DNA from: Micromonosporaceae bacterium
GTDB lineage: Bacteria > Actinomycetota > Actinomycetes > Mycobacteriales > Micromonosporaceae
DNA length: 64,000 bases
Assembly (NCBI GenBank): GCA_009377645.1
Contig: WHTQ01000008.1
Span: forward strand, 1-64,000
Direction of reading: 5' to 3'
Within the stretch, counting starts at the first letter, position 1, and each line of letters begins with the position of its first letter. The position numbers and the translations under genes were made by a program. The notes beneath the pieces were generated by a model. The model searched no databases, was not told the origin of the DNA, and saw only the letters and a program-made list of their open reading frames with translations. Positions 1 through 64,000 of this stretch are shown here, one piece after another.

Positions 1-1
1 G

Positions 2-469
2 AGCCTGGCCACCCCGTGGGTGCTGCAGGTGGCGATCGAGGAGGTCGGCTGGTGGCGGGTGGTGGCCGCGGCCATCGCCGGGGCGGCCGGCCGGAGGCGC
101 TGGTACGCGCACCTGGCCGGCCCGGCGGTCCGGGCGGTCCGGCCACCGCGCGAGGACGCGCCGCCGCCCGGGCAGGTGGGGGTGGTGCCGGCACCGGCCG
201 AGCCGGACCGGGTCGCCGCCGAGGTCGTCGCCGCGCTGCGCACCGCGCTGCCCGACGCCGCGTACGCCGGGCTGGGTGGCTGTGCCGTGGTTACCGGTGC
301 GGGTGAGGTGCTCGGCTGGACCGCCCGGCCGGGTGCGGTACCGCCGCCGGCCGGGCTGCTGGCCGCGCTCGCCGCCGGGGACCCGTTCGGCGCCGACCAG
401 CACCCGATCGTGCTCGCGCTCGCGGAACCCGAACCGGACCCGGACCCGGACCCGGCCCCGGCCGGGTGA
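2..469 (+). CDS. C-terminal part of a coenzyme F420-0:L-glutamate ligase-like protein (partial)
   Basis: The gene is open from the left edge of the window, so only about 155 C-terminal residues are visible. The first residues, SLATPWVLQVAIEEVG, then a short hydrophobic stretch and a WYAHLAGPAVRAV segment, resemble the C-terminal half of CofE-like (COG1478) proteins that I recall from actinobacteria, which are linked to F420 tail glutamylation or act as paralogues of that enzyme. The catalytic N-terminal part is outside the window. The C-terminus is a Pro-Asp repeat (EPEPDPDPDPAPAG) encoded by tandem ccggac units. It lies 34 bp upstream of purK. The family call rests on remembered motifs only. 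Confidence 0.5.
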   Translation, partial: SLATPWVLQVAIEEVGWWRVVAAAIAGAAGRRRWYAHLAGPAVRAVRPPREDAPPPGQVGVVPAPAEPDRVAAEVVAALRTALPDAAYAGLGGCAVVTGAGEVLGWTARPGAVPPPAGLLAALAAGDPFGADQHPIVLALAEPEPDPDPDPAPAG

Positions 470-503
470 TCCGATCTTCTCGGGGTCACTAAGCTGGCTC
501 CCG

Positions 504-1667
504 GTGGATACGCGTACGGGGTTGCCGGTGGTCGGCATGGTGGGGGGCGGGCAGCTGGCCCGGATGACCCACCAGGCGGCGATCGCGCTCGGCCAGTCGC
601 TGCGGGTGCTCGCCGCCGACCCGGAGGACGGCGCCGCGACTGTCGCCGCCGGCGTGCACATCGGCCAGCCCACTGACCTGGAGGCGCTGCACCGGTTCGC
701 CAAGGGCTGCGACGTGGTCACCTTCGACCATGAGCTGGTGCCCGGCGACCACATCCGGGCGCTGACGGCCGCCGGGGAGAACGTCCACCCGAGCGCCGAC
801 GCGCTGCACTACGCGCAGGACAAGCGGGCGATGCGGGAGCGCCTGTCCGAGCTGGGCGGGCCGGTTCCGCGGTGGCGGCCGGTGGCCACGGTCGAGGAGG
901 TGGTCGAGTTCGCGGCCGGCCTCCCGGGGGGCTGGCCGGTGGTGCTCAAGGCGGTCCGGGGCGGCTACGACGGCCGCGGCGTCTGGGTCGTCGACGGCCC
1001 GGAGGCGGCCGCCGCGGTCGTCGGTGCCGGTGCCGGTGCTGAGCTGCTGGTCGAGGAGCGGCTGCCGTTGCGCCGGGAGCTCGCCGTCCAGCTGGCCCGG
1101 TCGCCGTTCGGGCAGGTGGCGGTCTATCCGGTGGTGGAGACGGTGCAGGTCGACGGGGTCTGCACCGAGGTGCTGGCGCCGGCGCCGGACCTGCCCGCCG
1201 ACCGGGCGACCGAGATCCAGGAGCTGGCCGTCATGATCGCTGACTCGCTGGACGTGGTGGGCCTGCTGGCGGTCGAGCTGTTCGACACCGACACCGGCAG
1301 CGTGGTCAACGAGCTGGCGATGCGCCCGCACAACTCCGGCCACTGGACCATCGAGGGCTCCCGTACCTCCCAGTTCGAGCAGCATCTCCGGGCGGTGCTC
1401 GACTACCCGCTGGGAGCCTGCGACCGGACCGCCCCGGCGGTGGTCATGGCCAACGTGCTGGCCACCTCGGAGGCCCTCGAACCGGGGCTGGACGAGCGGC
1501 TGCACCACCTGTTCGCGGCCGAGCCGGAGGTCAAGGTGCACCTCTACGGAAAGCAGCCCCGCCCGGGCCGCAAGATCGGCCACGTCACCGCCCTCGGCGA
1601 CGATCCGGCCGAGGTCCGCGCCCGGGCCGGCCGGGCAGCCCGCCTGCTCCGGGAGGGAACACTGTGA
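504..1667 (+). CDS. purK: N5-carboxyaminoimidazole ribonucleotide synthetase PurK
   Basis: ATP-grasp enzyme of de novo purine synthesis that carboxylates AIR with bicarbonate and ATP to give N5-CAIR, the substrate of PurE encoded next. The N-terminal nucleotide-binding loop [11 protein letters not shown] is at residues 11-21, the ATP-grasp glycine loop RGGYDGRG near 149-156, and the metal/ligand region [12 protein letters not shown] near 270. At 387 residues the length fits the family. GTG at 504 is chosen because it sits just before the conserved beta strand and follows a TAAGCT -10 box (490-495) by 8 nt, which fits a leaderless message. The stop overlaps the purE start (GTGA). Confidence 0.95.
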
Positions 1668-2152
1668 CCATCGCCGTCGGCGTCATCATGGGCAGCGACT
1701 CGGACTGGCCGACCATGCGTCCGGCCGCCGAGGCGCTGGCCGAGTTCCGGGTCGGCTACGAGACCCGGGTGGTGTCGGCGCACCGCACCCCGGCGGCGAT
1801 GCTGGAGTACGCGGGCACCGCCGCCGACCGGGGACTGCAGGTGATCATCGCCGGGGCCGGTGGCGCCGCCCACCTGCCCGGCATGGTCGCCTCCGCCACC
1901 CCTCTCCCCGTCATCGGCGTCCCGGTTCCCCTCGCCCACCTGAGCGGCCTCGACTCCCTCCTCTCCATCGTCCAGATGCCGGCCGGCGTGCCGGTGGCCA
2001 CCGTCTCGATCGCCGGTGCCCGCAACGCCGGCCTGCTCGCGGTACGGATCCTGGCCGCGCACGACCCGGCCCTGCGGGACGCGATGCGGGCGTTCCAGCA
2101 TCGCCAGGCCGACGCCGTCGCCGCCAAGAACGCCGCCCTCCCCCAGAGTTGA
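1664..2152 (+). CDS. purE: N5-CAIR mutase PurE (class I)
   Basis: Converts N5-CAIR to CAIR in purine synthesis, working directly after PurK. The 162-residue protein has the class I signature GSDSDWPTM at residues 10-18, the SAHRTP loop with the catalytic His at residue 40, and the glycine-rich [12 protein letters not shown] loop. GTG at 1664 overlaps the purK stop by 4 bp, so the two are translationally coupled. The purE stop codon itself lies at the edge of a palindromic repeat (2148-2212). Confidence 0.96.
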
Positions 2153-2212
2153 TCATGGACTTCTGTCGGCGTGTCGCCCGGCGTGTTGTGCCGTAAGTCC
2201 ATGATCATCGAC
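2148..2212. repeat. GATCATG-type intergenic palindrome after purE
   Basis: Perfect 12-bp arms GATCATGGACTT (2151-2162) and AAGTCCATGATC (2195-2206) enclose a 32-nt loop; the outer bases gttg.../...atcgac are partly complementary. It can fold as a stem-loop after purE but has no T-run. A related element occurs at 26206-26266, so this is probably a dispersed repeat rather than a dedicated terminator. Confidence 0.75.
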
Positions 2213-2276
2213 AGGTGACGGTCGATCCGGGTCGGACGGTCGGGTTCCGTCCGTCGCCGGGGCCGGCGCCGCTGGG

Positions 2277-2289
2277 TAGGGTCGGGTCA
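2277..2289 (+). promoter_or_regulatory. Probable leaderless -10 box for the PIG-L gene
   Basis: TAGGGT at 2277-2282 is followed by 6 nt and then the ATG at 2289. This TANNNT-N6-ATG spacing places transcription start at or next to the A of the start codon, typical of leaderless actinobacterial messages. No Shine-Dalgarno sequence precedes the ATG, which supports the reading. Confidence 0.55.
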
Positions 2290-3050
2290 TGGTCGATACC
2301 ACCGCACCTGAGCCGTTGCCCGGATTGGAGCCGCTGCCGGAGGACTGGCAGCGGGGGCTGGCGATCGTGGCCCACCCGGACGACCTCGAGTTCGGCGGGG
2401 CGGCGGCGGTCGCTCGCTGGACCGGGCAGGGCAAGGAGATCGTCTACTGCCTGGTCACTAGCGGCGAGGCGGGCATCGACGGGATGCCGCCGGAGCAGAC
2501 CCGGCGGGTGCGCGAGCAGGAGCAGCGCGATTCCGCGGCGCTGGTCGGGGTGACCGAGGTCGAGTTCCTCGGACTGCCGGACGGGGTCCTGGAATACGGT
2601 GTGCCACTGCGCCGAGAGCTGGCCCGCGCGGTCCGTCGGCACCGTCCGGAGGTAGTGATCACGAACAACTTCCGGGACACCTGGGACGGTGCGGTGGTGC
2701 TCAACCAGGCCGACCACATCGCCACCGGGCGGGCGGTGCTGGACGCGGTGCGGGACAGCGGCAACCGGTGGGTGTTCACCGAGCAGCTCGACGGTGGGCT
2801 CCAGGCGTGGGGCGGCGTGAAGCAGGTCTGGTTCCCCGGCTCGCCGCAGGCCCGGCACGGCGTCGACGTCACCGACAGTTTCGACCGCGGAGTGGCCTCG
2901 CTGCAAGCCCACGCGGAGTACATCCGGGGGTTGGGCTCCAGCAGCTTCGACCCGGAGGAGTTCCTGGAGGGCGTGGCCCGGCAGGTCGGCACCCGGATGG
3001 GCTGCCGCTACGCGGTCGCGTTCGAAGCCTTCCCGTTCGGCTCCTTCTGA
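2289..3050 (+). CDS. PIG-L/LmbE-family zinc deacetylase
   Basis: Member of the LmbE-like N-acetylglucosaminyl deacetylase family (relatives: MshB, Mca, antibiotic-sugar deacetylases). The family zinc motif AHPDD is at residues 28-32 and the second metal segment NQADHIATG has His143. The 253-residue length is typical. Cytosolic, no signal peptide. There are no mycothiol or glycopeptide genes nearby, so the substrate cannot be told. It is followed by a low-GC, probably regulatory, gap. Confidence 0.9.
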   Translation: MVDTTAPEPLPGLEPLPEDWQRGLAIVAHPDDLEFGGAAAVARWTGQGKEIVYCLVTSGEAGIDGMPPEQTRRVREQEQRDSAALVGVTEVEFLGLPDGVLEYGVPLRRELARAVRRHRPEVVITNNFRDTWDGAVVLNQADHIATGRAVLDAVRDSGNRWVFTEQLDGGLQAWGGVKQVWFPGSPQARHGVDVTDSFDRGVASLQAHAEYIRGLGSSSFDPEEFLEGVARQVGTRMGCRYAVAFEAFPFGSF

Positions 3051-3212
3051 CGGCCCGCCAGAATCTACTTACCGTTCATGATACTGGTCCAATCTGATGT
3101 TAACGTCCACCATCCTGAACCATAGAGTAACCCGCACAACTGAGCCGGCGATCGGTGTCGTTAGGTTCGCAATCATGTACGCTAGATGCGCTAGCGACTA
3201 GAATAGTGAACG
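3051..3212. promoter_or_regulatory. AT-rich gap with three CTAG motifs before the HipB-like gene
   Basis: This gap is clearly less GC-rich than its surroundings. Just before the ATG at 3213 lie three CTAG tetranucleotides at 3182-3185, 3191-3194 and 3198-3201, giving overlapping small inverted repeats such as CTAGatgcgCTAG. CTAG is generally rare in bacterial DNA, so a cluster at this position may be the autoregulatory operator of the HTH protein. The operator role is inference. Confidence 0.4.
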
Positions 3213-3566
3213 ATGGTGGCAGAGAGCCGGAACCCGAAGACGCTGTCCATCCCGGCCCGACGAGCAGTGCGCAAACTGGGGCGGGACATTCGCGATGCCC
3301 GGCGCCGCCGCCGGATCCCGGCGGCGCTCCTGGCAGAGCGTGCCTCGATCAGCCGCACCACACTCAACAAGATCGAGAGCGGCGAGCCCGGGGTGTCACT
3401 GGGCAACTACGCCGCCGTGCTGTTCTCGCTCGGCCTGGTTGACCGCCTCGCCGAGCTCGCTGACATCCGCTACGACGCGACCGGTCTCGCGCTCGCTGAC
3501 GAGCGGCTCCCGCAACGTATCCGGCGCTCTGAGCCGCACGGGATCGCGAGCCGCGACGATGGCTGA
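3213..3566 (+). CDS. HipB-like XRE-family DNA-binding protein, orphan
   Basis: Protein of 117 residues with an XRE helix-turn-helix over roughly residues 25-80 (RDARRRRRIPAALLAERA, then SRTTLNKIESGEPGVSLGNY), the layout of HipB-type antitoxin/repressors. In hipBA operons a HipA kinase gene follows; here none does. Instead a fragment of helicase sequence starts 40 bp downstream, so a partner gene may have been lost. A start at GTG 3216 is also possible. Confidence 0.75.
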   Translation: MVAESRNPKTLSIPARRAVRKLGRDIRDARRRRRIPAALLAERASISRTTLNKIESGEPGVSLGNYAAVLFSLGLVDRLAELADIRYDATGLALADERLPQRIRRSEPHGIASRDDG

Positions 3567-3606
3567 CCGGGAGGTGGATGGCCACCGGCCTGGGGTGACC
3601 CCGGCT

Positions 3607-3849
3607 ACCCGGGGTCGTGGGCGAGAGCGGACAGGACCACCGCCAGCGCCCGGACCGCATCCGTCTTGGCCAGCGGCTGGTTGCCGTTGCCGCATTTGGG
3701 GGACTGTACGCAGGAGGGGCACCCGGTCTCGCATGGGCACTGCGCGATCACGTCCCGGGTGGCGGACAGCCATTGCCAGGCCGCCGCGTGCGCCCGCTCG
3801 GCGAAGCCGGCACCGCCCGGGTGTCCGTCGTAGACAAAGCTGGTCGGCG
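3607..3849 (-). pseudogene. Duplicated 3' fragment of the DUF1998 helicase gene
   Basis: This 243-bp stretch repeats 5301-5543, the 3' end of the helicase gene, with about four substitutions visible by eye, roughly 98 percent identity. It encodes the C-terminal zinc-binding tail, including the four-cysteine segment CPCETGCPSC, and ends in HDPG. There is no helicase domain upstream of it on its strand; the reading frame runs into unrelated sequence beyond 3850. It is therefore a non-functional partial copy, and the low divergence suggests a recent event or gene conversion. Confidence 0.85.
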
Positions 3850-4094
3850 CCGTACTCGGCTGTGCCAGGCTGGCGACGAGGCCGGCTACGACCCCGACCG
3901 GACCTCGTTCATACGCGGCCTGCGCGTGGCCCGCCGCCAGGTCACCGACCAGGCGGCCGGTGCGCACCGATAGCTCGGGTCTTTGTTGATCCCGAGCAGG
4001 GTCCTGGCACGCTTCGCGGTAGCCTGGGTCGCAGTCGCGTGCCGGTGGCAGACCGTGTCAGGCATGGAGGCGCCGGACCGAAGGGAGCACGACG
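3850..4094. other. Unassigned sequence between the helicase fragment and the hemerythrin gene
   Basis: No gene of its own is supported. On the minus strand the frame leading into the helicase fragment reads RTGRLVGDLAAGHAQAAYER, which I cannot assign to a family; it may be a remnant of a gene into which the fragment was joined. A small palindrome of ACGACGAT type lies at 4090-4109. Confidence 0.4.
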
Positions 4095-4133
4095 ATGATG
4101 ATCGTCGTCCCTTCGCCCTCCATCCGTGAGTGA
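4095..4133 (+). CDS. Possible 12-codon leader peptide coupled to the hemerythrin gene
   Basis: ATG at 4095 follows a good Shine-Dalgarno (AAGGGAG, 4081-4087) by 7 nt and opens a frame encoding MMIVVPSPSIRE. Its stop (4131-4133) overlaps the GTG start of the hemerythrin gene at 4126 by 8 nt. The hemerythrin GTG has no Shine-Dalgarno of its own, so translation may be coupled through this leader. Inference from spacing only. Confidence 0.4.
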   Translation: MMIVVPSPSIRE

Positions 4134-4596
4134 GGGCGAGAAGACCAGGCTGGTTGCCTGGAGCCGAGAGCTGCGCGGCGTCCACGACAGGCTCCGCGAA
4201 GCACTGACCGTGACCCGGCAGGCCCTGGCCGCCGGCCAGCCGGCGGAGCCAGCGACCAGAGACCTGCTGCTGTTCTGTCACGGGTTCTGCACCGCCCTGA
4301 CGGCTCACCACGAGGGCGAGGACCGTGACCTGTTCCCTGCGATCGCCGAGCAGCACCCCGAGCTCCGCGAGACGCTGTACTACCTGCAGCAGGACCACTC
4401 GATGATCGCGCACCTGCTGGCCGGGCTGCAGGCGGCCGTGGCCCAGCCCGCCTCGCCCGCGGAGCTGGATCAGCACCTGGAGGGCTTGGCGGCGATCATG
4501 GAGTCGCACTTCAGGTACGAGGAACGCCAGCTCCTAACAGTGCTGGAGACACTGGCGCTGGACGCTGACCCCGACGCCGTGCTGGGGCCCCTGTGA
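4126..4596 (+). CDS. Hemerythrin HHE cation-binding domain protein
   Basis: 156-residue four-helix protein with the spaced His/Glu ligands of the hemerythrin HHE family: H19 in RGVHDRL, the TAHHEGEDRDLFP segment near 68-80, QQDHSMI near 91, and SHFRYEER near 127. Family members bind a di-iron centre and sense or buffer oxygen, NO or iron; which applies here is unknown. The start at GTG 4126 matches the usual N-terminal extent (RLVAWSRELR close to the start). It stands alone between pseudogenes. Confidence 0.85.
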   Translation: MSEGEKTRLVAWSRELRGVHDRLREALTVTRQALAAGQPAEPATRDLLLFCHGFCTALTAHHEGEDRDLFPAIAEQHPELRETLYYLQQDHSMIAHLLAGLQAAVAQPASPAELDQHLEGLAAIMESHFRYEERQLLTVLETLALDADPDAVLGPL

Positions 4597-4827
4597 CCGC
4601 CCCAGCGCACCTCGCTCGCTGGTTCGCCCCTCTTGATGTGCATGTCGCGATGCTGCGCCACCGGCTGCAGGCCGGCGCACTGATCGGTGGCGTGGGCGGC
4701 GTGTCCTACGGCGAGCACGAGTGACGCGGAAGCGACATAGCGCCTGGCCGTGTGGGCGCCACGCACGTTCTTCACCGAGGCTGCTTGACGATGCCCACTT
4801 GCGGGTGCAGGGAGGTGGCTGTAGTGG

Positions 4828-5160
4828 TTACGACGCTGGGAAGTAGCGGCGCTTGGGGTCGCGTGGGCTGGTGCCGACCTCGCGCACGAGCCCGGGCCGA
4901 ACAGCAGGACGCCGCCGACCGTGGGCACCGCCCGCCCCTGATGGGCAGTGAGCAGCCGAAGTGTATCCAAGTCGGAGTGGCCTGCGCACCGACGCGAACG
5001 ACTCGGAAGCTGCTCGGAAGTCCACCGCTTCCGAGTCGAGTTCCGGCATCGGCTGCTCGTCGTACGCCTCGCTGTGTGCGTAGCGGCGCAGTTCCTCGAT
5101 CAGCTCCGGGTCGGCGTGCCGGTTGGTAGACCCTACCCGCACGTAGACCCCCGGTCAGAT
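4828..5160 (-). pseudogene. Decayed AlbA_2/Schlafen-type DNA-binding ATPase relic
   Basis: Reading from 5160 down, the frame encodes GVYVRVGSTNRHADPELIEE and a DSEAVDFRAASE segment, then a frame change leads to DTLRLLTAHQGRAVPTVGG, and after a further break LVREVGTSPRDPKRRYF ends at 4828. These pieces occur in this order in putative DNA-binding/ATP-binding proteins with an AlbA_2 N-terminal domain and a winged-helix C-terminus. The N-terminal domain and most of the middle are missing. At least one frameshift and one internal deletion are needed to explain the arrangement. Confidence 0.65.
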
Positions 5161-5274
5161 CCCTCCCGTGTCAGGTAGTGGAGCCGCGTGGGGCTGGGGA
5201 AGACCTGGACGGCGCCCCCAGCCCTGCGACCTCGGCCGACCCCGGACCATCCTGCCCGCCGTCGCCGAGGTTCG

Positions 5275-7620
5275 TCAGAGCGTCGCTGCCGCGGGCGTTG
5301 ACCCGGGGTCGTGGGCGAGAGTGGACAGGACCACCGCCAGCGCCCGGACCGCATCCGTCTTGGCCAGCGGTTGGTTGCCGTTGCCGCATTTGGGGGACTG
5401 TACGCAGGAGGGGCACCCGGTCTCGCATGGGCACTGCGCGATCACGTCCCGGGTGGCGGACAGCCATTGCCAGGCCGCCGCGTGTGCCCGCTCGGCGAAG
5501 CCGGCACCGCCCGGGTGTCCGTCGTAGACAAAGATGGTCGGGGCCGCGGTGTCCGGATGCATCGCGGTGGACAGCCCTCCGATGTCCCACCGGTCGCAGG
5601 TGGCCACCAGCGGCAGCAGCCCGATCGCTGCGTGCTCGGCCGCGTGCAGCGCCCCCGGCACCTCGGCGGGCTCGACTCCGGCCGAGGTCAGCGCCTCCGG
5701 TGAGATGGTGAACCAGACCGCTACCGTGCGCAGCTGCCGCTCCGGCAGGTCCAGCGGATAGGTGCCGATCACCCGCCCCGAGCCGATCACCCGCCGCTGG
5801 TAGGAGACCACCTGGTTGGTGACGTCCACAGTGCCCAGGAACAGGCTCACCGGACCGGCGTCGTGGGCCGACCGCACGTCCACCACGGACAGGTCGGTGG
5901 TGTCCCGGGCGTGCGTGTACCACTGTGGCGTCTCCGGATGCACCAGCGCCACCGCGTCATCGAGGTCCAGTGTGTCCACGACGTACGAGACGCCCTGGTG
6001 CAGGTAGACCGCCCCCGGGTGCACCAGAAAGTGGGCCGATCCACCGTCGACGGTCCCGAGCAGCCGGCCACTGGCCCCTTCCACCACCGCCACCGGCCCG
6101 CCGCCGGTCCCGCGCAGGTCCAGGTCCGGCCTGCCGGACCGGGTCCAGTACCACCCGGTCGGGCGCCGGCGCAGCGCCCCGGCGGCGGTCAGCACCGCGA
6201 TCGCGTCGGCCGCCGGCTGCCCGCCGAACCGCGCGATGTCCGCAGTGGTCAGTGCCGACTCGGCGGCGGCCGCGCACAGCTGCGGCCCGAGCACGTACGG
6301 GTTGGTGGGGTCGAGGACGGTCGCCTCGACCGGTGTCCCGAACAGCGCCGCCGGGTGGTGCACCAGGTAGGTGTCGAGCGGGTCGTCGCGGGCCACCAGC
6401 ACGCACAGCGCGTCCTGGCCAGCCCGCCCGGCCCGCCCGGCCTGCTGCCACAGCGAGGCCAGCCGCCCCGGGTAGCCGCAGAGCACCACCGCGTCCAGCC
6501 CGACCAGGTCCACGCCCAGCTCCAGCGCGGTGGTGGTGGCCAGCCCGCGCAGCCGGCCGTCCTGCAGCGCCTGCTCCAGCGTGCGCCGCTCCTCCGGCAG
6601 GTAGCCGCCCCGGTAGGCGGCGACCCGCCGGCCCAGCCCGGGCACCGCCGCCTCCAGCGCCCCGCGGGCGGTGCTGGCCAGCACCTCCGCCCCCCGCCGG
6701 GACCGGACGAACGCCAGGGTACGGATGTCGTGGCTGACCGCGTCCGCGAGCAGGTCGGCGGACTCGGCCAGCGCCGACCGCCGGACCGGTGCCGCATCGT
6801 CGGTGGCCGGCCTGGGCCGGGGGAGCGAGCCGTCCAGCAGCGGCGGCTCCCACAGCACGAAGGTCACCGCGCCGCGCGGGGAGGCGTCGTCGGTCACTGC
6901 CGTGACGTCCAGCCCGGTGAGCCGGGACGCGGTGCTGGCCGGGTCGCCGGTGGTGGCCGAGGCGAGCACGAACACCGGCGCCCCGGTCAGCCGCCGCAGC
7001 CGGCGCAGCAGGTGCGCCACGTGGGAGCCGAACACCCCGCGGTACGCGTGGATCTCGTCCACGACCACGTACGCGAGCTGCTTCAGGAACAGCCGCCACT
7101 GCCGGTTCCCCGGCAGGATCCCCCAATGCAGCATGTCCGGATTTGTCAACACGAAGCGGGCGTGAGCCCGGATCCACTCCCGTTCCTCCCGGGGCGTGTC
7201 CCCGTCATAGCAGGCCGCCCGGATCCGGGGCAGCTCCAGCGCCGTCACCGCCCGCAGCTGGTCGGCGGCGAGCGCCTTGGTGGGCGCCAGGTACAGCCCG
7301 GTCGACCGCGGGTCGGTCAGCAGCCGGGACAGCACCGGCAGCTGGTAGGCCAGCGACTTGCCGGAGGCGGTGCCAGTAGCCACCACCACGTGCCGCCCGT
7401 CCCGGGCCAGCGACGCCGCCTCGGCCTGGTGTCGCCACGGAGCCGCCACCCCCCGACCGGCCAGCGCCGCCCGGAGCGGGGCCGGCACCCAGCCCGGCCA
7501 CGGCGCCGGCGTACCGGACCGGGCCGGCAGCCGTTCGACGTGCGTGATCCGCCCATCGCCGTACCTCGCCCGCAGCAGGTCCAGCAGGGGAGCCGTGGCC
7601 GCGGGGGCGGAGCTGGTCAC
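5275..7620 (-). CDS. DEAD/DEAH-box helicase with DUF1998 zinc domain (MrfA/YprA-like)
   Basis: 781-residue superfamily 2 helicase. Seen: Walker A ATGTASGKS, motif II DEIH, motif III ASATT, motif V/VI region TTALELGVDLVGLDAVV...QQAGRAGRAGQ, and a C-terminal four-cysteine cluster in CPCETGCPSCVQSPKC. This matches the family of Bacillus MrfA, a 3'-5' helicase in mitomycin-lesion repair. In Streptomyces, as I recall, a gene of this type lies beside bldG. Here the ini-type locus separates them. GTG start at 7620. It lies 21 bp after the LuxR gene and may be co-transcribed with it. Its last 243 bp are duplicated at 3607-3849. Confidence 0.9.
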   Translation of the reverse strand: MTSSAPAATAPLLDLLRARYGDGRITHVERLPARSGTPAPWPGWVPAPLRAALAGRGVAAPWRHQAEAASLARDGRHVVVATGTASGKSLAYQLPVLSRLLTDPRSTGLYLAPTKALAADQLRAVTALELPRIRAACYDGDTPREEREWIRAHARFVLTNPDMLHWGILPGNRQWRLFLKQLAYVVVDEIHAYRGVFGSHVAHLLRRLRRLTGAPVFVLASATTGDPASTASRLTGLDVTAVTDDASPRGAVTFVLWEPPLLDGSLPRPRPATDDAAPVRRSALAESADLLADAVSHDIRTLAFVRSRRGAEVLASTARGALEAAVPGLGRRVAAYRGGYLPEERRTLEQALQDGRLRGLATTTALELGVDLVGLDAVVLCGYPGRLASLWQQAGRAGRAGQDALCVLVARDDPLDTYLVHHPAALFGTPVEATVLDPTNPYVLGPQLCAAAAESALTTADIARFGGQPAADAIAVLTAAGALRRRPTGWYWTRSGRPDLDLRGTGGGPVAVVEGASGRLLGTVDGGSAHFLVHPGAVYLHQGVSYVVDTLDLDDAVALVHPETPQWYTHARDTTDLSVVDVRSAHDAGPVSLFLGTVDVTNQVVSYQRRVIGSGRVIGTYPLDLPERQLRTVAVWFTISPEALTSAGVEPAEVPGALHAAEHAAIGLLPLVATCDRWDIGGLSTAMHPDTAAPTIFVYDGHPGGAGFAERAHAAAWQWLSATRDVIAQCPCETGCPSCVQSPKCGNGNQPLAKTDAVRALAVVLSTLAHDPGSTPAAATL

Positions 7621-7641
7621 CCCCGAACTCTGCCACGCGGG

Positions 7642-10200
7642 TCAGTCGACCGGTCGGCGCGGCCAGGGCGGCCGCCGGATCGGCACCCCACCGGGCCGGT
7701 CGGCGGCGATCGCCCGCAACCGGGCCAGCAGATCGCTGCGGCTGGCGCAGTCCAGCCGCTGCCGCATCCGGGCCACGTGGTGCTCGACGGTCTTGGCCGA
7801 GATGAACAGGCGGTCGCCGATCTGCTTGTACGTGAGACCGTCGAGCAGGAGGGTGGCTACCTCCTGCTCGCGCTGGCTGAGCTGGCCGGTGGCCGTACCG
7901 GCCGCGCGGTCCCCGCCCTCGCCGCCCGCCGGCTGGGCCGCCCCCTGCTCCGCACCGGCCGGGCGGCCCTGCAGGACCCGGGCGCAGTCCAGCAGCCTGG
8001 TCATGGCCCGGCGGTCGGAGGTCCGGATCGCCGCCTGCCCGGCCAGCCGGGCCGCGTCCCACCACAGGCCCGCGCCGTGCAGCCCCCGGGCCGCGGCCTC
8101 CACCGCGCCCGGGTCCACCGTGCCGCGCAGCACCTCCACCCAGATCTCGGCTCCCGTGGCCACCACCGCCGCGAACCGGGAGTGGTGGGCGGTGGCGGTG
8201 AGGGCCGCCACGTGCTCGTCGGCCACCGCCGGTTCCTCGGCCAGGATGGCGGCGTGCACGCCGCTCCAGCGCAGCGGCGTCGCCCACAGCGGCGGGTCAC
8301 CCAGGCGATCGAGCAGCCGGTACGCCTCCTGCAGGTGCGGGCGCAGCCGGCTCTGCTCACCCAGCCGGGCCGCGGCCACCGCCAGCTCGCCCAGCGGCAG
8401 CAGCGTGAACAGGTCGAACGGGTGCCGGATCACCGCCTCCCGGGCCTGTCCCCAGCCGCGGTGCAGCGCGGCGAGATCGCTGTTGCGGCGGGCGATCCCC
8501 ACGTCCAGGGCGGCGGCGAACAGCAGGTCGCGGGGCTCCAGCCGGGTCGCCCCGGCGACCGCCGCGGCGCGGCGCTGGCCGGCGGCGGCGGTCCGGCCGC
8601 GGGCCATCAGGATCCAGGCCTGCAGCAGCTGGTGCCGCCGGGACATCAGCTGGGCGCCCATCTGGACCGCGATGGCGCGTTCCAGGACGGACTCCCCGAT
8701 CTCCAGCTCGCCGCCGTGCAGGGCTACCAGGGTGGCCAGCGCGGCCGGGCTGTCCGGCAGGAGCACCGCCCGGCTGGCCGGCTCCAGCAGGGCACAGGCC
8801 TGGACCAGCCGGGACAGGGCGACCGTCGGAGAGCCGGAAACGCTCTCCCGCACGCCGCCGGCCATCAGCGCAGCCGCGCTGGCGAGCAGGGTCGGCGGGC
8901 CGTCCGGCAGCGGCTGTTCGGCCCGGTCGGGCTGGCCGGCACCGAGGAAGCCGACGGTCGCGAAGGCGACCGACGAGGCGGTGCCCGACCACCGGTGCAG
9001 CTCGGCGCTGCGGCCAAGCTGGCCGCGGTGCGCGAGGGCGGTCGCGGCCACCGCGGCGCCCGCCGCCCGGTCGCTGGCCGACCCCGCGGCGATCAGCGGG
9101 TCGGCCAGCCGCAACCCCAGGTCGAGATCGCCGGCCAGGGCCGCGGCCAGCGCCCGGCGGGCGGCCGCCGCGGGCCGGCTGGCGGCGGCCGTTTTCAGCA
9201 GCTCCGCCGCCAGCGCCGGCTCCTCGGTCAGCGCCTCGTCCGCGGCGGCCTCGAACACACCGGCCAGCCCGGGGCCGCCGGCACCGACCTCGCGCAACGA
9301 GCGGACCAGTGGCAGCACCCCGCCGCCCCGGGCCCGCTGGAGCTCCGCCAGCCGCTGCCACACGGCGGTCCGGTGCGCCTCCGGGCTGAGCAGCGCGACG
9401 GCCCGCCGGGCGATCGGCACCAGCCGGCCGTCCGGCCCCAGCAGTCCGGTGGCCCGGGCGGCGTCCAGCACCTCGTCGGTCGCCGCCGGCTCCCGGCCCA
9501 GCAGGTCGCCGAGCAGGTCGGCCGTCAGCTCCAGGTCGGTGGCGGCCGCCAGCAGCACCGTGCGCAGGTCTCGATCCAGCTCGTCCAGGTCGGCCCGGAA
9601 CGGGGCCAGCGCCGCCACCGGCAGCTCGCGGCTGGGCCAGTCCAGCACCCGGACCAGCCGGTCGACCAGCCGGGGGACGCCGCCGGTCTGCGCGTGCAGG
9701 AACTCCACCAGCTCCGGGTCGGTGCCAGCCCCGGCTCCGACATCGGCGTCGAGGAAGTCCGCCGTCTGCTGCGCGGTGAACGGGGCGAGCCTCACCGGTG
9801 GTCCGGCCACCCGCAGCAGCTCGGCCAGCGCCGGCGGCCGGGGCCACGGCCGGTACGCGAGGACCAGGCCCAGCCGCCGGGCCTGCATCAGCTGGTGCAG
9901 CTCCCGCAGCCGGTCCTCGCCGAGCAGCTGCGCGTCGTCGGCCAGCACCACGCCGGGGCTGGTGCCGCCGTCCGGTTCCGGGGGTGCGAGCGGGTCGTGC
10001 CAGGCGTCCAGGACCGGGATCCCGGCGCGGCGGTACACCCCACCCAGGTCTTGCAGCAGGACGCTCTTGCCGTAGCCACCCGGCGCCCGGATGCAGACCC
10101 GCCGGGCCACCTGCGGGGCGGCGTCGACGGCGTCCCGCAGCGCCCGGCTCCGCTCGTCCGGCCTGGGCAGGGCCGGCGGCACGCTGGTTCGGAGGCTCAC
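7642..10200 (-). CDS. Large LuxR/LAL-type ATPase transcriptional regulator (IniR-like)
   Basis: 852 residues. An N-terminal P-loop ATPase (Walker A APGGYGKS at about 39-46, Walker B VVLADDAQLL near 84-93) is followed by a long Ala/Arg-rich helical, TPR-like region and a C-terminal LuxR helix-turn-helix (LSQREQEVATLLL...SAKTVEHHVARMRQRL, about 784-840). The size and layout match LAL regulators and the mycobacterial regulator IniR (Rv0339c), which is encoded next to iniBAC. Here it sits beside an Hsp70-like gene and divergent ini-type genes, so it probably controls them. It starts 55 bp after the Hsp70-like gene. Confidence 0.85.
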   Translation of the reverse strand: MSLRTSVPPALPRPDERSRALRDAVDAAPQVARRVCIRAPGGYGKSVLLQDLGGVYRRAGIPVLDAWHDPLAPPEPDGGTSPGVVLADDAQLLGEDRLRELHQLMQARRLGLVLAYRPWPRPPALAELLRVAGPPVRLAPFTAQQTADFLDADVGAGAGTDPELVEFLHAQTGGVPRLVDRLVRVLDWPSRELPVAALAPFRADLDELDRDLRTVLLAAATDLELTADLLGDLLGREPAATDEVLDAARATGLLGPDGRLVPIARRAVALLSPEAHRTAVWQRLAELQRARGGGVLPLVRSLREVGAGGPGLAGVFEAAADEALTEEPALAAELLKTAAASRPAAAARRALAAALAGDLDLGLRLADPLIAAGSASDRAAGAAVAATALAHRGQLGRSAELHRWSGTASSVAFATVGFLGAGQPDRAEQPLPDGPPTLLASAAALMAGGVRESVSGSPTVALSRLVQACALLEPASRAVLLPDSPAALATLVALHGGELEIGESVLERAIAVQMGAQLMSRRHQLLQAWILMARGRTAAAGQRRAAAVAGATRLEPRDLLFAAALDVGIARRNSDLAALHRGWGQAREAVIRHPFDLFTLLPLGELAVAAARLGEQSRLRPHLQEAYRLLDRLGDPPLWATPLRWSGVHAAILAEEPAVADEHVAALTATAHHSRFAAVVATGAEIWVEVLRGTVDPGAVEAAARGLHGAGLWWDAARLAGQAAIRTSDRRAMTRLLDCARVLQGRPAGAEQGAAQPAGGEGGDRAAGTATGQLSQREQEVATLLLDGLTYKQIGDRLFISAKTVEHHVARMRQRLDCASRSDLLARLRAIAADRPGGVPIRRPPWPRRPVD

Positions 10201-10255
10201 GGCGTCTCCCGCGCCGGACGCTTGTTCGCGCCGCTCACCGGACCTCCCGCGCCGC

Positions 10256-11536
10256 TCATAGGCGCACTCCGACCAGCCCGAGCCGTCGCTGACCGGCTCG
10301 TGCCCGGGGCAGCTTCAGTGGTGTGATCTTCACCGGTGGGCGGGGCGGCGGCTCCTCGCCCAGCGTCCCGTCCGCCACCTGCTCAGGCGGGTCCGGATCC
10401 GGGTTCGGTGGCCGGCCGGCCGGCGGCCCGGACGCCGATCCCGCCGGGAGCTCCGGAGCTGGGCGCATCGTCGCGATCTTAGCGGCCACCACCGCCGCCC
10501 CGGTCGCGGCGGTGTGCTGCGGCTCCGGCTCGACCGCGATCGGGGAACCGGGCAACCCGGCGGCCACGAGCTCGGCCACCAGCGGCATCTGGGCCGCCCC
10601 GCCAGCCAGCAGGATCCGGTCGGGCGGGTCGCCGCCGCGGCCGCCGGATCGGACGATCCCGATCAGCGCATCGACCGTGACCTGCAGCGCCGGCCGGATC
10701 AGCGCCTCCAGCTCGGTCCGGGAGATCGGCACCTCCACCTGCCCGTACGGAAGTGGCACCAGCACCTCGGTCTCGGTGGCCGCGGACAGCCGCTCCTTGG
10801 CCCGGGCACACTCGCGGCGTAGCCCGAACAGCGCCAGCCTGGCCTGCGGCCCGTCCCGGCGCAGCGTGCGGAACTCGCTGCCGAGCGCGGCCTGGACGTG
10901 GTTGACCAGCGCCTCGTCGACATCCGTCCCGCCGAACGGGTCGACCGAGGCGGCGCTGCCGAGCAGCCGGAAGCCGGCCCGCTCGGCCCAGCCGACCAGC
11001 GACGTCTCGAAGTCGCTGCCGCCCAGCGTGTAGACCGCCAGGGTGTCCCCGGGCCAGCCGTGCTGCCGGTGGCTCTCGGCGACCAGCACCGGCTCGGGCA
11101 GCAGCGAGACACCGGCCAGCCCGATCTCCCGGATCGCCCGCAGCAGCAGCCCGCGCCGGTACCCGCCCCAGCCGGCGGGATGGCTGATCACGACCCGTTC
11201 GGCGGGGGCGCCCTGCTGGAGCTGCACCTGCTCGACGACCCACATCGCCAGCACGGCGGTGAGCGCCTGCGGCGGGCACGGCTCACCCCCGACGACCAGC
11301 GGAACGTCGTCGCCGACCCGCCGGCTGAACCCGCGAGCCACCCGGCTCGCGTCGAGCGGCACCGGATCCGCCACCGTGAGGGCGCGGTCCGGCGCGAGGT
11401 GCAACGCCGACGGCACCGAGTGTGACCGGGCACCCAGGCGGACCACCTCCGGCGCGCCGAACCCACCTCCGCTGAGCTGGGAGATGGCGGCGGTCGTCGT
11501 GGTGCCACCGATGTCGATCCCCAGCACGTACGGCAT
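10256..11536 (-). CDS. Hsp70/DnaK-like ATPase lacking a classical substrate domain
   Basis: 426-residue actin/Hsp70-fold ATPase. Phosphate-1 loop GIDIGGTTTT at residues 6-15, connect/phosphate-2-type sequence GSDFETSLV, and the adenosine loop ILLAGGAAQMPLV. The rest is a Pro-rich tail of about 65 residues with no beta-sandwich peptide-binding domain, so it is not a normal DnaK. ATG at 11536 is chosen because GGAGGAG lies 7-9 nt upstream; longer starts have no ribosome site. It heads the minus-strand operon Hsp70-LuxR-helicase and diverges from the IniB-like gene. A role as an accessory ATPase of the envelope-stress locus is inferred from position. Confidence 0.85.
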   Translation of the reverse strand: MPYVLGIDIGGTTTTAAISQLSGGGFGAPEVVRLGARSHSVPSALHLAPDRALTVADPVPLDASRVARGFSRRVGDDVPLVVGGEPCPPQALTAVLAMWVVEQVQLQQGAPAERVVISHPAGWGGYRRGLLLRAIREIGLAGVSLLPEPVLVAESHRQHGWPGDTLAVYTLGGSDFETSLVGWAERAGFRLLGSAASVDPFGGTDVDEALVNHVQAALGSEFRTLRRDGPQARLALFGLRRECARAKERLSAATETEVLVPLPYGQVEVPISRTELEALIRPALQVTVDALIGIVRSGGRGGDPPDRILLAGGAAQMPLVAELVAAGLPGSPIAVEPEPQHTAATGAAVVAAKIATMRPAPELPAGSASGPPAGRPPNPDPDPPEQVADGTLGEEPPPRPPVKITPLKLPRARAGQRRLGLVGVRL

Positions 11537-11736
11537 CCGGAATGCTCCTCCCAACCGACCCGAACGGGCCACTGTCGTTCGTACCAAAGAACCTGGGGCG
11601 ACCGGGCCACCAATTATTAGCCCACCGATCCCCTAATCCCCTAACGCCGGAGCGCCCCGGCCCCCGGGCGAGCGGCGGACCGAACCCGGGGCGGTCCCCG
11701 ATGCCCAGAGGTCGCGCCGGCCCCTACGGTCTGCGC
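11537..11736. promoter_or_regulatory. Divergent control region between Hsp70-like and IniB-like genes
   Basis: On the plus strand TACGGT at 11725-11730 is 6 nt before the ATG at 11737, fitting a leaderless -10 box; no Shine-Dalgarno is present. On the minus strand GGAGGAG precedes the ATG at 11536. Between them an AT-rich patch (caattattag near 11611) is followed by a direct repeat CCCCTAA at 11630-11636 and 11638-11644, a candidate binding site for the neighbouring LuxR/LAL protein. The operator assignment is inference. Confidence 0.5.
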
Positions 11737-12762
11737 ATGGATTCGACTCAGACGTTGCACGACTTTGTGCTCAACCTGCTGACCAACACCGAGGCGCGCT
11801 CGGCGTTCCAGCTCGACCCGGAGGGCGCCTTGAACGAGGCCGGCCTCGGAGACATCACCGCGGCCGACGTCCAGGACGTGGTCCCGCTGGTCGTCGACTA
11901 CGCGGGCATCCAGGGCGGCGCGGGCCTCGCCGCGGTCGGCACCGACCTCGGCGCCGGTGCCGTCGGCGCCGTCCCGACCGATGTGATCGGCCAGCTGCAG
12001 GCGGTCACGCAGCTCGCCACCGGTGCCCAGTCGCCCAGTCTCGACGGCAACCTGGCCGCCGCGGGAGCGATCGCGGTCGACCCCACCGGCCTCAGCGCGG
12101 TGGCCACCGGCTGGGGGGGCGTGGGTGTCGCGACCGGCCAGTCCGGTATCCAGGCCGAGGTGTACGGGGGCCAGGACGTGGCCGCCACCCTGGACTCCGG
12201 GGTGGTCGAGCAGGTCGCCGCGGACCCGGGCGGCGCCGTGGACTCGGTGCTGGCCGACCCGCTCGGTACGGCCGGTGGCCTGACCGGCGGGACTCCGGTT
12301 GAGGGTGCACTCGGCACGGCCGACGGCCTGACCGGCGACCTGACGGGCGGCCTGACCGGTGGCTTGACTGGCGACCTGACGGGCGGCCTGACCGGCGGAA
12401 CCTCGGGCGATGGCGTGCTCGGCACCGCCGACGGTGTCCTCGGCACCACTGACGGTGTCCTCGGCACCGCTGACGGCCTGCTCGGCGGCGGCGGCGCAAC
12501 CGCCAGCGGCGGAGTGACCTCCCAGCTGGATGACCCGACCGATCTGATCGGCGACGTCACCGGCACCGCGACCGGTGCGCTGGACACCACCGGCGACGGC
12601 TCGTCGCTGGCCGGCAACGTCACCGGCACCGTCGACGGCACGCTGGACGGGGTCGGGGTGGGTGGCCTGCTCGGCGGCGGCGAGGCGAACGGCTCCGGCT
12701 CGGCCGGCGGCTCCACCGACACCGGCGGACTGCTGGACGACGCCACGGACATCCTCTTCTAG
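11737..12762 (+). CDS. IniB N-terminal-domain repeat protein
   Basis: 341 residues. The N-terminal 60 residues (LHDFVLNLLTNTEARSAFQ..DPEGALNEAGLGDITAADVQD) match the conserved N-terminal domain of mycobacterial IniB, product of the first gene of the isoniazid/ethambutol-induced iniBAC operon. The remainder is low-complexity Gly/Thr/Leu/Ala: LTGGLTGDLTGG units near residues 198-222 and GVLGTADGVLGTTDG units near 226-250. No signal peptide or membrane segment is evident. The two dynamin-like genes follow as in iniBAC. Its biochemical function is unknown. Confidence 0.8.
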   Translation: MDSTQTLHDFVLNLLTNTEARSAFQLDPEGALNEAGLGDITAADVQDVVPLVVDYAGIQGGAGLAAVGTDLGAGAVGAVPTDVIGQLQAVTQLATGAQSPSLDGNLAAAGAIAVDPTGLSAVATGWGGVGVATGQSGIQAEVYGGQDVAATLDSGVVEQVAADPGGAVDSVLADPLGTAGGLTGGTPVEGALGTADGLTGDLTGGLTGGLTGDLTGGLTGGTSGDGVLGTADGVLGTTDGVLGTADGLLGGGGATASGGVTSQLDDPTDLIGDVTGTATGALDTTGDGSSLAGNVTGTVDGTLDGVGVGGLLGGGEANGSGSAGGSTDTGGLLDDATDILF

Positions 12763-12790
12763 CGAGCACCAGACATTCTCCTGTGAAATC

Positions 12791-12833
12791 GGCAGGGAGG
12801 CGCCCTGGTCGGGGCCAGGGCCGCCTCCCTGCC
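12791..12833 (+). terminator. Strong hairpin between the IniB-like and first dynamin-like gene
   Basis: GGCAGGGAGGCG-CCCTGG (12791-12808) pairs with CCAGGGCCGCCTCCCTGCC (12815-12833) around a 6-nt loop: about 18 paired bases with one bulge. A short acttgaaaa tract follows. It may attenuate transcription between the abundant IniB-like product and the GTPases; without a clear T-run it is not a canonical terminator. Confidence 0.6.
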
Positions 12834-12869
12834 ACTTGAAAATCGCTCGGAAACCGGCACACTGGTTCG

Positions 12870-14861
12870 GTGATGGCACCGGTCTGGCTCGACGTGGTAG
12901 ACGAAACGGTCCGAGTGTGCGCGGCGCACGGCCGCACCGACTTGGTCCGGCGGCTCCAGCAGAAGCGGGCGCAGCTGCTCGACTCGAAGCTGCGGGTGCT
13001 GGTGACCGGTGAGCCGAAGCAGGGCAAGAGCCAGCTCGTCAACGCGCTCATCAACGCCGCGGTCTGCCCGGCCGGCGACGGCCCCACCACGTCCGTGCCG
13101 ACCGTGGTGCACCACGCCGAGGTGCCGACCGCCACGCTGGTTCACACCGCTGCCGGGGAGCCGGCCGGGCCGGCCGCGGTGCCGGACCGCACCCCGGTGC
13201 CGGTGGGCGAGCTCGCCAGCCGGATCAACGCCAGCCAGGCCGGCCGGCCGGACGGTGCCGTCCTGCACGCCGAGGTCGGGGTACCGCGCGGGCTGCTCGC
13301 GTCCGGGCTGGTCCTGGTCGACGGTCCGGGTTTCGACGGCGACGGCTCCGGTTTCAACGGTGACGCCCCCGGTTTCAACGGCGGCGCCCCCAACTTCGAC
13401 GGTGACGCCCCCAGCTTCGGCGGCGGCGAGCCGGCGAGCCGGGTGAGTCCGGTCGCGTCGCCGGCCCGGGCCGACGTTGTCGTGCTGGTCTCCGACGCCA
13501 CCCGGGAGCTGTCCGTGGCCGAGGTCGACCTGCTGCTGCGGATGGCGCGGGAGCACCCGCACATCGTGGTGGCGCTCACGAAGATCGACCTGGTGCCGCA
13601 CTGGCGGCTGGTGGCTGACCGCAACCGGCAGCACCTGGCCAGCGCCGGGGTGTCCGCGCCGCTGGTCCCGGTCTCGGCCACCCTGCGGCTGCAGGCGGCG
13701 CAAGCCAACGACCAGGCCATCAACGCGGAGTCCGGCTTTCCCGAGCTGATCGCCCGGTTGATCCGCAGCCACCGCGCGAAGCGGGACGTGCTGGCACCGG
13801 CCACCGTGGGCCTGCTGGTCAGCACGGTCATCCAGCAGCTCGCGACTCCGCTGCGGGCCGGGCTGTCCGCGGCCGGCGCGAGCGAGCCACTGGCGCGGCT
13901 GCACGAAGCCCAGCGGGCGCTCGACCAGCTGCGCCGGTGCTCCACCAGCTGGCAGAACACGCTCGGGGACGAGATGGCCAACCTGCTCTCCGACGTCGAG
14001 TACGACCTGCGGGACCGCACCCGGCAGATCCTGCGGGAGGTGGACGAGGCGTTCGACGCCGCCGACCCGCTGCGCGCCTGGGGGCCGTTCCAGTCCTGGT
14101 TGGAAACGGCCTGTACGGACGCTGCCGAGGCGAACTTCGCCTGGCTGGTCCAGCGGTGCGACTGGATCGTCAACCGGGTCGCGGGCCACCTCGCCGGGTA
14201 CGGGGAGGACGGCGTGCCGGAGTGGAGCGTCGAGACGCCCGGTGCGCTCAGCGAGCGGCTGGCCGCGATCGAGCAGCCCAACGTCGAACGGTTCACCCCG
14301 CTGCAGATGGCCTTCGCCGGACTGCGCGGCTCCTACATCGGCGTGCTGATGTTCGGCCTGGCGACCACGCTGGCCGGGATGCCGCTGATCAACCCGATCT
14401 CGCTCGGCGCCGGTGCGCTGTTCGCGGGCAAGAGCATCCGGGACGAGAGCAAGTCACTGCTCAAGCGCCGCCAGGCCACCGCCAAGTCGGCCGCCCAGCG
14501 CCACGTCGACGACTTCTTCCTGCGGCTCAACAAGGAGTGCAAGGACACCGCCCGGTGGGTGCAGCACCTGCTGCGGGACCACTACACAGCGCTGACCGAG
14601 CAGATCCACGACGGGATCGTCCACTCGGCGCGGACCGCCAAGCAGGCGGCCGACGCGGACGCGGTCGAGCGCGACCAGCGCCACCGTGACATCCAGGCGC
14701 AGATGCGGCGCCTGGCGGTCCTGTACGAGCGCGCCCAGCAGCTGGCCGCGGCTCGGGCCGCACCGACCGTCGGCGGGCCGGCACCGGCGGTCGACGGGCC
14801 GGCACCGACCGTCGCCGGCCCGGCGCCGGTGGCCGCCGACGGGCCGGGGCATCGGGCGTGA
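12870..14861 (+). CDS. Dynamin-like GTPase, IniA-type
   Basis: 663-residue dynamin-superfamily GTPase: P-loop GEPKQGKS at residues 47-54, DGPGF (G3) near 151-155, LTKIDLV (G4) near 236, and a hydrophobic hairpin SYIGVLMFGLATTLAG..INPISLGAGALFAG near 487-520 followed by a helical stretch. IniA and bacterial dynamins remodel the cell membrane; here a role in envelope-stress repair is inferred from the ini-type context. Odd: five 21-nt repeats (about 13327-13431) encode GFNGDAP-type units directly after the G3 motif, and the C-terminus has further PAPTV repeats. GTG 12870 and ATG 12873 are both possible starts. The stop overlaps the next gene. Confidence 0.85.
   Translation: MMAPVWLDVVDETVRVCAAHGRTDLVRRLQQKRAQLLDSKLRVLVTGEPKQGKSQLVNALINAAVCPAGDGPTTSVPTVVHHAEVPTATLVHTAAGEPAGPAAVPDRTPVPVGELASRINASQAGRPDGAVLHAEVGVPRGLLASGLVLVDGPGFDGDGSGFNGDAPGFNGGAPNFDGDAPSFGGGEPASRVSPVASPARADVVVLVSDATRELSVAEVDLLLRMAREHPHIVVALTKIDLVPHWRLVADRNRQHLASAGVSAPLVPVSATLRLQAAQANDQAINAESGFPELIARLIRSHRAKRDVLAPATVGLLVSTVIQQLATPLRAGLSAAGASEPLARLHEAQRALDQLRRCSTSWQNTLGDEMANLLSDVEYDLRDRTRQILREVDEAFDAADPLRAWGPFQSWLETACTDAAEANFAWLVQRCDWIVNRVAGHLAGYGEDGVPEWSVETPGALSERLAAIEQPNVERFTPLQMAFAGLRGSYIGVLMFGLATTLAGMPLINPISLGAGALFAGKSIRDESKSLLKRRQATAKSAAQRHVDDFFLRLNKECKDTARWVQHLLRDHYTALTEQIHDGIVHSARTAKQAADADAVERDQRHRDIQAQMRRLAVLYERAQQLAAARAAPTVGGPAPAVDGPAPTVAGPAPVAADGPGHRA
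13327..13431 (+). repeat. 21-nt tandem repeats inside the IniA-type gene
   Basis: About five consecutive 21-nt units of the form ggtttcaacggtgacgcccc, each encoding a variant of G-F-N/D-G-D/G-A/G-P/S. They begin at the DGPGF motif. The whole array keeps the reading frame, so array length can change without breaking the gene. Confidence 0.8.
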
Positions 14862-16315
14862 CCGGTAGCCCGCCGCTCGGGCAGTCGGTTCGGGCGCTGC
14901 TGACCAACGCCCTGGAGCTGTACCACGACAGCCCGGCGACGGCCGGCCAGCTGCACCACCAGCTGAGCCGGTTCGAGGAGCCGCTGCGGGTCGCGGTGAC
15001 CGGTCCCTGGCGGTCGGGGAAGTCGACGTTGGTCAACGCGTTAATGGGCGAGCAGGTCGCCCCGGTCGAGGTCCCGGACGGCCAGCAGGTGTTCACCTGG
15101 TACCAGGACGGATCCGCCCCGCACGCCGTCGCCTACCCGGCCGGGTACGAGCTGCCGGTCTCCCGTACCGCCGACGGGATGTCGGTCGACGTCCGGCGGT
15201 GGCAGCCGGCGCCGGTCAACGACTTGGTGGTCACCTGGCCCACCCGGACCCTGCGCCATACGACCCTGGTGGACACCCCCGCCGTTCCGGACGCCGGGGT
15301 CGAGGCTCCCCCGACCGCCGTCGCCGACATGATCCTGCGCGACGTCGACGTCGTGCTCTACCTCACCCGGGACGCGCGCGACACCGATCTGCACTTCCTG
15401 CAGCGGGCTCAGGCGGGGCTGGTTGCCCGGGCGGCACCGGTCAACCTGCTGCTGGTGCTGTCCCGGGCGGACGAGCTCGGTGGCGGTCGGCTGGATGCGC
15501 TGATCGCGGCCCGGCAGCTGGCCCGGCGCCAGCACCGCGACCCGCGGGTGGGCTCGCTGTGTCTCGGCGTGGTCGCCGTGAGTGGTCTGGTCGCGCTCGC
15601 CGGCCGGGTGCTGGGGGAGCCGGACTTCGCCGCGCTGGCCACGCTCGCCGCCACCCCCCGGGCCGAGCTGGACGGCTTCCTGCTGTCCACCGACCGGTTC
15701 ATCGGGCAGCAGTTCCCGGCGCCGGTGGCGGTCGAGGCCCGCCGGGCCCTGCTGGACCGGCTGGGCATCTTCGGCGTACGGCTGGCGGTGACGTTGATCC
15801 GGACCGGCAGCGACAGCCGGGCCGCGCTCGCCGCGGAGCTGGTCCGGCGCAGCGGGCTGACCGACCTCCGGGAGGCGGTCGCCCGCTGTTTCGTGGACCG
15901 GCGGGAGGTGCTCCAGGCCCGGTCCGCCCTGGCGGCGCTGGAGTCGATCCTGCACACCGACCCCCGGCCGGGGGTGGAGCGGCTGTCCGCCGGCCTGGAG
16001 CACGTCCTCACCACCAGCCACGACCTGCGGGAGCTGCGCCTGCTGGCCTGGCTGCGGCTGCACCGGGTCGGGTTCGACGGCGACCTGGCCGCGGAGGCCC
16101 GGCGACTGGTCGGCGAGAACGGCACCGGGGTGGCGGCTCGGCTGGGCGTCGACCGCCCCACCACCGCCGAGCTGTGGCGGCTGAGCGCCGACGCGCTGGC
16201 CCGGTGGCGGGAGCTGGCCGACGACCCGGTGCTGCGCCTGGACCAGCGGCGGGCGGCCCAGGTGGTGGTCCGCAGCTGCGAGGGGATCCAGGCCCGGCTG
16301 CGGCACCGGCCGTAG
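14858..16315 (+). CDS. Dynamin-like GTPase, IniC-type
   Basis: 485-residue GTPase with P-loop TGPWRSGKST at about 48-57, G3 DTPAV near 146, and G4-like SRADELGG near 203. It lacks the long hydrophobic insertion of the first GTPase, as IniC differs from IniA. GTG at 14858 overlaps the previous stop by 4 bp (GTGA), implying coupled translation and probably a partner role. In the mycobacterial locus iniC likewise follows iniA. Function in the membrane is by family analogy. Confidence 0.82.
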   Translation: MTGSPPLGQSVRALLTNALELYHDSPATAGQLHHQLSRFEEPLRVAVTGPWRSGKSTLVNALMGEQVAPVEVPDGQQVFTWYQDGSAPHAVAYPAGYELPVSRTADGMSVDVRRWQPAPVNDLVVTWPTRTLRHTTLVDTPAVPDAGVEAPPTAVADMILRDVDVVLYLTRDARDTDLHFLQRAQAGLVARAAPVNLLLVLSRADELGGGRLDALIAARQLARRQHRDPRVGSLCLGVVAVSGLVALAGRVLGEPDFAALATLAATPRAELDGFLLSTDRFIGQQFPAPVAVEARRALLDRLGIFGVRLAVTLIRTGSDSRAALAAELVRRSGLTDLREAVARCFVDRREVLQARSALAALESILHTDPRPGVERLSAGLEHVLTTSHDLRELRLLAWLRLHRVGFDGDLAAEARRLVGENGTGVAARLGVDRPTTAELWRLSADALARWRELADDPVLRLDQRRAAQVVVRSCEGIQARLRHRP

Positions 16316-16369
16316 CCGGGCGCTCCGGCCGCCCCCGAGCGAGTAGATTCCTCCGCAGGAGGTGACCGG

Positions 16370-16726
16370 ATGGAGCTGCGGCTGGCGACCCGCGACATCG
16401 CCGGGTACACCGTGGTGGAGGTCCGTGGGGAGGTCGACGTCTACACCGCCTCGGTGCTGCGGGCCAAGCTGGTGGAGGTGATCGACCGGGGGGCCGGCAA
16501 CGTGGTGGCGGACCTGCAGCGGGTCGACTTCCTGGACTCGACCGGGCTCGGGGTGCTGGTCGGGGCGCTCAAGCGGCTCCGGATGCGGGGCGGGGACATG
16601 TCTCTGGTCTGCGACAACGAGAAGCTGCTGAAGATCTTCCGGATCACCGCGCTGGACCGGGTGTTCGCGCTGCACGGGTCGGTGCAGGCGGCCACCGCCA
16701 CCCCACCGGCGCCGCCCGCCGGGTGA
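16370..16726 (+). CDS. bldG: Anti-sigma factor antagonist BldG (STAS domain)
   Basis: 118-residue STAS protein very close to what I recall of Streptomyces BldG: GEVDVYTA near residues 20-27, the phospho-acceptor Ser57 in DFLDSTGLGVLVG, and LLKIFRITALDRVF. BldG-type proteins switch partner anti-sigma factors by serine phosphorylation and govern development and stress sigma factors. AGGAGGTGA 6 nt upstream supports ATG 16370, with TAGATT just before it as a likely -10. The next gene overlaps by 4 bp and encodes the GHKL partner. The flanking hppA and topA reproduce the Streptomyces order. Confidence 0.88.
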   Translation: MELRLATRDIAGYTVVEVRGEVDVYTASVLRAKLVEVIDRGAGNVVADLQRVDFLDSTGLGVLVGALKRLRMRGGDMSLVCDNEKLLKIFRITALDRVFALHGSVQAATATPPAPPAG

Positions 16727-17172
16727 TCCCGGTGCCCACCGTCCAGCTGGCCTTCTCGGCGGCACCGCAGTACGTGCGTACCGCCCGGTTGGTGGCGGTC
16801 GCGGTGGCGCGGCGGGCCGGGGTCTCCGAGGAGCTGCTGGACGAGGTGCGGCTGGCGATCGGCGAGGCGTGCGGCCGGGCGGTCGCCCGGCACCGGCGGT
16901 ACGACATCAGCGAGCTGGTCCGGGTGCAGATGTCCGACGACGGCCCGTACACGGTGCAGGTGTTCGACTCCTGCGGTGCCGAGGTGACCGCCGGTGACGG
17001 CACCGGAGCGCCGGCCGGCGACGAGGAGGACGCGGACCGGATGCAGGAGGCGCTGCTCGCCGCGGTCGCCCGGGATCTGGAGATCCTCCGCCACGACGCC
17101 GGCACCGAGGTCCGGATGGTCTGGCCGGTCCGGCGCCGGCTGTCCGGAACCGGCCGGGTTACCCGCGGGTGA
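16723..17172 (+). CDS. GHKL ATPase-like anti-sigma factor partner of BldG, degenerate nucleotide site
   Basis: 149-residue protein of the SpoIIAB/RsbW HATPase_c_2 type (VRTARLVAVAVARRAGVSEELLDEVRLAIGEAC). In canonical kinases the N-box reads EAxxN; here it is E48-A-C-G-R52, so the metal-binding Asn is replaced by Arg. The usual DxGxG of the G1 box is also not present (VFDSCGAEV). It may therefore bind partners without acting as a kinase, leaving Ser57 phosphorylation of BldG to other enzymes; that is inference. GTG start overlaps bldG (GTGA). Confidence 0.75.
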   Translation: MIPVPTVQLAFSAAPQYVRTARLVAVAVARRAGVSEELLDEVRLAIGEACGRAVARHRRYDISELVRVQMSDDGPYTVQVFDSCGAEVTAGDGTGAPAGDEEDADRMQEALLAAVARDLEILRHDAGTEVRMVWPVRRRLSGTGRVTRG

Positions 17173-17273
17173 ACGACCCGGATGTGACCACCCGCACGGC
17201 CGGCCAGTAGAGTACCCGGGTCATCAACCCGCTGGCCGGCCCGCGCCGACCCGCACTCGGTACAGGAGGCACG

Positions 17274-19628
17274 ATGTCCGGGTCACTCACCGGCGCGAAC
17301 ATCACGTACGTCGTCGTGGCCGCCGCGATCGCCCTGGTGGCGCTGGGCTTCGCCGGCGCGCTGGTCCAGTCGGTGCTGAAGGCCGGGACCGGCACCAGCA
17401 CGATGCAGGAGATCGCCGGCGCCGTGCAGGAGGGCGCCGCGGCGTACGTGTTCCGGCAGCTGCGGACCGTGAGTGTGTTCGTCGTGCTCGCCGTCGTACT
17501 GCTGTTCCTGCTGCCGGTGCACGACGCCGGGGACAACGAGACCGTCATCAAGCTCGGCCGGTCGTTGTTCTTCGTGGTCGGGGCGGCGTTCAGCGCGTTC
17601 ATCGGCGCGTCCGGGATGGCGCTGGCCACCCGGGCCAACGTGCGGGTGGCGGCGGCCGCCCGGCAGCGTGAGGGCGGCCGGGAGCAGGCGATGCGGATCG
17701 CCTTCCGGACCGGTGGGGTGGTCGGGTTCATGACCGTCGGGCTGGGCCTGTTCGGGGCCTGCCTGGTGGTGCTGATCTACCAGCGGGACGCGGCCACCGT
17801 ACTGGAGGGGTTCGGGTTCGGGGCCGCCCTGCTGGCGATGTTCATGCGGGTCGGCGGCGGCATCTTCACCAAGGCCGCGGACGTCGGCGCCGACCTGGTC
17901 GGCAAGGTCGAGCAGCACATCCCGGAGGACGACCCGCGCAACGCCGCCACCATCGCCGACAACGTCGGCGACAACGTGGGCGACTGCGCCGGGATGGCCG
18001 CCGACCTGTTCGAGTCGTACGCGGTGGTGCTGGTCGCGGCGCTGATCCTGGGCCGGTTCGCGTTCGGCGTGGACGGGCTGGTGTTCCCGCTGATCGTCTC
18101 GGCGATCGGCGCGGTGATCGCGATCGCCGGGGTGTTCCTGACCCGGCTGCGCGCCTCCGACAAGTCCGGCCTTACCGCCATCAACCGGGCTTTCTACACC
18201 GCGGCCGCGCTCGGCGCGGTGCTGGTCGCGATCGCCGCCTTCGCGTACCTGCCCGGCTCGTGGTCGAACCTGCACGGGGTCGAGTGGCGGGCCGCGCTCG
18301 GCCTCGGCGAGGGGGACACCGCCCCGGTCAGCCCGCCGGTGCTGGCGGTCGGCGCGGTGGTGATCGGGATCGTGCTCGCCGCCGCCATCCAGGCGCTGAC
18401 CGGCTACTTCACCGCGCCGGACAAGCGGCCGGTACGCGACATCGGCAAGACCTCGCTGACCGGCCCGGCGACCGTGATCCTGGCCGGGGTGAGCGTCGGC
18501 TTCGAGTCGGCGGTCTACTCGGCGCTGCTGGTCGGCGCCGGGGTGTTCGGCGCGTTCCTGCTCGGCGGCGGTTCGCTGACCGTGTCGCTGTTCGCGGTGG
18601 CGCTGGCCGGCACCGGCCTGCTCACCACGGTCGGAGTGATCGTGGCGATGGACACGTTCGGCCCGATCTCCGACAACGCGCAGGGGATCGCCGAGATGTC
18701 CGGGGACATCGACGCCGACGGTGCCCGGGTGCTGACCGACCTGGACGCGGTCGGCAACACCACCAAGGCGATCACCAAGGGGATCGCGATCGCCACCGCG
18801 GTGCTCGCCGCGACCGCCCTGTTCGGCTCGTACCGGGAGATCCTGCTGGGCGCGCTGCCGGCCGACGTGTCCTTCGACGAGCTGCTGAACGTGGCCAACC
18901 CGCGCAACCTGGTCGGGGCGCTGGTCGGCGCCTGCGTGGTGTTCATGTTCTCCGGCCTGGCGATCAGCGCGGTCTCCCGGTCGGCCGGGGCGGTGGTGAT
19001 GGAGGTGCGCCGGCAGTTCCGGGAGCTGCCCGGGATCATGGACCGGTCGGAGCGCCCGGAGTACGGCAAGGTGGTCGACATCTGCACCCGGGACGCCCAG
19101 CGGGAGCTGATGACCCCGGCGCTGCTGGCGATCTTGGCACCGGTGGCGGTCGGGTTCGGGCTCGGCCCGGGCGCGCTGGCCGCGTACCTGGCCGGGGCGA
19201 TCGTGACCGGCGTGCTGATGGCGGTCTTCCTGGCCAACTCCGGCGGGGCCTGGGACAACGCGAAGAAGTTGGTCGAGGACGGGGCGCACGGCGGCAAGGG
19301 GTCACCGGCGCACGACGCCACGATCATCGGGGACACGGTCGGCGACCCGTTCAAGGACACCGCCGGGCCGGCGATCAACCCGCTGCTCAAGGTGATGAAC
19401 CTGATGGCGCTGCTGATCGCCCCGGCGGTGGTGATGTACGCCTACGGGGCGGACGAGAACCCCGGGCTGCGGATCGCGATCGCGCTGGTGGCGGTGGCGA
19501 TCGTGGTCGGCGCGGTGGTGTTCAGCAAGCGCAAGCCGATCGCGGTCGCCGCCGGCGAGGCGACGGGCGAGGCGACGGGCGAGGAGACGGGCGAGGAGAC
19601 GCCGGCCCGGGAGTCCGCGCACACCTGA
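17274..19628 (+). CDS. hppA: Membrane-bound proton-translocating pyrophosphatase (K+-independent)
   Basis: 784-residue polytopic membrane enzyme that couples pyrophosphate hydrolysis to proton pumping across the cytoplasmic membrane. The pyrophosphate/Mg site DVGADLVGKVE lies near residues 203-213, followed by DDPRNAATIADNVGDNVGDCAG, and a second acidic site DNAKKLVEDG lies near 662. In GNTTKA the position that is Ala in K+-dependent enzymes is Lys498, marking the K+-independent class. AGGAGG lies 6 nt before ATG 17274 and TAGAGT at about 17209 is a possible -10. The cytosolic tail has GEATGEETG repeats. Confidence 0.95.
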   Translation: MSGSLTGANITYVVVAAAIALVALGFAGALVQSVLKAGTGTSTMQEIAGAVQEGAAAYVFRQLRTVSVFVVLAVVLLFLLPVHDAGDNETVIKLGRSLFFVVGAAFSAFIGASGMALATRANVRVAAAARQREGGREQAMRIAFRTGGVVGFMTVGLGLFGACLVVLIYQRDAATVLEGFGFGAALLAMFMRVGGGIFTKAADVGADLVGKVEQHIPEDDPRNAATIADNVGDNVGDCAGMAADLFESYAVVLVAALILGRFAFGVDGLVFPLIVSAIGAVIAIAGVFLTRLRASDKSGLTAINRAFYTAAALGAVLVAIAAFAYLPGSWSNLHGVEWRAALGLGEGDTAPVSPPVLAVGAVVIGIVLAAAIQALTGYFTAPDKRPVRDIGKTSLTGPATVILAGVSVGFESAVYSALLVGAGVFGAFLLGGGSLTVSLFAVALAGTGLLTTVGVIVAMDTFGPISDNAQGIAEMSGDIDADGARVLTDLDAVGNTTKAITKGIAIATAVLAATALFGSYREILLGALPADVSFDELLNVANPRNLVGALVGACVVFMFSGLAISAVSRSAGAVVMEVRRQFRELPGIMDRSERPEYGKVVDICTRDAQRELMTPALLAILAPVAVGFGLGPGALAAYLAGAIVTGVLMAVFLANSGGAWDNAKKLVEDGAHGGKGSPAHDATIIGDTVGDPFKDTAGPAINPLLKVMNLMALLIAPAVVMYAYGADENPGLRIAIALVAVAIVVGAVVFSKRKPIAVAAGEATGEATGEETGEETPARESAHT

Positions 19629-19641
19629 TCCCGGCCCCAGC

Positions 19642-20217
19642 GTGCCTCCCCGCCAGCCCTCGCTGTTCGGGGTCGAGGCTAGTGACCCGACCCCGCGGGA
19701 TCTGGCCGGGCTGCTGGCGGGTCCGGGCGAGCTGGCCCGGATGGGCGGCACCGCCCGGGTCGACGTCCCGGTGGACGCCGGGTGGCGGGTGCACGTCTTG
19801 ATCCCCGAGCTGGCGCGGCGAGGGCTACCCGCCACCTGGGTGGCCACCGGCAACGGGTTCCTGGTGCAGAGCGCGTACACCACCCGGCTGGTGCCGCTGG
19901 CCGACCGGTGGCGGGACGGCCCGCCGGCCGGGCTCCACCTGGACGGGCAGGCGCTGCGGCTGTGGGTGGCGGCGGCCGGAGCGCCCTCCCCGGACGGCTA
20001 CCGGCTCGGGGCCGGCGAGCCGCCCGACCGGACGCACTGGGCGGCGGTCGGGGCGGCGCTGCGCGCGGCCGGCCTGGCGGCCGCTGCGCCGGTGCCCGGG
20101 GACGCCGTCCCCGCGTACCAGATCACCGGCCGGCGGCGGCTGGCCCGGCTGGCCGAGCTGGTCGGCGACCCGCCCCTGGCCGCCCCGCCCGAGGCCTGGC
20201 CAGCCTCCCCCGGCTAG
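19642..20217 (+). CDS. Conserved actinobacterial hypothetical protein between hppA and topA
   Basis: 191 residues, no domain I can name. It begins PRQPSLFGVEA, has a DLAGLLAGPGEL segment near residue 22, and ends with RRLARLAELVGDPPLAAPPEAWP. The coding pattern (high GC in third positions, compact spacing of 13 bp after hppA) supports a real gene. I recall short proteins of this kind in this spot in other actinobacteria, but their function is unknown. GTG start at 19642 has no clear ribosome site. Confidence 0.7.
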   Translation: MPPRQPSLFGVEASDPTPRDLAGLLAGPGELARMGGTARVDVPVDAGWRVHVLIPELARRGLPATWVATGNGFLVQSAYTTRLVPLADRWRDGPPAGLHLDGQALRLWVAAAGAPSPDGYRLGAGEPPDRTHWAAVGAALRAAGLAAAAPVPGDAVPAYQITGRRRLARLAELVGDPPLAAPPEAWPASPG

Positions 20218-20286
20218 GTAACCGGTACCTTGTACCGTTGACAACCGTTTCCGCGGCAGGGAGTTCCCCCGAACCCGAGGAGTGTC

Positions 20287-23055
20287 GTGCCGAGCACCGC
20301 CAGCAAGAACACCCGACTGGTCGTCGTCGAGTCTCCGGCGAAGGCCCGTACGATCTCGGGCTACCTCGGTCCGGGGTGGGTCGTCGAGGCGAGCCTGGGG
20401 CACATCCGGGACCTCCCGGCCGGCGCGAAGCAGCTGCCGGAGCGGTTCAAGAAGGAGCCGTGGGCCTACCTCGGGGTGAACGTCGACTCCGGCTTCGAGC
20501 CCGTCTACATCGTCAACCCGGACCGCTCCAAGCACGTCAGCAAGCTGCGCTCGCTGCTCAAGGACGCCGGCGAGCTCTACCTGGCAACGGATGAGGACCG
20601 GGAGGGCGAGGCGATCGCCTGGCACCTGGTGGAGACCCTGAAGCCGAAGGTGCCGGTGCGCCGGATGGTGTTCCACGAGATCACCCGGCCGGCGATCCAG
20701 GCCGCGGTGGCCAACCCGCGGGACATCAACCGGGACCTGGTCGACGCCCAGGAGACCCGGCGGATCCTGGACCGGCTGTACGGCTACGACGTGTCCGCGG
20801 TGCTGTGGAAGAAGGTGCAACGGGGCCTGTCGGCCGGCCGGGTGCAGTCGGTGGCGACCCGGATCGTGGTGGAGCGGGAGCGCGCCCGGATGGCCTTCCG
20901 GAGCGCCGAATACTGGGACATCGCGGCGACCCTGGCGGTGGCGGGGGGCCAGCCGCGGACCTTCCCGGCGACCCTGGTGGCGCTGGACGGGGACCGGGTC
21001 GCCACCGGCAAGGACTTCGAGCCGACCACCGGCGCGCTGCGGCCGGGCAGCGGCGCCGTGCACCTGGACGGCGACGGGGCGCGCGGCCTGGCCGCCCGGC
21101 TGGCCGACCGGCCGTTCACGGTCACGAGGGTCGAAACCAAGCCGTACCGGCGCAAGCCCTACCCCCCGTTCATCACCTCCACCCTGCAGCAGGAGGCCGC
21201 CCGCAAGCTGCGGCTCTCCTCGGCAGTGACGATGCGGGTGGCGCAGCGGCTGTACGAGAACGGTTACATCACCTACATGCGGACCGACTCGGTGAACCTC
21301 TCCGAGACCGCGATCGCCGCCGCCCGGGCGCAGGTGGCCGAGCTGTACGGGGACCGGTTCGTGCCCCCGCAGCCGCGCCGCTACACCGGGAAGGTGAAGA
21401 ACGCGCAGGAGGCACACGAGGCGATCCGGCCGGCCGGGGACAGCTTCCGCACCCCGGGTGAGGTGGCCAGCGAGCTGAACGCCGAGGAGCGCAAGCTCTA
21501 CGAGCTGATCTGGCGCCGGACCGTCGCCTCGCAGATGACCGATGCGGTCGGCTCGTCGGTCTCGGTGCGGATCCGGGCGGTCTCCACCGCGGGCGAGGAG
21601 TGCGACTTCGGCGCCACCGGCAAGACCATCACCGACCCCGGCTTCCTGGCCGCCTATGTGGAGTCCAGTGACGACGCCGACGCCGAGGCGGAGGACGCCG
21701 AGCACCGGCTGCCGCAGCTGGTCAAGGACCAGTCGCTGACCGCCGAAGAGCTGGTCGCCACCGACCACCGGACCCAGCCGCCGGCCCGCTACACCGAGGC
21801 CAGCCTGGTCAAGGCGCTGGAGGAGCTGGGGATCGGCCGGCCGTCCACGTACGCGTCGATCATGCAGACGATCCAGGACCGGGGGTACGTGTTCCGGCGC
21901 GGCCAGGCGCTGATCCCGTCGTTCACCGCGTTCGCGGTGGTCGGGCTGCTGGAGCGGCACTACCCGCGGCTGGTCGACTACGGCTTCACCGCCACCATGG
22001 AGGACGAGCTGGACGAGATCGCGGCCGGCGACGCGGCCCGGGTGGACTTCCTGCGGGGCTTCTACTTCGGCGGCGAGCTGGGGCCGGAGGGGTCGGTGGC
22101 GCGGTCCGGCGGGCTGAAGAAGCTGGTCACCGAGAAGCTGGGCGAGATCGACGCCCGGGAGGTCAACTCGATCCCGCTGTTCACCGACGAGCAGGGTCGG
22201 GAGGTGGTGGTCCGGGTCGGCCGCTACGGCCCGTACCTGCAGCGCACCGAGCCCGACCGGGAGGAGACGGAGAACGGCCGGGCGCCGATCCCGGACGGGC
22301 TGGCCCCGGACGAGCTGACCCCGGACAAGGTGGCCGAGCTGTTCGTCGGTGGCAACGGTGAGCGGAAGCTGGGCGAGCACCCGCAGACCGGGGAGCCGAT
22401 CGTGCTCAGGTCCGGCCGGTACGGGCCGTACGTCTCGCACGGCGACAAGAACGCGTCGCTGCTGCGCTCCCACTCGGCCGAGCAGCTCACCCTGGAGGAA
22501 GCGCTGCGGGTGCTGAGCCTGCCCCGGCTGGTCGGCACCGACCCGGAGGGTGCGGAGATCCAGGCGGCCTCCGGACGGTACGGCCCGTACATCAAGCGCG
22601 GCACCGACACCCGCTCGCTGGACAGCGAGGACCAGCTGTTCACGATCACCGTCGAGGAGGCGCTGGCGCTGCTGGCCGCCCCGAAGGCGCGCGGCCGGCG
22701 GGCGGCGGCGCCGCCGCTTCGGGAGCTGGGCACGGACCCGTTGACCGAGCAGCCGCTGGTCATCAAGGACGGCCGGTTCGGGCCGTACGTCACCGACGGG
22801 GAGACCAACGCCTCGCTGCGGCGGGGGATGAGCGTCGAGACGATGACCCTGGAGCAGGCCTCGCAGATGCTGGTGGAGCGGCGGGCCCAGGGTCCGGCGG
22901 CACCGCGCAAGCAGGCCGCGGCGAAGAAGGCCACGGCTACGGCGAAGAAGGCGGGCACGGCGAATAAGGCCGCGGCGAAGAAGGCTACGGCGAAGAAGGC
23001 TACGGCTACGGCGAAGAAGGCGGGCACCACCAAGAAGGCCCCCACCCGGAGCTGA
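20287..23055 (+). CDS. topA: DNA topoisomerase I (type IA)
   Basis: 922-residue topoisomerase that relaxes negative supercoils through a 5'-phosphotyrosine. TOPRIM domain at the N-terminus (VVVESPAKARTISGYLG, later ATDEDREGEAIAWH), catalytic Tyr330 in YITYMRTDSVNLS. As in other actinobacteria there are no C-terminal zinc fingers; repeated GRYGPYV-type TopoI C-terminal repeats come instead, then a Lys/Ala tail of AKKATATAKK units that probably binds DNA. GTG 20287 follows GAGGAG by a short spacer. Syntenic with hppA, tmk and holB. Confidence 0.96.
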   Translation: MPSTASKNTRLVVVESPAKARTISGYLGPGWVVEASLGHIRDLPAGAKQLPERFKKEPWAYLGVNVDSGFEPVYIVNPDRSKHVSKLRSLLKDAGELYLATDEDREGEAIAWHLVETLKPKVPVRRMVFHEITRPAIQAAVANPRDINRDLVDAQETRRILDRLYGYDVSAVLWKKVQRGLSAGRVQSVATRIVVERERARMAFRSAEYWDIAATLAVAGGQPRTFPATLVALDGDRVATGKDFEPTTGALRPGSGAVHLDGDGARGLAARLADRPFTVTRVETKPYRRKPYPPFITSTLQQEAARKLRLSSAVTMRVAQRLYENGYITYMRTDSVNLSETAIAAARAQVAELYGDRFVPPQPRRYTGKVKNAQEAHEAIRPAGDSFRTPGEVASELNAEERKLYELIWRRTVASQMTDAVGSSVSVRIRAVSTAGEECDFGATGKTITDPGFLAAYVESSDDADAEAEDAEHRLPQLVKDQSLTAEELVATDHRTQPPARYTEASLVKALEELGIGRPSTYASIMQTIQDRGYVFRRGQALIPSFTAFAVVGLLERHYPRLVDYGFTATMEDELDEIAAGDAARVDFLRGFYFGGELGPEGSVARSGGLKKLVTEKLGEIDAREVNSIPLFTDEQGREVVVRVGRYGPYLQRTEPDREETENGRAPIPDGLAPDELTPDKVAELFVGGNGERKLGEHPQTGEPIVLRSGRYGPYVSHGDKNASLLRSHSAEQLTLEEALRVLSLPRLVGTDPEGAEIQAASGRYGPYIKRGTDTRSLDSEDQLFTITVEEALALLAAPKARGRRAAAPPLRELGTDPLTEQPLVIKDGRFGPYVTDGETNASLRRGMSVETMTLEQASQMLVERRAQGPAAPRKQAAAKKATATAKKAGTANKAAAKKATAKKATATAKKAGTTKKAPTRS

Positions 23056-23142
23056 GCTCGCAAGCTCACCGCAGTGCCTCTGGTTCGGCTCGCAAGCTCA
23101 CCGCAGTGACATTGGTTCGGCTCGCAAGCTCGCCGAAATAAA
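23053..23142 (+). repeat. Three direct repeats after topA
   Basis: Three copies of a unit near 32 nt, each with the core GCTCGCAAGCTC followed by rccg, are spaced through 23058-23135, the first two ending in accgcagtg and tggtt. Within each core GAGCT/AGCTC can pair around cgca. There is no T-run. A terminator-like or repetitive role after topA is possible. Confidence 0.65.
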
Positions 23143-23263
23143 CCGATTCGTGCGGGGAGCGGCGTCGTTAACCCGAGTAGGGTTTCAGCGCCGGAGCTTA
23201 CTCGAGCCGGCCGGCGTGTCTGTCCGTGCAGATCGTGCACGCCGCACGAAGGAGAACGACGAC

Positions 23264-23926
23264 GTGACCGTAACCGCGTCCACCTATCCGCGTCCTGTCG
23301 CCACCGGTCCGCTGCGGCGCGTACCGGTGCAGGGGCGCAGCGTCGCCCGGGTGCAGCGGATGCTCGACGCCTGTGCCGGGATCGTGGACGAGGTCGGGTA
23401 CGAGGGGCTGACGACCACCCTGCTCGCCGAGCGGGCCGGGGTGGCGATCGGCTCGGTCTACCAGTTCTTCCCGGACAAGCGGGCGGTCGTTCAGGCGCTC
23501 ACCCAGCGAAACCTCGAGGCGTACCTGGGCCGGCTCGCCGACCGGTTCACCGCCGCCGAGCTCACCGACTGGTGGGAGGGCGTGGGCGCCGCCATCGACG
23601 TGTACATCCACATGCACCGGACCATCCCCGGCTTCCGTACCCTCCATTTCGGTGACGTGGTCGACGTGCACCTGCTCGACGACGAGCAGGACAACAACGC
23701 GGTGATCGCGGAGCAGTTGGCCGAGGTGCTGGTCGCCCAGTTCGACCTGCCGGACACCGCTCGGCTGCGGTTCGCCCTCGCGATCGCCGTGGAGGCCGCC
23801 GACGCGCTGATCAAGCTGGCGTTCCGGCGCGACCCGGACGGGGACGACGCGGTCCTGGCGGAGGCGAAGACCCTGGTCCGGGAGTATCTGCACCGCCAGG
23901 TAGCGGCGCCGGCGCCGAGTGTCTAG
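23264..23926 (+). CDS. TetR/AcrR-family transcriptional regulator
   Basis: 220-residue regulator. The N-terminal TetR helix-turn-helix is seen as RVQRMLDACAGIVDEVGYEG, TTTLLAERAGVAIGSVYQFF, PDKRAVVQALT, about residues 23-75. The C-terminal ligand domain is not informative. GTG 23264 is chosen because AAGGAG lies 9 nt before it; an extension upstream would lack this. The next gene encodes an MFS-dTMP kinase fusion in the same direction 150 bp on; control of that gene is possible but unproven. Confidence 0.88.
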   Translation: MTVTASTYPRPVATGPLRRVPVQGRSVARVQRMLDACAGIVDEVGYEGLTTTLLAERAGVAIGSVYQFFPDKRAVVQALTQRNLEAYLGRLADRFTAAELTDWWEGVGAAIDVYIHMHRTIPGFRTLHFGDVVDVHLLDDEQDNNAVIAEQLAEVLVAQFDLPDTARLRFALAIAVEAADALIKLAFRRDPDGDDAVLAEAKTLVREYLHRQVAAPAPSV

Positions 23927-24078
23927 GAACGCCCGCCCGCCCGGGCGCCGCGCGACCTAGGGTGATCCCTGAGTCGTGGATCACGGGTAAACTCAGGGTG
24001 GCTGGTCCTGCCGCGCCGACTACAGTGAGGCGCAGGCGCTCGGGGGAGGGCGTCATCTTCGGAGGTTCGGCCATCGAT

Positions 24079-26253
24079 ATGAGTGCCACGAGTACGGGGA
24101 ATGGTGCGCAGCGACCGGCGCCGGCGCAGGGGAGCGCGGGCGAGCCGGCGGTAGATCTGTCTGGGTTCCAGGCGGTCAGGTCGGTCCTCCGGATTCGCCC
24201 GTTCCGCCGACTTTGGGGAGTGCTGTCGGTTGCGGCGGTGGCCGACTGGCTGGGCCTGCTCGCCACCGCGATCTTCGCCACCACGCTGGTGCAGAGCCCG
24301 CTGGCCAAGGGGGCGGCGTTCGGCGGCGTGGTCGGGATCCGGCTGCTGCCGGCGATCGTCCTGGGCACCGTCGCCGGTGTGATCGCGGACCGGTTCGACC
24401 GCCGTCGCATCCTGGTGGTCTGTGACGTGCTGCGGTTCCTGCTGTTCGCCTCCATCCCGCTGGCGTTCATGGCGAACCTGGCGGAGCTGGTCGTGCTCGG
24501 CTGGATGGCGATCGCGATCTTCGCGATCGAGGCGATCACGCTGGTCTGGAACCCGGTCAAGGACGCCGCGGTGCCGAACCTGGTCCCGCGGGCGAAGCTG
24601 GAGGTGGCCAACCAGCTGTCGCTGATCGTGACCTACGGGATGGCGCCGGTGCTGGCGGCGCTGCTGCTGGCTGGTCTGGAGCCGGCGCTGGAGCCGGTCG
24701 ACATCGGCGCCGGGTGGGAGGCTGGAGCCACCGCCACGATCGTGGCGCTGTTCCTGAACGCCGCCTCCCGGCTGGCCACCGCGCTGGTGGTCTTCTTCGG
24801 GATCCGGGAGATCAGCGGGCGGGACGGCGCCGCGCACCTGGACCAGCCCACGCTGCTCGGCCAGTTCGTGGACGGGTGGCGCTACATCGGGCAGACCCAG
24901 CTGGTCCGCGGCCTGGTGCTCGGCATCCTCGGCGCGTTCACGGCGGGCGGGATCGTGATCGGCACGGCCCAGTTCTACGCTCAGTCGATCGGCGGCGGGA
25001 ACGCGACCTTCTACCTGCTGTTCGGGCTGATCTTCATCGGGCTGGGCGCCGGCATCGGGTTCGGCCCCTGGATGGTCGGTGCGCTGTCCCGGCGCCGGTG
25101 GTTCGGCATGAGCATCGTGCTGGCCAGCGTCGGCGTGATCGTGCTGGCGCTGGCCCTCCACCTGAGCGTCGCGGTGGTCGGGGCGCTGCTGGTCGGCGCC
25201 GGTGCCGGGATGGCCTTCCTGTCCGGCATCACGCTGCTCGGCGGGGAGGTCGGGGACGAGCTGCGGGGGCGGGTGTTCGCGTTCGTCCACACCAGCGTAC
25301 GGGTGGTGCTGATGCTCGCGATCGCGCTGACCGGCCTGATGGCCGGCGCCGGCGGCTCGCGGCTGGTGAGCCTCGGCCTGGCCGACGTCTCGGTCTCCTA
25401 CACCCGGGTCCTGCTGCTGGCCGCCGGCCTGGGCGGGATCCTGGCCGGCCGGGTGGCGTTCCGGCAGATGGACGACAAGCGGGGGGTGCCGGTGCTGGCC
25501 GACCTGTGGGGGTCGCTGCGCGGGCGCCCGCTGTCGATCCCCGAGCCGGTGGCCTGGGCCGGGTTGTTCGTGGTCTTCGAGGGTGGGGAGGGTGCCGGCA
25601 AGTCCACCCAGGCCAACCGGTTGGCGCGGGCGTTGACCGCGCAGGGGCAGCAGGTCGTGGTGACCCGGGAGCCGGGGGCCACCGAGTTCGGGGCGCGGCT
25701 GCGCGGGATGCTGCTGGCCAGCGCGAACGGCCCTTCCGCCCCGTCGCCGCGGGCCGAGGCCCTGCTCTACGCCGCCGACCGCGCCCACCATGTAGCCACC
25801 GTGGTCCGCCCGGCCCTGACCCACGGCTCGGTCGTGATCAGCGACCGCTATATCGACTCCTCCCTCGCCTACCAGGGCGCTGGCCGCATCCTCCCGACCG
25901 ACGAGATCGCCTGGCTGTCGTCCTGGGCCACCGGCCGGCTCAAGCCCGACCTGGTGGTGCTCCTCGACATCCCGCCGGAGACCGGGCTCGCCCGGGTCGC
26001 CGACCGTGGCGCCGCCCCGGACCGCCTGGAACAGGAGTCGACCGCCTTCCACGAGCGGGTCCGCTACGCCTTCCTCGACCTGGCCGCCGGCGATCCGAAG
26101 CGGTACCTGGTGCTGGACGCCGCCCGACCGCCGGACGAGATCGCCGCCGCGGTCCTGGAACGGGTGACCCCGATGCTCCCTCCGGCCGCGGCCACCTCCT
26201 TATCCGTTGATCATGAGCTTAGAGACATGGTCGACGGTGCCCAGCGTGCCTAG
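24079..26253 (+). CDS. tmk: MFS transporter-thymidylate kinase fusion
   Basis: 724 residues in two parts. Residues about 40-470 form a 10-12-helix MFS-like membrane domain (FRRLWGVLSVAAVADWLGLL, RLLPAIVLGTVAGVIADRFDRRR). From about 495 a complete dTMP kinase follows: P-loop FEGGEGAGKST, TREPGATEFG, and DRYIDSSLAYQGAGR. The kinase makes dTDP for DNA synthesis. This fusion is standard in actinobacteria near topA and holB. The last 15 or so residues are encoded by a GATCATG palindrome (26206-26266), so the tail is likely not ancestral. ATG 24079 is the best start. Confidence 0.92.
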   Translation: MSATSTGNGAQRPAPAQGSAGEPAVDLSGFQAVRSVLRIRPFRRLWGVLSVAAVADWLGLLATAIFATTLVQSPLAKGAAFGGVVGIRLLPAIVLGTVAGVIADRFDRRRILVVCDVLRFLLFASIPLAFMANLAELVVLGWMAIAIFAIEAITLVWNPVKDAAVPNLVPRAKLEVANQLSLIVTYGMAPVLAALLLAGLEPALEPVDIGAGWEAGATATIVALFLNAASRLATALVVFFGIREISGRDGAAHLDQPTLLGQFVDGWRYIGQTQLVRGLVLGILGAFTAGGIVIGTAQFYAQSIGGGNATFYLLFGLIFIGLGAGIGFGPWMVGALSRRRWFGMSIVLASVGVIVLALALHLSVAVVGALLVGAGAGMAFLSGITLLGGEVGDELRGRVFAFVHTSVRVVLMLAIALTGLMAGAGGSRLVSLGLADVSVSYTRVLLLAAGLGGILAGRVAFRQMDDKRGVPVLADLWGSLRGRPLSIPEPVAWAGLFVVFEGGEGAGKSTQANRLARALTAQGQQVVVTREPGATEFGARLRGMLLASANGPSAPSPRAEALLYAADRAHHVATVVRPALTHGSVVISDRYIDSSLAYQGAGRILPTDEIAWLSSWATGRLKPDLVVLLDIPPETGLARVADRGAAPDRLEQESTAFHERVRYAFLDLAAGDPKRYLVLDAARPPDEIAAAVLERVTPMLPPAAATSLSVDHELRDMVDGAQRA

Positions 26254-26266
26254 CTCCATGATCGAC
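26206..26266. repeat. GATCATG-type palindrome spanning the tmk stop and holB start
   Basis: GTTGATCATG (26206-26215) and CATGATCGAC (26257-26266) are inverted with one mismatch, with further pairing of AGCT inside. Same core as the element at 2148-2212. The tmk stop (26251-26253) and the most likely holB start (ATG 26258) both fall inside it. Confidence 0.65.
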
Positions 26267-27550
26267 CGGGCGGGGGCCACGGTCTTTGACCGGCTGGTCG
26301 GCCAGGCCGAGGCGGTGACCACGCTGCGCCGGGCGGCCGCCGCCGCTGCCGTCCAGCTCGCCGCCAGCCGGGCGCTTGGTGGGGCAGGGGGGGATCATGC
26401 GCCCGGAATTGTCGGACATTCCACCCCACAAGATCCCCCCCTGCCCCACCAAGCGCAGGTGGAGGGCGGGGCGATGACGCACGCCTGGCTGTTCACCGGG
26501 CCGCCCGGGTCGGGCCGGTCGGTCGCCGCCCGGGCACTGGCGGCCGCGCTGCAGTGCGCCGACGGCACCGGATGCGGGCAGTGCCCGGGCTGCCACACCA
26601 CCCTCGCGGGCACCCACGCCGACGTGCAGCTGGTCGTGCCCGAGGGGCTGTCGATCCCGGTCGGCCAGATGCGGGAGCTGGTGCTGCGGGCGGCCAGCAC
26701 CCCGACCGGGGGCCGCTGGCAGGTGCTGCTGATCGAGGACGCGGACCGGCTGACCGAAGCCGCCGGCAACGCCCTGCTGAAGGCCGTCGAGGAGCCGTCC
26801 CCGCGTACCGTCTTCCTGCTCTGCACCCCGTCGCTGCACCCGGACGACATCGCCGTGACGATCCGCTCCCGGTGCCGGGTGGTGGCGCTGCGGCAGCCGC
26901 CGGCGGCGGCGGTCGCCAGCCTGCTGCAGACCCGCGACGCGGTGCCCGCCGACGTCGCCGCCTGGGCCGCCGCGGCCGCGCAGGGACACGTCGGGCGGGC
27001 CCGCCGGCTGGCCGCCGACCCGGCCGCCCGGCAGCGACGGGAGGCGGTGCTGGGGGTGCCGCGCCGGCTGACCGGCGTCGGGGCCTGCTTCGACGCCGCC
27101 TCGGCGCTGATCGACGCGGCCGAGACCGAGGCCGCCGCGGCGGCGGCCGAGACCGACCCGGCCGAGCGGGCCGAGCTGGAGACCGCGCTGGGCGCCGGTG
27201 GCACCGGGCGCGGGGCGGCCGGCGCCATCCGGGGCGCCGCCGGCCAGCTCAAGGAGCTGGAGCGGCGGCAGAAGTCCCGGGCCACCCGGACCCAGCGGGA
27301 CGCCCTGGACCGCGCCCTGGTCGACCTGGCCGGCTTCTACCGCGACGTGCTCGCGGTCCAGTTCGGAGCGCCGGTCCCGCCGATCCACACCGACACGGCG
27401 GAGATGGTCGGCGCGGCGGCATCCCGGTGGAGCGCGGAGAGCACGCTGCGGCGGGTGGAGGCGGTGCTGGCGTGCCGGGAGGCGATCGAGCTGAACGTCA
27501 AGCCCCGGATCGCCGTCGAGGCCATGATGCTGGCGCTCTGGCGCGGCTGA
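26258..27550 (+). CDS. holB: DNA polymerase III subunit delta'
   Basis: Clamp-loader subunit of about 430 residues. N-terminal VFDRLVGQAEAVTTLRRA, Walker A-like GPPGSGRS (Lys replaced by Arg, as is common in delta'), a zinc site GTGCGQCPGCHTTLAGTH, Walker B VLLIEDADRL, and LLCTPSLHPDDIAVTIRSRCR. A perfect 25-bp-arm palindrome (26372-26456) is read in frame between the first helix and the P-loop, adding about 28 residues that orthologues should lack. The start is uncertain because the upstream palindrome supplies several start codons; ATG 26258 is 4 bp after the tmk stop. Confidence 0.9.
   Translation: MIDRAGATVFDRLVGQAEAVTTLRRAAAAAAVQLAASRALGGAGGDHAPGIVGHSTPQDPPLPHQAQVEGGAMTHAWLFTGPPGSGRSVAARALAAALQCADGTGCGQCPGCHTTLAGTHADVQLVVPEGLSIPVGQMRELVLRAASTPTGGRWQVLLIEDADRLTEAAGNALLKAVEEPSPRTVFLLCTPSLHPDDIAVTIRSRCRVVALRQPPAAAVASLLQTRDAVPADVAAWAAAAAQGHVGRARRLAADPAARQRREAVLGVPRRLTGVGACFDAASALIDAAETEAAAAAAETDPAERAELETALGAGGTGRGAAGAIRGAAGQLKELERRQKSRATRTQRDALDRALVDLAGFYRDVLAVQFGAPVPPIHTDTAEMVGAAASRWSAESTLRRVEAVLACREAIELNVKPRIAVEAMMLALWRG
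26372..26456. repeat. Perfect 25-bp inverted repeat inserted in frame in holB
   Basis: Arms 26372-26396 and 26432-26456 are exact reverse complements (GCGCTTGGTGGGGCAG then seven G and ATC) around a 35-nt loop. They lie inside coding sequence, between the VQLAASRA helix and MTHAWLFTGPPG. The reading frame passes through without stops. Confidence 0.85.
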
Positions 27551-27653
27551 GCCGGCCAACCGGGGCTTGACCGAACCAGGTACGGTGCCCGGGTAGTGAT
27601 GGGCGGCTCCGGGACGCACATCGTGGGTTCGCATATCTATGTGTGAGGCAGCG

Positions 27654-27980
27654 ATGACGGAGGAGCTGGACGAATCGTTGGTCCAGGAGGCGATCGCGTA
27701 CTACCGCTGGAACGAACGGATGCAGGCCGACTTCGCCGCCCGGGTCGGCGCGGCCGAGGTGTCGGTCCAGTCGCCGGACGAGCTGGTCGAGGTCCGGGTG
27801 CGGGTGGACGGCTCGGTCCGGATGGTGAATCTGGTCGGGTCGTTACAGGGACGCACCGATGTGGAGGTATCGCGGTCGATCAACGCGGCGCTCGGAGCGG
27901 CCGCCGACGCCGCCGACTGGGCCCGGCGCACACTCTACGCGGAGACCGTCGGCCGCTACCCGGTCAGCCGGGCGGGATGA
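27654..27980 (+). CDS. YbaB/EbfC-like nucleoid-associated protein
   Basis: 108-residue small acidic/basic protein: helical N-terminus (EAIAYYRWNERMQADFAARV), then a beta-rich part ELVEVRVRVDGSVRMVNLVG, then a helix SRSINAALGAAADAADWARR. This helix-sheet-helix layout resembles YbaB/EbfC DNA-binding proteins, which often lie near DNA polymerase III genes. The match is by fold pattern only. ATG 27654 is used because it follows gaggcagcg; its end overlaps the convergent metallophosphoesterase gene by 17 bp. Confidence 0.6.
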   Translation: MTEELDESLVQEAIAYYRWNERMQADFAARVGAAEVSVQSPDELVEVRVRVDGSVRMVNLVGSLQGRTDVEVSRSINAALGAAADAADWARRTLYAETVGRYPVSRAG

Positions 27981-29664
27981 CCACCGGCCGGTCGACGAGC
28001 CGGACCGCCAGCGCGTCCGGGTCGGCCGGCACCACCCACGGCGCCTCGGGTCGCGGCGCGTCCGGGTCCGCCCGCCACCGCCGGCACACCCGGTCCACCC
28101 CGATCGGATAGATCGTCAGCGAGCCGTCCGGGGCCAAGTGCAACCGCAGGAAGCTCTTGTAGTCCTCGATGCCCTGCCCGGCGAACAGCTCGTTGACGTT
28201 GATCCCCAGCCGGGCGGCCAGCAGCAGGTAGGCCGCCACCAGCAGGCTGGCGGCCAGTCCCGCCACCGGCAGGTACAGCACCACGGCGGCCAGCAGCGGC
28301 AGCGGCCAACCCAGCTCCGCGAACGGCAGCTCCAGCCACAGCAGACCGCCGGCCAGGCCGAGCCCGAGATGCGCCACCCCGTGCACCGTCCCGGCCAGGA
28401 AGTGCCGGGCCCGCTTGAGCCCCCCGGTCGGGATGTACGCCAGCCCGACCGCCCCACCGAGCATAACCAGCACCATCGCCACCAGCGGGATCGTCAGCAG
28501 CCGTTCCTCCACTGTGGTCAGCTGGCTGGCCGCCCCGGCGATCGCGAGCATCAGCAGCATGTGGACGACGCCGAGCAGCCCGACGAAGCCGGGGTTGCGC
28601 CACGGCAGCCGGCCGAACACCCCCCACGCCAGGCGCCGCGAGCGAGCCCGGTCCGGGTAGCGCCCGGCCAGCGCGTACTCCCGCGGTGGGCTGGCCTTAC
28701 GCACGATGGTCTCCCGCGGCGGGACGGTGATCCGGTCCGGGAGCAGGTGGGTGGCGGCCAGGTACGCGCCGCCGCCGCCGCACGTGACCAGCTGCCGGTC
28801 CGGGCGCTGGTACCGGGCGTAGTGGTGCTGGTCGCCGGCGAGCATCACCGGCACCTGGGCACCGGTCGGCGCGATGATGTTGCGGAGGAAGAAGTCGAGC
28901 GTGTCGTAGCCCTTCGGGTCGGGCTTGACCCAGCTCGGGGCCGGCGCGGCCAGGATCACCCGGTCCTGCGGCCCGAGCCGCTCCGCCACCCGCTCGAAGT
29001 AGACCAGCTGCGGGTCGTCGAGGTAGGCGCCGTAGGCTTCGTCGACCGCGAACAGCCACCAGTGGTGGGGCAGCGAGATCGCGAAGTAGGAACGGGTCTG
29101 CTCGGTGCGCCAGCCGCCGATGTGCTCGGTCCGCTCGCCGACGAACACCCGCAGGAACGCGGTCAGCCCGTCGTACCAGTCATGGTTGCCGGGCAGCGCG
29201 TACAGGGTCGGCGCCGGCGCCTCGGCCGGCGGCAGCGGGAGCGCGGCGGTGTAGGGGCCGCGGAGGCGGTCCTCGTACTGCTCCATGCTGGCGGTCGGGT
29301 AGACCTGGTCCCCGCCCATGATCAGGACGTGCCCGCGGGGCAGGTCCTGCCCGTCGACCCGCAGGCTGGGCTGGGCCAGCAGGTACGCCACCGAGTAGGC
29401 CGGGTCGAAGCCGTCCCCGGTGTCGGCGACGTAGTCCAGCCACAGCTCGCCGTCCTCGCCCGGCTGCTGGTAGGTGCGGGCCGGCAGGGCGCCCTGCAGC
29501 TCCCGCTTGTCCAGGTAGGCGCCGAAGATCAGCGCGAGCGCGGTCCGGATCCCGGTGCGCAGCAGCAGCGGCGGGGACAGCCAGGGCACCTGCCGGCGCG
29601 GGGTGAAGCCGAGCTGGTACGGGTCCAGGCTGGTCGGGCGTCGGAGCGGGTCCACGCCGTGCAC
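27964..29664 (-). CDS. Membrane-anchored metallophosphoesterase
   Basis: 566 residues. Calcineurin-like metal motifs appear in order: DTGDGFD, GGDQVYP, PGNHDWYDG and GDQHHYARY. The last third has about five or six hydrophobic segments (for example FVGLLGVVHMLLMLAIAGAA and LTIPLVAMVLVMLGGAVGLA), so the protein is anchored in the membrane. The substrate is unknown; the family includes phospholipid, nucleotide and phosphoprotein phosphatases. GTG start at 29664. Confidence 0.85.
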   Translation of the reverse strand: MHGVDPLRRPTSLDPYQLGFTPRRQVPWLSPPLLLRTGIRTALALIFGAYLDKRELQGALPARTYQQPGEDGELWLDYVADTGDGFDPAYSVAYLLAQPSLRVDGQDLPRGHVLIMGGDQVYPTASMEQYEDRLRGPYTAALPLPPAEAPAPTLYALPGNHDWYDGLTAFLRVFVGERTEHIGGWRTEQTRSYFAISLPHHWWLFAVDEAYGAYLDDPQLVYFERVAERLGPQDRVILAAPAPSWVKPDPKGYDTLDFFLRNIIAPTGAQVPVMLAGDQHHYARYQRPDRQLVTCGGGGAYLAATHLLPDRITVPPRETIVRKASPPREYALAGRYPDRARSRRLAWGVFGRLPWRNPGFVGLLGVVHMLLMLAIAGAASQLTTVEERLLTIPLVAMVLVMLGGAVGLAYIPTGGLKRARHFLAGTVHGVAHLGLGLAGGLLWLELPFAELGWPLPLLAAVVLYLPVAGLAASLLVAAYLLLAARLGINVNELFAGQGIEDYKSFLRLHLAPDGSLTIYPIGVDRVCRRWRADPDAPRPEAPWVVPADPDALAVRLVDRPVVIPPG

Positions 29665-29726
29665 GCTAACCGATCCGGCCGGTGATCGCTGGCCCGCCGG
29701 CTCGCGTACACTGGATCGGCGACCCC

Positions 29727-29800
29727 GCCGCCTTAGCTCAGTCGGTCAGAGCGGTGCTCTCGTAAAGCACAGGTCGTCGGTTCGATTCCGACAGGCGGCT
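29727..29800 (+). tRNA. tRNA-Thr (CGT)
   Basis: Acceptor arms GCCGCCT and AGGCGGC pair over 7 bp, D-arm GCTC/GAGC, anticodon stem GTGCT/AGCAC with loop CTCGTAA giving anticodon CGT (reads ACG), T-arm GTCGG-TTCGATT-CCGAC. CCA is not encoded. A TACACT -10 box lies at about 29706. Its 3' half is the attachment site of the island that follows. Confidence 0.95.
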
Positions 29801-29802
29801 CC
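29759..29802 (+). other. attL: island attachment site in tRNA-Thr
   Basis: The 44 nt from the anticodon loop to just past the tRNA 3' end recur at 37656-37698 with a single G missing. Together with an integrase remnant directly inside, this marks the left end of an integrated element of 7.9 kb. Confidence 0.9.
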
Positions 29803-29808
29803 CAGCTC

Positions 29809-29840
29809 AGAGCCTTGATCCACGGATCAAGGCTCTTTCT
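29809..29840 (+). terminator. Rho-independent terminator after tRNA-Thr
   Basis: AGAGCCTTGATC (29809-29820) and GATCAAGGCTCT (29825-29836) pair perfectly over 12 bp around loop cacg, followed by TTTCT. It lies on the island side of attL, so it was probably brought by the element. Confidence 0.85.
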
Positions 29841-29880
29841 GTGGAGCTACATGTGGAGCCAGCGGCGTATCCTGGCTCCA

Positions 29881-30300
29881 TGCCGACCACCTCGACCCGC
29901 CGGCGGCGGACCCGCGGGGAGATCGAAACCCTCCCTAGTGGATCGCTGCGGGTTCGGGTGTACGCCGGGATCGATCCACTGTCGAAGAAGCGGCACTACC
30001 TCACCGCCATCGTGCCAGCCGGGCCGGCGGCCGCGAAGGAGGCGGAGAAGGCCCGGACCCGGCTGCTGGCCGAGGTCGACGAGCGCCGCAACCCGCGTAC
30101 CAAGGCGACCGTGAACCAGCTCCTCGACCGATACCTGGAAGTCCTTGGATGCGCGTGAGACGACCGTCTACGGCTACCAGAGCAACATCCGCAACCACAT
30201 CCGTCCGCTGCTGGGGCAGCTGCCGCTGCCCCGGCTCGACAGCGAGGTGCTGGACTCGTTCTACGCCACCCTGCGCCGGTGTCGGGCGCACTGCGACGGC
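29881..30300 (+). pseudogene. Truncated, frameshifted tyrosine-type integrase
   Basis: Frame 1 (29881-30158) gives PTTSTRRRRTRGEIETLPSG, SLRVRVYAGIDPLSKKRHYL and TVNQLLDRYLEVL, typical of the N-terminal arm-binding domain of phage-type integrases. A frameshift near 30148 then continues as ETTVYGYQSNIRNHIRPLLG...LDSFYATLRRCR (core-binding domain). The catalytic domain with R-H-R-Y is absent. The island is therefore no longer able to excise on its own. Confidence 0.88.
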
Positions 30301-30567
30301 CGAGGCCGGCGGCCGAGTGGCACGTGTGCCGGCCGCTCGGCGAGATGTCCGATGAGGTCTGGCAGGCCTCGGTCGACGTGCTGGTGCAGGCCGGCGACCT
30401 CGAGTCCCCGCAGCCGCTACCTGGAGCGGGAGCACGGCATCAGGGTCCTCGGTCGGCACGGTTACTGACCGCTCGGGACGCCATGTCTCATCCAGCGGAA
30501 CAACCGGCTGGGTGTGACGGGTCGTCATAGGCTACTTTGCGCTGACGCAACCTCGTGGAGGCAGCAG
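30301..30567. other. Remnant sequence and promoter region before the island ABC operon
   Basis: Directly after the integrase remnant, a short stretch reads AEWHVCRPLGEMSDEVWQAS in one frame, possibly more integrase-related debris; no intact gene is supported. The last part (about 30520-30560, cataggctactttgcg) is less GC-rich and probably holds the promoter of the following transporter. Confidence 0.4.
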
Positions 30568-31671
30568 ATGAAGTCTCGGAACACCTATCGGTTCATCGGT
30601 AGCGCGGTCTTGGCCACTGGAATGCTGCTTACCGCCTGTGGCGGGTCGCCGACGGCGACCGATCCCGAGCAGGGTGACTCCGGAGAAGAAGCTGGCGGCG
30701 CGTACCAGGAGCTGCTGGGACTGTCCCAAGACCAGCTGGTGGCGCGCGCCCAGGAAGAGGGCGAGCTCAACTTCTACACGGCGATGTCGAGTGACCTGGC
30801 AGTCCTGGTGGCCGACGCCTTCGAGGCGGAGTACGAGATCGGGGTCGCCGTCTACCGGTCGACGTCGGATGCTCTCGCCAGTCGCATCGCGCAGGAGCAG
30901 GCGGCGAACTACCCGGGCAACGACGTCGTCGAGACCGGCGGCCTGGAGTTGGCGGCGCTCAACGATGAGGGGCTCCTGCAGCCGCACGACGGACTCGCCG
31001 GCCGGGAGGCGATGCCGGAGGAAGCCAGGTCCGACGGTTGGACCGCCGACCGCTACATCGCCTTCCTGCCCAACTGGAACACGAATCTCGTCGCGGCAAG
31101 CGAGCAGCCCACGTCCTGGGAGGATCTGGCGGATCCGCGGTGGGACGGCAGGCTCTCGCTGGAGCAGAACGACTACGACTGGTACGCCACGCTTCATACC
31201 TGGTTCGTGGAGTCCGGCAAGACCGAGGCCGAGGCGGACCAGATCTTCGAGGAGATGGCGCGGGATGCGAAGGTCACCAACGGGCACAGCACGCAGGCAA
31301 ACCTCCTCACCGCCGGTCAGTTCGCCGTATCGGCGTCGGCCTTCCTGCATCTGACCGAGCCGCGGATCGCCGACGGCGAGCCGGTTGCGGTCGAGCCGCT
31401 GGTCGAGCCGGTGATCGTCCGCCCGAACGGCGTCGCGGCCATGCGGAGCGCGCAAAACCCGGCAGCGGCCCTGCTCTTCGTGAGCTGGCTTCTCGCGGAC
31501 GGGCAGGACGTCCTTGCGGAAGGCGGCGTGACGCCTGCCCTGCCCGGCAAGAGCAGCGTGCTCACGGGCGTCGAGGTGCTCAATGTAGACCTGGAGATGC
31601 TCCAGACCGAGGGCCAGGAGTGGGCCGGGCGCTACGACCGGCTGCTGACGGTCGGCGAGGTGGTCGAGTAG
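30568..31671 (+). CDS. Lipoprotein substrate-binding protein of a Fe(III)-type ABC importer
   Basis: 367 residues. Signal peptide with lipobox LLTAC and lipidated Cys24, so it sits on the outer face of the membrane. The mature part has the periplasmic-binding-protein type II pattern of Fe(III)/AfuA-like proteins (EGELNFYTAMSSDLAVLVADAF, LASRIAQEQAANYPGNDVV). Such proteins carry iron but also organic acids and phosphonates; the ligand is unknown. GGAGG 6 nt before ATG 30568 supports the start. First gene of an SBP-permease-ATPase-cupin-EutA run. Confidence 0.88.
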   Translation: MKSRNTYRFIGSAVLATGMLLTACGGSPTATDPEQGDSGEEAGGAYQELLGLSQDQLVARAQEEGELNFYTAMSSDLAVLVADAFEAEYEIGVAVYRSTSDALASRIAQEQAANYPGNDVVETGGLELAALNDEGLLQPHDGLAGREAMPEEARSDGWTADRYIAFLPNWNTNLVAASEQPTSWEDLADPRWDGRLSLEQNDYDWYATLHTWFVESGKTEAEADQIFEEMARDAKVTNGHSTQANLLTAGQFAVSASAFLHLTEPRIADGEPVAVEPLVEPVIVRPNGVAAMRSAQNPAAALLFVSWLLADGQDVLAEGGVTPALPGKSSVLTGVEVLNVDLEMLQTEGQEWAGRYDRLLTVGEVVE

Positions 31672-31705
31672 TCCTGCGCGCAGCCAGGGGCGGAGGGTGA
31701 CGCTG

Positions 31706-33388
31706 ATGCGGACCACGGTCCTTCGGCCCGGGCTGCTCGTGGCACTGCCGGTGGGCCTCATCATCGGGTACTTCGCCCTGGTCCCGCTCGTCTACCTGGT
31801 GTGGGGCACGTTCTTCGACGCGCACGGCGTCACGCTGGAGGGCTTCATCCGGGCCTACCGGCATCCCGCCACGAAGCAGATGATGGCGAACTCGCTGATC
31901 TATGCCCTGGGCTCCGGCGCGCTGGCGCTCCTGCTGGGGACCGCGCTGGCCTACCTGCACACCCGCACGGACGTGCCCTTCAAGGGCCTGTTCTTCGCGG
32001 CCGCCTTGGTGCCGCTGATCATCCCAGCGATCCTCTACGCGATTGCGTGGATCTTCCTGGCCAGCCCGGACATCGGCATCCTCAACCTGGCCCTGCAGCC
32101 GGTCTTCGGCCGGGACGTGCTCGACGTCTTCTCCATGCCGGGGATGATCTGGGTGGAGGGCCTGAACCTGTCCCCGCTGGTGTTCCTGCTCATGGTGGTC
32201 GCCTTCCGGGGAATGGACCCCTCGCTCGAGGAGTCCGCGCTCATGAGCGGCGCCAGCCGGCAGGTCATCCTACGCCGGATCACGCTTCCGCTCGCCCGGC
32301 CGGCCATCGTCGCTGCGCTGCTCATCATGGTGGTGCGCGGCCTGGAGAGCTTCGAGGTGCCGGCCCTGCTGGGGCTACAGAACGGCATCCACGTCTTCAC
32401 GAGCCGGATCTACCTCGCGCTCCGGGACTATCCGCCGGACCTCGCCGTTGGCGGCGCGCTGTCGACCGGGTTGCTTGTCATCGCCGTGATCGGGGTCCTG
32501 CTCAGCTCCCGGTTCGGGCGGTCGGAGAGGCAGCGGGCATATCAGACGATCACGGGTAAGGGCTTCCAGCCGCGTCGGGTGCAGCTCGGGCGGGCCCGGT
32601 CGCTGTTCGGCGTGGCGGTCGTCGTCTACTTCGCGATCACCGTCGCCCTCCCGTTGGCGGTTCTGCTATGGACCTCCTTCCTCGCGTACTATCAGGTGCC
32701 GTCGGCGGATGCGCTGGCCAGCCTGACCCTCGACAACTACCGGGAGCTCCTCGAGCAGGACGCGGCCCTGAACGCGCTCAAGAACTCATCCATCCTCGGC
32801 GCCGGGACGGCAACGCTGATCGTAGCGGTCATGGCGGCCGCGGCCTGGGTGGTGGTGCGCACCAACCTGCCCGGCCGCCATCTTCTCGACCAGCTGTCGT
32901 TCCTACCGTTGGTGGTGCCGGGCCTGGTCCTGGGTCTGGCTGTCGCGTTCGTCTACCTGCGCAGCCCGCTCCCCATCTACGGGACGCTGTGGATCCTCCT
33001 GATCGCGTACTTCATCCGCGCCATGCCCTACGGCATGCGGTACGCGCTGGCCTCCATCCACCAGATCTCGGGCGAGCTCGAGGAGAGCGCACAGATGTCG
33101 GGAGCGAGCTGGCTGCAGACGTTCCGCCGGATCCTTGTCCCGCTCATGGCACCGGGGCTCATCGCGGCGTGGGTGTACGTGTTCATCACGTCGTTCCGGG
33201 AGCTGTCGAGCTCCATCCTGCTGTACAACCCGGGAAATGAGGTTCTGTCCATCTTGATCTGGGACCAGTACGAGAACGGCGACTTCACGGTCCTCGCCGC
33301 GCTCGGCGTGGTCATGCTCCTGCTGACCGTCGCCCTGGTGATTCTCGCGCACCGGCTCACCAGCAAGTCCGGCCTCGGCCGGGTCTGA
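31706..33388 (+). CDS. ABC importer double permease (FbpB-type)
   Basis: 560-residue protein with two fused six-helix permease halves. Each half carries the cytoplasmic EAA loop that contacts the ATPase: EESALMSGASRQVILRRITLPL in the first and EESAQMSGASWLQTFRRILVPL in the second. ATG 31706 is preferred over GTG 31697 because GGAGG at about 31691 is 10 nt upstream of it but only 1-2 nt from the GTG. It works with the lipoprotein before it and the ATPase after it. Confidence 0.88.
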   Translation: MRTTVLRPGLLVALPVGLIIGYFALVPLVYLVWGTFFDAHGVTLEGFIRAYRHPATKQMMANSLIYALGSGALALLLGTALAYLHTRTDVPFKGLFFAAALVPLIIPAILYAIAWIFLASPDIGILNLALQPVFGRDVLDVFSMPGMIWVEGLNLSPLVFLLMVVAFRGMDPSLEESALMSGASRQVILRRITLPLARPAIVAALLIMVVRGLESFEVPALLGLQNGIHVFTSRIYLALRDYPPDLAVGGALSTGLLVIAVIGVLLSSRFGRSERQRAYQTITGKGFQPRRVQLGRARSLFGVAVVVYFAITVALPLAVLLWTSFLAYYQVPSADALASLTLDNYRELLEQDAALNALKNSSILGAGTATLIVAVMAAAAWVVVRTNLPGRHLLDQLSFLPLVVPGLVLGLAVAFVYLRSPLPIYGTLWILLIAYFIRAMPYGMRYALASIHQISGELEESAQMSGASWLQTFRRILVPLMAPGLIAAWVYVFITSFRELSSSILLYNPGNEVLSILIWDQYENGDFTVLAALGVVMLLLTVALVILAHRLTSKSGLGRV

Positions 33389-33404
33389 CCGGAAGGAGAG
33401 ACTG

Positions 33405-34544
33405 ATGCTCACGGTCGACCGGCTGGTCAAGACCTTCCCGGGCGGTACCAGGAAGGGAGACGGCGCAGCTGTCCGGGCGGTCGACAACGTGGCGTTCGAG
33501 GTGGCCGAAGGGCAGCTCTTCACGCTGCTCGGCCCCTCCGGGTGCGGCAAGACGACGACGTTGCGGTTGTTGGCTGGGCTGGAACAGCCGGACTCCGGGC
33601 TGGTCAAGGTGGGCGACCGCACGATGTTCTCCCGCGGCATGGGGGATCCGGGAGGGATCAGCGTCCCCGCCAACCGCCGCGGATTCGGGATGGTGTTCCA
33701 GTCGTACGCCATCTGGCCGCACATGTCGGTCTTCGACAACGCCGCGTTCCCGCTGCAGGTTCGCCGGCGGTCGAAGCGGCTTACTCGGCGGGCGATCCGC
33801 GAGACGGTGCTGGGCATCCTGGAGACCCTGCAGCTCTCCCACCTGGCCGACCGACCGGCGACGAAACTGTCGGGGGGCCAGCAGCAGCGCCTCGCGCTGG
33901 CCCGGGCGATCGCGTTGGAGCCGCCGCTCATGCTGCTGGACGAGCCGCTGTCCAATCTCGATGCCAAACTGCGGGAGTCGCTGCGGTTCGAGCTCAAGCG
34001 GCTCCAGCAGGAGCTCGGGATCACGAGCGTGTATGTCACGCACGACCAGACGGAGGCGCTGGCGATGTCGTCGGTCGTGGCGGTGATGCAGGACGGCAAG
34101 ATCATGCAGTGCGGCACCCCGCTCGAGGTGTACCGGAAACCGTCCGGCAGCTTCGTCGCGGACTTCATCGGCACGTCGACCTTCCTGGAGGGAATCGTCG
34201 CGTCGCAGGACGAGCGCATCGTGTGCGTGCGAACCCCGGAGGGGGAACTGCGGGTCGAGACCGACCACCAGCAACAGGTCCCGGCGGGCACCAGCGCCAT
34301 CGTCTCGATCCGGCCAGAAGTGGTGCACCTGGCACCGGAGAGCTCAGCTGAGCCGATCGCGAACGAGTGGCGCGGCACGGTCACGACCCGGGCATTCCTC
34401 GGCGCGGTAGTCGAGTACCTGGTGCAGGTGGGAGACACGACCATCCGGGCACAGGGCCCGGGTGGCGCCATGCTGGAGCCGGGAACCCCGGTATACCTGC
34501 AGATGAGCCCGTCGGAGCTCACCATGGTGCCGGTGTCGGGGTGA
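33405..34544 (+). CDS. ABC importer ATPase (FbpC/PotA-type)
   Basis: 379 residues. Walker A GPSGCGKT at 43-50, signature LSGGQQQ at 155-161, Walker B LMLLDE at 175-180, H-loop in YVTHDQTEA, and a C-terminal TOBE-like region (ISIRPEVVHL). Powers uptake through the preceding permease. GGAAGGAG lies 6 nt before ATG 33405. The 16-bp gap to the permease shows one operon. Confidence 0.92.
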   Translation: MLTVDRLVKTFPGGTRKGDGAAVRAVDNVAFEVAEGQLFTLLGPSGCGKTTTLRLLAGLEQPDSGLVKVGDRTMFSRGMGDPGGISVPANRRGFGMVFQSYAIWPHMSVFDNAAFPLQVRRRSKRLTRRAIRETVLGILETLQLSHLADRPATKLSGGQQQRLALARAIALEPPLMLLDEPLSNLDAKLRESLRFELKRLQQELGITSVYVTHDQTEALAMSSVVAVMQDGKIMQCGTPLEVYRKPSGSFVADFIGTSTFLEGIVASQDERIVCVRTPEGELRVETDHQQQVPAGTSAIVSIRPEVVHLAPESSAEPIANEWRGTVTTRAFLGAVVEYLVQVGDTTIRAQGPGGAMLEPGTPVYLQMSPSELTMVPVSG

Positions 34545-34649
34545 AGGTTCCGCACGATGGAACGGCTCGCTTGCGGGTGGCGGGGAGCCGAGGGCAAGTT
34601 CTTCCCAGCGTTCCAGCATGAACGCCGTTCACCAGCGAGGGGTGACCAG

Positions 34650-35789
34650 ATGACCGACCAGGCAGTAGGGCAGACGAGCTGGCAGCGACCGGCCACCCCG
34701 TACGAGGAGTTCTGCGCTGTCCAGGGCGTTCCGATCTACCGCGAGCTGCTGGGGGTGCACGACGTGCGGGAGCTGGAGCTCGGCCCCTGGGACCGGCTGG
34801 GCGGCCGCGGCGCGATCATCGACCTCGAGGGCACGGGCGGCTATCTGGGCATGTACCTGGTCGAGGTGCCCCCGGGGGGTTCGCTGGCGCCCGAGCGGCA
34901 TCTCTACGAGGAGGTCTGCTACGTCATCGAGGGAAGGGGCACGACCGAGGTCTGGGCCGACGGCGGCAACCGGCAGGTCTTCGAGTGGGGGAAGGACAGC
35001 GTCTTCTCACCGCCCATGAACACCTGGCACCGCTTCATCAACGCGACCAATGCACCGGCGCTGATCCTGGTGGGCTCGAACGCGCCGCCGATCATGGAGC
35101 TGTTCCGGGACGAGGAGTTCATCTTCGGCACCCCGCACCACTTCAAGCACCGCTACGACGCCGCTGACAGCTACTTCGACGCCTGGGACGAGCTCGCGAC
35201 CGATGACCTGTCCCGGCGCGCGCTGCACAGTGGGGCGCTCGTCCCGGACGCCGCCAACTGCTACGTCCCCCCGGACGGCCAGCGCGGATCGGGACACCGG
35301 CACTTCTTCTTGTACATGTCCGGGAACTACTTCCGCGGTTTCATCGCGGAGTACCCGGTGGGGAAGTACTCAAAGACGCACGCGCACGACGCTGGCCCGG
35401 TGCTGGTCTGCCTGGCCGGCCAGGGCTACACCCTGACCTGGCCCAAGACGGCCGGCACCACGCCCTGGCGGGACGGCAAGGAGCACCTGGTCCGGCGCCA
35501 GGACTACCAGACCGGCGGCGTGGTGAGTGCTGCGCCCGGCGGGGAGTGGTTCCACGCCCATTTCGGCGTCAGCGGTGACCGGTTCCGGGTGATGGCGCTG
35601 CTCGGGGGCTACCCGAAACGTACCCAGGGTCCCCCCGGTTCCACAGTGGTCCACGTGAACCGGGACATCAAGCAGGGTGGAAACACGATCGAGTACCGCG
35701 ACGAGGATCCGATGATCCGTAGCCTGTTCGAGCAGGCACTGGCCGAGGTCGGTGGCACGATCGACATGCCCGCCGAGCTCTACCAGTAG
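34650..35789 (+). CDS. Two-domain cupin (bicupin) protein
   Basis: 379 residues with two cupin folds. First cupin: His84 and Glu87/88 in PERHLYEEVCYVIEG with a later His127 (NTWHRF). Second cupin: H244-A-H246 (KTHAHDAGPVLVCLAGQG) and H302-A-H304 (WFHAHFGV). These would bind a metal, as in gentisate-like dioxygenases, decarboxylases or isomerases; the reaction cannot be told. It is part of the island operon, 105 bp after the ATPase gene and 17 bp before the EutA-like gene. No signal peptide. Confidence 0.8.
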   Translation: MTDQAVGQTSWQRPATPYEEFCAVQGVPIYRELLGVHDVRELELGPWDRLGGRGAIIDLEGTGGYLGMYLVEVPPGGSLAPERHLYEEVCYVIEGRGTTEVWADGGNRQVFEWGKDSVFSPPMNTWHRFINATNAPALILVGSNAPPIMELFRDEEFIFGTPHHFKHRYDAADSYFDAWDELATDDLSRRALHSGALVPDAANCYVPPDGQRGSGHRHFFLYMSGNYFRGFIAEYPVGKYSKTHAHDAGPVLVCLAGQGYTLTWPKTAGTTPWRDGKEHLVRRQDYQTGGVVSAAPGGEWFHAHFGVSGDRFRVMALLGGYPKRTQGPPGSTVVHVNRDIKQGGNTIEYRDEDPMIRSLFEQALAEVGGTIDMPAELYQ

Positions 35790-35806
35790 TCGGCCGGGAT
35801 CGAGAG

Positions 35807-37297
35807 ATGCACCAAGGCCCACACCACCCGCACCACCCGGAGGAGCACCCGCACGACGGTGCGGGCGCCGATCGGGACGACAGCTCGCTGGTGCTGACCA
35901 CGGTGGGCGTGGACATCGGCTCGTCGACCACCCATTTCCTGGTCTCGCGTCTGCGGATGACGCTCCACGGTGCGCGGTACGTGCCCGCCGGTGCCGAACT
36001 TCTGCACGAGTCGCCGGTGCTGTTCACCCCGTACGCGGGCGAGGAGCTGATCGACGTGGACCGGCTGCGGGACTTCATCACGCAGCAGTACGCGGAGGCC
36101 GGCATCGGTCGGCAGGACGTGGACAGCGGCGCGGTCCTGCTTACCGGCCTCGCCGCGCAGCGGCAGAACGCCCGCCTGGTCGGCGAGATCTTCGCCGATG
36201 AAGCGGGACGGTTCGTCGCCTGTAGCGCCGGTCATCGAATGGAGGCAGAGCTCGGAGTACGCGGGTCGGGCGCGCTCGCGCTCTCCCGGCAGCTGGCGGC
36301 CAGCCTGATCCACATCGACATCGGTGGCGGCACGACGAAGATTTCCCACTGTCGAGCCGGGCGGATCGAGAGCACGCTCGCCCTGGCGGTGGGCGCCCGG
36401 CTCATCCTCCGCGACCGCGACGGTCTGGTCCGGCGGGTCGAGCCGGGCGCGAAGCCGATGCTCGACGCGGCCGGGGTGACCGTCCGGGTCGGTCAACGGA
36501 TGGAGCCGGAGCAGGTCGCCGCCGTCTGCGGCTATCAGGCGGACCGGGTCCTGGACGTGGTGGCGGGGCGAGTCTCGACCGAGGCGCTGGACGCCGTCCT
36601 GGTGACCGACCGGGCGCCGATGCCCGACCAGGTCGACGCCGTGACCTTCTCCGGTGGTGTGTCGGAGTACCTGTACGGACGCGAGTCACAGGACTTCGGT
36701 GACCTCGGTCCCCCGCTGGCCGAAGCGTTCGCCGACCGGTTCGCCGGCTTCCCGGTCCGGGAGGTCAGCGGCGGCATTCGCGCGACCGTCCTCGGGGCTT
36801 CGCGGTTCACGGTGCAGGTCAGCAGCCAGACGATCTTCGTCGATCCGCTCGACACCCTGCCGGTCCGCAACGTGCCGGCCGTGGTCCCGGAGCTACCCAC
36901 GAACCAGGAGAGGTTCAGCAGCGAGGAGGTGCGGGACGCCGTGGCGCGCGCCCTCGACCGGCAGGCTCAGGCCGGTGCGGACCTGCCGCCGGCCGTCGCC
37001 ATCGGTATCGCCTGGGAAGGCGACGCCAGCCACGCGCGGCTGGACGCGCTCGCGCGCGGCATCCTCGCCGCCGTGCGCCAGTCCCCATGGCGGGCGGCGC
37101 CGTTGCTCCTGGTGGTGGACCACGACATCGCCCGGCTGCTCGGACTGCAGCTGCGCGAGAGCGCCCGGACAGCGGGGCCGGTCGTCGCGATCGACGGGGT
37201 CGGGCTCCGGCCGCTCGACTTCGTCGACATCGGGGAGGTCGTCCTCGGTGCGGGCGCCACTCTCGTCGTCGTCAAGTCCTTGGTGTTCTCGGGTTAG
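35807..37297 (+). CDS. EutA-like ethanolamine ammonia-lyase reactivase homologue
   Basis: 496-residue ASKHA-fold ATPase. VDIGSSTTHFLVSRL near 35-49, QDVDSGAVLLTGLAAQRQNAR, HIDIGGGTTKISHCRAGRIE near 169, and TFSGGVSEYL match EutA in order and spacing. EutA reactivates adenosylcobalamin-dependent ethanolamine ammonia-lyase, but no EutB or EutC gene is in the window. The first 16 residues are very His-rich (H at 2, 6, 7, 9, 10, 14, 16), unlike enterobacterial EutA. Its target enzyme may be outside the window, lost, or a different enzyme. It follows the bicupin by 17 bp. Confidence 0.85.
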   Translation: MHQGPHHPHHPEEHPHDGAGADRDDSSLVLTTVGVDIGSSTTHFLVSRLRMTLHGARYVPAGAELLHESPVLFTPYAGEELIDVDRLRDFITQQYAEAGIGRQDVDSGAVLLTGLAAQRQNARLVGEIFADEAGRFVACSAGHRMEAELGVRGSGALALSRQLAASLIHIDIGGGTTKISHCRAGRIESTLALAVGARLILRDRDGLVRRVEPGAKPMLDAAGVTVRVGQRMEPEQVAAVCGYQADRVLDVVAGRVSTEALDAVLVTDRAPMPDQVDAVTFSGGVSEYLYGRESQDFGDLGPPLAEAFADRFAGFPVREVSGGIRATVLGASRFTVQVSSQTIFVDPLDTLPVRNVPAVVPELPTNQERFSSEEVRDAVARALDRQAQAGADLPPAVAIGIAWEGDASHARLDALARGILAAVRQSPWRAAPLLLVVDHDIARLLGLQLRESARTAGPVVAIDGVGLRPLDFVDIGEVVLGAGATLVVVKSLVFSG

Positions 37298-37328
37298 CGC
37301 TTGTCAATGTGAAGTGGAGGGGGAGACA

Positions 37329-37489
37329 TTGGACAGCCTGCGGGAGTGGATCGACCAGGTCGAGGCGATGGGCGAGCTGGTGCGCGTGGCCGAGCCGGTG
37401 GACTGGGACCAGGAAGCGGGTGCGATCAGCTACCTTGCCGGCAAGACCGCCGGCAACCCGGCCATCCTCTTCGAGCGCATCAAGGGCAG
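37329..37489 (+). pseudogene. UbiD-family decarboxylase, N-terminal stub
   Basis: TTG at 37329 opens a frame reading DSLREWIDQVEAMGELVRVA, EPVDWDQEAGAISYLAGKTA and NPAILFERIKG, the N-terminus of UbiD-like prenylated-FMN decarboxylases. It breaks off after about 54 residues where IS481-type transposase sequence begins; a complete UbiD has near 450-500 residues. GGAGGGGGAG lies 4-10 nt before the TTG. The stub shows that the island operon once continued with a UbiD-type enzyme. Confidence 0.8.
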
Positions 37490-37650
37490 ATCCGCTCGAA
37501 GAGCACCTTCGCCGGGCGGGGCTTGGTGAACCGGCCGGTGAACTGCTTCCCATTGTCGGTTAACACTTCCGACGGGACGCCGTAGCGGTTCATCGCGGTG
37601 GTGAACGCTGTAGTAACGTGCCTGGTAGACAGCGGGGCGCCGGTCATACC
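37490..37650 (-). mobile_element. IS481-type transposase fragment
   Basis: On the minus strand, MTGAPLSTRHVTTAFTTAMN, then RYGVPSEVLTDNGKQFTGRF and KPRPAKVLFERI, match the DDE core of IS481-family transposases (second Asp in LTDNGKQFTG). About 54 residues remain, with no start, no catalytic end and no visible terminal inverted repeats. It interrupts the UbiD gene and lies next to attR, so insertion and deletion probably eroded this end of the island. Confidence 0.8.
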
Positions 37651-37655
37651 ATCGC

Positions 37656-37698
37656 CTCGTAAAGCACAGGTCGTCGTTCGATTCCGACAGGCGGCTCC
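37656..37698 (+). other. attR: duplicated 3' half of tRNA-Thr
   Basis: CTCGTAAAGCACAGGTCGTC, GTTCGATTCC and GACAGGCGGCTCC repeat attL at 29759-29802, lacking one G in the T-stem. It cannot form a whole tRNA. It marks the right boundary of the island. Confidence 0.9.
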
Positions 37699-37728
37699 GA
37701 GCCCAGCGCATGGACAGGGAGGCAGTCG

Positions 37729-38277
37729 ATGGGTGCCATACACGTGCACGAGTTCATGAGCCTCGACGGTGTGATCGACGCGCCCACGTGGACGTTCGAC
37801 TACGGCTTCGACCCCAAGATGGGGGAGGTCCTCGGCGCGGTCACGGGACGTTGCCGGGGCATCCTGCTCGGGCGCACGACCTACGAGATGTTCGAGCCGG
37901 CCTGGTCGACCCGGACCGTGGAGGACGATCCAGGTGCGCCGTTCTTCAACGACACCACCAAGTACGTCGTGTCCGGGACGCTCACGAATGCAACCTGGCG
38001 GAACTCAAAGGTCATCGGGGCGTACGACCCGGACGTGATCCGCAGCCTGCCGGACGAGATCGACGGTGACCTCTACGTCAGCGGCAGCATCACGCTGGTC
38101 CGAGCGATGCTCGCGGACCGCCTGGTCGACGAGCTGCATCTGTTCGTCTACCCGCTTACCCGCGGGTCCGGTCCGCGGCTGTTCCCCGAGGAAGCCGCGC
38201 CCAGCAAACTGTCGCTTGCGGCGCATGAGTCGTACGAGAACGGTGTGCTCTACCTGAACTACCGACCGCAGGCGTGA
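37729..38277 (+). CDS. Dihydrofolate reductase/RibD C-terminal-like reductase
   Basis: 182-residue protein of the DHFR-like RibD_C family: N-terminal HVHEFMSLDGVIDAPTWTFD, nucleotide-binding region GILLGRTTYEMFEPAW, YVVSGTLTNATW, YVSGSITLVRAML and DELHLFVYPLTRGSGPRLF. These NADPH-dependent reductases are often of unknown substrate and are distinct from FolA. GGGAGG lies 6 nt before ATG 37729. It begins 30 bp after attR and so is likely core genome. Confidence 0.9.
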   Translation: MGAIHVHEFMSLDGVIDAPTWTFDYGFDPKMGEVLGAVTGRCRGILLGRTTYEMFEPAWSTRTVEDDPGAPFFNDTTKYVVSGTLTNATWRNSKVIGAYDPDVIRSLPDEIDGDLYVSGSITLVRAMLADRLVDELHLFVYPLTRGSGPRLFPEEAAPSKLSLAAHESYENGVLYLNYRPQA

Positions 38278-38299
38278 GGCCGCGTTCGCCTGCACCGCA

Positions 38300-39445
38300 T
38301 CAGCCCGGTCGCCCGAAGCTGTGGATCGGGTTCGAGTCCATGGCGGTGACGTGCACGCTGGACGTGGGGTTCGGCGCGTGCACGATCGAGCCGTCGCCGA
38401 TGTACATCCCGACATGGCTTAGATCGCTGTAGTAGAAGACCAGGTCACCGGGGCGAAGGTTGCTCCGTTCCACGTACGGCATGACGGACCGCTGCTGAGC
38501 GGCGTTGTGGGGCAGGCTCACGCCGCCCTGCTCCCAGGCGGCCATGGTCAAGCCGGAACAGTCGTACGCGTCGGGACCGGCCGCTCCCCATTCGTACGAC
38601 TTGCCGACCTGCGCGCAGGCGAAGTCGAGGGCCGCGTCTGCCCCACCGCCCGGGTAGCTGACCGGGCACCCCGAGCTCGGTCCGCTGGAGCCGCTGTCGC
38701 TCTCCTCGGCTTCCGCTTCGGCCTCCGCTTCGGCCTCCGCCTCAGCTGCTGCCTCGGCTTCCGCTTCCGCCGCTGCCTCGGCCGCTGCCGCTGCTTCCGC
38801 CTCGGCCGCGGCGCGCTCCTCCGCGAGCAGCTCCTCATGGAGCCCTTCCAGCTCGTCGATCTCTACGTCGATCTCGTCGGCCCGCCGCGCCAGGTCCGTC
38901 TCCATCTCGGTGAGGTCGTCGATGAGCCCATCGAGCTCGGCCTGTTGGATCTGGTAGTCCGCCTTGACCGCGACCGCTCGGTTGATCTTCTCCTGCTGGG
39001 TCTTGGTGAACTGGTCCAGCATTGCCAGCTGGTCGGCGAGGGCGAATGGCGATCCGGTGGTGAGTAGCGCCCGCAGGGCGGATATGTTGCCGCCCTTGAA
39101 GCTGTACGCGGCGACGTCGGCGACGTCGGCCTGCGCCAGCTCCACCTGCCGCTCCAGCGGCCCGATCTTCGCGGCCAGCGCATCGGCTGCCTTCTGGTTA
39201 TCCTTCAGCTCCAGCCGGGTGGCGTTGTGCTCCTCGATGATCGGCTCCAGCTCACGCCATTTCTCGTCGATCTGCGCCTTGACCTCCTCCGAGGTCCCCT
39301 GGGCAGCAGCGGCACCGGGGGTGAGGAGCACCGCCGGAGCAGTGACCACCATGAACAGTATGGCAGCGAGGGCGAACCGCCCTACCCTGGACCGGGCGCT
39401 CAGCCGGGCAGGCCTCGGCTGACGCTCCTGAGTGGTATGAGTCAC
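38300..39445 (-). CDS. Secreted NlpC/P60 peptidoglycan hydrolase
   Basis: 381 residues. N-terminal signal peptide (FALAAILFMVVTAPAVLL..GAAAAQG), coiled-coil domain (about residues 45-200), a long EAEAEAAAEA linker, then a C-terminal NlpC/P60 domain with Cys296 (YDCSGLT), His344 (DLSHVGMYIG) and His356 (IVHAPN) as the catalytic set. Such enzymes cut gamma-D-Glu-meso-DAP bonds in cell-wall peptides (RipA/RpfA-associated types). GTG 39445 is chosen because the signal peptide follows at once and AGAGGGG lies about 8 nt before it. Expression is probably set by the c-di-AMP riboswitch upstream. Confidence 0.92.
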   Translation of the reverse strand: MTHTTQERQPRPARLSARSRVGRFALAAILFMVVTAPAVLLTPGAAAAQGTSEEVKAQIDEKWRELEPIIEEHNATRLELKDNQKAADALAAKIGPLERQVELAQADVADVAAYSFKGGNISALRALLTTGSPFALADQLAMLDQFTKTQQEKINRAVAVKADYQIQQAELDGLIDDLTEMETDLARRADEIDVEIDELEGLHEELLAEERAAAEAEAAAAAEAAAEAEAEAAAEAEAEAEAEAEAEESDSGSSGPSSGCPVSYPGGGADAALDFACAQVGKSYEWGAAGPDAYDCSGLTMAAWEQGGVSLPHNAAQQRSVMPYVERSNLRPGDLVFYYSDLSHVGMYIGDGSIVHAPNPTSSVHVTAMDSNPIHSFGRPG

Positions 39446-39465
39446 GGGACCGACCCCTCTTCCGT

Positions 39466-39640
39466 GACCGCCTACCGGGTTAGCTGACGGGTTCGGGCTG
39501 GAAGACGCCCTACCGCGATGGCTCGCGGACTCACCCCGGTGGTGCACGGATCCCCGGCTCACCAAGAACCGACTCGCTGGCGACTCGGCGGTGCTGGCCG
39601 GGGACACCCCGGGTTGGGGAACCGACATCCGGCTCAACGA
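39466..39640 (-). ncRNA. c-di-AMP (ydaO/yuaA-type) riboswitch
   Basis: On the minus strand the leader carries the hallmark CCCGAACCCGTCAGCTAACC then CGGTAGGC near its 3' end, preceded by GGTGAGTCC and GGGGATCC segments and by the cggttccccaacccggggtg portion at the 5' side. These conserved blocks belong to the ydaO class, which binds c-di-AMP and in actinobacteria controls cell-wall hydrolase genes such as rpfA and NlpC/P60 types. High c-di-AMP normally turns expression off. It ends about 20 nt before the GTG. Confidence 0.88.
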
Positions 39641-39646
39641 CTGCCG

Positions 39647-39675
39647 AGCCTAAACTTCATGCCGACCACGGTCAA
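39647..39675 (-). promoter_or_regulatory. Promoter of the riboswitch-controlled NlpC/P60 gene
   Basis: On the minus strand TTGACC (39675-39670) and TAGGCT (39652-39647) are separated by 17 nt, a good housekeeping-sigma promoter. It would start transcription near 39640, just where the riboswitch begins. Confidence 0.7.
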
Positions 39676-39889
39676 GTGATGAGTCAAATAGATTCACCGG
39701 GTAGTCGCATCCATACCCTGTGCAGCACGCGTCCCACGAGTCAGTGGGTCATGCCGGGCGCGAGCGGCGTTCACCCGGTAGGGCACCGCCCACAGTGTAC
39801 ACTACGGCGGGCCGTGACGATTGACGCCTCCGCGGACTCTCCTTGCCGCCACCGATCTCCTGGTCGGTCACCGTCACCGTCCATTCAGA

Positions 39890-40267
39890 TCAGATGGCGA
39901 AGAACAGGACGTAGCCGGCGAGCACCGAGCCGACCAGCGCGGTGCCGTAGGTGCCGGCCGCGATCAGCTGGTCGTAGCGGCGCAGCTGCAGCCCGTCGAT
40001 CAGCGTGAACCGGAACCGGTGTGCGAAGTGGATCAGCGACAGCACGCACAGGCCGAGCAGCGCCAGCCGGGTGACCGCGTGGGTCACCACCGCGTCCAGG
40101 TGGGCGTGGTCCGGCGGGTCGATCCAGCCGAGCGGAAACGCCAGCCCGAACAGGAACAGCAGCGCCGGGATGGCCAGCGCCGCCACCACCCCGCCAGCGC
40201 TGAACCCGAGCCAGATGAACGGTTCCGCGGAGCGCTTCGGTCCACTCCGTCCACTCCGTCCACTCAT
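39890..40267 (-). CDS. frdD: Fumarate reductase membrane subunit D
   Basis: 125 residues with three membrane helices (SAGGVVAALAIPALLFLFGL, TRLALLGLCVLSLIHFAHRF, GTALVGSVLAGYVLFFAI), the size and layout of FrdD. With FrdC it anchors FrdAB and binds menaquinone. The ATG at 40267 overlaps the frdC stop (ATGA). Last gene of the five-gene operon. Confidence 0.85.
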   Translation of the reverse strand: MSGRSGRSGPKRSAEPFIWLGFSAGGVVAALAIPALLFLFGLAFPLGWIDPPDHAHLDAVVTHAVTRLALLGLCVLSLIHFAHRFRFTLIDGLQLRRYDQLIAAGTYGTALVGSVLAGYVLFFAI

Positions 40268-40677
40268 GCGAGCACCACCAACCAGATCAGGAACCCGGAC
40301 ACCACAACCCAGGCCGCGAAGATCGGCCCGGCGAGCAGGGTCGGCGGGACCCGGCGCCCGCGCAGCCGCACCACCGTGGCCTGCGGCGCGGCCTGGAAGA
40401 ACGTCACGGCGTGCAGCACCGCGAACCCGAGCGCGACCGCGTTCAGCGCGATCATGAACGGGTTCGCCGACCAGTCCAGGAAGCGCTGGTACGCGGACTC
40501 GCTCTGCCCGACCGCGTACGCCAACACCAGCAGGTAGGCCACGAACCAGGCCACGAACAGGCTGCTCAGCTCGCGCAGGATGAACAGCAGGTACGAGCGG
40601 CGGCGGGCCCACCAGAACCGGGGCACCGGTGGCCGGTAGAGCCGGGCCTGGAAGCCGGGGTCGGTCGACGTGCTCAT
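40264..40677 (-). CDS. frdC: Fumarate reductase membrane subunit C
   Basis: 137 residues, three membrane helices (FILRELSSLFVAWFVAYLLV, ANPFMIALNAVALGFAVLHA, PPTLLAGPIFAAWVVVSGFL). The short N-terminal PPVPRFWWARRRSYLLF before helix 1 is typical of FrdC. Start ATG 40677 lies 5 bp after the frdB stop. It has a conserved His (VLHAVTFF) in helix 2 as expected near the quinone site. Confidence 0.87.
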   Translation of the reverse strand: MSTSTDPGFQARLYRPPVPRFWWARRRSYLLFILRELSSLFVAWFVAYLLVLAYAVGQSESAYQRFLDWSANPFMIALNAVALGFAVLHAVTFFQAAPQATVVRLRGRRVPPTLLAGPIFAAWVVVSGFLIWLVVLA

Positions 40678-40682
40678 GTCGT

Positions 40683-41435
40683 TCACTTCTCGGCCGCCCG
40701 GGGGAGCAGCAGCGACTTGGCCGCCTCGGTCGCCGCGGTCACCTTGTACCGCTGGATCGCGCCGGCCGGGTCGACCCCCTTCGGGCAGGCGCTGGTGCAC
40801 TCGCCCACGAACGTGCAGCCCCACACCCCGTCGTGCCCGGACAGCTCGGCCATCCGCAGCGCGTTCCCGGCATCGCGGGAGTCCATATTGTACCGCTGCG
40901 CCAGCGCGATCGCCGCCGGGCCGACGAACGACTGGTCCAGCCCGTACACCGGGCACGCCGAGTAGCAGAGCATGCAGTTGATGCACATGCTGTACTGGTG
41001 GTACTCCTCGAGTTCCTCCGGGGTCTGCAGGTACTCCCCGTGCGCCCCCTCGGGTGGCGCCTCGTCGTCGGCGACGATCCACGGCTTGACCCGGCCCAGC
41101 TTGTGCACGAAGTCGGTCATCTCGATCACCAGGTCCCGGATCACCGGGAAGTTGCGCAGCGGCTCCACCCGGACAGGTCCCGGCGCGAAGTCGCTCAGGA
41201 ACGCGGCGCAGGTCAGCACCGGCTCCCCGTTGACCGTCATGCCGCAGCTGCCGCAGATCCCCATCCGGCACGACCACCGGTAGGACAGCGTCCCGTCGAG
41301 CCGGTCCTTGACGTAGTTGAGGCCGTCCAGCACCGCCCACTCCTCGCGCAGCGGCACCTCGTACTCCTCGAAGGTCGGCTTCGACTCCTGCTCCGGCCGA
41401 TACCGCGCGACCTGGAGTGTGATCCGCTCCTCCAT
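40683..41435 (-). CDS. frdB: Fumarate reductase iron-sulfur subunit B
   Basis: 250 residues with the three electron-carrying clusters: [2Fe-2S] Cys56, 61, 64, 76 ([13 protein letters not shown]), [4Fe-4S] Cys151, 154, 157 (CINCMLC) and [3Fe-4S] Cys161, 207, 213 with Cys217 for the 4Fe cluster ([15 protein letters not shown]). It links the flavin subunit to membrane quinones. It starts 7 bp after frdA. Confidence 0.94.
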
Positions 41436-41442
41436 GCCTGAG

Positions 41443-43185
41443 CTACCTCCCGTAGATCCGTTCGCCTGGCGGCCAGCGGGTGATCGTGACCGGCAGATAT
41501 GACACGTGCGGGACCCCGTCCGGGTCGCGGGTGGCTACCGAGTGGGCGAGGAACTTGTCGTCGTTCCGGGCGGGGAAGTCGGTGCGCTGGTGGGCACCGC
41601 GGGACTCCTCCCGCCGCAGGGCACTGTGGACCACGCACTCGGCCACGTCCAGCATCGCGGACAGCTCCAGCGCTGAGGTCAGCTCGGTGTTGAAGGTCCG
41701 GCTCGGGTCGTCGATGGTGGCCGATCCGGCCCGCTCCTGCAGCTCTCGCAGCGCCCCGGCGGCCTTGGCCAGCGACGACCCGTCCCGGTAGATGCCGGCG
41801 CTACCCTCCATCGTGTGCTGCAGCTGCTCCCGGATGTCGGCCAGCCGCTCGGTTCCGTCGCGGCGCCCAAGCAGGTCCTGCGCCAGCCGGCGGTGCTCGT
41901 CGGCCGCCTGCGCCTCGACCGCCGGTCCGGCCAGCGGCTCGGTCTGGGCCGCGTGCCGGGCTGCCGCCACCCCGGCCCGGGCACCGAAGACCAGCAGCTC
42001 CGGCAGCGAGTTCGAGCCGAGCCGGTTGGCGCCGTTGATGGACACGCACGCGACCTCACCGGCGGCGTAGAGGCCGGGCAGCGGGGTGGCGCCGTCGATG
42101 TCGGTGTGGACTCCGCCCATCGAGTAGTGGACCACCGGCCGGATCGGGATCAGGTCGGTGACCGGGTCGATCTTCTCGTACTTGCGGCACAGCTCCCGTA
42201 CGAACGGCAGCTTGGTGTCGATCACCTTCGCACCCAGGTGGCGCAGGTCCAGGTAGGTGACCGGCCCGTACGGGCTGTCCGCCGCCCGTCCCTTCTCGAC
42301 CTCCCCGACGAACGCCTGCGAGACCCGGTCCCGCGGCCCGAGCTCCATGCTGCGCAGCACCGGTTGCTCGGTCGGCTGGCCGAGGTCGTAGTCCTGTAGG
42401 TAACGGTAACCGTCCTTGTTGAGCAGCCAGCCCCCCTCGGCCCGGGCCGCTTCGGTGATCAGGATGCCGGTGAACGGGAGCCCGGTCGGGTGGTACTGCA
42501 CGAACTCCAGGTCCTTGAGCGGCACGCCGGCCCGGTAGGCCAGCGCCATCCCGTCGCCGGTCTTGATCGCCGCGTTGGTGGTGAACGGGAAGACCCGGCC
42601 GGCCCCGCCGGTGGCGAGGATCACCGACCGGCCCAGCAGGGTCTCGATCCGGCCGGACATCAGCTCGATCGCCACCACCCCGGCGACCCGCCCCTCGTCC
42701 ACCAGCAGCTTGCTGACGAACCATTCGTCATACCGGGTCACCGGCGGAAACTTCAGCGAGGTCTGGAACAGCGTGTGGAGCATGTGGAACCCGGTCTTGT
42801 CGGCGGCGAACCAGGTGCGCTCCTTCCTCATCCCACCGAACGGCCGGACCGCCACGGTGCCGTCCGGCTCCCGGCTCCACGGGCAGCCCCAGTGCTCCAG
42901 CCGCAGCAGCTCCTCTGGCGCCTCCCGTACGAACGCCTCAACCGCGTCCTGGTCGGCCAGCCAGTCGCTGCCCGAGATCGTGTCGTAGGCGTGCTCGTCG
43001 AGGCTGTCGTCGGCGGCGATCGCGCCTGCCGCGCCGCCCTCGGCGGACACCGTGTGGCTGCGCATCGGGTAGACTTTGGACACTACCGCCACGCTCAGGC
43101 TCGGGTCGGTCTCGGCGACCGCGATGGCGGCGCGTAACCCGGCACCACCACCACCCACGATGATCACGTCGTGCTGGACCGTCAT
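41443..43185 (-). CDS. frdA: Fumarate reductase/succinate dehydrogenase flavoprotein subunit A
   Basis: 580-residue flavoprotein. Rossmann FAD motif [13 protein letters not shown] at 8-20, covalent-FAD His44 in [10 protein letters not shown], and the active-site region [17 protein letters not shown]. It catalyses succinate-fumarate interconversion. Two separate membrane subunits (C and D) make this the four-subunit fumarate-reductase-type complex; the physiological direction cannot be read from sequence. Its start overlaps the small upstream gene by 4 bp. Confidence 0.93.
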
Positions 43186-43415
43186 GCGCCGTGCTCCGGG
43201 CCCGGATCGTCCAGCAGCACCTTCCCGTCGTGGCGGACCGCGGTCTCCCGGATGCTCCCGTCGTGGTACTCATGCCGGGTTCGCCGGCAACCACAGGCGT
43301 AGAACTGGTCGTAGATGACCAGGCCGTCGTCGTCCCGGTCCCGGTAGTGCTCGCCGTCCACCCGCCTGCCGCAGGGCGCCAGGTCGCCGGTGAAGCGTTC
43401 CCTCGTGCCGACCAT
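43182..43415 (-). CDS. Small Cys-containing protein heading the frd operon
   Basis: 77 residues, no named domain: [20 protein letters not shown], then [17 protein letters not shown] and [17 protein letters not shown]. It has three cysteines (C15, C41, C43) and many histidines, which might bind metal. GGAGG lies 8 nt before ATG 43415, and the stop overlaps the frdA start (ATGA), so it is clearly co-translated with the complex. A maturation or regulatory role is possible; function unknown. Confidence 0.75.
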
Positions 43416-43628
43416 CGTCTGAGTCCTCCGCACTCTCCGGATGCAATGGGCGCGGAGGCCGGGCTCCGCGCCGCGCTCGCTGGCCGTTCTCTCGGTGGTT
43501 TTGTTGCCAATATCACATACCTTCTCACCCGCCGCACGCCAATGGAAGCCCCCGCGCTGGGGAGAGTTCGGATCGGTCGGCCGAGCTGCTAGAACACGGG
43601 CCACCCGGACCCGGGTACGCTGGCCGGC
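43416..43628. promoter_or_regulatory. Divergent promoter region frd operon / Nei-type glycosylase
   Basis: On the plus strand TACGCT (43614-43619 region) stands about 7 nt before GTG 43629, a leaderless-type -10 box. The less GC-rich middle (gttgccaatatcacatacctt, near 43505) probably carries the minus-strand promoter of the frd operon. Confidence 0.45.
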
Positions 43629-44465
43629 GTGCCCGAGGGACACACGATCCACCGGCTGGCCGCGTCCCACCGGTCGTGGTTCGCCAGGGCCCGGGTCAGC
43701 GCCGCCAGCCCGCAGGGCCGGTTCGCCGCCGGCGCCGGCTGGCTGTCCGGGCGCCGGTTGCGCGACACCGAGGCGTACGGCAAGCACCTGCTGCACCACT
43801 TCGCCGGCGGCCGCACGCTGCACGTCCACCTCGGCCTCTACGGGAGGTTCAGTGACGGCCCGGCGCCGGCCCCGCCGCCGGTCGGGCAGGTCCGGTTGCG
43901 GCTGGTCTCCGACCGGCACTGGCTGGACCTGCGCGGCCCGGCGGCCTGCGAGCTGCTCGATCCGCCGGCGGTGGCCGCGCTGCGGGACCGGCTCGGGGCC
44001 GACCCGCTGCGCGACGACGCCGACCCGGACCGGGCGTACCAGCGGATCAGCCGGCGTGCCACGCCGCTGGCGGCGCTGCTGCTGGATCAGTCGATCGTGG
44101 CCGGCCCGGGGCTGGTGTACGTGAGCGAGGTGCTGTTCCGGGCCGGGATCGCCCCAACCAGCCCCGGCCGGGAGCTGACCGGTCCGGCCTGGCAGGAGCT
44201 GTGGCGGGACCTGTGCGCGCTGATGAAGGAGGGGTGCGCGAGCGGCCGGATCGACACCGTCCACAGCGCCCACGAGCCTGCGGCGATGGGGCGCGCACCG
44301 CGGGTGGACCGGCACGGCGGCGAGGTGTACGTGTACCGGCGGGCGGGCCAGCCGTGCCTGGTCTGCGACACCGAGGTCCGGCGGGCCGGGCTGGCCGGCC
44401 GCCACTCGTACTGGTGCCCCTCCTGCCAGCCGGAGGTCAGCGGCCGGGACCGGCCAGGTTCTTGA
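43629..44465 (+). CDS. Fpg/Nei-family DNA glycosylase
   Basis: 278-residue base-excision repair enzyme. After Met removal, the N-terminal PEGHTIHRLA gives the catalytic Pro and Glu; the middle has an H2TH-type region (LLLDQSIVAGPGLVYVSEVLFRAGI), and a C-terminal zinc finger has Cys in CLVCDTEV and WCPSC. The PEGHT rather than PELPE start points to the Nei/endonuclease VIII side (actinobacterial Nei2-like), cutting oxidised pyrimidines. The 3' end overlaps the convergent GNAT gene. Confidence 0.9.
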   Translation: MPEGHTIHRLAASHRSWFARARVSAASPQGRFAAGAGWLSGRRLRDTEAYGKHLLHHFAGGRTLHVHLGLYGRFSDGPAPAPPPVGQVRLRLVSDRHWLDLRGPAACELLDPPAVAALRDRLGADPLRDDADPDRAYQRISRRATPLAALLLDQSIVAGPGLVYVSEVLFRAGIAPTSPGRELTGPAWQELWRDLCALMKEGCASGRIDTVHSAHEPAAMGRAPRVDRHGGEVYVYRRAGQPCLVCDTEVRRAGLAGRHSYWCPSCQPEVSGRDRPGS

Positions 44466-44946
44466 CCAGGATCTGGCAGAGCTCGCGCCGGCGGTACGTG
44501 CTCCCGTCCGGCCGCACCTCCTCGGAGCTGGTCGGGATCGGCGGGTGTGGCCACTCTCGATAGCCGTGCCGGCGGTAGAGCCTGGCCGCGTCGTGGTTGT
44601 CGAGCGCCACCCCCAGCGCCACCCGGGAGTGACCGAGCTCCCGGAGGACGCGTTCGGCGGCGCGGATCAGTCGGCTGCCGATCCGGCGGTTGCGGAGCCC
44701 GGCGCGCACCTCGAGATGCTGCAGCAGCGGGACCCCGGGCAATCGCTCCCGCAGTTCCGGCTCGTCGGCTGGCTCGAACCGGAGGTAGACGTCACCGACC
44801 GCGGCGGCACCCAGCCAGGCCGCCAGCAGCAGGCCGTGCCCGACCCGCTGCCGGCGCAGCCGGTCGTCGAAGTAGTGCTGCTGACCCAGCCCGCGTACCA
44901 GGGCTGGGAGGTCAGCCGGGGTGGCGGTGTGGACGGTGTGGGTCAC
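44437..44946 (-). CDS. GNAT-family N-acetyltransferase
   Basis: 169 residues. Central acetyl-CoA loop LRNRRIGSRLIRAAERVLRE and the LGVALDNHDAARLYRRHGYRE motif are characteristic of the GNAT fold. The acceptor is unknown. Its end overlaps the end of the Nei-type gene by 29 bp in convergent orientation. Confidence 0.85.
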   Translation of the reverse strand: MTHTVHTATPADLPALVRGLGQQHYFDDRLRRQRVGHGLLLAAWLGAAAVGDVYLRFEPADEPELRERLPGVPLLQHLEVRAGLRNRRIGSRLIRAAERVLRELGHSRVALGVALDNHDAARLYRRHGYREWPHPPIPTSSEEVRPDGSTYRRRELCQILVKNLAGPGR

Positions 44947-44997
44947 TGGTGTCTCCCTCCCAGCCCCGGCGTGGGCGGCCGGCGTGGCGGGCGCCCT

Positions 44998-45276
44998 TTA
45001 GGCGTATCCCACGGCGACCACAAAGGCCACCACGAGAGCGGCGAGGATCAGGAGGGTGGCGATGCTCGTGGCTACGAAGCTGCGGGCCAGCTCGATGACG
45101 GGTGCCACCGCCTGGCCGACCGTCCGCACCGCGAGCGCCACCAGGACGGCCACGATAAGCAGGGTCAGCAGCTGGAGGGCGCGGTCGCCGTCGGCGAGCG
45201 GTTCGGGTGCCTGGAGGAGCACAGACGCGGGTTCATCGGGGCTTGCCAACCAGGCGACGGCGGTTAAGGTGTTCAT
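44998..45276 (-). CDS. Small membrane protein of unknown function
   Basis: 92 residues with two hydrophobic helices (ALQLLTLLIVAVLVALAV near 33-50 and IATLLILAALVVAFVVAVGY near 72-91) and a short polar loop. GAGGAGT lies 5-6 nt before ATG 45276. No family recognised. The long AT-containing region upstream with a 16-bp palindrome may control it. Confidence 0.6.
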   Translation of the reverse strand: MNTLTAVAWLASPDEPASVLLQAPEPLADGDRALQLLTLLIVAVLVALAVRTVGQAVAPVIELARSFVATSIATLLILAALVVAFVVAVGYA

Positions 45277-45692
45277 GAGTGACTCCTCGGTCGGAGTGCG
45301 AGAGGGCTGAGGATTCGCTGATCTTTAAGAGCGGGCACCCCTGGTGACGGCCGGGGGTGTGCCGCATTTCGGGCGACGTCCGGCGGGATGGCCGGGTGGT
45401 CCCCGGGGGGCGGGACCGGCCTTCGATCGGGGCGGAGTGGGGGACATGGCCACCTCCGAGGCTTCAGCCGACGGTGACTTAACTTAAGTTAAGATTCACT
45501 AAGTTCAGCGTAGGTCACTATGGCTAAGATCACAAGAGCTGACTGAGGGTTGCTGGCGACGCGTGCTCCGGTGCGTCCCCACTCGAGTTTCCTCCACTAG
45601 TACGCGTAGTACGCGCCGATAGTGGTCGGATCGGCTGCGCCGACGTGCCGGATCGTATAGCCTGTTCAGGCAACTTCTCCTGAAGGAGCTGA
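45277..45692. promoter_or_regulatory. Long control region with 16-bp palindrome, 9-mer tandem repeat and SD-linked hairpin
   Basis: No gene in these 416 bp. CTTAACTTAAGTTAAG at 45478-45493 is a perfect palindrome midway between two divergent genes. AGTACGCGT/AGTACGCGC are adjacent 9-mers at 45599-45616. TATAGC near 45656 may be the -10 of the HTH gene. TTCAGG (45665-45670) pairs with CCTGAA (45679-45684) directly before GGAG (45685-45688), 5 nt from the ATG. Confidence 0.55.
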
Positions 45693-46772
45693 ATGGCAGT
45701 GTTGCCAGCGGATGACCCGGCCCGCGCCCTCGCTCAGCGACTGCGGGACCTGCGTGAACAGGAGTTCCCGGACGTGCCGATCACCCAACGCCAGCTCGCC
45801 GGCGCGTTGCGGGTCAGCGTTCCGCTGATCTCATCCTGGGAGAGCACCACACGGCCGGTGACTCCGCCGGAGGAGCGACTCGACGCCTATGCGACCCTCT
45901 TTGCGAGCCGGCGGACGGTGGAGCAGGCTCCACTCCGGCTGCCCAGGCTGGCGGAGCTGACCGACGACGAGCGCGCTCGGCGGGAGCAGCTGCGACACGA
46001 TCTGCTGGCGGCCCGGGCCGCGGTGACGGACCGCCGGGAGGAGGGCGTGCCAGTCGAGGAGCCGGTGATCGAGCCGCTCCGCGGCCCATGGAGCTTTCAT
46101 GACGCGCGTCCGATCACCTTGGTGTGCGCCGAGCTGCCGGAGGCACAGCGGGCGCGGCTGCCCGAACCGGACGACCCGGACAGCGCCTACGCCGACCTGT
46201 ACGCGTTCGCGGACCTGGACGCGCTGTTCGAGCTGCACGGGCACATCCGGGCGGCGAACCCGACCAGCCTGGTGACGTTCCGCACGTCCACTGACCTGCA
46301 TCCCGACGACTATACGACTCACCTGGTGGTGCTCGGCGGCGTGGACTGGAACCGGGCCACCCGCAACCTGCTCCGCTACGTGCCGGTGGCGCAGCTGTCG
46401 GGCGGGCAGGCCGGGGCGTACTTCGACGTCGAGGACGGTGACCAGCACCGGCGGCTATCGGCTGAGGTGGCCGAGGACGGGTCGCTCGTGGCCGACGCCG
46501 GCCACTTCTACCGCGCCCCGAACCCGTACAACGCGAAGCGGACCGTGACCATCTGTAACGGTCTCTCCAGCCGCGGCGTGCTGGGCGCGGTCCGGGCGCT
46601 GACCGACGAGCGGTTCCGGGACCGGAACGCGGCCTACCTGGAGCGACGCTTCGCCGGCAGCGACTCGTACAGCATCCTGACGCGGATTCTCATCATCGAC
46701 GGTTCGGTGGTCACACCGGACTGGACCCGGCCCGACCTGCGGCTGCACGAGTGGCCGGAGGCCGGCGCGTGA
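45693..46772 (+). CDS. XRE-family regulator with large C-terminal sensor/effector domain
   Basis: 359 residues. N-terminal XRE helix-turn-helix (LAQRLRDLREQEFPDVPITQ..RQLAGALRVSVPLISSWES, about residues 12-55). Residues about 115-355 form a separate domain that I cannot assign (PITLVCAELPE, YADLYAFADLDALFELHGHI, THLVVLGGVDWNRATRNLL); its alternating strands and helices look like a Rossmann-type nucleotide- or sugar-binding fold. The stop overlaps the next gene (GTGA), so the two products are made together. The arrangement suggests a sensor-regulator coupled to the glycosyltransferase-like protein. Confidence 0.8.
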   Translation: MAVLPADDPARALAQRLRDLREQEFPDVPITQRQLAGALRVSVPLISSWESTTRPVTPPEERLDAYATLFASRRTVEQAPLRLPRLAELTDDERARREQLRHDLLAARAAVTDRREEGVPVEEPVIEPLRGPWSFHDARPITLVCAELPEAQRARLPEPDDPDSAYADLYAFADLDALFELHGHIRAANPTSLVTFRTSTDLHPDDYTTHLVVLGGVDWNRATRNLLRYVPVAQLSGGQAGAYFDVEDGDQHRRLSAEVAEDGSLVADAGHFYRAPNPYNAKRTVTICNGLSSRGVLGAVRALTDERFRDRNAAYLERRFAGSDSYSILTRILIIDGSVVTPDWTRPDLRLHEWPEAGA

Positions 46773-47962
46773 GGCCGGGGAACGGACGGAGCCGGCGGGC
46801 GGAGCGGCTGGTGTCGTCCGGCGGCCTGCTGCACCGCGGATCGCACGCCCACCTGCTCCAGCGGGTCCCGACGCCGGCAGCGCCGGCACCGCCGGCTGCC
46901 GGGATCGACGCGATCGTGGTGCCGACCAGCCGACCCGCCAACTGCCTGCGGGAGGCGATCCGGCTCGGCCGCGAGCTGGACAGCCTCGTGGTGGCGCTGT
47001 GCAGCCGGTCAGCTTCGGCCGACGAGGCGGTGGCCGTCGGAGTCGCGCTGGACGCCCGCGTGATCGCGATCGACGTGGGTGGGCTGGAGCGGCGGCTGCC
47101 GTTGTTCGAGACGTCTCGGCTGCTCATCCAACCGCGGTTCCGGCACTTCCGCCGGACCTCTGACCTGAGCGCCAAACGGAACCTCGGGTTGCTGCTGGCC
47201 CGCGTCGCGGGCTGGCAGCGGGTGCTGTTCCTGGATGACGACATCGCCCGGGTGAAACCAGCGGAGCTGCGCGCGGCGGCCGGGCTGCTCCCGGAGTACC
47301 GGGCGGTCGGGCTCAGCAACGACGGCTTCCCGGACAACTCAGTGGTCTGTCACGCCTACCGCCATGTGGGCGGAGCGCAGGATGTCTTCATCGGGGGCGG
47401 TGCGATGCTGGTCGCGCCGAACGCCCTCGACGCTTTCTTTCCGAACATCTACAGCGAGGACTGGTTCTTCCTCTTCGACGCGGTGGCGGCCGGGTCGGTA
47501 GCGGTGAGCGGGGCGATGGTCCACAAGGAGTTCGACCCGTACGCCGACCCGGGCCGGGCGAAGGCGGAGGAGTTCGGGGATCTTCTCGGCGAGGGCCTGT
47601 TCGGGCTCCTCGACGAGGGAGCGGAGCTGGAACGGGCGGACCGGGCTTACTGGCTGCGCTGCCTGCACTCCCGACGCGCCCTGATCGAGAGCGTGTTGGG
47701 TGACCTCCGGCGTAGTAACGGCGATGCCCAGCGTGGTCGCATGATCGCTTCGCTGGAGGCGGCGCGGAGCGTCAGCTCGTTCATCACCCCGACGCTATGC
47801 ATCGACTACCTGCAGGCATGGCATCGGGACCGGGAGCGGTGGCGGGAGTATCTCGGTGCCTTCGAGCCGGGGCAGGAGATCGAGAAGGCGCTCGCCGACC
47901 TGGGTTTCGCCGGCCGGTGTGTGTCCACACTCGCCGCGTCCCAGCCGGCGGCGGCCATCTGA
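46769..47962 (+). CDS. GT-A-fold glycosyltransferase-like protein
   Basis: 397 residues starting at GTG 46769, which overlaps the preceding stop. IDAIVVPTSRPANCLREAIR near the start and VLFLDDDIARVK (DxD-type metal/nucleotide-sugar motif) fit a family 2-like glycosyltransferase; IYSEDWFFLFDAVAAG could supply the catalytic acidic residue. No membrane segment, so cytosolic. The acceptor is unknown, and pairing with an XRE-sensor gene is unusual for a plain biosynthetic enzyme. Confidence 0.7.
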   Translation: MRPGNGRSRRAERLVSSGGLLHRGSHAHLLQRVPTPAAPAPPAAGIDAIVVPTSRPANCLREAIRLGRELDSLVVALCSRSASADEAVAVGVALDARVIAIDVGGLERRLPLFETSRLLIQPRFRHFRRTSDLSAKRNLGLLLARVAGWQRVLFLDDDIARVKPAELRAAAGLLPEYRAVGLSNDGFPDNSVVCHAYRHVGGAQDVFIGGGAMLVAPNALDAFFPNIYSEDWFFLFDAVAAGSVAVSGAMVHKEFDPYADPGRAKAEEFGDLLGEGLFGLLDEGAELERADRAYWLRCLHSRRALIESVLGDLRRSNGDAQRGRMIASLEAARSVSSFITPTLCIDYLQAWHRDRERWREYLGAFEPGQEIEKALADLGFAGRCVSTLAASQPAAAI

Positions 47963-48007
47963 CGGGAACGGCGCGGTCCACGGTCGGTCCGGTTCGGTCC
48001 GGGTCGG

Positions 48008-48655
48008 TCAACGGGGCTCGGCGGTGGTGGGGCCGACGTGGGTGGCGAGCCACTCGTCGAGTGGCCGGACGATGCGCAGAAAGTCGACCACCCGGCGCTT
48101 GGCGGCGGCGGTGCCGAGCCACGCGGCCACCGGCCACTGCCGCCACGCCACCAGTCCCTTGTAGCGCAGCAGGTCGATCCGCGGATGGTCGACCGGGTAG
48201 CCGCGAGGGGCCGACTTCAGCGGCGGGTGCGCCCCGGGACCGACCTCGATGCCGTGGCGCTCGATGCCGGCGATCACCTCCCGCAGCGAGCCGCCGGTCG
48301 GGTCGCCGGCCGCCGCCTGCCGGTAGCGGGCCAGCTGGTCGGGCGCCAGCACGTACATCCCGGAGCCGGCGGCCAGCCCGCGGGCGGAGAGCTGGACGTA
48401 GCCGCCACTATCGAGGGTCGCGCCGATCGCTGTCTTGTACGGCGACTTGTCAGCGCTGAACCGGACATCCCGGTGGGGTCGGAACAGCTTACCGGCACCG
48501 AACTCGGGCTCCAGCTCGGCGAGCAGCTCCAGCATCGGGGCGCGGACGTCCCGCTCGTACATATCTTTCCGGGCCGTCCAATAGGTCCGTGAGTTGTCGG
48601 CCTCGAGCCCTTCGTAGAACTCCAGTGCCTCGACCGGCCAGCCGCGGAACGCCAT
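48008..48655 (-). CDS. DUF2461 (TIGR02453) family protein
   Basis: 215 residues: FRGWPVEALEFYEGLEADNS, YWTARKDMYERDVRAPM, RDVRFSADKSPYKTAIG and a closing RPLDEWLATHV are the conserved stretches of this family, which is widespread and of unknown function. Complete, with ATG start at 48655. Stands alone. Confidence 0.9.
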   Translation of the reverse strand: MAFRGWPVEALEFYEGLEADNSRTYWTARKDMYERDVRAPMLELLAELEPEFGAGKLFRPHRDVRFSADKSPYKTAIGATLDSGGYVQLSARGLAAGSGMYVLAPDQLARYRQAAAGDPTGGSLREVIAGIERHGIEVGPGAHPPLKSAPRGYPVDHPRIDLLRYKGLVAWRQWPVAAWLGTAAAKRRVVDFLRIVRPLDEWLATHVGPTTAEPR

Positions 48656-48790
48656 GTCGACACGGTACCGTGGTGGCCGGCCAGCCGGCCGTGCTAGCGT
48701 TCAGGCATGTTCATCTCCTGAGGCTTCCCGGGTGCGGTTTCGCACGCCCGCTCATCGCCACTGTTGATCAGCTTTCTCAGGAGGTCTTCC

Positions 48791-49015
48791 ATGCCTGACC
48801 GGCACACCAGCAACGACCCGCCGCCCGAGCCGACCCCGGAGCCCACGGCCGGGGAACCGTCCGCCACGCCGGCCGAGCCACTCAACCGCGCCGAGCGGCG
48901 GGCCCAGCGGCGCGGGCGCAAGCCGGTGCCGCCGCCGACCGGCAAGGGGCCGCACGTGGGGCACCGCGACCAGGTGGTGGTGCCGCGCCGCTCCGGCCGG
49001 CGCGGCAACCGGTGA
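48791..49015 (+). CDS. Small disordered basic protein
   Basis: 74 residues, rich in Pro, Glu and Arg (EPTPEPTAGEPSATPAEP, then RAERRAQRRGRKPVPPPTGK and a closing RRSGRRGNR). No fold expected. GGAGG 6 nt before ATG 48791 supports translation. The leader has a stable hairpin GGGTGCG-gttt-CGCACGCCC near 48730 and a five-codon frame ATGTTCATCTCCTGA at 48707. Function unknown; the basic tail suggests nucleic acid or ribosome contact. Confidence 0.65.
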   Translation: MPDRHTSNDPPPEPTPEPTAGEPSATPAEPLNRAERRAQRRGRKPVPPPTGKGPHVGHRDQVVVPRRSGRRGNR

Positions 49016-49018
49016 CCG

Positions 49019-49046
49019 GTAACCCGTAACCCGTAACCCGTAACCC
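49019..49046. repeat. Four tandem GTAACCC heptamers
   Basis: GTAACCC repeats four times without interruption between two convergent genes, preceded by a related ggtgacc. Short simple-sequence repeat; no function evident. Confidence 0.8.
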
Positions 49047-49063
49047 CCCGAGCGCGGCGCCGG

Positions 49064-50269
49064 TCAGCCGGCCAGCCGCCGGGCGGCCAGCTCGGCGAGC
49101 AGGGCCGACCCGTCCGGCAGCACGCTGTCGTCGAACCGGGCCAGCGGAGAGTGGTTGTTCGGCGCCGTGTCCGGGTCCTCGGCGAAGGTCGCGCCCAGGA
49201 ACACGTACGCGCCCGGCACCCGGTCGAGCACCCGGGAGAAGTCCTCGGACCCGGCGATCGGATGCTCCAGCGGCAGGAACCGTTCCTCGCCGAACACGTC
49301 CCGGACCGTCGCGGCCAGGAAGTCGTGCTCGCCGGAGTCGTTGACGGTCAATGGATACTCACCCTCGTAGGTCGCCTCCACCGCCAGCCCGTGCGCCTTC
49401 GCGATCCCCTCGCACAGCTGCAGCGCTAAGTCCCGGACCCGCTCCAGCGCGCCGGCCGAGAAGCCGCGGACGGTCGCCTCGAACGTCGCATCGTCCGGGA
49501 TGACGTTGCGCCGGGTACCGGCGTGGAACGTCCCGACCGTCAGCACGACCGGCTCGAACGCGTTGAACCGGCGGGTCACCATGGTCTGCAGCGCGGTCAC
49601 CATCTCGCATGCGGCCGGCACCGGGTCCAACGACCGGAACGGGTTGGACCCATGGCCGCCGGCGCCGACCACCCGGACCCGCAACCCGCCAGAGGCGGCC
49701 ATCAGCGGGCCGGGCCGGCCCGCGAACACCCCCTTGTGGTAGACAGCGGAGCTCACGTGGATCCCGTACGCGGCGACGACCGGCCGTCCGGCGGCCTCCA
49801 GCACCCCCTCCTCGATCATGTGCCGCGCCCCATCGTGGCCCTCCTCGCCGGGCTGGAACATGAACACCACGTCCCCGGCGAGCTGGTCGGCCCGGGCAGC
49901 CAGCAGCCGGGCCGCCCCGACCAGGCCGGCGGTGTGCAGGTCGTGGCCGCAGGCGTGCATCACGCCCTCGTGGCGGGAGCGGAACTCCTCGCCGGTGCGT
50001 TCGGTGACCGGCAGGGCGTCCATGTCGCCGCGCAGCAGCACCACCGGTCGGGGGCCGCCGCCGTTCCCGCCCCGACCCCGCAGCACGGCGGTCACCGAAG
50101 ACACCCGCTCACCGAGCGTGATCTCCAGCGGCAGGCCGTCCAGCGCGGCCAGCACCGCTGCCTGGGTCCGGGGTAGTTCCAGCCCGATCTCGGGGATCTG
50201 GTGCAGCTCCCGCCGCAGCGCCACCAGCTCCGGTGCCAGCGCCTTCGCGTCCTCCCGCAGACTCACCAC
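49064..50269 (-). CDS. M20-family amidohydrolase
   Basis: About 401 residues. Metal-binding motifs of M20/M40-type aminoacylases and amidohydrolases: RRELHQIPEIGLE, LRGDMDALPV, HACGHDLHTAGL, FQPGEEGHDGA, and a late GSEDFSRVL. Cytosolic; likely removes acyl groups from amino acids or peptides (hippurate hydrolase/IAA-amino acid hydrolase-like). GTG 50269 is chosen because GGGAGG lies 6 nt upstream; ATG 50293 has no ribosome site. Confidence 0.92.
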   Translation of the reverse strand: MVSLREDAKALAPELVALRRELHQIPEIGLELPRTQAAVLAALDGLPLEITLGERVSSVTAVLRGRGGNGGGPRPVVLLRGDMDALPVTERTGEEFRSRHEGVMHACGHDLHTAGLVGAARLLAARADQLAGDVVFMFQPGEEGHDGARHMIEEGVLEAAGRPVVAAYGIHVSSAVYHKGVFAGRPGPLMAASGGLRVRVVGAGGHGSNPFRSLDPVPAACEMVTALQTMVTRRFNAFEPVVLTVGTFHAGTRRNVIPDDATFEATVRGFSAGALERVRDLALQLCEGIAKAHGLAVEATYEGEYPLTVNDSGEHDFLAATVRDVFGEERFLPLEHPIAGSEDFSRVLDRVPGAYVFLGATFAEDPDTAPNNHSPLARFDDSVLPDGSALLAELAARRLAG

Positions 50270-50500
50270 AACCGACCTCCCAGCTCGCGGCATCGGACAT
50301 TGCTGACCACCCTAGACCAGCGGGGCACCGCGTACGATTCCTGAAGTCCGGAGGGGGAGGGGCGCGGGATGTCTGACAACGACCTGGTTGACCGCCCCGG
50401 TGCTGATCGGGGTGTTCGAGGTGCACAATGGACCGACCTCCCCGCGGCCGTACTACCCCGAAGCCGCTGACCGAGGTGCTGGTCCGGCGGTAGCGCCCCG

Positions 50501-51442
50501 TCACCCCAGGCCGGTGCGGAAGCCCTCCCGCCAGCTCGGGTAGCGCAGCTTCCAGCCCAGCTCGCGCTTGGCCCGGGCGTTCGAGGAGCCGCGGGTCGCG
50601 GTCATCGCCGACACCCCGTGCTCGCCCAGCATCGGCCGGACCAGCCACGCCGGAACCCGGCGGGGCGGCCGGGCACCCAGCACTTCGGCCAGGTACGGCA
50701 GCCACTCGGCCACCGGCGCCGGCTCGTCGTCCACGATGTTGTAGAGGCCGGTGGTCCCGTGCTCGACCGCCGCGACCGTGGCGCTAGTGACGTCGTCCAT
50801 GTGCACGAACGACCAGATGCCGGTGCCGCCACCCACGATCGGCAGCTTCCGTTGCCGGACCATCTCGACCATTGCCCCGCCACGCTCGAACCCGGTCCCG
50901 GGCCCGTAGAAGCCGCCGTACCGCAGCGCCAGACCTTCGATGCCGCCGCCGGTGACGGCCGACTCGAGGTACCGGATCGCCGCGTGCGACTCCCTGGACG
51001 CGGCGGTCGGGGTGGGGTCGAGCGGGTCGTCCTCGGTCTTGACCGGGCCGCCGGTGCGCTCGTTCGGCCAGCCGGTGAAGCTCTGCGCGACGAACCGCCG
51101 GGCGCCAGCGGCCTGCGCCGCCGCCAGCAGGTAGTCCAGGCCCTTGGTGCGCAGCAGGTTGGTCTGTGCGAACTCCCGATCGAACCGCTTGAAGTCCAGC
51201 TTGAGGTTGCCGAGCGCGGTGAGCTGGTGCATCACCACCTCCGGCTTCGCCGCCGCGACCGCCGCCATCACGGCGTCGCGATCGAGCGGGTCCAGGACCA
51301 CCGGCTCCGCTCCGGCGGCCCGCAGGTCGCCCGCCCGGGCACTCCCGCGGGTGGTCCCGAACACCTCGTGTCCCGCCCCGACCAGGGCCGGCACCAGGCG
51401 CCGTCCCACCGCACCCGTGGCGCCGGCCAGAAAGATCCGCAT
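50501..51442 (-). CDS. NAD(P)-dependent epimerase/dehydratase (extended SDR)
   Basis: 313 residues. Rossmann motif IFLAGATGAVGRRLV at 3-17, IRYLESAV and LRYGGFYGPG typical of extended SDRs; the usual YxxxK is not obvious (SHAAIRYLE), so it may act as an atypical NAD-binding reductase. GGAGGGAG precedes ATG 51442 by 9 nt. Complete and single. Confidence 0.88.
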   Translation of the reverse strand: MRIFLAGATGAVGRRLVPALVGAGHEVFGTTRGSARAGDLRAAGAEPVVLDPLDRDAVMAAVAAAKPEVVMHQLTALGNLKLDFKRFDREFAQTNLLRTKGLDYLLAAAQAAGARRFVAQSFTGWPNERTGGPVKTEDDPLDPTPTAASRESHAAIRYLESAVTGGGIEGLALRYGGFYGPGTGFERGGAMVEMVRQRKLPIVGGGTGIWSFVHMDDVTSATVAAVEHGTTGLYNIVDDEPAPVAEWLPYLAEVLGARPPRRVPAWLVRPMLGEHGVSAMTATRGSSNARAKRELGWKLRYPSWREGFRTGLG

Positions 51443-51506
51443 CCTCGTACTCCCTCCGTCTTCTCGTACGACGAGGTAGCGCGGGCCGGCGTGACGGGCA
51501 GGCGGG

Positions 51507-52171
51507 GTGGCGCGGGTGCGAAACCATCGCGGGGTGCGGATTCCCCCGGAGGAGGCCGGTGAGCTGGAGTGGCTGCGGTTCCGGCAGGCCGGCGTGGTCA
51601 CCTGGCGCCAGGCGGTTGACCTGCTGGGTCCCGGCGCGGTCCGGCACCTGGTGGCGACCGGGCGGTGGCGGCGGCTGTGCCGTGGCGTGCTGGTCGCCGA
51701 CACCGGTCGGATCGGCCTGGACCAGCACCGCTGGGTGGCGGTGCTGGCGGCCGGCCCGGGTGCGGTGCTGGCCGGGCTTGCGGCGGCGCGGGCGGACGGC
51801 CTCCAGCGGGTACGCGGCCCGCGGTGCGACGTGATCGACGTGCTGGTGCCGGTGCGGCGCCGGCCGCCGGAGCTGCTGCGCCGGCTGCCTCCCGAGCTGC
51901 CGGCGGTGATCGTCCACCGCACCACCTACCTGCCGAAACAGGACCGGCAGCTGGGTCGTCCACCCCGGACCACGATCGCCCGGTCGCTGGTTGACGCCGC
52001 GCAGTGGGCGGTGACCGACGACGAGGCGCGGACCTACCTCGTCGCCGGGTGCCAGCAGAAGCTGGTGCTGCCGGCGGAGATCGAAGAGGTGGTAGGGCGG
52101 ATGCCGAAGCTCCGCCGCCGGACGCTGGTACGCGAAACCGCGGCCGACGCGGCTGGCTGGCGCCCTGGTTT
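51507..52171 (+). pseudogene. AbiEi-like/DUF559-type protein cut off by a palindrome
   Basis: About 220 residues follow the actinobacterial pattern of an AbiEi-type winged-helix N-terminus (RFRQAGVVTWRQAVDLLGPG, VRHLVATGRWRRLCRGVLVA) and linker (RPPRTTIARSLVDAAQWAV, RRRTLVRETAADAAG). In intact relatives a DUF559 endonuclease-like domain follows. Here the frame enters the 28-bp palindrome at 52172 and runs antisense through trmB to a stop at 52682. The nuclease part is absent, so this is most likely a truncated gene. Start codon uncertain (GTG 51507 or 51534). Confidence 0.7.
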
Positions 52172-52229
52172 GCGTGATGTTTGTGCAGTTGTGGTAGCCC
52201 CGGCTACCACAACTGCACAAACATCACGC
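52172..52229. repeat. Perfect 28-bp inverted repeat between truncated gene and trmB
   Basis: Arms 52172-52199 and 52202-52229 are exact reverse complements (core TTTGTGCAGTTGTGGTAGCC) with a 2-nt loop. Its base composition is lower in GC than the flanks. It lies at the truncation point of the AbiEi-like gene and 8 bp from the trmB stop; it could also end transcription from both sides. Confidence 0.9.
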
Positions 52230-52237
52230 GGCAACGG

Positions 52238-52915
52238 TCAGCGGCGGTGGCAGACCAGCTCGAAGACCGGGCGGCCAGCGGCCCGCGCCCGCCGCTCGTA
52301 CCGGGTCTGCGGCCGTCCGGTGCCCGCCGGTGCGAACCCGTGGTGCGGGTTCACCAGCTCCGGGTCGGCCGCCAGCACGTCCCGGATCGCGGTCGCGTAC
52401 CCCGGCCAGTCGGTGGCGGTGTGCAGCGTGCCGCCGGGGACCAGCCGGGAGCGCAGCAGCGCCACGTGCGCCGGCTGGAACAGCCGCCGCTTGTGGTGCC
52501 GTGTCTTCGGCCACGGGTCTGGGAAGAAGGCGTGGATTGCGGCCAGGCTGGCCGGTGGGATCCGGTTCCGGATCAGCTCCAGCGCGTCGCCGTGGGCGAT
52601 CCGCAGGTTGGTCAGGCGCTGGTCGGCGGCGAGCACGAGCAGGTTCGCGACGCCGGGGGTATGGACCTCGACCGCCAGGTAGCCGCGGTCCGGGTCGGCG
52701 GCGGCCTGTGCGGCGGTGCCCTCGCCCATCCCGGTGCCGATCTCCAGCACGAGCGGGACCGGGCGGCCGAACAGCTCGGCGGGGTCGATCGGCCGGCCGT
52801 CGACCGCCACGCCGTAGGCCGGCCAGAGCCGGTGCAGGGCCTCCCGGTGCCGGGGGCGGAGCCGTCCCTGGCGGAGCTTGAAGGTGCGGATCGGAGCCGC
52901 CGCGGTCATGGTCAT
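52238..52915 (-). CDS. trmB: tRNA (guanine-N7-)-methyltransferase
   Basis: 225 residues. SAM-binding motif VLEIGTGMGEG, and the family signature HAFFPDPWPKTRHHKRRL followed by a late PQTRYERRAR, which define TrmB (m7G46 of tRNA). Family length and order are normal. ATG start at 52915. Lies next to an initiator tRNA on the opposite strand. Confidence 0.95.
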   Translation of the reverse strand: MTMTAAAPIRTFKLRQGRLRPRHREALHRLWPAYGVAVDGRPIDPAELFGRPVPLVLEIGTGMGEGTAAQAAADPDRGYLAVEVHTPGVANLLVLAADQRLTNLRIAHGDALELIRNRIPPASLAAIHAFFPDPWPKTRHHKRRLFQPAHVALLRSRLVPGGTLHTATDWPGYATAIRDVLAADPELVNPHHGFAPAGTGRPQTRYERRARAAGRPVFELVCHRR

Positions 52916-52987
52916 CGGATCTTCCAGGCTACGCCGGGGAGGGGGGTTGGGCCGCCGCCGGAACGTGCGCTATCCTTGCCAGAGCAT

Positions 52988-53064
<77 letters not shown>

Positions 53065-53168
53065 AGTAGGAGCTGTAATTTGCCCTGGTCACGGACCTGT
53101 GGTCGTTGACCCGGTAAACAGTGGAGGGGCGGACGCCGGCCGTCGCCGCCTTCGTGTTCACTTTGGCG

Positions 53169-53912
53169 GTGGATCGTCAACGGCTGCGCAGCATCGCGCA
53201 TTCGCATCACCCGATCGCGGCGCCGATCTTCGGCGTCAACGTCAACCGGCTGCTGCGCCGGGCGGACCGGCGACCGGCGGCACGCACTCTCGACCTTGGC
53301 TGTGGGGAGGCGGCCTGGGCTATGCAAGCCCTCGCCCACTACCCCGACGGGCACGCCGACGGCGTCGACGTCAGCCGGTACGCGCTGGAACGCGCCGCGG
53401 CCGCCGCCGCCGAACGCGGCCTGGCCGACCGGCTCACGCTGCACGAGCGCGACGCCCGGACGTACGTGCCCGACGGCGACTACGACCTGGTGTTGTGCGT
53501 CGGGTCGACACACATGTTCGATGGATTCGCCGGGACGCTGCAGCAGGCCGGCCGGCACGTGAACCCGGACGGCATCCTTCTCGTCGGCGAGGGCTTCTGG
53601 CAGGTCCCGCCAACTGCACGGGCCCTGGCCGCGCTCGGCGCGACACCGGAGGACCTCACCGACCTCGCCGGCCTGGTCGACGCCGCCGAACAGGCCGGCT
53701 GGACCCCGGTGTACGCCCACGTCAGCGACGCCGCCGAGTGGGACAACTACGAATGGTCGTGGGTTGGCTCGCTTACCGAGTGGGCGCTGGACAACCCGGG
53801 CCACCCCGACGCAACCGGGACGCTTGCCCTGGCCCGGCAGCACCGCGACGAATGGCTGCGCGGGTATCGCAACGTGCTGGGCTTCGCGACGCTGGTGCTG
53901 CGCCGCATCTGA
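53169..53912 (+). CDS. Class I SAM-dependent methyltransferase
   Basis: About 247 residues. RSIAHSHHPIAAPIF near the N-terminus, motif I TLDLGCGEAAWAMQAL, ADGVDVSRYALERA (motif II acidic Asp), and DYDLVLCVGSTHMFDG. Substrate unknown. GTG 53169 gives the N-terminus VDRQRLRSIAH that I would expect; GTG 53121 is an alternative. It follows the initiator tRNA by about 100 bp. Confidence 0.82.
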   Translation: MDRQRLRSIAHSHHPIAAPIFGVNVNRLLRRADRRPAARTLDLGCGEAAWAMQALAHYPDGHADGVDVSRYALERAAAAAAERGLADRLTLHERDARTYVPDGDYDLVLCVGSTHMFDGFAGTLQQAGRHVNPDGILLVGEGFWQVPPTARALAALGATPEDLTDLAGLVDAAEQAGWTPVYAHVSDAAEWDNYEWSWVGSLTEWALDNPGHPDATGTLALARQHRDEWLRGYRNVLGFATLVLRRI

Positions 53913-54031
53913 CCGCCGGCCCCTCCCACCGGGTCCAGCTCCGGCGCCACGTGCGCTGAGCCCCTGACCGGAAAAGACCCATATAACGGGGTATTTTTGG
54001 GCGGAGCATGTGGGGCACAGCAAACATGAGA

Positions 54032-54046
54032 TATGATACAATGTAC
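54032..54046 (+). promoter_or_regulatory. -10 box and GntR-type half-site before the second ABC importer
   Basis: TATGAT (54032-54037) is a near-perfect -10 hexamer in an AT-rich region about 50 nt before GTG 54087. It overlaps ATACAAT (54036-54042), half of the ATTGTATACAAT-like sites used by FCD-type GntR regulators. The same heptamer lies in the other promoter region of the cluster (62873-62883). Confidence 0.5.
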
Positions 54047-54086
54047 GAGATCTGATCATGAAATTGCTGTCGAGAGGAGCCCTCCG

Positions 54087-55133
54087 GTGCGGGTGGCGAG
54101 AACGGTGGTGCCGGCGGTCCTGTCCGTTGTCCTTGTGGCAGCTGGGGGAGCGTGCGGTGGAGGCGATGACGATGACGCGTCCGACCAGGTAGCGGCTCCG
54201 GGGATCACCGAGGAGCTGATCGCCGCGGCCGAGCAGGAGGGTCAGGTGGTGTTTACGGGGTCGATCGCCGAAGCTGAGTTCACCAGCCTCAAGGAGGCCT
54301 TTCAGGCAAAGTACCCGGGCATCGACGTCCAGTTCACGCCGGGCGGTGCCGCCGCGTCGCTGGAGCGCTTCGGCGCCGAGGTCCAGCGCGACTCGATCCG
54401 AACCGATGTCTTCCAGTTCGGCGACTACGTCGCCCTGCAGACGTTCGCGGACCAGGGTGGCCTCGTCGAGCTCGACGCTGAGGCGATTCCCGCAATGGCG
54501 GAGTACGACCCGTCCCGGGTCAGCCAGTACTGGGTGACCTGGGGTACGCAGCCGATCATGCTTGCCTACCACAGCGAACTCCTCTCGGACCCGCCGCAGG
54601 ACTGGGCGGACGCGCTGGACCCCAGGTTCACGGGCAAGATCGGGTACACGGCGCCGTCGGTCTCCATCGCGTTGGTCGAGATGTGGCTCATCCTGGAGCG
54701 GGAGCTAGGCAGCGACGTCATCGACCGCTTCCTCCAGCTCGACCCGCGCATCTACTCGGACACGAGCGTCGCCGCGGCCGCGCTCGCCGCGGGCGAGGTC
54801 GAGGTGGTCTTCGGCGCGGTGCCGAGCCGGATCGTTGCGCTCAACGCGGACGGCGCACCGATCGAACTGATCACTACCTCCTTCGCCAACGGTCCGAACC
54901 GCCCCATCGTCATCGCCGACGGGCCGCACCCCAACGCCGCCAGGCTCTTCACCGACTTCCTCCTCAGCCGGGAGGGTCAGCAGGCGATCTACGGGAGCGG
55001 CGGTGGCTCCTCGTTCATCGAGGGCGGGGTCGACGGCATGATGGATCTTCCCGCGGACTTCCGCATCCTGGACCAGCAGAACGAGGTCGAGCCGGAGCGG
55101 CAGCGGATCATCTCTCAGCTCGAGGCGGGCTGA
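54087..55133 (+). CDS. Substrate-binding protein of second Fe(III)-type ABC importer
   Basis: 348 residues with N-terminal hydrophobic signal (VVPAVLSVVLVAAGGAC) and a likely lipidated Cys23, although GGAC is a weak lipobox. The mature part matches the type II AfuA-like binding fold (EGQVVFTGSIAEAEFTSLKE, NAARLFTDFLLSREGQQAIY). Ligand unknown. GTG 54087 has GGAG 7 nt upstream. It leads an operon with permease and ATPase and sits in a catabolic cluster, so an organic anion is a plausible ligand. Confidence 0.87.
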   Translation: MRVARTVVPAVLSVVLVAAGGACGGGDDDDASDQVAAPGITEELIAAAEQEGQVVFTGSIAEAEFTSLKEAFQAKYPGIDVQFTPGGAAASLERFGAEVQRDSIRTDVFQFGDYVALQTFADQGGLVELDAEAIPAMAEYDPSRVSQYWVTWGTQPIMLAYHSELLSDPPQDWADALDPRFTGKIGYTAPSVSIALVEMWLILERELGSDVIDRFLQLDPRIYSDTSVAAAALAAGEVEVVFGAVPSRIVALNADGAPIELITTSFANGPNRPIVIADGPHPNAARLFTDFLLSREGQQAIYGSGGGSSFIEGGVDGMMDLPADFRILDQQNEVEPERQRIISQLEAG

Positions 55134-55176
55134 TCAAGTCCCCCTGGTCCCGTCCGACCAGCCAACTGGAGCGACC

Positions 55177-56952
55177 GTGACGCAGCTGCTGACGCGTCCC
55201 ACCTCCCGCCCGAGGTATGTGGCGCGCGGCATCCTCGGCTGGCACTGGGGGATGCTGGCGCTGGCCCTGGTCCTGGCCGTGCTCATCGTTGGTCCGCTCG
55301 GCTTCGTGACCGGCCGGGCGGTGCTCGGCGGGGAGCTCACGACGAAGGTGCAGGAGTTCGTCGACTTCATGAGCCAGCCGGCAACGTTGCGGGCGCTGCG
55401 GAACACGTTCCTGATCGCCGTGCCGGCCACGCTGATCGCCTGCGCCGGCGGTGTGGCGCTCGGCTGGCTGCTCGCCCGGACGGACATCCCAGGACGGCGG
55501 CTGCTCAACTCCATGCCGTTGATCCCCATTCTCATCCCTCGGGTGAGTGCGGCGATCGGGTGGGTATTCCTGCTCAGTCCGCGCCAGGGCATCCTCAACG
55601 TCTTCTATCGCGACGTCTTCGGGTCGGACGCGGAGACGGGCCCGTTCAACGCTCACAGCTTCCTGGTCATCATCTTCGTCATGGGCATCAACCTGGTGCC
55701 GTACGCGTACGCGCTGATGTACCCGAGCTTTACCCAGATGAACTCCGAGCTGGAGGAGGCCGGGCTCGCGTCGGGAGCCTCGGAGCTGCGGGTCGCGTGG
55801 CGGGTGACCCTCCCGGCAATGCGGCCGGCACTGCTCGGCTCGCTGAGCCTGTGCTTCATGCTTGCCATCGCCCAGTTCTCGATCCCGTACATCCTCGGCA
55901 GTCCCGAACGCATCACCGTGCTCACCACCGAGCTGTTCGGTCTGCTCACGACGTTTCCGGCGAACTACGACGCGGTGGCCTACCTGGGTATCGTCCTGGG
56001 CCTGTTCGCGGTGATCCTGCTGTACGGTCACCGCCGGCTGACTGCGCTGCGCAGCTTCGTCACGGTGACCGGCAAGGGGCACAGCGACCGGCTCGTCCGC
56101 CTCCGGCGCTGGAAGCCCGCGGCGCTCGCCTTCGTGTGGCTCTACGCCGGCCTCACCGTGATCCTGCCCGTGGGCGCGCTGGTTGTCGCCTCGCTGCTGA
56201 GCTTCTGGGGCGCCGACTACCGTCTCGACGAGATGGGCCTGGACTGGTACCGCTCGCTGTTCGACCACGCCTGGGCGATGCCCGCGCTCGGCAACAGCCT
56301 CCGGCTGGCGCTGGTCGGCTCGCTGTGCTGCATCGTGCTGGCCGCACTCGCCTCCTGGTACGGCGTGCGCCGGAAGGGCCGGCTGAACTCGGTGCTGCAG
56401 GGCTTGGCGGAGCTGCCGATCGGCATCCCGTCGAGTGTGTTCGGCATCGGCTTCCTGTTCGCGTTCATCGCGTTGTGGGCGGACGGTCTCAACACGTCGT
56501 TCCCGTTGCTGGTGATGTACAGCGTGCTGTTCCTGCCGTTCGCGATGAGGTCTGTGACCTCGGCCCTGCACCAGGTCTCCCCGGAGCTGGAGGAGGCGGC
56601 GTATGTTTCTGGCGCGTCCAGGTTCGGGGCGTTCCGCCGGGTGACCCTGCCGTTGCTGAAGAACGGGATGTTCTACGGGTGGTTGCTCGTGCTGGCCATC
56701 CTGTTCCGCGAACTGGAGGCGACCGTGTTCCTGGTTACGCCCGGTACGCCGGTCTTCGCGAGTGCGTTGCTCGACATGTGGGGCCTTGCCCGCTGGCCAC
56801 AGGCTGCCGCGTACTCGGTGCTGGTTCTGCTGCTCACGCTGGTGCTGCTGGGCGCCATGTCCGGGCTGCTCGGCATCGGCAAGCGGGCCGGTAGCGGCCG
56901 GCGCCGACCGTTCCCCAGCAACCGGCCAGGATCGGTCCATGGAGGTGTCTAG
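55177..56952 (+). CDS. Double permease of second ABC importer
   Basis: 591-residue FbpB-type permease with two halves; EAA loops EEAGLASGASELRVAWRVTLPA and EEAAYVSGASRFGAFRRVTLPL contact the ATPase. Around twelve hydrophobic segments. Clearly the same family as the island permease at 31706 but well diverged in sequence. GTG start 55177; its stop directly abuts the ATPase start. Confidence 0.88.
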   Translation: MTQLLTRPTSRPRYVARGILGWHWGMLALALVLAVLIVGPLGFVTGRAVLGGELTTKVQEFVDFMSQPATLRALRNTFLIAVPATLIACAGGVALGWLLARTDIPGRRLLNSMPLIPILIPRVSAAIGWVFLLSPRQGILNVFYRDVFGSDAETGPFNAHSFLVIIFVMGINLVPYAYALMYPSFTQMNSELEEAGLASGASELRVAWRVTLPAMRPALLGSLSLCFMLAIAQFSIPYILGSPERITVLTTELFGLLTTFPANYDAVAYLGIVLGLFAVILLYGHRRLTALRSFVTVTGKGHSDRLVRLRRWKPAALAFVWLYAGLTVILPVGALVVASLLSFWGADYRLDEMGLDWYRSLFDHAWAMPALGNSLRLALVGSLCCIVLAALASWYGVRRKGRLNSVLQGLAELPIGIPSSVFGIGFLFAFIALWADGLNTSFPLLVMYSVLFLPFAMRSVTSALHQVSPELEEAAYVSGASRFGAFRRVTLPLLKNGMFYGWLLVLAILFRELEATVFLVTPGTPVFASALLDMWGLARWPQAAAYSVLVLLLTLVLLGAMSGLLGIGKRAGSGRRRPFPSNRPGSVHGGV

Positions 56953-58044
56953 TTGTCTGCGTCTGTGACCATCGAGCAACTGGTGAAGAGGTATGGTGAC
57001 GCCCGGGACGGCGTCACCGCGCTCGACGACGTATCGTTGACGATGTCCAGCGGCGAGCTTACCGTGCTGTTGGGGCCGAGCGGCTGCGGCAAGACCACGC
57101 TGCTCCGCAGCGTCGGTGGCCTGGTGACGCCGGACAGCGGCTCCATCCACATCGGGGACCAGCCGGTCTTCTCGTCCGCGGACCGGATCGACGTGGCGAC
57201 CCGCAAGCGCCACATCGGAATGGTGTTCCAGTCCTACGCCTTGTGGCCCAACCTGTCGGTCTTCGACAACGTGGCCTTCCCGCTGAAGGAGCAGCGGACC
57301 AGCCGGGCCGCGATCCGGACCCGGGTCGCCGACGGCCTGGAGCTGGTCGGCTGCGCGCACCTGAGCCGGCGCTTTCCGCACGAGCTGAGCGGCGGCCAGC
57401 AGCAGCGGGTCGCCCTCGCGCGCGCCCTGGCAGCCGAGCCGCGGCTGCTGCTGTTGGACGAACCACTGTCCAACCTCGATGCCGGCCTCCGGGTGCGGAT
57501 GCGCGGCGAGATCCGGCGAGTGCAGCAACGGACGGAGCAGACGATGATCCACGTGACGCATGACCAGGGCGAGGCGCTTGCGCTCGCCGACCGCCTGGTC
57601 GTGATGAGGTCGGGACAGGTGATCCAGATGGGTACCCCTCGGGAGGTGTACGAGGACCCGAGGACTGCTTTCGTCGCGGACTTCCTCGGCTCGGCTAACC
57701 TGGTCGAGGTGCGCCGGCACCGGCCGGACGGGTCGGTGGAGACCCCGCTCGGGCCGATGACGGCGGCCCGCGACCATCACCAGGGCTCGGACGGCGCCGC
57801 CTACGTCGCGATCCGCCAGGAGGACGTGCACCTAGGGGAGGGACCGTGCGGCCGGGGCTGTGCCAACGAGTACGAGCTGTCGCTGCAGGCGGTGGAGTAT
57901 CTGGGCGATCACCAGCTCGCCACGCTTGCCGGCGGCGGGGAAGCCCGGCTGATCGCTCGATGCCCTGCTGGCGAACGGCTACGGCCGGGGATAGGCTACC
58001 GGGTGTGCCTGCCAGCCGAGCGCTGCTCCGTTGTGCCGAGCTGA
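56953..58044 (+). CDS. ATPase of second ABC importer
   Basis: 363 residues. Walker A GPSGCGKT at 41-48, signature LSGGQQQ at 145-151, Walker B LLLLDE near 170, H-loop HVTHDQGEA. TOBE-like C-terminal part. TTG 56953 is used because GGAGGTG lies 5 nt upstream and it abuts the permease stop; GTG 56965 is an alternative. Confidence 0.9.
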   Translation: MSASVTIEQLVKRYGDARDGVTALDDVSLTMSSGELTVLLGPSGCGKTTLLRSVGGLVTPDSGSIHIGDQPVFSSADRIDVATRKRHIGMVFQSYALWPNLSVFDNVAFPLKEQRTSRAAIRTRVADGLELVGCAHLSRRFPHELSGGQQQRVALARALAAEPRLLLLDEPLSNLDAGLRVRMRGEIRRVQQRTEQTMIHVTHDQGEALALADRLVVMRSGQVIQMGTPREVYEDPRTAFVADFLGSANLVEVRRHRPDGSVETPLGPMTAARDHHQGSDGAAYVAIRQEDVHLGEGPCGRGCANEYELSLQAVEYLGDHQLATLAGGGEARLIARCPAGERLRPGIGYRVCLPAERCSVVPS

Positions 58045-58111
58045 GGGCCCAGCGATGTCACGCGAATCGGTAACCTGCATCGGGTCATGAGGCGCGAGTG
58101 GAGGGTGTGCA

Positions 58112-58795
58112 TTGGTTCAGCAAACCGTTGCGGCGCTGGGTGCTCAGCCGAACCTTAAGGACAGCGTCGTGCGTGAGGTGCGGCGGATGCTCTTCTCCGG
58201 CTTGTCGCGCCCCGGAGCCCGGATCGATCAGGACAGCCTAGCTCGGCAGTTCGGAATCAGCCGGGTGCCCGTGCGCGAGGCGCTCATCGTGCTGGAGGGC
58301 GAGGGGCTGGTGGAGCACTACGCCCGCCGCGGCTACTTCGTCGCATCGATCACCCGGGACGATGTGCGCGACCACTACGCGGTGTACGGCGCGGTCGCCG
58401 GCCTGGCAGCCCGCCGGGCGGCGAGCATGGTGACGCCCGAGACCCTCGCGGAGCTGACGGACCTGGTGACGCAGATGGAGCAGGCGGACGCCGACCAGGC
58501 GGAGCTCAACTTTCGGTTCCACCGCGCCATCAACCTCGCCGGCGGGTCACGGCGGCTAGCCGCGGTCCTGCGCAACCTCGTGGACACCATTCCGGGTGGT
58601 TTCTTCGAAGGGGCGACCGGCTGGCCAGAGCGCGCCAGGCAGCACCATCGCGACATCCTCGAGGCGCTCCGCAGGGGCGACGCCGACGCGGCGGCCCAGC
58701 TGGTCGAGGACCACCTGAGCGCCAGCGGCGACTACGCCGTCGCGCTGCTCGAGCGGGCTGGCTTCTGGGAGGTCGCCGATCAGGAGGAAGCCTGA
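58112..58795 (+). CDS. GntR-family regulator with FCD domain
   Basis: 227 residues. Winged helix near 25-80 (LSRPGARIDQDSLARQFGIS, RVPVREALIVLEGEGLVEHY) and a C-terminal FCD domain with metal-binding residues (FRFHRAINLAG, later QHHRDILEALRRGD). FCD regulators release DNA on binding acids such as fatty or sugar acids. TTG 58112 follows GGAGGGTG by a suitable gap. It lies between the importer and the divergent-facing catabolic genes and probably controls both; candidate half-sites ATACAAT are at 54036 and 62875. Confidence 0.88.
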   Translation: MVQQTVAALGAQPNLKDSVVREVRRMLFSGLSRPGARIDQDSLARQFGISRVPVREALIVLEGEGLVEHYARRGYFVASITRDDVRDHYAVYGAVAGLAARRAASMVTPETLAELTDLVTQMEQADADQAELNFRFHRAINLAGGSRRLAAVLRNLVDTIPGGFFEGATGWPERARQHHRDILEALRRGDADAAAQLVEDHLSASGDYAVALLERAGFWEVADQEEA

Positions 58796-60402
58796 GGCCG
58801 GTCGACGGCCTGGGCGGCGCGGTCGCGGAGCTCCCGCTTGAGCACCTTTCCCGCGGCGTTGCGCGGCAGGTCGTTGACGACCTCGATGTCACGCGGCACC
58901 TTGAAGTCGGCCAGTGACGCCGCGCAGTGGGCGCGGATCGCGTCGAGGTCGACCGGGACGTCCTCGGGCCGGACTGTGATGAACGCTTTGAGATCCTCGC
59001 CCAGCACCCGGTGCGGCTTGGCGACCACCGCGGCTTCCACCACCAAGGGGTGCTGCGTCAGCACGGCCTCGACCTCCACCGAGGAGATGTTGTAGCCGCC
59101 GCGGACCACCAGGTCCTTCCGGCGGTCGACGTGGTAGACGAAGCCCGCCTCGTCGATCCGGACGATGTCGCCAGTCCAGAGCCAGCCGTCGCGCAAGGCG
59201 GACCTGGTGGCGGCGGTGTCCTTGTAGTACTCCTTCATGAGCGACGGGCCGGTGAGGATGAACTCGCCCGTCTCACCGGGGCCGACGTCCGTGCCGTCCG
59301 GGTGCACGACGCGAAACCGGGTGTAGCGGCCCATGGCGCGGTTCCCGACCGAGCCGAGCCGGGCGACCGCGTACTCCTCCGGCAGGTAGATCCCGCCCGG
59401 CCCCGCCTCGGTCAACCCGTAGGTCTGCATCAGGCCGGCCCACGGGAAGGTCCGCCGGAGCTCCTCAATCAGCACCGGAGTCATGCTGGCGCCGCCGTAG
59501 TCGAGGATCCGGACCCGCCGCAGGCGGTCCGGATCGGGCCGGCTGACGTTCAGCACGAGCTGGTACACGCCAGGAACGGCCACGTACACGCTGGTTCCGG
59601 AGCTGGCCATCAGTCGCAGTGTGTCCGCCGGGTCGAAGTCTTCCAGGACGAAGGCGGCCCCGGCCCACAGCGCCGAGAGGGAGTTGAAGTGCAGCGCGCC
59701 GCCCCCAAAGATCGGGAACGGGCTCTGCAGCGCCTCGCCCGCCGTGAGCCGGAAGGCGTCCGCCCACTGCAATCCCGCCGCCAGCGCGGAGCCGTGGGTG
59801 TGCAGCACTCCCTTGGGGGTGCCGGTGGTGCCCGAGGTGTAAACCAGACACAGGTCGTCGGTCGGGGAGACCGGCCGGGCCGGTGCCTCGGCCGCCTGCC
59901 GGGTCCGCCCACGTAGAGCGGTCCCCTCGGCGCCGTCGACGACGATGGTGGCCGGTGGCGCCGGCAGCCCGGCCAGCGCCGCCCCGAACGTGTCGCGCTC
60001 GCGCTCGGTGGCGATCAGGACCCGGGCTTCGGAGTGACCGAGGATGTGCGCGATCTCGCGCGGCGTGAGCCGGTTGTTGATCGGTACGTTGACCGCGCCG
60101 AGCCGGGCCACCGCGTGGTAGACCACCATGGCCTCGGTCCCGTGGCTGTTGCCGAGCATCCAGGCAACCCGGTCCTGCGGCCGCACACCGTAGTCGTGTG
60201 CTAGAACCTGCGCGAGCTGGGCGGCCTCCAGCCGCCATGTCTCGAACGCCAGGGTCCGGTAGGTGCGCGCCTGGGAGACGGCGACCAGCCCGGGCGCCTC
60301 CGGCTGTTCGTCGGCGCGCCGGTCCAGCAGCGCCGACACGGTGTCGGGCTGCAGCTCCGCGGGGAACGGGTGGGGCGGCTCAACGTCCACAGTGACCTCC
60401 AT
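58780..60402 (-). CDS. AMP-dependent acyl-CoA synthetase
   Basis: 540 residues. Adenylation motifs: YTSGTTGTPKG (A3), TYGLTEAGPGG (A5), DGWLWTGDIVRIDEAG (A7), RRKDLVVRGGYNISSVEVE (A8) and NAAGKVLKREL with the catalytic Lys (A10). Activates a carboxylic acid as CoA thioester, with the acid perhaps brought in by the adjacent importer. ATG 60402 overlaps the DUF35 stop by one base. Its end overlaps the end of the gntR gene by 16 bp. Confidence 0.92.
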   Translation of the reverse strand: MEVTVDVEPPHPFPAELQPDTVSALLDRRADEQPEAPGLVAVSQARTYRTLAFETWRLEAAQLAQVLAHDYGVRPQDRVAWMLGNSHGTEAMVVYHAVARLGAVNVPINNRLTPREIAHILGHSEARVLIATERERDTFGAALAGLPAPPATIVVDGAEGTALRGRTRQAAEAPARPVSPTDDLCLVYTSGTTGTPKGVLHTHGSALAAGLQWADAFRLTAGEALQSPFPIFGGGALHFNSLSALWAGAAFVLEDFDPADTLRLMASSGTSVYVAVPGVYQLVLNVSRPDPDRLRRVRILDYGGASMTPVLIEELRRTFPWAGLMQTYGLTEAGPGGIYLPEEYAVARLGSVGNRAMGRYTRFRVVHPDGTDVGPGETGEFILTGPSLMKEYYKDTAATRSALRDGWLWTGDIVRIDEAGFVYHVDRRKDLVVRGGYNISSVEVEAVLTQHPLVVEAAVVAKPHRVLGEDLKAFITVRPEDVPVDLDAIRAHCAASLADFKVPRDIEVVNDLPRNAAGKVLKRELRDRAAQAVDRPQASS

Positions 60403-60809
60403 CACGAACCGATCGGCGTGAACTGGGCGACGAGGAGGCCCTGCCGCGGGGCGAACCGTACGCCCACCGGCATCCCGACCGTCACCTCGTCGACGGGACA
60501 GCCTACGACGTGGCCCATCAGGCGAGGGCCGGCGTCGAGGTCGACCAGCGCGATCGGGTACGGCACGTCGGCCGCGAACTCGGCGGTTGGCGCGCGGCGC
60601 ACCACGGTGAAGGAGTAGACGGTGCCGCGCGGTCGCACCGCCGTCCACGTCAGCGCGCGGCCACCACAGGACACACACCACAGCCGGGCGTACAGCTGGT
60701 GGTGGCCGCAGGTTTGGCAGCGCTGGACCCGCAGTTCGCCGGCCTGCGCGCCTTCCCAGAACGGGAGGTTCTCGGGCTCTGCCTGGGGCGCGCTCTGGTG
60801 GTGGCTCAA
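60402..60809 (-). CDS. DUF35 Zn-ribbon/OB-fold acyl-CoA-associated protein
   Basis: 135 residues. Two CxxC pairs in CQTCGHHQLYARLWCVSCG form the rubredoxin-like zinc ribbon, and the rest (GTVYSFTVVRRAPT, PYPIALVDLDAGPRLMGHVV) is the OB fold. Proteins of this type bind acyl-CoA and form complexes with thiolase-like partners, as in steroid side-chain aldolase Ltp2 or benzylsuccinate BbsAB. TTG 60809 overlaps the thiolase-like stop (TTGA), as expected for a complex. Confidence 0.88.
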   Translation of the reverse strand: MSHHQSAPQAEPENLPFWEGAQAGELRVQRCQTCGHHQLYARLWCVSCGGRALTWTAVRPRGTVYSFTVVRRAPTAEFAADVPYPIALVDLDAGPRLMGHVVGCPVDEVTVGMPVGVRFAPRQGLLVAQFTPIGS

Positions 60810-61972
60810 CGGTCCCCCGCAAGGATGAGCGTTCCATGCGAGGCCAGGATGCCGCCCTCCATGTGGACCAGCGCCGTCTCGGCTCCGGCCACCTGCCGGT
60901 CGGCGGCTTCGCCCCGGAGCTGCCGCACCGCCTCGGATACCAGGAACAGGCCGGTTGGCTTGCCCGGGTGTCCGAACGACAGCACGCCGCCGTGGGTATT
61001 TACCGGCAGCCGGCCGGACAACCTGGTGTTGCCCTCGCGGACGAACGCGCCGCCGCCACCTTTCGGGCAGAAGCCAAGGTCCTCGAGCTGCATGCACTGG
61101 ATGAAGCTGAACGCGTCGTAGATCATCGCGACGTCGATCTCTGCTGGAGTCAGCCCGGCCGCCCGGAACGCGGCAGGCCCGGAAACGGCCGCGCCGGTCA
61201 CGGTCAGGTCGCCCGCCTGCGTCAGGTGTTCGTAGCCGTGGTGTTCGCCCACGCCGGTGATCCGGATCGGAGGCTTGGGCAGATCGCGCGCGCGGGCGGC
61301 CGACGCGAGGACGACCGCGCCGCCGCCGTCGGAGACCGGTGCGCAGTCGAGCAGGCGAAGCGGGTCGGCGACCAGCCGGGAGCCCAGGACGTCCTGGGCG
61401 GTCAGCGGCGCGCGGAACTGCGCCGCGGGATGCCGCCGGGCGTGTTCCCGGTCGATCTCGGCGACTAGCGCGAAGTCGGTCACGTCGGCGCCGTACTCGT
61501 GGATGTAGCGCCGAGCGACCATCGCGTACATCGCCGGTATGGTGGGCCCGGCCGGCCCCTCATAGGCGGGGTGACCGATCGTGGCCATCGAGGCGACGGT
61601 GGCGTCCCGCCCGAGCCCGGTCGCGAGGTTGTCGGCCTTCGCGACCACGACCACCTCGCATACACCGGCGCCGATCATGGCGGCGGCGTGCTCGATCGCG
61701 GCCACGCTCGTTGACCCGCCCGCGTTCACGGTCAGCACATGCCGAGGGTGGTGGCCGAGGTACTCGGCGACTACGTCGGCGTGGTAGAGCACGGGCGAGA
61801 CCCGGGAGCCGGCCGTCACCAGCCCGTCGACATCGCGCAGGCGCAGGCCGGCGTCGTCGAGCGCTGCCCGGATCGCCTCGGCGTGGAGCTGGATGCTGGT
61901 GCGGTCAGGCACCTTGCCGACGGCGGTCTCGCCGACTCCGACGATCGCGCAGTGGTCGAGAAACGAGCTCAC
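60806..61972 (-). CDS. Thiolase-like (SCP2-type) protein lacking the nucleophilic Cys
   Basis: 388 residues of the thiolase superfamily: AIVGVGETAVGKVPDRTS at the start, VNAGGSTSVAAIEHAAAMI where thiolases have the catalytic Cys (here Gly-Gly-Ser), and NTHGGVLSFGHPG with the active-site His residues. Loss of the Cys is typical for partners of DUF35 proteins that act as retro-aldolases or hydrolytic lyases rather than thiolases. GTG 61972 is preceded by GGAG. Joined with DUF35 by overlap; the substrate is unknown. Confidence 0.88.
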   Translation of the reverse strand: MSSFLDHCAIVGVGETAVGKVPDRTSIQLHAEAIRAALDDAGLRLRDVDGLVTAGSRVSPVLYHADVVAEYLGHHPRHVLTVNAGGSTSVAAIEHAAAMIGAGVCEVVVVAKADNLATGLGRDATVASMATIGHPAYEGPAGPTIPAMYAMVARRYIHEYGADVTDFALVAEIDREHARRHPAAQFRAPLTAQDVLGSRLVADPLRLLDCAPVSDGGGAVVLASAARARDLPKPPIRITGVGEHHGYEHLTQAGDLTVTGAAVSGPAAFRAAGLTPAEIDVAMIYDAFSFIQCMQLEDLGFCPKGGGGAFVREGNTRLSGRLPVNTHGGVLSFGHPGKPTGLFLVSEAVRQLRGEAADRQVAGAETALVHMEGGILASHGTLILAGDR

Positions 61973-62056
61973 GGCAGCTCCGCGGGTACGGCGGCTGATG
62001 ACTGTCCCGTCCCGGCGGCCGCGGGGAGATGCCTGGTGACACCACCGCGGGCCGGG

Positions 62057-62845
62057 TCACATGTAGACGGCCTCACCGGCACCGCCGGACACGACGAGGA
62101 CCTCGCCGCTGATAGCTGCGGCGCGATCGGAAGCGAGGAAGGCGATGGCGTCGGAGACCTCGGAAGCTTCGACCACCCGGCCGATCGCGGTCCGCGCCGC
62201 GGCCGCCTTCTCGTACTCGGCGCTGGTGACGCCGAGCTGCCGCGCGCGTCGATCGAGCCAGTCCTCGGTGCGGACCGTACCGGGATGGACCACGTTCACG
62301 GTGATCCCGAACGAGCCCAGCTCCCACGCCATGCTCCGCGCCAGGTGACCGAGCGCCAGGTTACGAAAGCCGCTCGTGTAGTTCCCTGCCATCCGTGCGG
62401 ACAGGCCACCGACCAGCACCACGCGGCCCCAGCCGGCGGCCTTCATCGGGCGGGCGCACTCCCTCGCGCACCGGAGGTAGCCCAGGAACTTGGTGTCGAA
62501 GTCGTCGAGCAGCGCACCCTCGTCCAACTCGTCCAGGGTCCCGCTGGTGGTCCCGCCCGGTGAGCCGGCGTTGTTGACCAGGATATGGACGCCGCCCCAG
62601 GCCTCGACCACCTGCCCGACCGCCCGGCTGACCGACGCGGCGTCGCGTACGTCGCCCGGGACCGGGAGCACCGGACTTCCGGTGGCACTGGCGATCTCGT
62701 CCGCCGCCGCGCCCAGCCACTGCGGATCGCGGGCGAGCAACGCCACCCTGGCGCCATGCGCGGCGAGCGACTGTGCGGTTGCCCGGCCGATGCCGTGGCT
62801 ACCACCGGTCACCAGCGCCACACGTCCCGCCAGGCCCAGCTCCAC
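62057..62845 (-). CDS. Short-chain dehydrogenase/reductase
   Basis: 262 residues. Cofactor motif VALVTGGSHGIGRA at 9-22, NNAG near 92-95, GITVNVVHPGTVRTE. The catalytic Tyr-xxx-Lys is atypical: NYTSGFRNLALGHL has Tyr but no Lys at the +4 position, so catalysis may be altered. First gene of the minus-strand set, divergent from the luciferase-like gene over an 84-bp shared control region. Confidence 0.88.
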   Translation of the reverse strand: MELGLAGRVALVTGGSHGIGRATAQSLAAHGARVALLARDPQWLGAAADEIASATGSPVLPVPGDVRDAASVSRAVGQVVEAWGGVHILVNNAGSPGGTTSGTLDELDEGALLDDFDTKFLGYLRCARECARPMKAAGWGRVVLVGGLSARMAGNYTSGFRNLALGHLARSMAWELGSFGITVNVVHPGTVRTEDWLDRRARQLGVTSAEYEKAAAARTAIGRVVEASEVSDAIAFLASDRAAAISGEVLVVSGGAGEAVYM

Positions 62846-62929
62846 CCGCCCTCCTCTACAAGATCAAATTAAGTATACAATACCATAGAAGCCTTCGCCC
62901 GGCCGCCGTCCGGGCGTGGAGGGAGACGC
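62846..62929. promoter_or_regulatory. Divergent promoter/operator of SDR and luciferase-like genes
   Basis: The AT-rich core has GTATACAATAC at 62873-62883. TACAAT (62876-62881) can serve as a plus-strand -10 and TATACT (complement of 62872-62877) as a minus-strand -10, so the two face each other. The ATACAAT heptamer also overlaps the -10 before the second ABC importer, which points to the same GntR/FCD protein. Confidence 0.5.
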
Positions 62930-63970
62930 ATGCGATTTGGATATCTCGCGTTCGCGGAGGTCGCGGGCGGTGGTCGCGGAACGTTCCGCGCGCTGGCCGA
63001 CGAGGCACGCGCCGCCGAGCGAGCCGGGTTCGACATCTATGCCATGACCGAACACCATCAGGGGCAGCAGGGCGAGATCAGCTCGCCGCTCGCGTGGCTG
63101 ACCGCGCTAGCCGCGGTGACGGAGCGGATCGAGCTCGGACCGTGTGTGGCGCTGTTGCCGCTCTACCATCCGTTGCGCCTGGCCGAGGAGACCGCGATCC
63201 TCGACGTCGTCTCGGATGGGCGGGCATTCCTCGGGGTGGGCATGGGCTACCAGCGGCGCGACCTGGAGCCGTTCGGGGTCGCACCCGGGCAGCGGGTTCC
63301 CGCGTTCGAGCGGTCGCTCGGGTTCCTGGCGCGCCAGCTTGGCACGCCACAGCCCGACGGCGACCCGCAGGACGGCGACCCGCAGGACGGCGACCCGCGG
63401 GACCGCGGCGTACGGGTGACGCCGACGCCGGTGCGCCAGCCGGTGCCGATCTGGGGAGGCGCGACCAAGCGGGTGGCGATCGAGCGAGTGGCCCGTCGGT
63501 GCGACGGGTGGATCTGCGGCGGCACCACGCCGCTGGACAAGCTCGAACGGGGAACGGACATCTACGTTCGCGCCGCCACGGCCGCCGGCCGCGAGCCTAG
63601 GATCATGCTGTTGCGGGACGTCTGGCTCACCGGTGGGAACGCGCCGGCCGACGCGGCGTACATCGCCGACCTACGCCGGCACTTCGAGCACCTGCACCGG
63701 GCCGACGGGCCCCGGGACGCGCCGCCGGCTGGCACCATCGGTGCGGATGCGCTCGCCGGAACCGCCATCGTCGGCGACGCCGCCCACTGCCGGGCGGTGA
63801 TCGCCGGCCACGCTGCGCGGGTGCCGATCGACACGTTCCTGGTCCGGATGCGCACCGGCTACGGCCCGCCAGCGGACGCCGTCGTGGATGCAATCTTGCG
63901 GTTCGGGGACGAGGTCATCGGACCGCTCCGGCAGGCCGCTGAGCCCGGGTCCCGGGTGAGCCATGGCTGA
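62930..63970 (+). CDS. Luciferase-like (LLM) flavin-dependent monooxygenase
   Basis: 346 residues. RFGYLAFAEVAGG start, AERAGFDIYAMTEHHQGQ, ERIELGPCVALLPLYHPLRLAEE, and GRAFLGVGMGYQRRDLEPFG are the bacterial-luciferase-type FMN/F420 barrel pattern. Three GDPQD units (15-nt repeats near 63355-63400) form a flexible insert. GGAG lies 5 nt before ATG 62930. Could oxidise a ketone or sulfur compound in the same pathway; whether it uses FMN or F420 is open. Confidence 0.88.
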   Translation: MRFGYLAFAEVAGGGRGTFRALADEARAAERAGFDIYAMTEHHQGQQGEISSPLAWLTALAAVTERIELGPCVALLPLYHPLRLAEETAILDVVSDGRAFLGVGMGYQRRDLEPFGVAPGQRVPAFERSLGFLARQLGTPQPDGDPQDGDPQDGDPRDRGVRVTPTPVRQPVPIWGGATKRVAIERVARRCDGWICGGTTPLDKLERGTDIYVRAATAAGREPRIMLLRDVWLTGGNAPADAAYIADLRRHFEHLHRADGPRDAPPAGTIGADALAGTAIVGDAAHCRAVIAGHAARVPIDTFLVRMRTGYGPPADAVVDAILRFGDEVIGPLRQAAEPGSRVSHG

Positions 63971-64000
63971 CGGTCGCGAGTCGCGCACCAGACTGCACCA
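63963..64000 (+). CDS. Possible start of a next gene (partial)
   Basis: ATG 63963 overlaps the previous stop by 8 bp and opens MADGRESRTRLH to the window edge. Overlap with the upstream gene fits the operon style seen here, but 12 residues say nothing about function. Confidence 0.35.
   Translation, partial: MADGRESRTRLH

Follow-up and report, generated by a model that had tools for sequence, protein, structure and literature searches.

The mycobacterial iniBAC operon is controlled by IniR, a regulator with a LuxR-like DNA-binding end (PMC5760070). For IniA of M. smegmatis structures are available (PDB 6j72/6j73), and in this protein the substitution R63A drastically reduced hydrolysis (PMC6715688). 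Further described systems are Nostoc BDLP (PDB 2j68/2j69) and Campylobacter Cj-DLP1/2 (PDB 5owv/5oxf), the latter being encoded by an adjacent dynamin gene pair (PMC6104087).

The locus described here lies in a stretch of 64,000 nucleotides that was analysed as a whole (the window) and contains an iniA-like gene with a 21-nt tandem array. Its product is like M. smegmatis IniA in the P-loop, the G2 threonine, the G3 aspartate and G4, and the gene order iniB-iniA-iniC is the same. However, M. smegmatis IniA has a classical switch II (DTPGVGG...) without insert, unlike the window protein, in which Pro67 aligns with R63. Arginine is found at that position in none of the 136 members of the subfamily (counted as such if their C-terminal part is 43% or more identical to that of the window), but it is just as scarce in the distant rows, with Arg in 1/16 and proline in 14/16, so that the position fails to separate the groups. 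Nostoc BDLP, likewise a bacterial dynamin-like protein, is matched in sequence (E 4e-5) and ranks fourth in Foldseek, yet it is only remotely related (16% identical when aligned by structure). The Campylobacter pair resembles iniA plus iniC in its arrangement, whereas identity to the window protein is only 11-15%.

Bacterial variable-number tandem repeats are short in-frame arrays inside genes. The window array is in-frame and intragenic too, but its units are impure and lie in a catalytic domain, and length polymorphism was not observed. The open-licence literature on switch II and intragenic tandem repeats in GTPases yielded matches only to Entamoeba AIG1 and fungal adhesins; in the same literature, no report was found on in-frame intragenic tandem repeats of high-GC actinobacteria, nor on pseudoGTPases and the G3 motif of dynamins.

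The iniA-like gene and its neighbours

The gene is flanked as follows:

7642 to 10200, minus strand: LuxR-type regulator of 852 aa, occupying an iniR-like position
10256 to 11587, minus strand: Hsp70-like gene, which adjoins the cluster in related loci too
11737 to 12762, plus strand: iniB-like gene (IniB_NTERM, NF038175, E 3e-19)
12870 to 14861, plus strand: iniA-like bacterial dynamin of 663 aa (GTG as start codon, or equally well the ATG at 12873)
14858 to 16315, plus strand: iniC-like partner dynamin, overlapping the iniA end by 4 bases (G3 = DTPA)

Judged by its sequence, the window gene is an IniA-type bacterial dynamin-like protein gene. The reading frame is intact over 663 aa, Dynamin_N (Pfam PF00350) is found with E 8.1e-11, and the best solved relative in phmmer is IniA of M. 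smegmatis (6j72_A, E 1.1e-81, query 6-628 of 663); the latter two matches bear out the first-pass annotation in calling it a dynamin. The GTPase residues S54, T74 (the G2 threonine), D151, K238 and D240 are present, as are D, P and G of G3 and both P-loop lysines, and the aligned relatives nearest to it are 68% identical overall. DGPG at G3, on the other hand, occurs in the window protein only, among 153 sequences.

From gene content and order, the cluster would read iniR-like/hsp70-like/iniB/iniA/iniC. Among the best 80 of 116 relatives an IniC neighbour was found in 80, IniB in 77, the Hsp70-like protein in 76 and the LuxR-type regulator in 74, these counts being lower bounds where contig ends cut the loci. 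Of the three genomes of the genus, those of the two congeners (G001 and G002, loci L016 and L018) have as their only match an IniA of 32-33% identity. Close to this IniA they carry a 37% identical LuxR-type regulator, and these low identities suggest that two iniBAC-like types exist within the genus. The G3 of the iniC-like partner was also tabulated (L034-L113, n = 80) and reads DTPA in 45, DTPS in 12, DTPP in 9 and DTPG in 6, the rest being other or unaligned.

Register, divergence and setting of the array

The motifs and the array are placed as follows:

13008 to 13031, plus strand: G1/P-loop GEPKQGKS, residues 47-54
13320 to 13331, plus strand: G3 DGPG (D151-G152-P153-G154), at the second residue of which unit 1 starts
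13323 to 13427, plus strand: five-unit 21-nt array (TRF, codon register, codon permutation)
13344 to 13427, plus strand: four extra units, 28 residues (159-186), from homologue spacing and pLDDT <50 at 159-190
13578 to 13589, plus strand: G4 TKID, residues 237-240

Five in-frame 21-nt units encode GPGFDGD, GSGFNGD, APGFNGG, APNFDGD and APSFGGG (residues 152-186). TRF reports 13329-13425 with period 21, 4.6 copies and a score of 103, or a score of 117 as period 42. The five-unit array that had been noticed in the dynamin gene on first reading is thus confirmed by TRF, codon register and permutation, although its borders (given then as 13327-13431) were four bases off the codon register. The 35 residues comprise 13 Gly, 5 Asp, 5 Phe, 4 Pro, 3 Asn, 3 Ala and 2 Ser, which makes the stretch Gly/Asp/Phe-rich and not Gly/Asn/Pro-rich, as it had been described. 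Unit 1 (13323-13343) holds the GPG of DGPG and is the native G3 segment, which reads DTPGADGD in several near relatives, and therefore only four units (28 residues) are extra, instead of some 35 residues added directly after DGPGF.

The units are no longer alike. Neighbouring units have 16, 17, 15 and 17 of 21 bases in common, units two apart 15-17 and units three or four apart 13-14, a gradient that fits ladder-like past growth followed by drift. Near-identical, readily slipping units, as expected of a contingency repeat, were not found, the pairwise similarity being 13-17 of 21 bases, and the earlier description of the repeat as expanding is not borne out by these units. Interrupted arrays slip less than pure arrays. 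Each unit has one phenylalanine, encoded by TTC in all five, and at position six a glycine is kept throughout despite synonymous codon changes, so that at the sequence level some constraint on these two residues could exist. Apart from this, the differences between units are distributed evenly over the three codon positions (16, 20 and 20) and are too few for a selection test.

A chance origin of the array is excluded by codon permutation and Markov resampling. In the 84-base stretch from 13319, 67 bases equal the base 21 further on, compared to a maximum of 51/84 in 2000 codon-order permutations of the gene, 0/2000 of which match the array. No other lag from 12 to 45 exceeds this value over 84 bases at any place on the plus strand of the window, and 30 first-order Markov resamplings of the window reached a best TRF score of 80 versus the 117 observed. 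Tandem arrays themselves are nothing special in this genome: a sample of 261,778 bases gave 84 non-overlapping ones by TRF (score of at least 50), with period 21 as the commonest (15/84), and the unusual feature is the array's place. A source of the insert elsewhere in the genome was not found: the 105 bases have no comparable second copy there, the next best match (E 0.003) covering 36 of them.

Loop length and switch II among homologues

The spacing between the G3 aspartate and the aspartate that opens the next strand amounts to 51 for the window protein versus 13-30 in 152 other distinct homologues, of which 105 have the commonest spacing of 23. In fact, 51 equals 23 + 4 × 7, i.e. exactly four heptads over the commonest spacing, and none of the 152 has an intermediate spacing between 30 and 51. 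The near relatives L034, L035 and L036 have DTPGADGD at the site of unit 1, followed by a short stretch ending in RAD, while L002 (with the highest C-terminal identity) has DTPGTDER there and is shorter as well. None of the relatives examined carries the array, so that this genome differs from them, and graded variation in repeat number was not seen.

The spacing set was obtained from 178 loci, of which 153 were kept (7 did not have both matched parts, 2 were too short and 16 were duplicates); L139-L169, collected for other questions, had been left out beforehand, and L022 and L207 end without Asp at the aligned column. For a further sequence set 116 of 131 loci were kept. Homologue matches occur in 175 of 354 family genomes; the comparison covers a part of these, most of those absent from it coming from the largest genus (g4). 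Some loci of family members encode the same protein as named Micromonosporaceae records (L003 and Micromonospora pattaloongensis, L007 and Planosporangium mesophilum, for example), which places the window's genome in this family.

G3 and switch II are among the most conserved parts of GTPases. In this subfamily the pattern is different. At an overall identity of 65-75%, the mean identity within switch II is 0.43 in the subfamily (464 pairs) versus 0.80 in classical IniA (5 pairs); the corresponding values are 0.28 (1025 pairs) versus 0.76 (4 pairs) in the overall bin 0.55-0.65, and 0.20 (338 pairs) versus 0.52 (11 pairs) in the bin 0.35-0.45. This comparison sets 105 subfamily rows against 7 hand-picked classical IniA sequences (3 of 10 distant rows, L021, L023 and L025, having been left out), so that the control is small and the pairs are non-independent. 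The G3 glycine is absent (with Ala or Pro instead) in 41/136 subfamily members versus 0/16 distant rows, and the G3 aspartate is replaced by glutamate in 3/136 versus 0/16. On a FastTree tree the state of the G3 glycine changes at least nine times, the branches being long and gain indistinguishable from loss. The P-loop GxxxxGKS, by comparison, is intact in 129/136 members, the G2 threonine is present in 120/136 and the G4 aspartate in 136/136; at the column of the IniA lysine K46, just 66/136 have Lys or Arg.

It seems from these alignments that switch II is often relaxed in this IniA subfamily, and that the erosion is non-uniform, many members from Lentzea and Saccharothrix having a near-classical switch II (e.g. 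DTPGVGDTRSAHTASTFATLMQAD). An effect of the insert on GTP hydrolysis had been expected on first reading. The location at switch II on which this expectation was built holds, since the insert begins four residues past the G3 glycine, but the constrained switch II that it assumed is poorly conserved in the subfamily. With spacings of 13-51, loss of the G3 glycine and an intact P-loop, the subfamily forms a natural series on the need of bacterial dynamins for GTP hydrolysis, and the window protein is the long extreme of its switch II spacings. Two side observations concern the same region: the IniA homologues L177, L180 and L189, from three members of the family, combine the G3 change from Asp to Glu with loss of the glycine (EVPA, EAPA), and L073, L124, L071 and L042 carry long low-complexity inserts between G2 and the G3 strand. 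Some of these inserts are tandem, that of L073 consisting of EERRRDP heptads with a TRF score of 100 (TRF was run on the homologue genes of 116 rows).

Modelling with and without the insert, as had been proposed, was done on the window protein and on L035, a natural homologue lacking it; the insert falls into the loop that joins the G3 strand to the following one, at the switch. The AlphaFold model of the window protein has a mean pLDDT of 81.9 and a pTM of 0.61; the pLDDT falls below 50 at residues 159-190, which comprise the four extra units and four further residues, against averages of 95 in the ten-residue blocks 141-150 and 201-210. The insert-free homologue L035 (mean pLDDT 79.3) also has a pLDDT below 50 in its corresponding loop (144-156), and for that reason the models suggest that the insert lengthens an already low-confidence loop at the switch. 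Low AlphaFold confidence is a proxy for disorder only, the models are based on alignments of 36-37 sequences, and they are silent on catalysis. The alignments comprised 36 and 35 of 78 long-enough loci (from the best 80 of 116 relatives) plus the window, L071 and L073 being omitted from both and L042 from the second because of long inserts elsewhere. Both models find their best structural match in IniA of M. smegmatis; the dynamin fold with helical bundles is recovered (Foldseek, 6j72, E 1.5e-27), and VIA to M. smegmatis IniA gives Z 28.4 with an rmsd of 44.7 over 505 residues, i.e. a flexed multidomain match.

Origin and role of the insert

The array is probably a lineage-specific in-frame tandem duplication that was tolerated in the eroding switch II of an IniA-type dynamin. 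The 21 bases encoding the G3 end (GPGFDGD) would have been duplicated in tandem to give four Gly/Asp/Phe-rich heptads in switch II, and since this G+C-rich genome has many arrays of the kind, slippage or unequal exchange, followed by drift, is the probable route. Tolerance would be explained by the loop that leads from the G3 strand to the following one, which in this part of the subfamily seems to be weakly constrained and probably disordered. The nucleotide-binding motifs would be kept while G3 and switch II decay, and the window protein has most likely retained GTP binding and a role, together with IniC, on membranes under envelope stress, its hydrolysis presumably being slow or relaxed, as may be the case in its relatives. 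The repeat would then hang flexibly from the nucleotide-binding face and be no length-tuned regulator. Against mere tolerance, a spacing of 51 is extreme where all others are 30 or less, so that selection could have been involved.

The main alternatives to a tolerated duplication are a module of phenylalanine stickers and real variation between strains. In the former, which is rather unlikely, the heptads would be a selected interaction module in which five Phe at seven-residue spacing act as weak stickers at the face of the G domain, with Gly/Asp-rich spacers, and promote contacts with IniC, another IniA or other partners. It would account for a phenylalanine kept in 5/5 units while other positions changed and for the position-six glycine kept through synonymous changes, and by analogy it is in line with the Campylobacter dynamin pair, where heterotypic assembly triggers GTPase activity (PMC6104087). 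The phenylalanines may, however, merely descend from the founding copy; moreover, the array is known from one genome, a selection test would need more than five units, and the substitutions have no third-position bias. A further-reaching version, in which G3 and switch II are being dismantled with GTP binding kept in parts of this actinobacterial IniA/IniC lineage, and a sticker module copied from the G3 motif replaced the vacated switch in the window's species, is unlikely. If true, these dynamins would read GTP binding without hydrolysis, and a catalytic switch would have become an assembly element. As for variation between strains, the model of the first-pass annotation, a length-variable element at switch II would tune GTP hydrolysis, for which the position of the array, frame-preserving multiples of seven residues and the abundance of tandem arrays in the genome can be cited. 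With units only 13-17 of 21 bases alike, lengths between 30 and 51 missing from the 152 other homologues, and a switch II that is itself poorly conserved, it is very improbable.

Were the gene heading for loss, the array could be neutral debris in a non-functional dynamin, in keeping with the sole DGPG at G3, the relaxed switch II of the subfamily and the divergent IniA of the two congeners; this is quite improbable in view of an intact frame of 663 aa, the presence of P-loop, G2 threonine, G3 aspartate and G4, the 68% identity shared overall with its closest aligned relatives, and iniB- and iniC-like neighbours as in related loci. An assembly artefact is extremely improbable: the draft genome is fragmented (217 contigs) and short arrays can misassemble, but all five units differ without disturbing the frame, the commonest spacing is exceeded by precisely four heptads, and the genome has no comparable second copy.

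Apart from the array at the switch, other periodicities were observed in the window. The iniA-like gene carries another array near its end:

14754 to 14838, plus strand: second 21-nt array (TRF), Ala/Pro-rich C-terminal tail of heptads, APTVGGPAPAVDGPAPTVAGPAP

This tail is the longest among 106 rows (39 residues from the aligned column versus 4-28). The iniB-like gene has 12/36-nt and 21-nt arrays at 12320-12486, and 4 of the 6 non-overlapping arrays of score 100 or more in the window lie within the iniB/iniA operon. The second strongest periodicity of the window is found at 38704-38824, where 12-, 18-, 24- and 36-nt arrays overlap.

Follow-up and report, generated by a model that had tools for sequence, protein, structure and literature searches.

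A bicupin and an EutA-like actin-fold ATPase are encoded together as a widespread, conserved two-gene unit of many environmental bacteria. The unit was recognized in a stretch of 64 000 nucleotides from a Micromonosporaceae bacterium (contig WHTQ01000008.1, positions 1 to 64 000; referred to here as the window). No description of it was found in the open-access literature searched, which contained no relevant joint mention of EutA or an ethanolamine ammonia-lyase (EAL) reactivase with UbiD or a cupin and no joint mention of NikR with a cupin and a Rieske protein. The EutA-like protein is tentatively proposed, with somewhat less than even confidence, to be an ATP-driven cofactor-maintenance factor that would load metal into, or remove it from, the co-encoded bicupin and, in some genomes, UbiD.

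The features of the locus are listed in Table 1. The bicupin gene starts 105 bp after the importer genes, and the intervals from bicupin to EutA-like gene and from EutA-like gene to UbiD stub are 17 and 31 bp, respectively. The cluster between 30.5 and 37.5 kb resembles what is left of an island that had integrated at a tRNA-Thr gene. The tRNA gene and, directly after it, a decayed reading frame similar to the N-terminal part of a tyrosine integrase lie at window positions 29727–30158. A second importer of similar general type (binding protein, fused permease and ATPase), followed by a GntR-like regulator, lies at positions 54033–58044, distant from the pair.

Table 1. Features of the bicupin/EutA-like locus in the window.
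Feature	Position	Strand	Start codon	Domain match
ABC importer substrate-binding lipoprotein, SBP_bac_8 type	30514..31671	+		Pfam, 42 bits
Fused two-domain ABC permease	31697..33388	+		BPD_transp_1; PhnU2-like below cut-off
ABC importer ATPase	33405..34544	+		ABC_tran and TOBE_2
Bicupin	34650..35789	+	ATG	Pfam Cupin_2, 50 bits
EutA-like actin-fold ATPase, 496 aa	35807..37297	+	ATG	PF06277, 333.6 bits
UbiD decarboxylase N-terminal stub, 54 aa, truncated	37329..37490	+	TTG	UbiD_N, 49 bits (cut-off 24.3)
Integrase/transposase (rve) remnant at the UbiD break	37480..37749	-		PF00665, 17.7 bits (below cut-off)

The pair, which the sequence-only reading had taken as a unit, was found to be conserved well outside the window. 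A search that used seven aligned EutA-like proteins of the pair type as query yielded at least 494 relatives. A bicupin of the window type was present in 70 of the 86 loci studied (the neighbourhoods of the low-G+C loci L093, L117 and L121 were read by homology only). A bicupin lay within 600 bp of 67 of 106 EutA-like copies, on the same strand in 63 cases and upstream, as in the window, in 55; some of the 106 copies were distant from any detected bicupin. Among 395 genomes of the window's class the EutA-like gene occurred in five and a full-length bicupin (E < 1e-130) in exactly those five, a coincidence with a chance probability of about 1e-11; PF06277-type matches in G042 and G213, both with EutB adjacent, were set apart from the five, and a weak partial bicupin match in G041 (90 bits) was set aside. 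All 48 EutA-like-carrying genomes searched contained the bicupin, and the copy numbers of the two genes were correlated (rho 0.81), a correlation that holds across distant phyla. The 48 genomes carry 428 bicupins versus 185 EutA-like genes, and this excess is what would be expected if a single accessory factor served several enzymes. For 35 adjacent pairs, the distance matrices of the two proteins agreed (r = 0.91, 0 of 2000 permutations), an agreement to which the shared ancestry of the genomes contributes.

The window EutA-like protein is homologous to EutA over its full length and is encoded by the only PF06277 gene of its genome. It passes the gathering score of that family (27 bits) and falls short of the NCBIfam EutA equivalog cut-off (best 264.9 bits, cut-off 598). 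A phylogeny had been suggested as a check, and it separated the EutA-like proteins from EutBC-linked EutA: in an LG+C20 tree, 65 EutA-like proteins, including that of the window (on a long branch of 1.98), were split by a 100/100 branch from 11 true EutA proteins, each with EutB adjacent at its locus. The phosphate loops DIGxx and DIGGGT are common to both groups, and fixed differences occur near the nucleotide loops (S39 and K178 in EutA-like proteins versus T and N in true EutA). D36, G38, D171, GGGT 173–176, G283 and G284 are invariant in the EutA-like proteins. No Cys is kept in 70% or more of the 65 EutA-like sequences, and no His or Cys of the core resembles a metal ligand, the sole conserved His (43) lying beside the phosphate-1 loop. 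The His-rich N-terminus remarked upon earlier is real in the window protein (seven His in 25 residues, with residues 1–23 disordered in the AF2 model) but is not general, as only 17 of 88 homologues have four or more His there.

The bicupin had been described as having two metal sites. This is unsupported because the N-terminal site is not canonical: position 82 is mostly Glu or Gln, H84 is kept in 38 of 43 homologues, and position 127 is His or Tyr, with His in 25 of 43. The C-terminal site H244xH246 ... H302xH304 is conserved (first HxH in 40 of 43 homologues, second in 43 of 43), and by its ligand residues the bicupin has a single conserved metal site, that of the C-terminal cupin. The closest solved folds to its AF2 model (pLDDT 90) are salicylate/gentisate 1,2-dioxygenases (PDB entries 2phd and 3bu7; Z of 20–21), followed by oxalate decarboxylase/MncA (Z of 18–19), and the bicupin is probably an oxygenase or a decarboxylase. 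These nearest folds include enzymes that we take to be Fe or Mn proteins. The NCBIfam gentisate dioxygenase equivalog gave only 16.6 bits for the window bicupin (cut-off 442). The Streptomyces cupin dioxygenase QueD, a quercetinase, accepts either Ni or Co for activity, with a 3His/1Glu or a 4His site (PMC4416304), and by analogy the four-His site of the bicupin would be compatible with activity with Ni or Co.

UbiD was found to be a recurrent but minority partner of the EutA-like gene. The start of a UbiD gene seen by the sequence-only reading is real and UbiD does recur, but it is not a regular third member: it lay inside 11 of 86 loci and directly adjoined the EutA-like gene in about six. 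The stub shares 83% protein and 84% DNA identity with the N-terminal part of an intact UbiD encoded on contig C153 of the same genome. The DNA match covers 162 bp and ends at about position 37487, where the rve-like remnant on the opposite strand takes over; UbiD is therefore truncated in the window. The catalytic domain PF01977 was not found on contig C210, the window holding the UbiD_N stub only, and intact UbiD genes are kept on other contigs of the genome. The window's order of cupin, EutA-like gene and UbiD recurs in L069, whereas UbiD, the EutA-like gene and a NicO-type permease follow one another in L072, L076, L091, L104 and L116, with no bicupin adjacent. UbiD as an obligatory third gene was rejected, as its family domain was not found in six of the 48 EutA-like genomes and adjacency is only occasional.

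Several further UbiD clusters were observed. In L104 (8430–15605) and L116 (5446–12739) an operon encodes UbiD, the EutA-like protein, the NicO permease, in part a monocupin, and RidA-like, ornithine-cyclodeaminase-like and dihydroxyphthalate-decarboxylase-like proteins. A second UbiD cluster of the window's genome (L136; G000:C153:50001-70000) contains two UbiD genes, one of them the 84% DNA match of the window stub, together with a UbiX-like gene, TctA, a TTT binding protein, a TPP-enzyme pair, Rieske oxygenase alpha and beta subunits and a C–C hydrolase. The uncultured genomes G395, G404, G417, G427 and G435 have 35–50 or more UbiD genes, and the first three of these also have 24–33 window-family bicupins each, an unusual catabolic expansion.

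The importer had been read as an Fe(III)-type transporter belonging to the unit. It is an ABC importer, but its best NCBIfam models are not ferric: most of them describe putative 2-aminoethylphosphonate importers and score below cut-off, far below it in the case of the substrate-binding protein. Its membership of the unit was borne out in two further genomes of that class, in which a window-type importer stands beside the pair (L017 and L018) at about 40–63% identity (permease 58–63%, ATPase 52–57%, with homologues of the substrate-binding protein also present). Recurrent neighbours of the pair are a LigXa-type Rieske oxygenase, a Rieske ferredoxin, a ferredoxin reductase, a PanB-like enzyme, a class II aldolase and a LigB-type dioxygenase, and the recurrent importers are of the TTT, Tau or Fbp type. 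A further recurrent neighbour with a substrate-binding-protein fold matches phosphonate/NMT1-type binding proteins in Pfam and presumably resembles 4,5-dihydroxyphthalate decarboxylase. Together, these neighbours and importers point to a pathway for the uptake-coupled oxidative breakdown of a carboxylated compound, which would probably be aromatic.

A link to nickel/cobalt uptake, which was not foreseen by the sequence-only reading, was found in part of the family. In the 48 genomes NicO was within 2 kb of an EutA-like gene in 11 of 53 cases (0.22 expected), HupE in three of 17 and NikR in three of 15. Among the matches listed, NicO lay within 5 kb of 15 of 142 EutA-like genes versus none of 63 lone bicupins and one of 91 lone UbiDs, 'lone' denoting genes lying away from EutA-like genes (Fisher p = 1e-4, without correction for relatedness). 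NixA and NikR directly follow the EutA-like gene in Phyllobacterium; in L118–L120, NicO, NikR and a CobW-family GTPase follow a His-rich EutA-like gene inside a Rieske-oxygenase cluster; CbiMNQO, named by eye from the sequence, is present at the pair locus in L018, and NikR stands beside the EutA-like gene in L010. Per EutA-like copy the linkage is a minority feature: in the scan set a Ni/Co permease lay within 4 kb of only 10 of 88 copies, and the window locus is without it, NicO, HupE and NikR not being found in the window's genome. The His-rich tail did not track with the permease in the same set (one of 17 His-rich copies versus nine of 71 others). The NicO-linked Burkholderiales-type loci L088, L114, L115 and L118–L120 include His-rich copies, which is no proof of correlation because this set was selected. 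It may also be that the NicO permeases transport not nickel but cobalt destined for B12.

A role for the EutA-like ATPase in reactivating or loading a cofactor enzyme, as the sequence-only reading proposed, is kept as the best reading; the link between the genes is observed, and its biochemistry would be as follows. EutA uses ATP to release damaged cobalamin from ethanolamine ammonia-lyase (PMC5821096). Extended in the simplest way, this would have the EutA-like ATPase open and reload the metal site of the bicupin and, at times, that of UbiD. By analogy with EutA, it would attach to the enzyme in its apo or inactivated form; binding or hydrolysis of ATP would enable it to open the metal site of the enzyme, which would then take up a fresh divalent metal, Ni or Co being favoured. 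The His-rich N-terminal tail, where present, would hold metal. In carbon monoxide dehydrogenase (CODH) the insertion of Ni is driven by an ATPase, and some operons encode the His-rich Ni-binding helper CooJ (PMC6006190). It is conceivable, if doubtful, that the EutA-like proteins are metal-cofactor maturation factors of a new class, in which an actin-fold ATPase of the EutA lineage inserts or renews Ni (or Co) in bicupin oxygenases and some UbiDs. The nickel-insertion NTPases known to us (HypB, UreG and CooC) are P-loop proteins, and an actin-fold ATPase would thus be a new fold for this task. Against metal maintenance stand the small number of copies near a Ni/Co permease, the lack of metal-ligand-like His or Cys in the EutA-like core, the presence of Fe or Mn enzymes among the nearest folds of the bicupin and the location of some EutA-like copies away from any detected bicupin.

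The strongest rival, which we consider unlikely, is a catalytic role for the EutA-like protein as an ASKHA kinase, which would phosphorylate the imported substrate or an intermediate for cleavage or decarboxylation by the bicupin or UbiD, in the manner of the ATP-using subunits of acetone/acetophenone carboxylases. The AF2 model (pLDDT 89) has the fold and motifs of an actin-like (ASKHA) ATPase, which is related to kinase and phosphatase families; its structural neighbours are PPX/GppA, FtsA and PilM (Z of 13–17), and it also resembles HgdC-type activators, AnmK and other sugar kinases. Pfam gave additional weak Hydantoinase_A and BcrAD_BadFG matches for the window protein, and a search by sequence for solved structures of EutA-like relatives gave only weak MreB and PPX/GppA matches. 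A kinase would also suit a gene that stands among catabolic enzymes with an importer of their own. However, the bicupin excess is easier to reconcile with a shared factor than with a dedicated step, a single EutA-like family is found with partners as different as bicupin and UbiD, and a kinase leaves the Ni/Co linkage unexplained.

Metal maintenance was also weighed against a role closer to that of EutA, in which the EutA-like protein would still reactivate some other B12 enzyme and the Ni/Co permeases would supply cobalt. The full-length homology to EutA (333 bits) is consistent with such a role, as is the ability of CbiMNQO and NicO to carry cobalt. It is improbable, since EutB was not found in 43 of the 48 EutA-like genomes, nor the diol-dehydratase large subunit in 45, nor either of them in 41, the window's genome being among the 43 and the 41; the EutA-like proteins fall outside true EutA in the tree and differ from it at positions 39 and 178, and the NikR genes adjoining in L010 and L118–L120 point to nickel. 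EutB was found nowhere in the window's genome, in keeping with the description of its EutA-like gene as an orphan without EutBC, and EutBC neither always accompanies EutA-like genes elsewhere in their genomes nor goes with a clustering in the tree. That a B12 enzyme follows the pair, a point raised for checking, was likewise not supported. The idea that the protein acts as EutA on an ethanolamine ammonia-lyase or diol dehydratase encoded elsewhere was rejected for most genomes, both enzymes being mostly absent, and the window-type protein is not EutA in the functional sense. Genomic hitch-hiking, in which two catabolic genes travel together on islands with no direct functional coupling, would suit the position of the window cluster between a tRNA-Thr gene adjoined by a decayed integrase on one side and a remnant integrase on the other, as well as neighbourhoods rich in variable transporters and oxygenases, but is hard to reconcile with the strict co-occurrence in 395 genomes, the copy-number correlation across distant phyla and the matching distances of the two proteins, and is given little credence.

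Among known systems, EutA shares full-length homology, the actin-like ATPase fold and the phosphate loops with the EutA-like protein, which differs in having a bicupin or UbiD as partner and no EutBC. HgdC/BcrAD_BadFG, the activator of 2-hydroxyacyl-CoA dehydratase, is likewise an actin-fold ATPase (Z of about 13–14 to PDB entries 4ehu and 1hux), but the EutA-like protein is without the conserved Cys for a [4Fe–4S] cluster and is partnered with neither a CoA dehydratase nor a CoA reductase. HypB, UreG and CooC with their His-rich helpers resemble it as NTPases near Ni uptake genes and in the His-rich tail of part of the EutA-like family, and the proposed metal delivery would be shared by analogy; they are of the G3E or MinD class. 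The salicylate/gentisate 1,2-dioxygenases have the bicupin fold and a setting in aromatic catabolism in common with the window bicupin, but are only about 12% identical to it, and its conserved metal site is in the C-terminal cupin. QueD is a Ni/Co-active cupin dioxygenase that tolerates a 4His site, but is a monocupin with 3His/1Glu, and the available part of its report mentions no dedicated ATPase (PMC4416304).

EutA-like proteins can be annotated as 'ethanolamine ammonia-lyase reactivating factor EutA', as in Phyllobacterium, although most carriers have no detectable EutB; their place is instead in another, widespread unit, which includes a bicupin. Should the metal-maintenance reading be true, cupin oxygenases would gain a dedicated ATP-driven metal chaperone, the idea of a 'reactivase' would reach beyond B12, and the presence of Ni uptake and NikR genes inside oxygenase clusters would be explained. 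The unit also flags uncharacterized catabolic machinery, bicupins and UbiDs numbering in the tens in some uncultured genomes.
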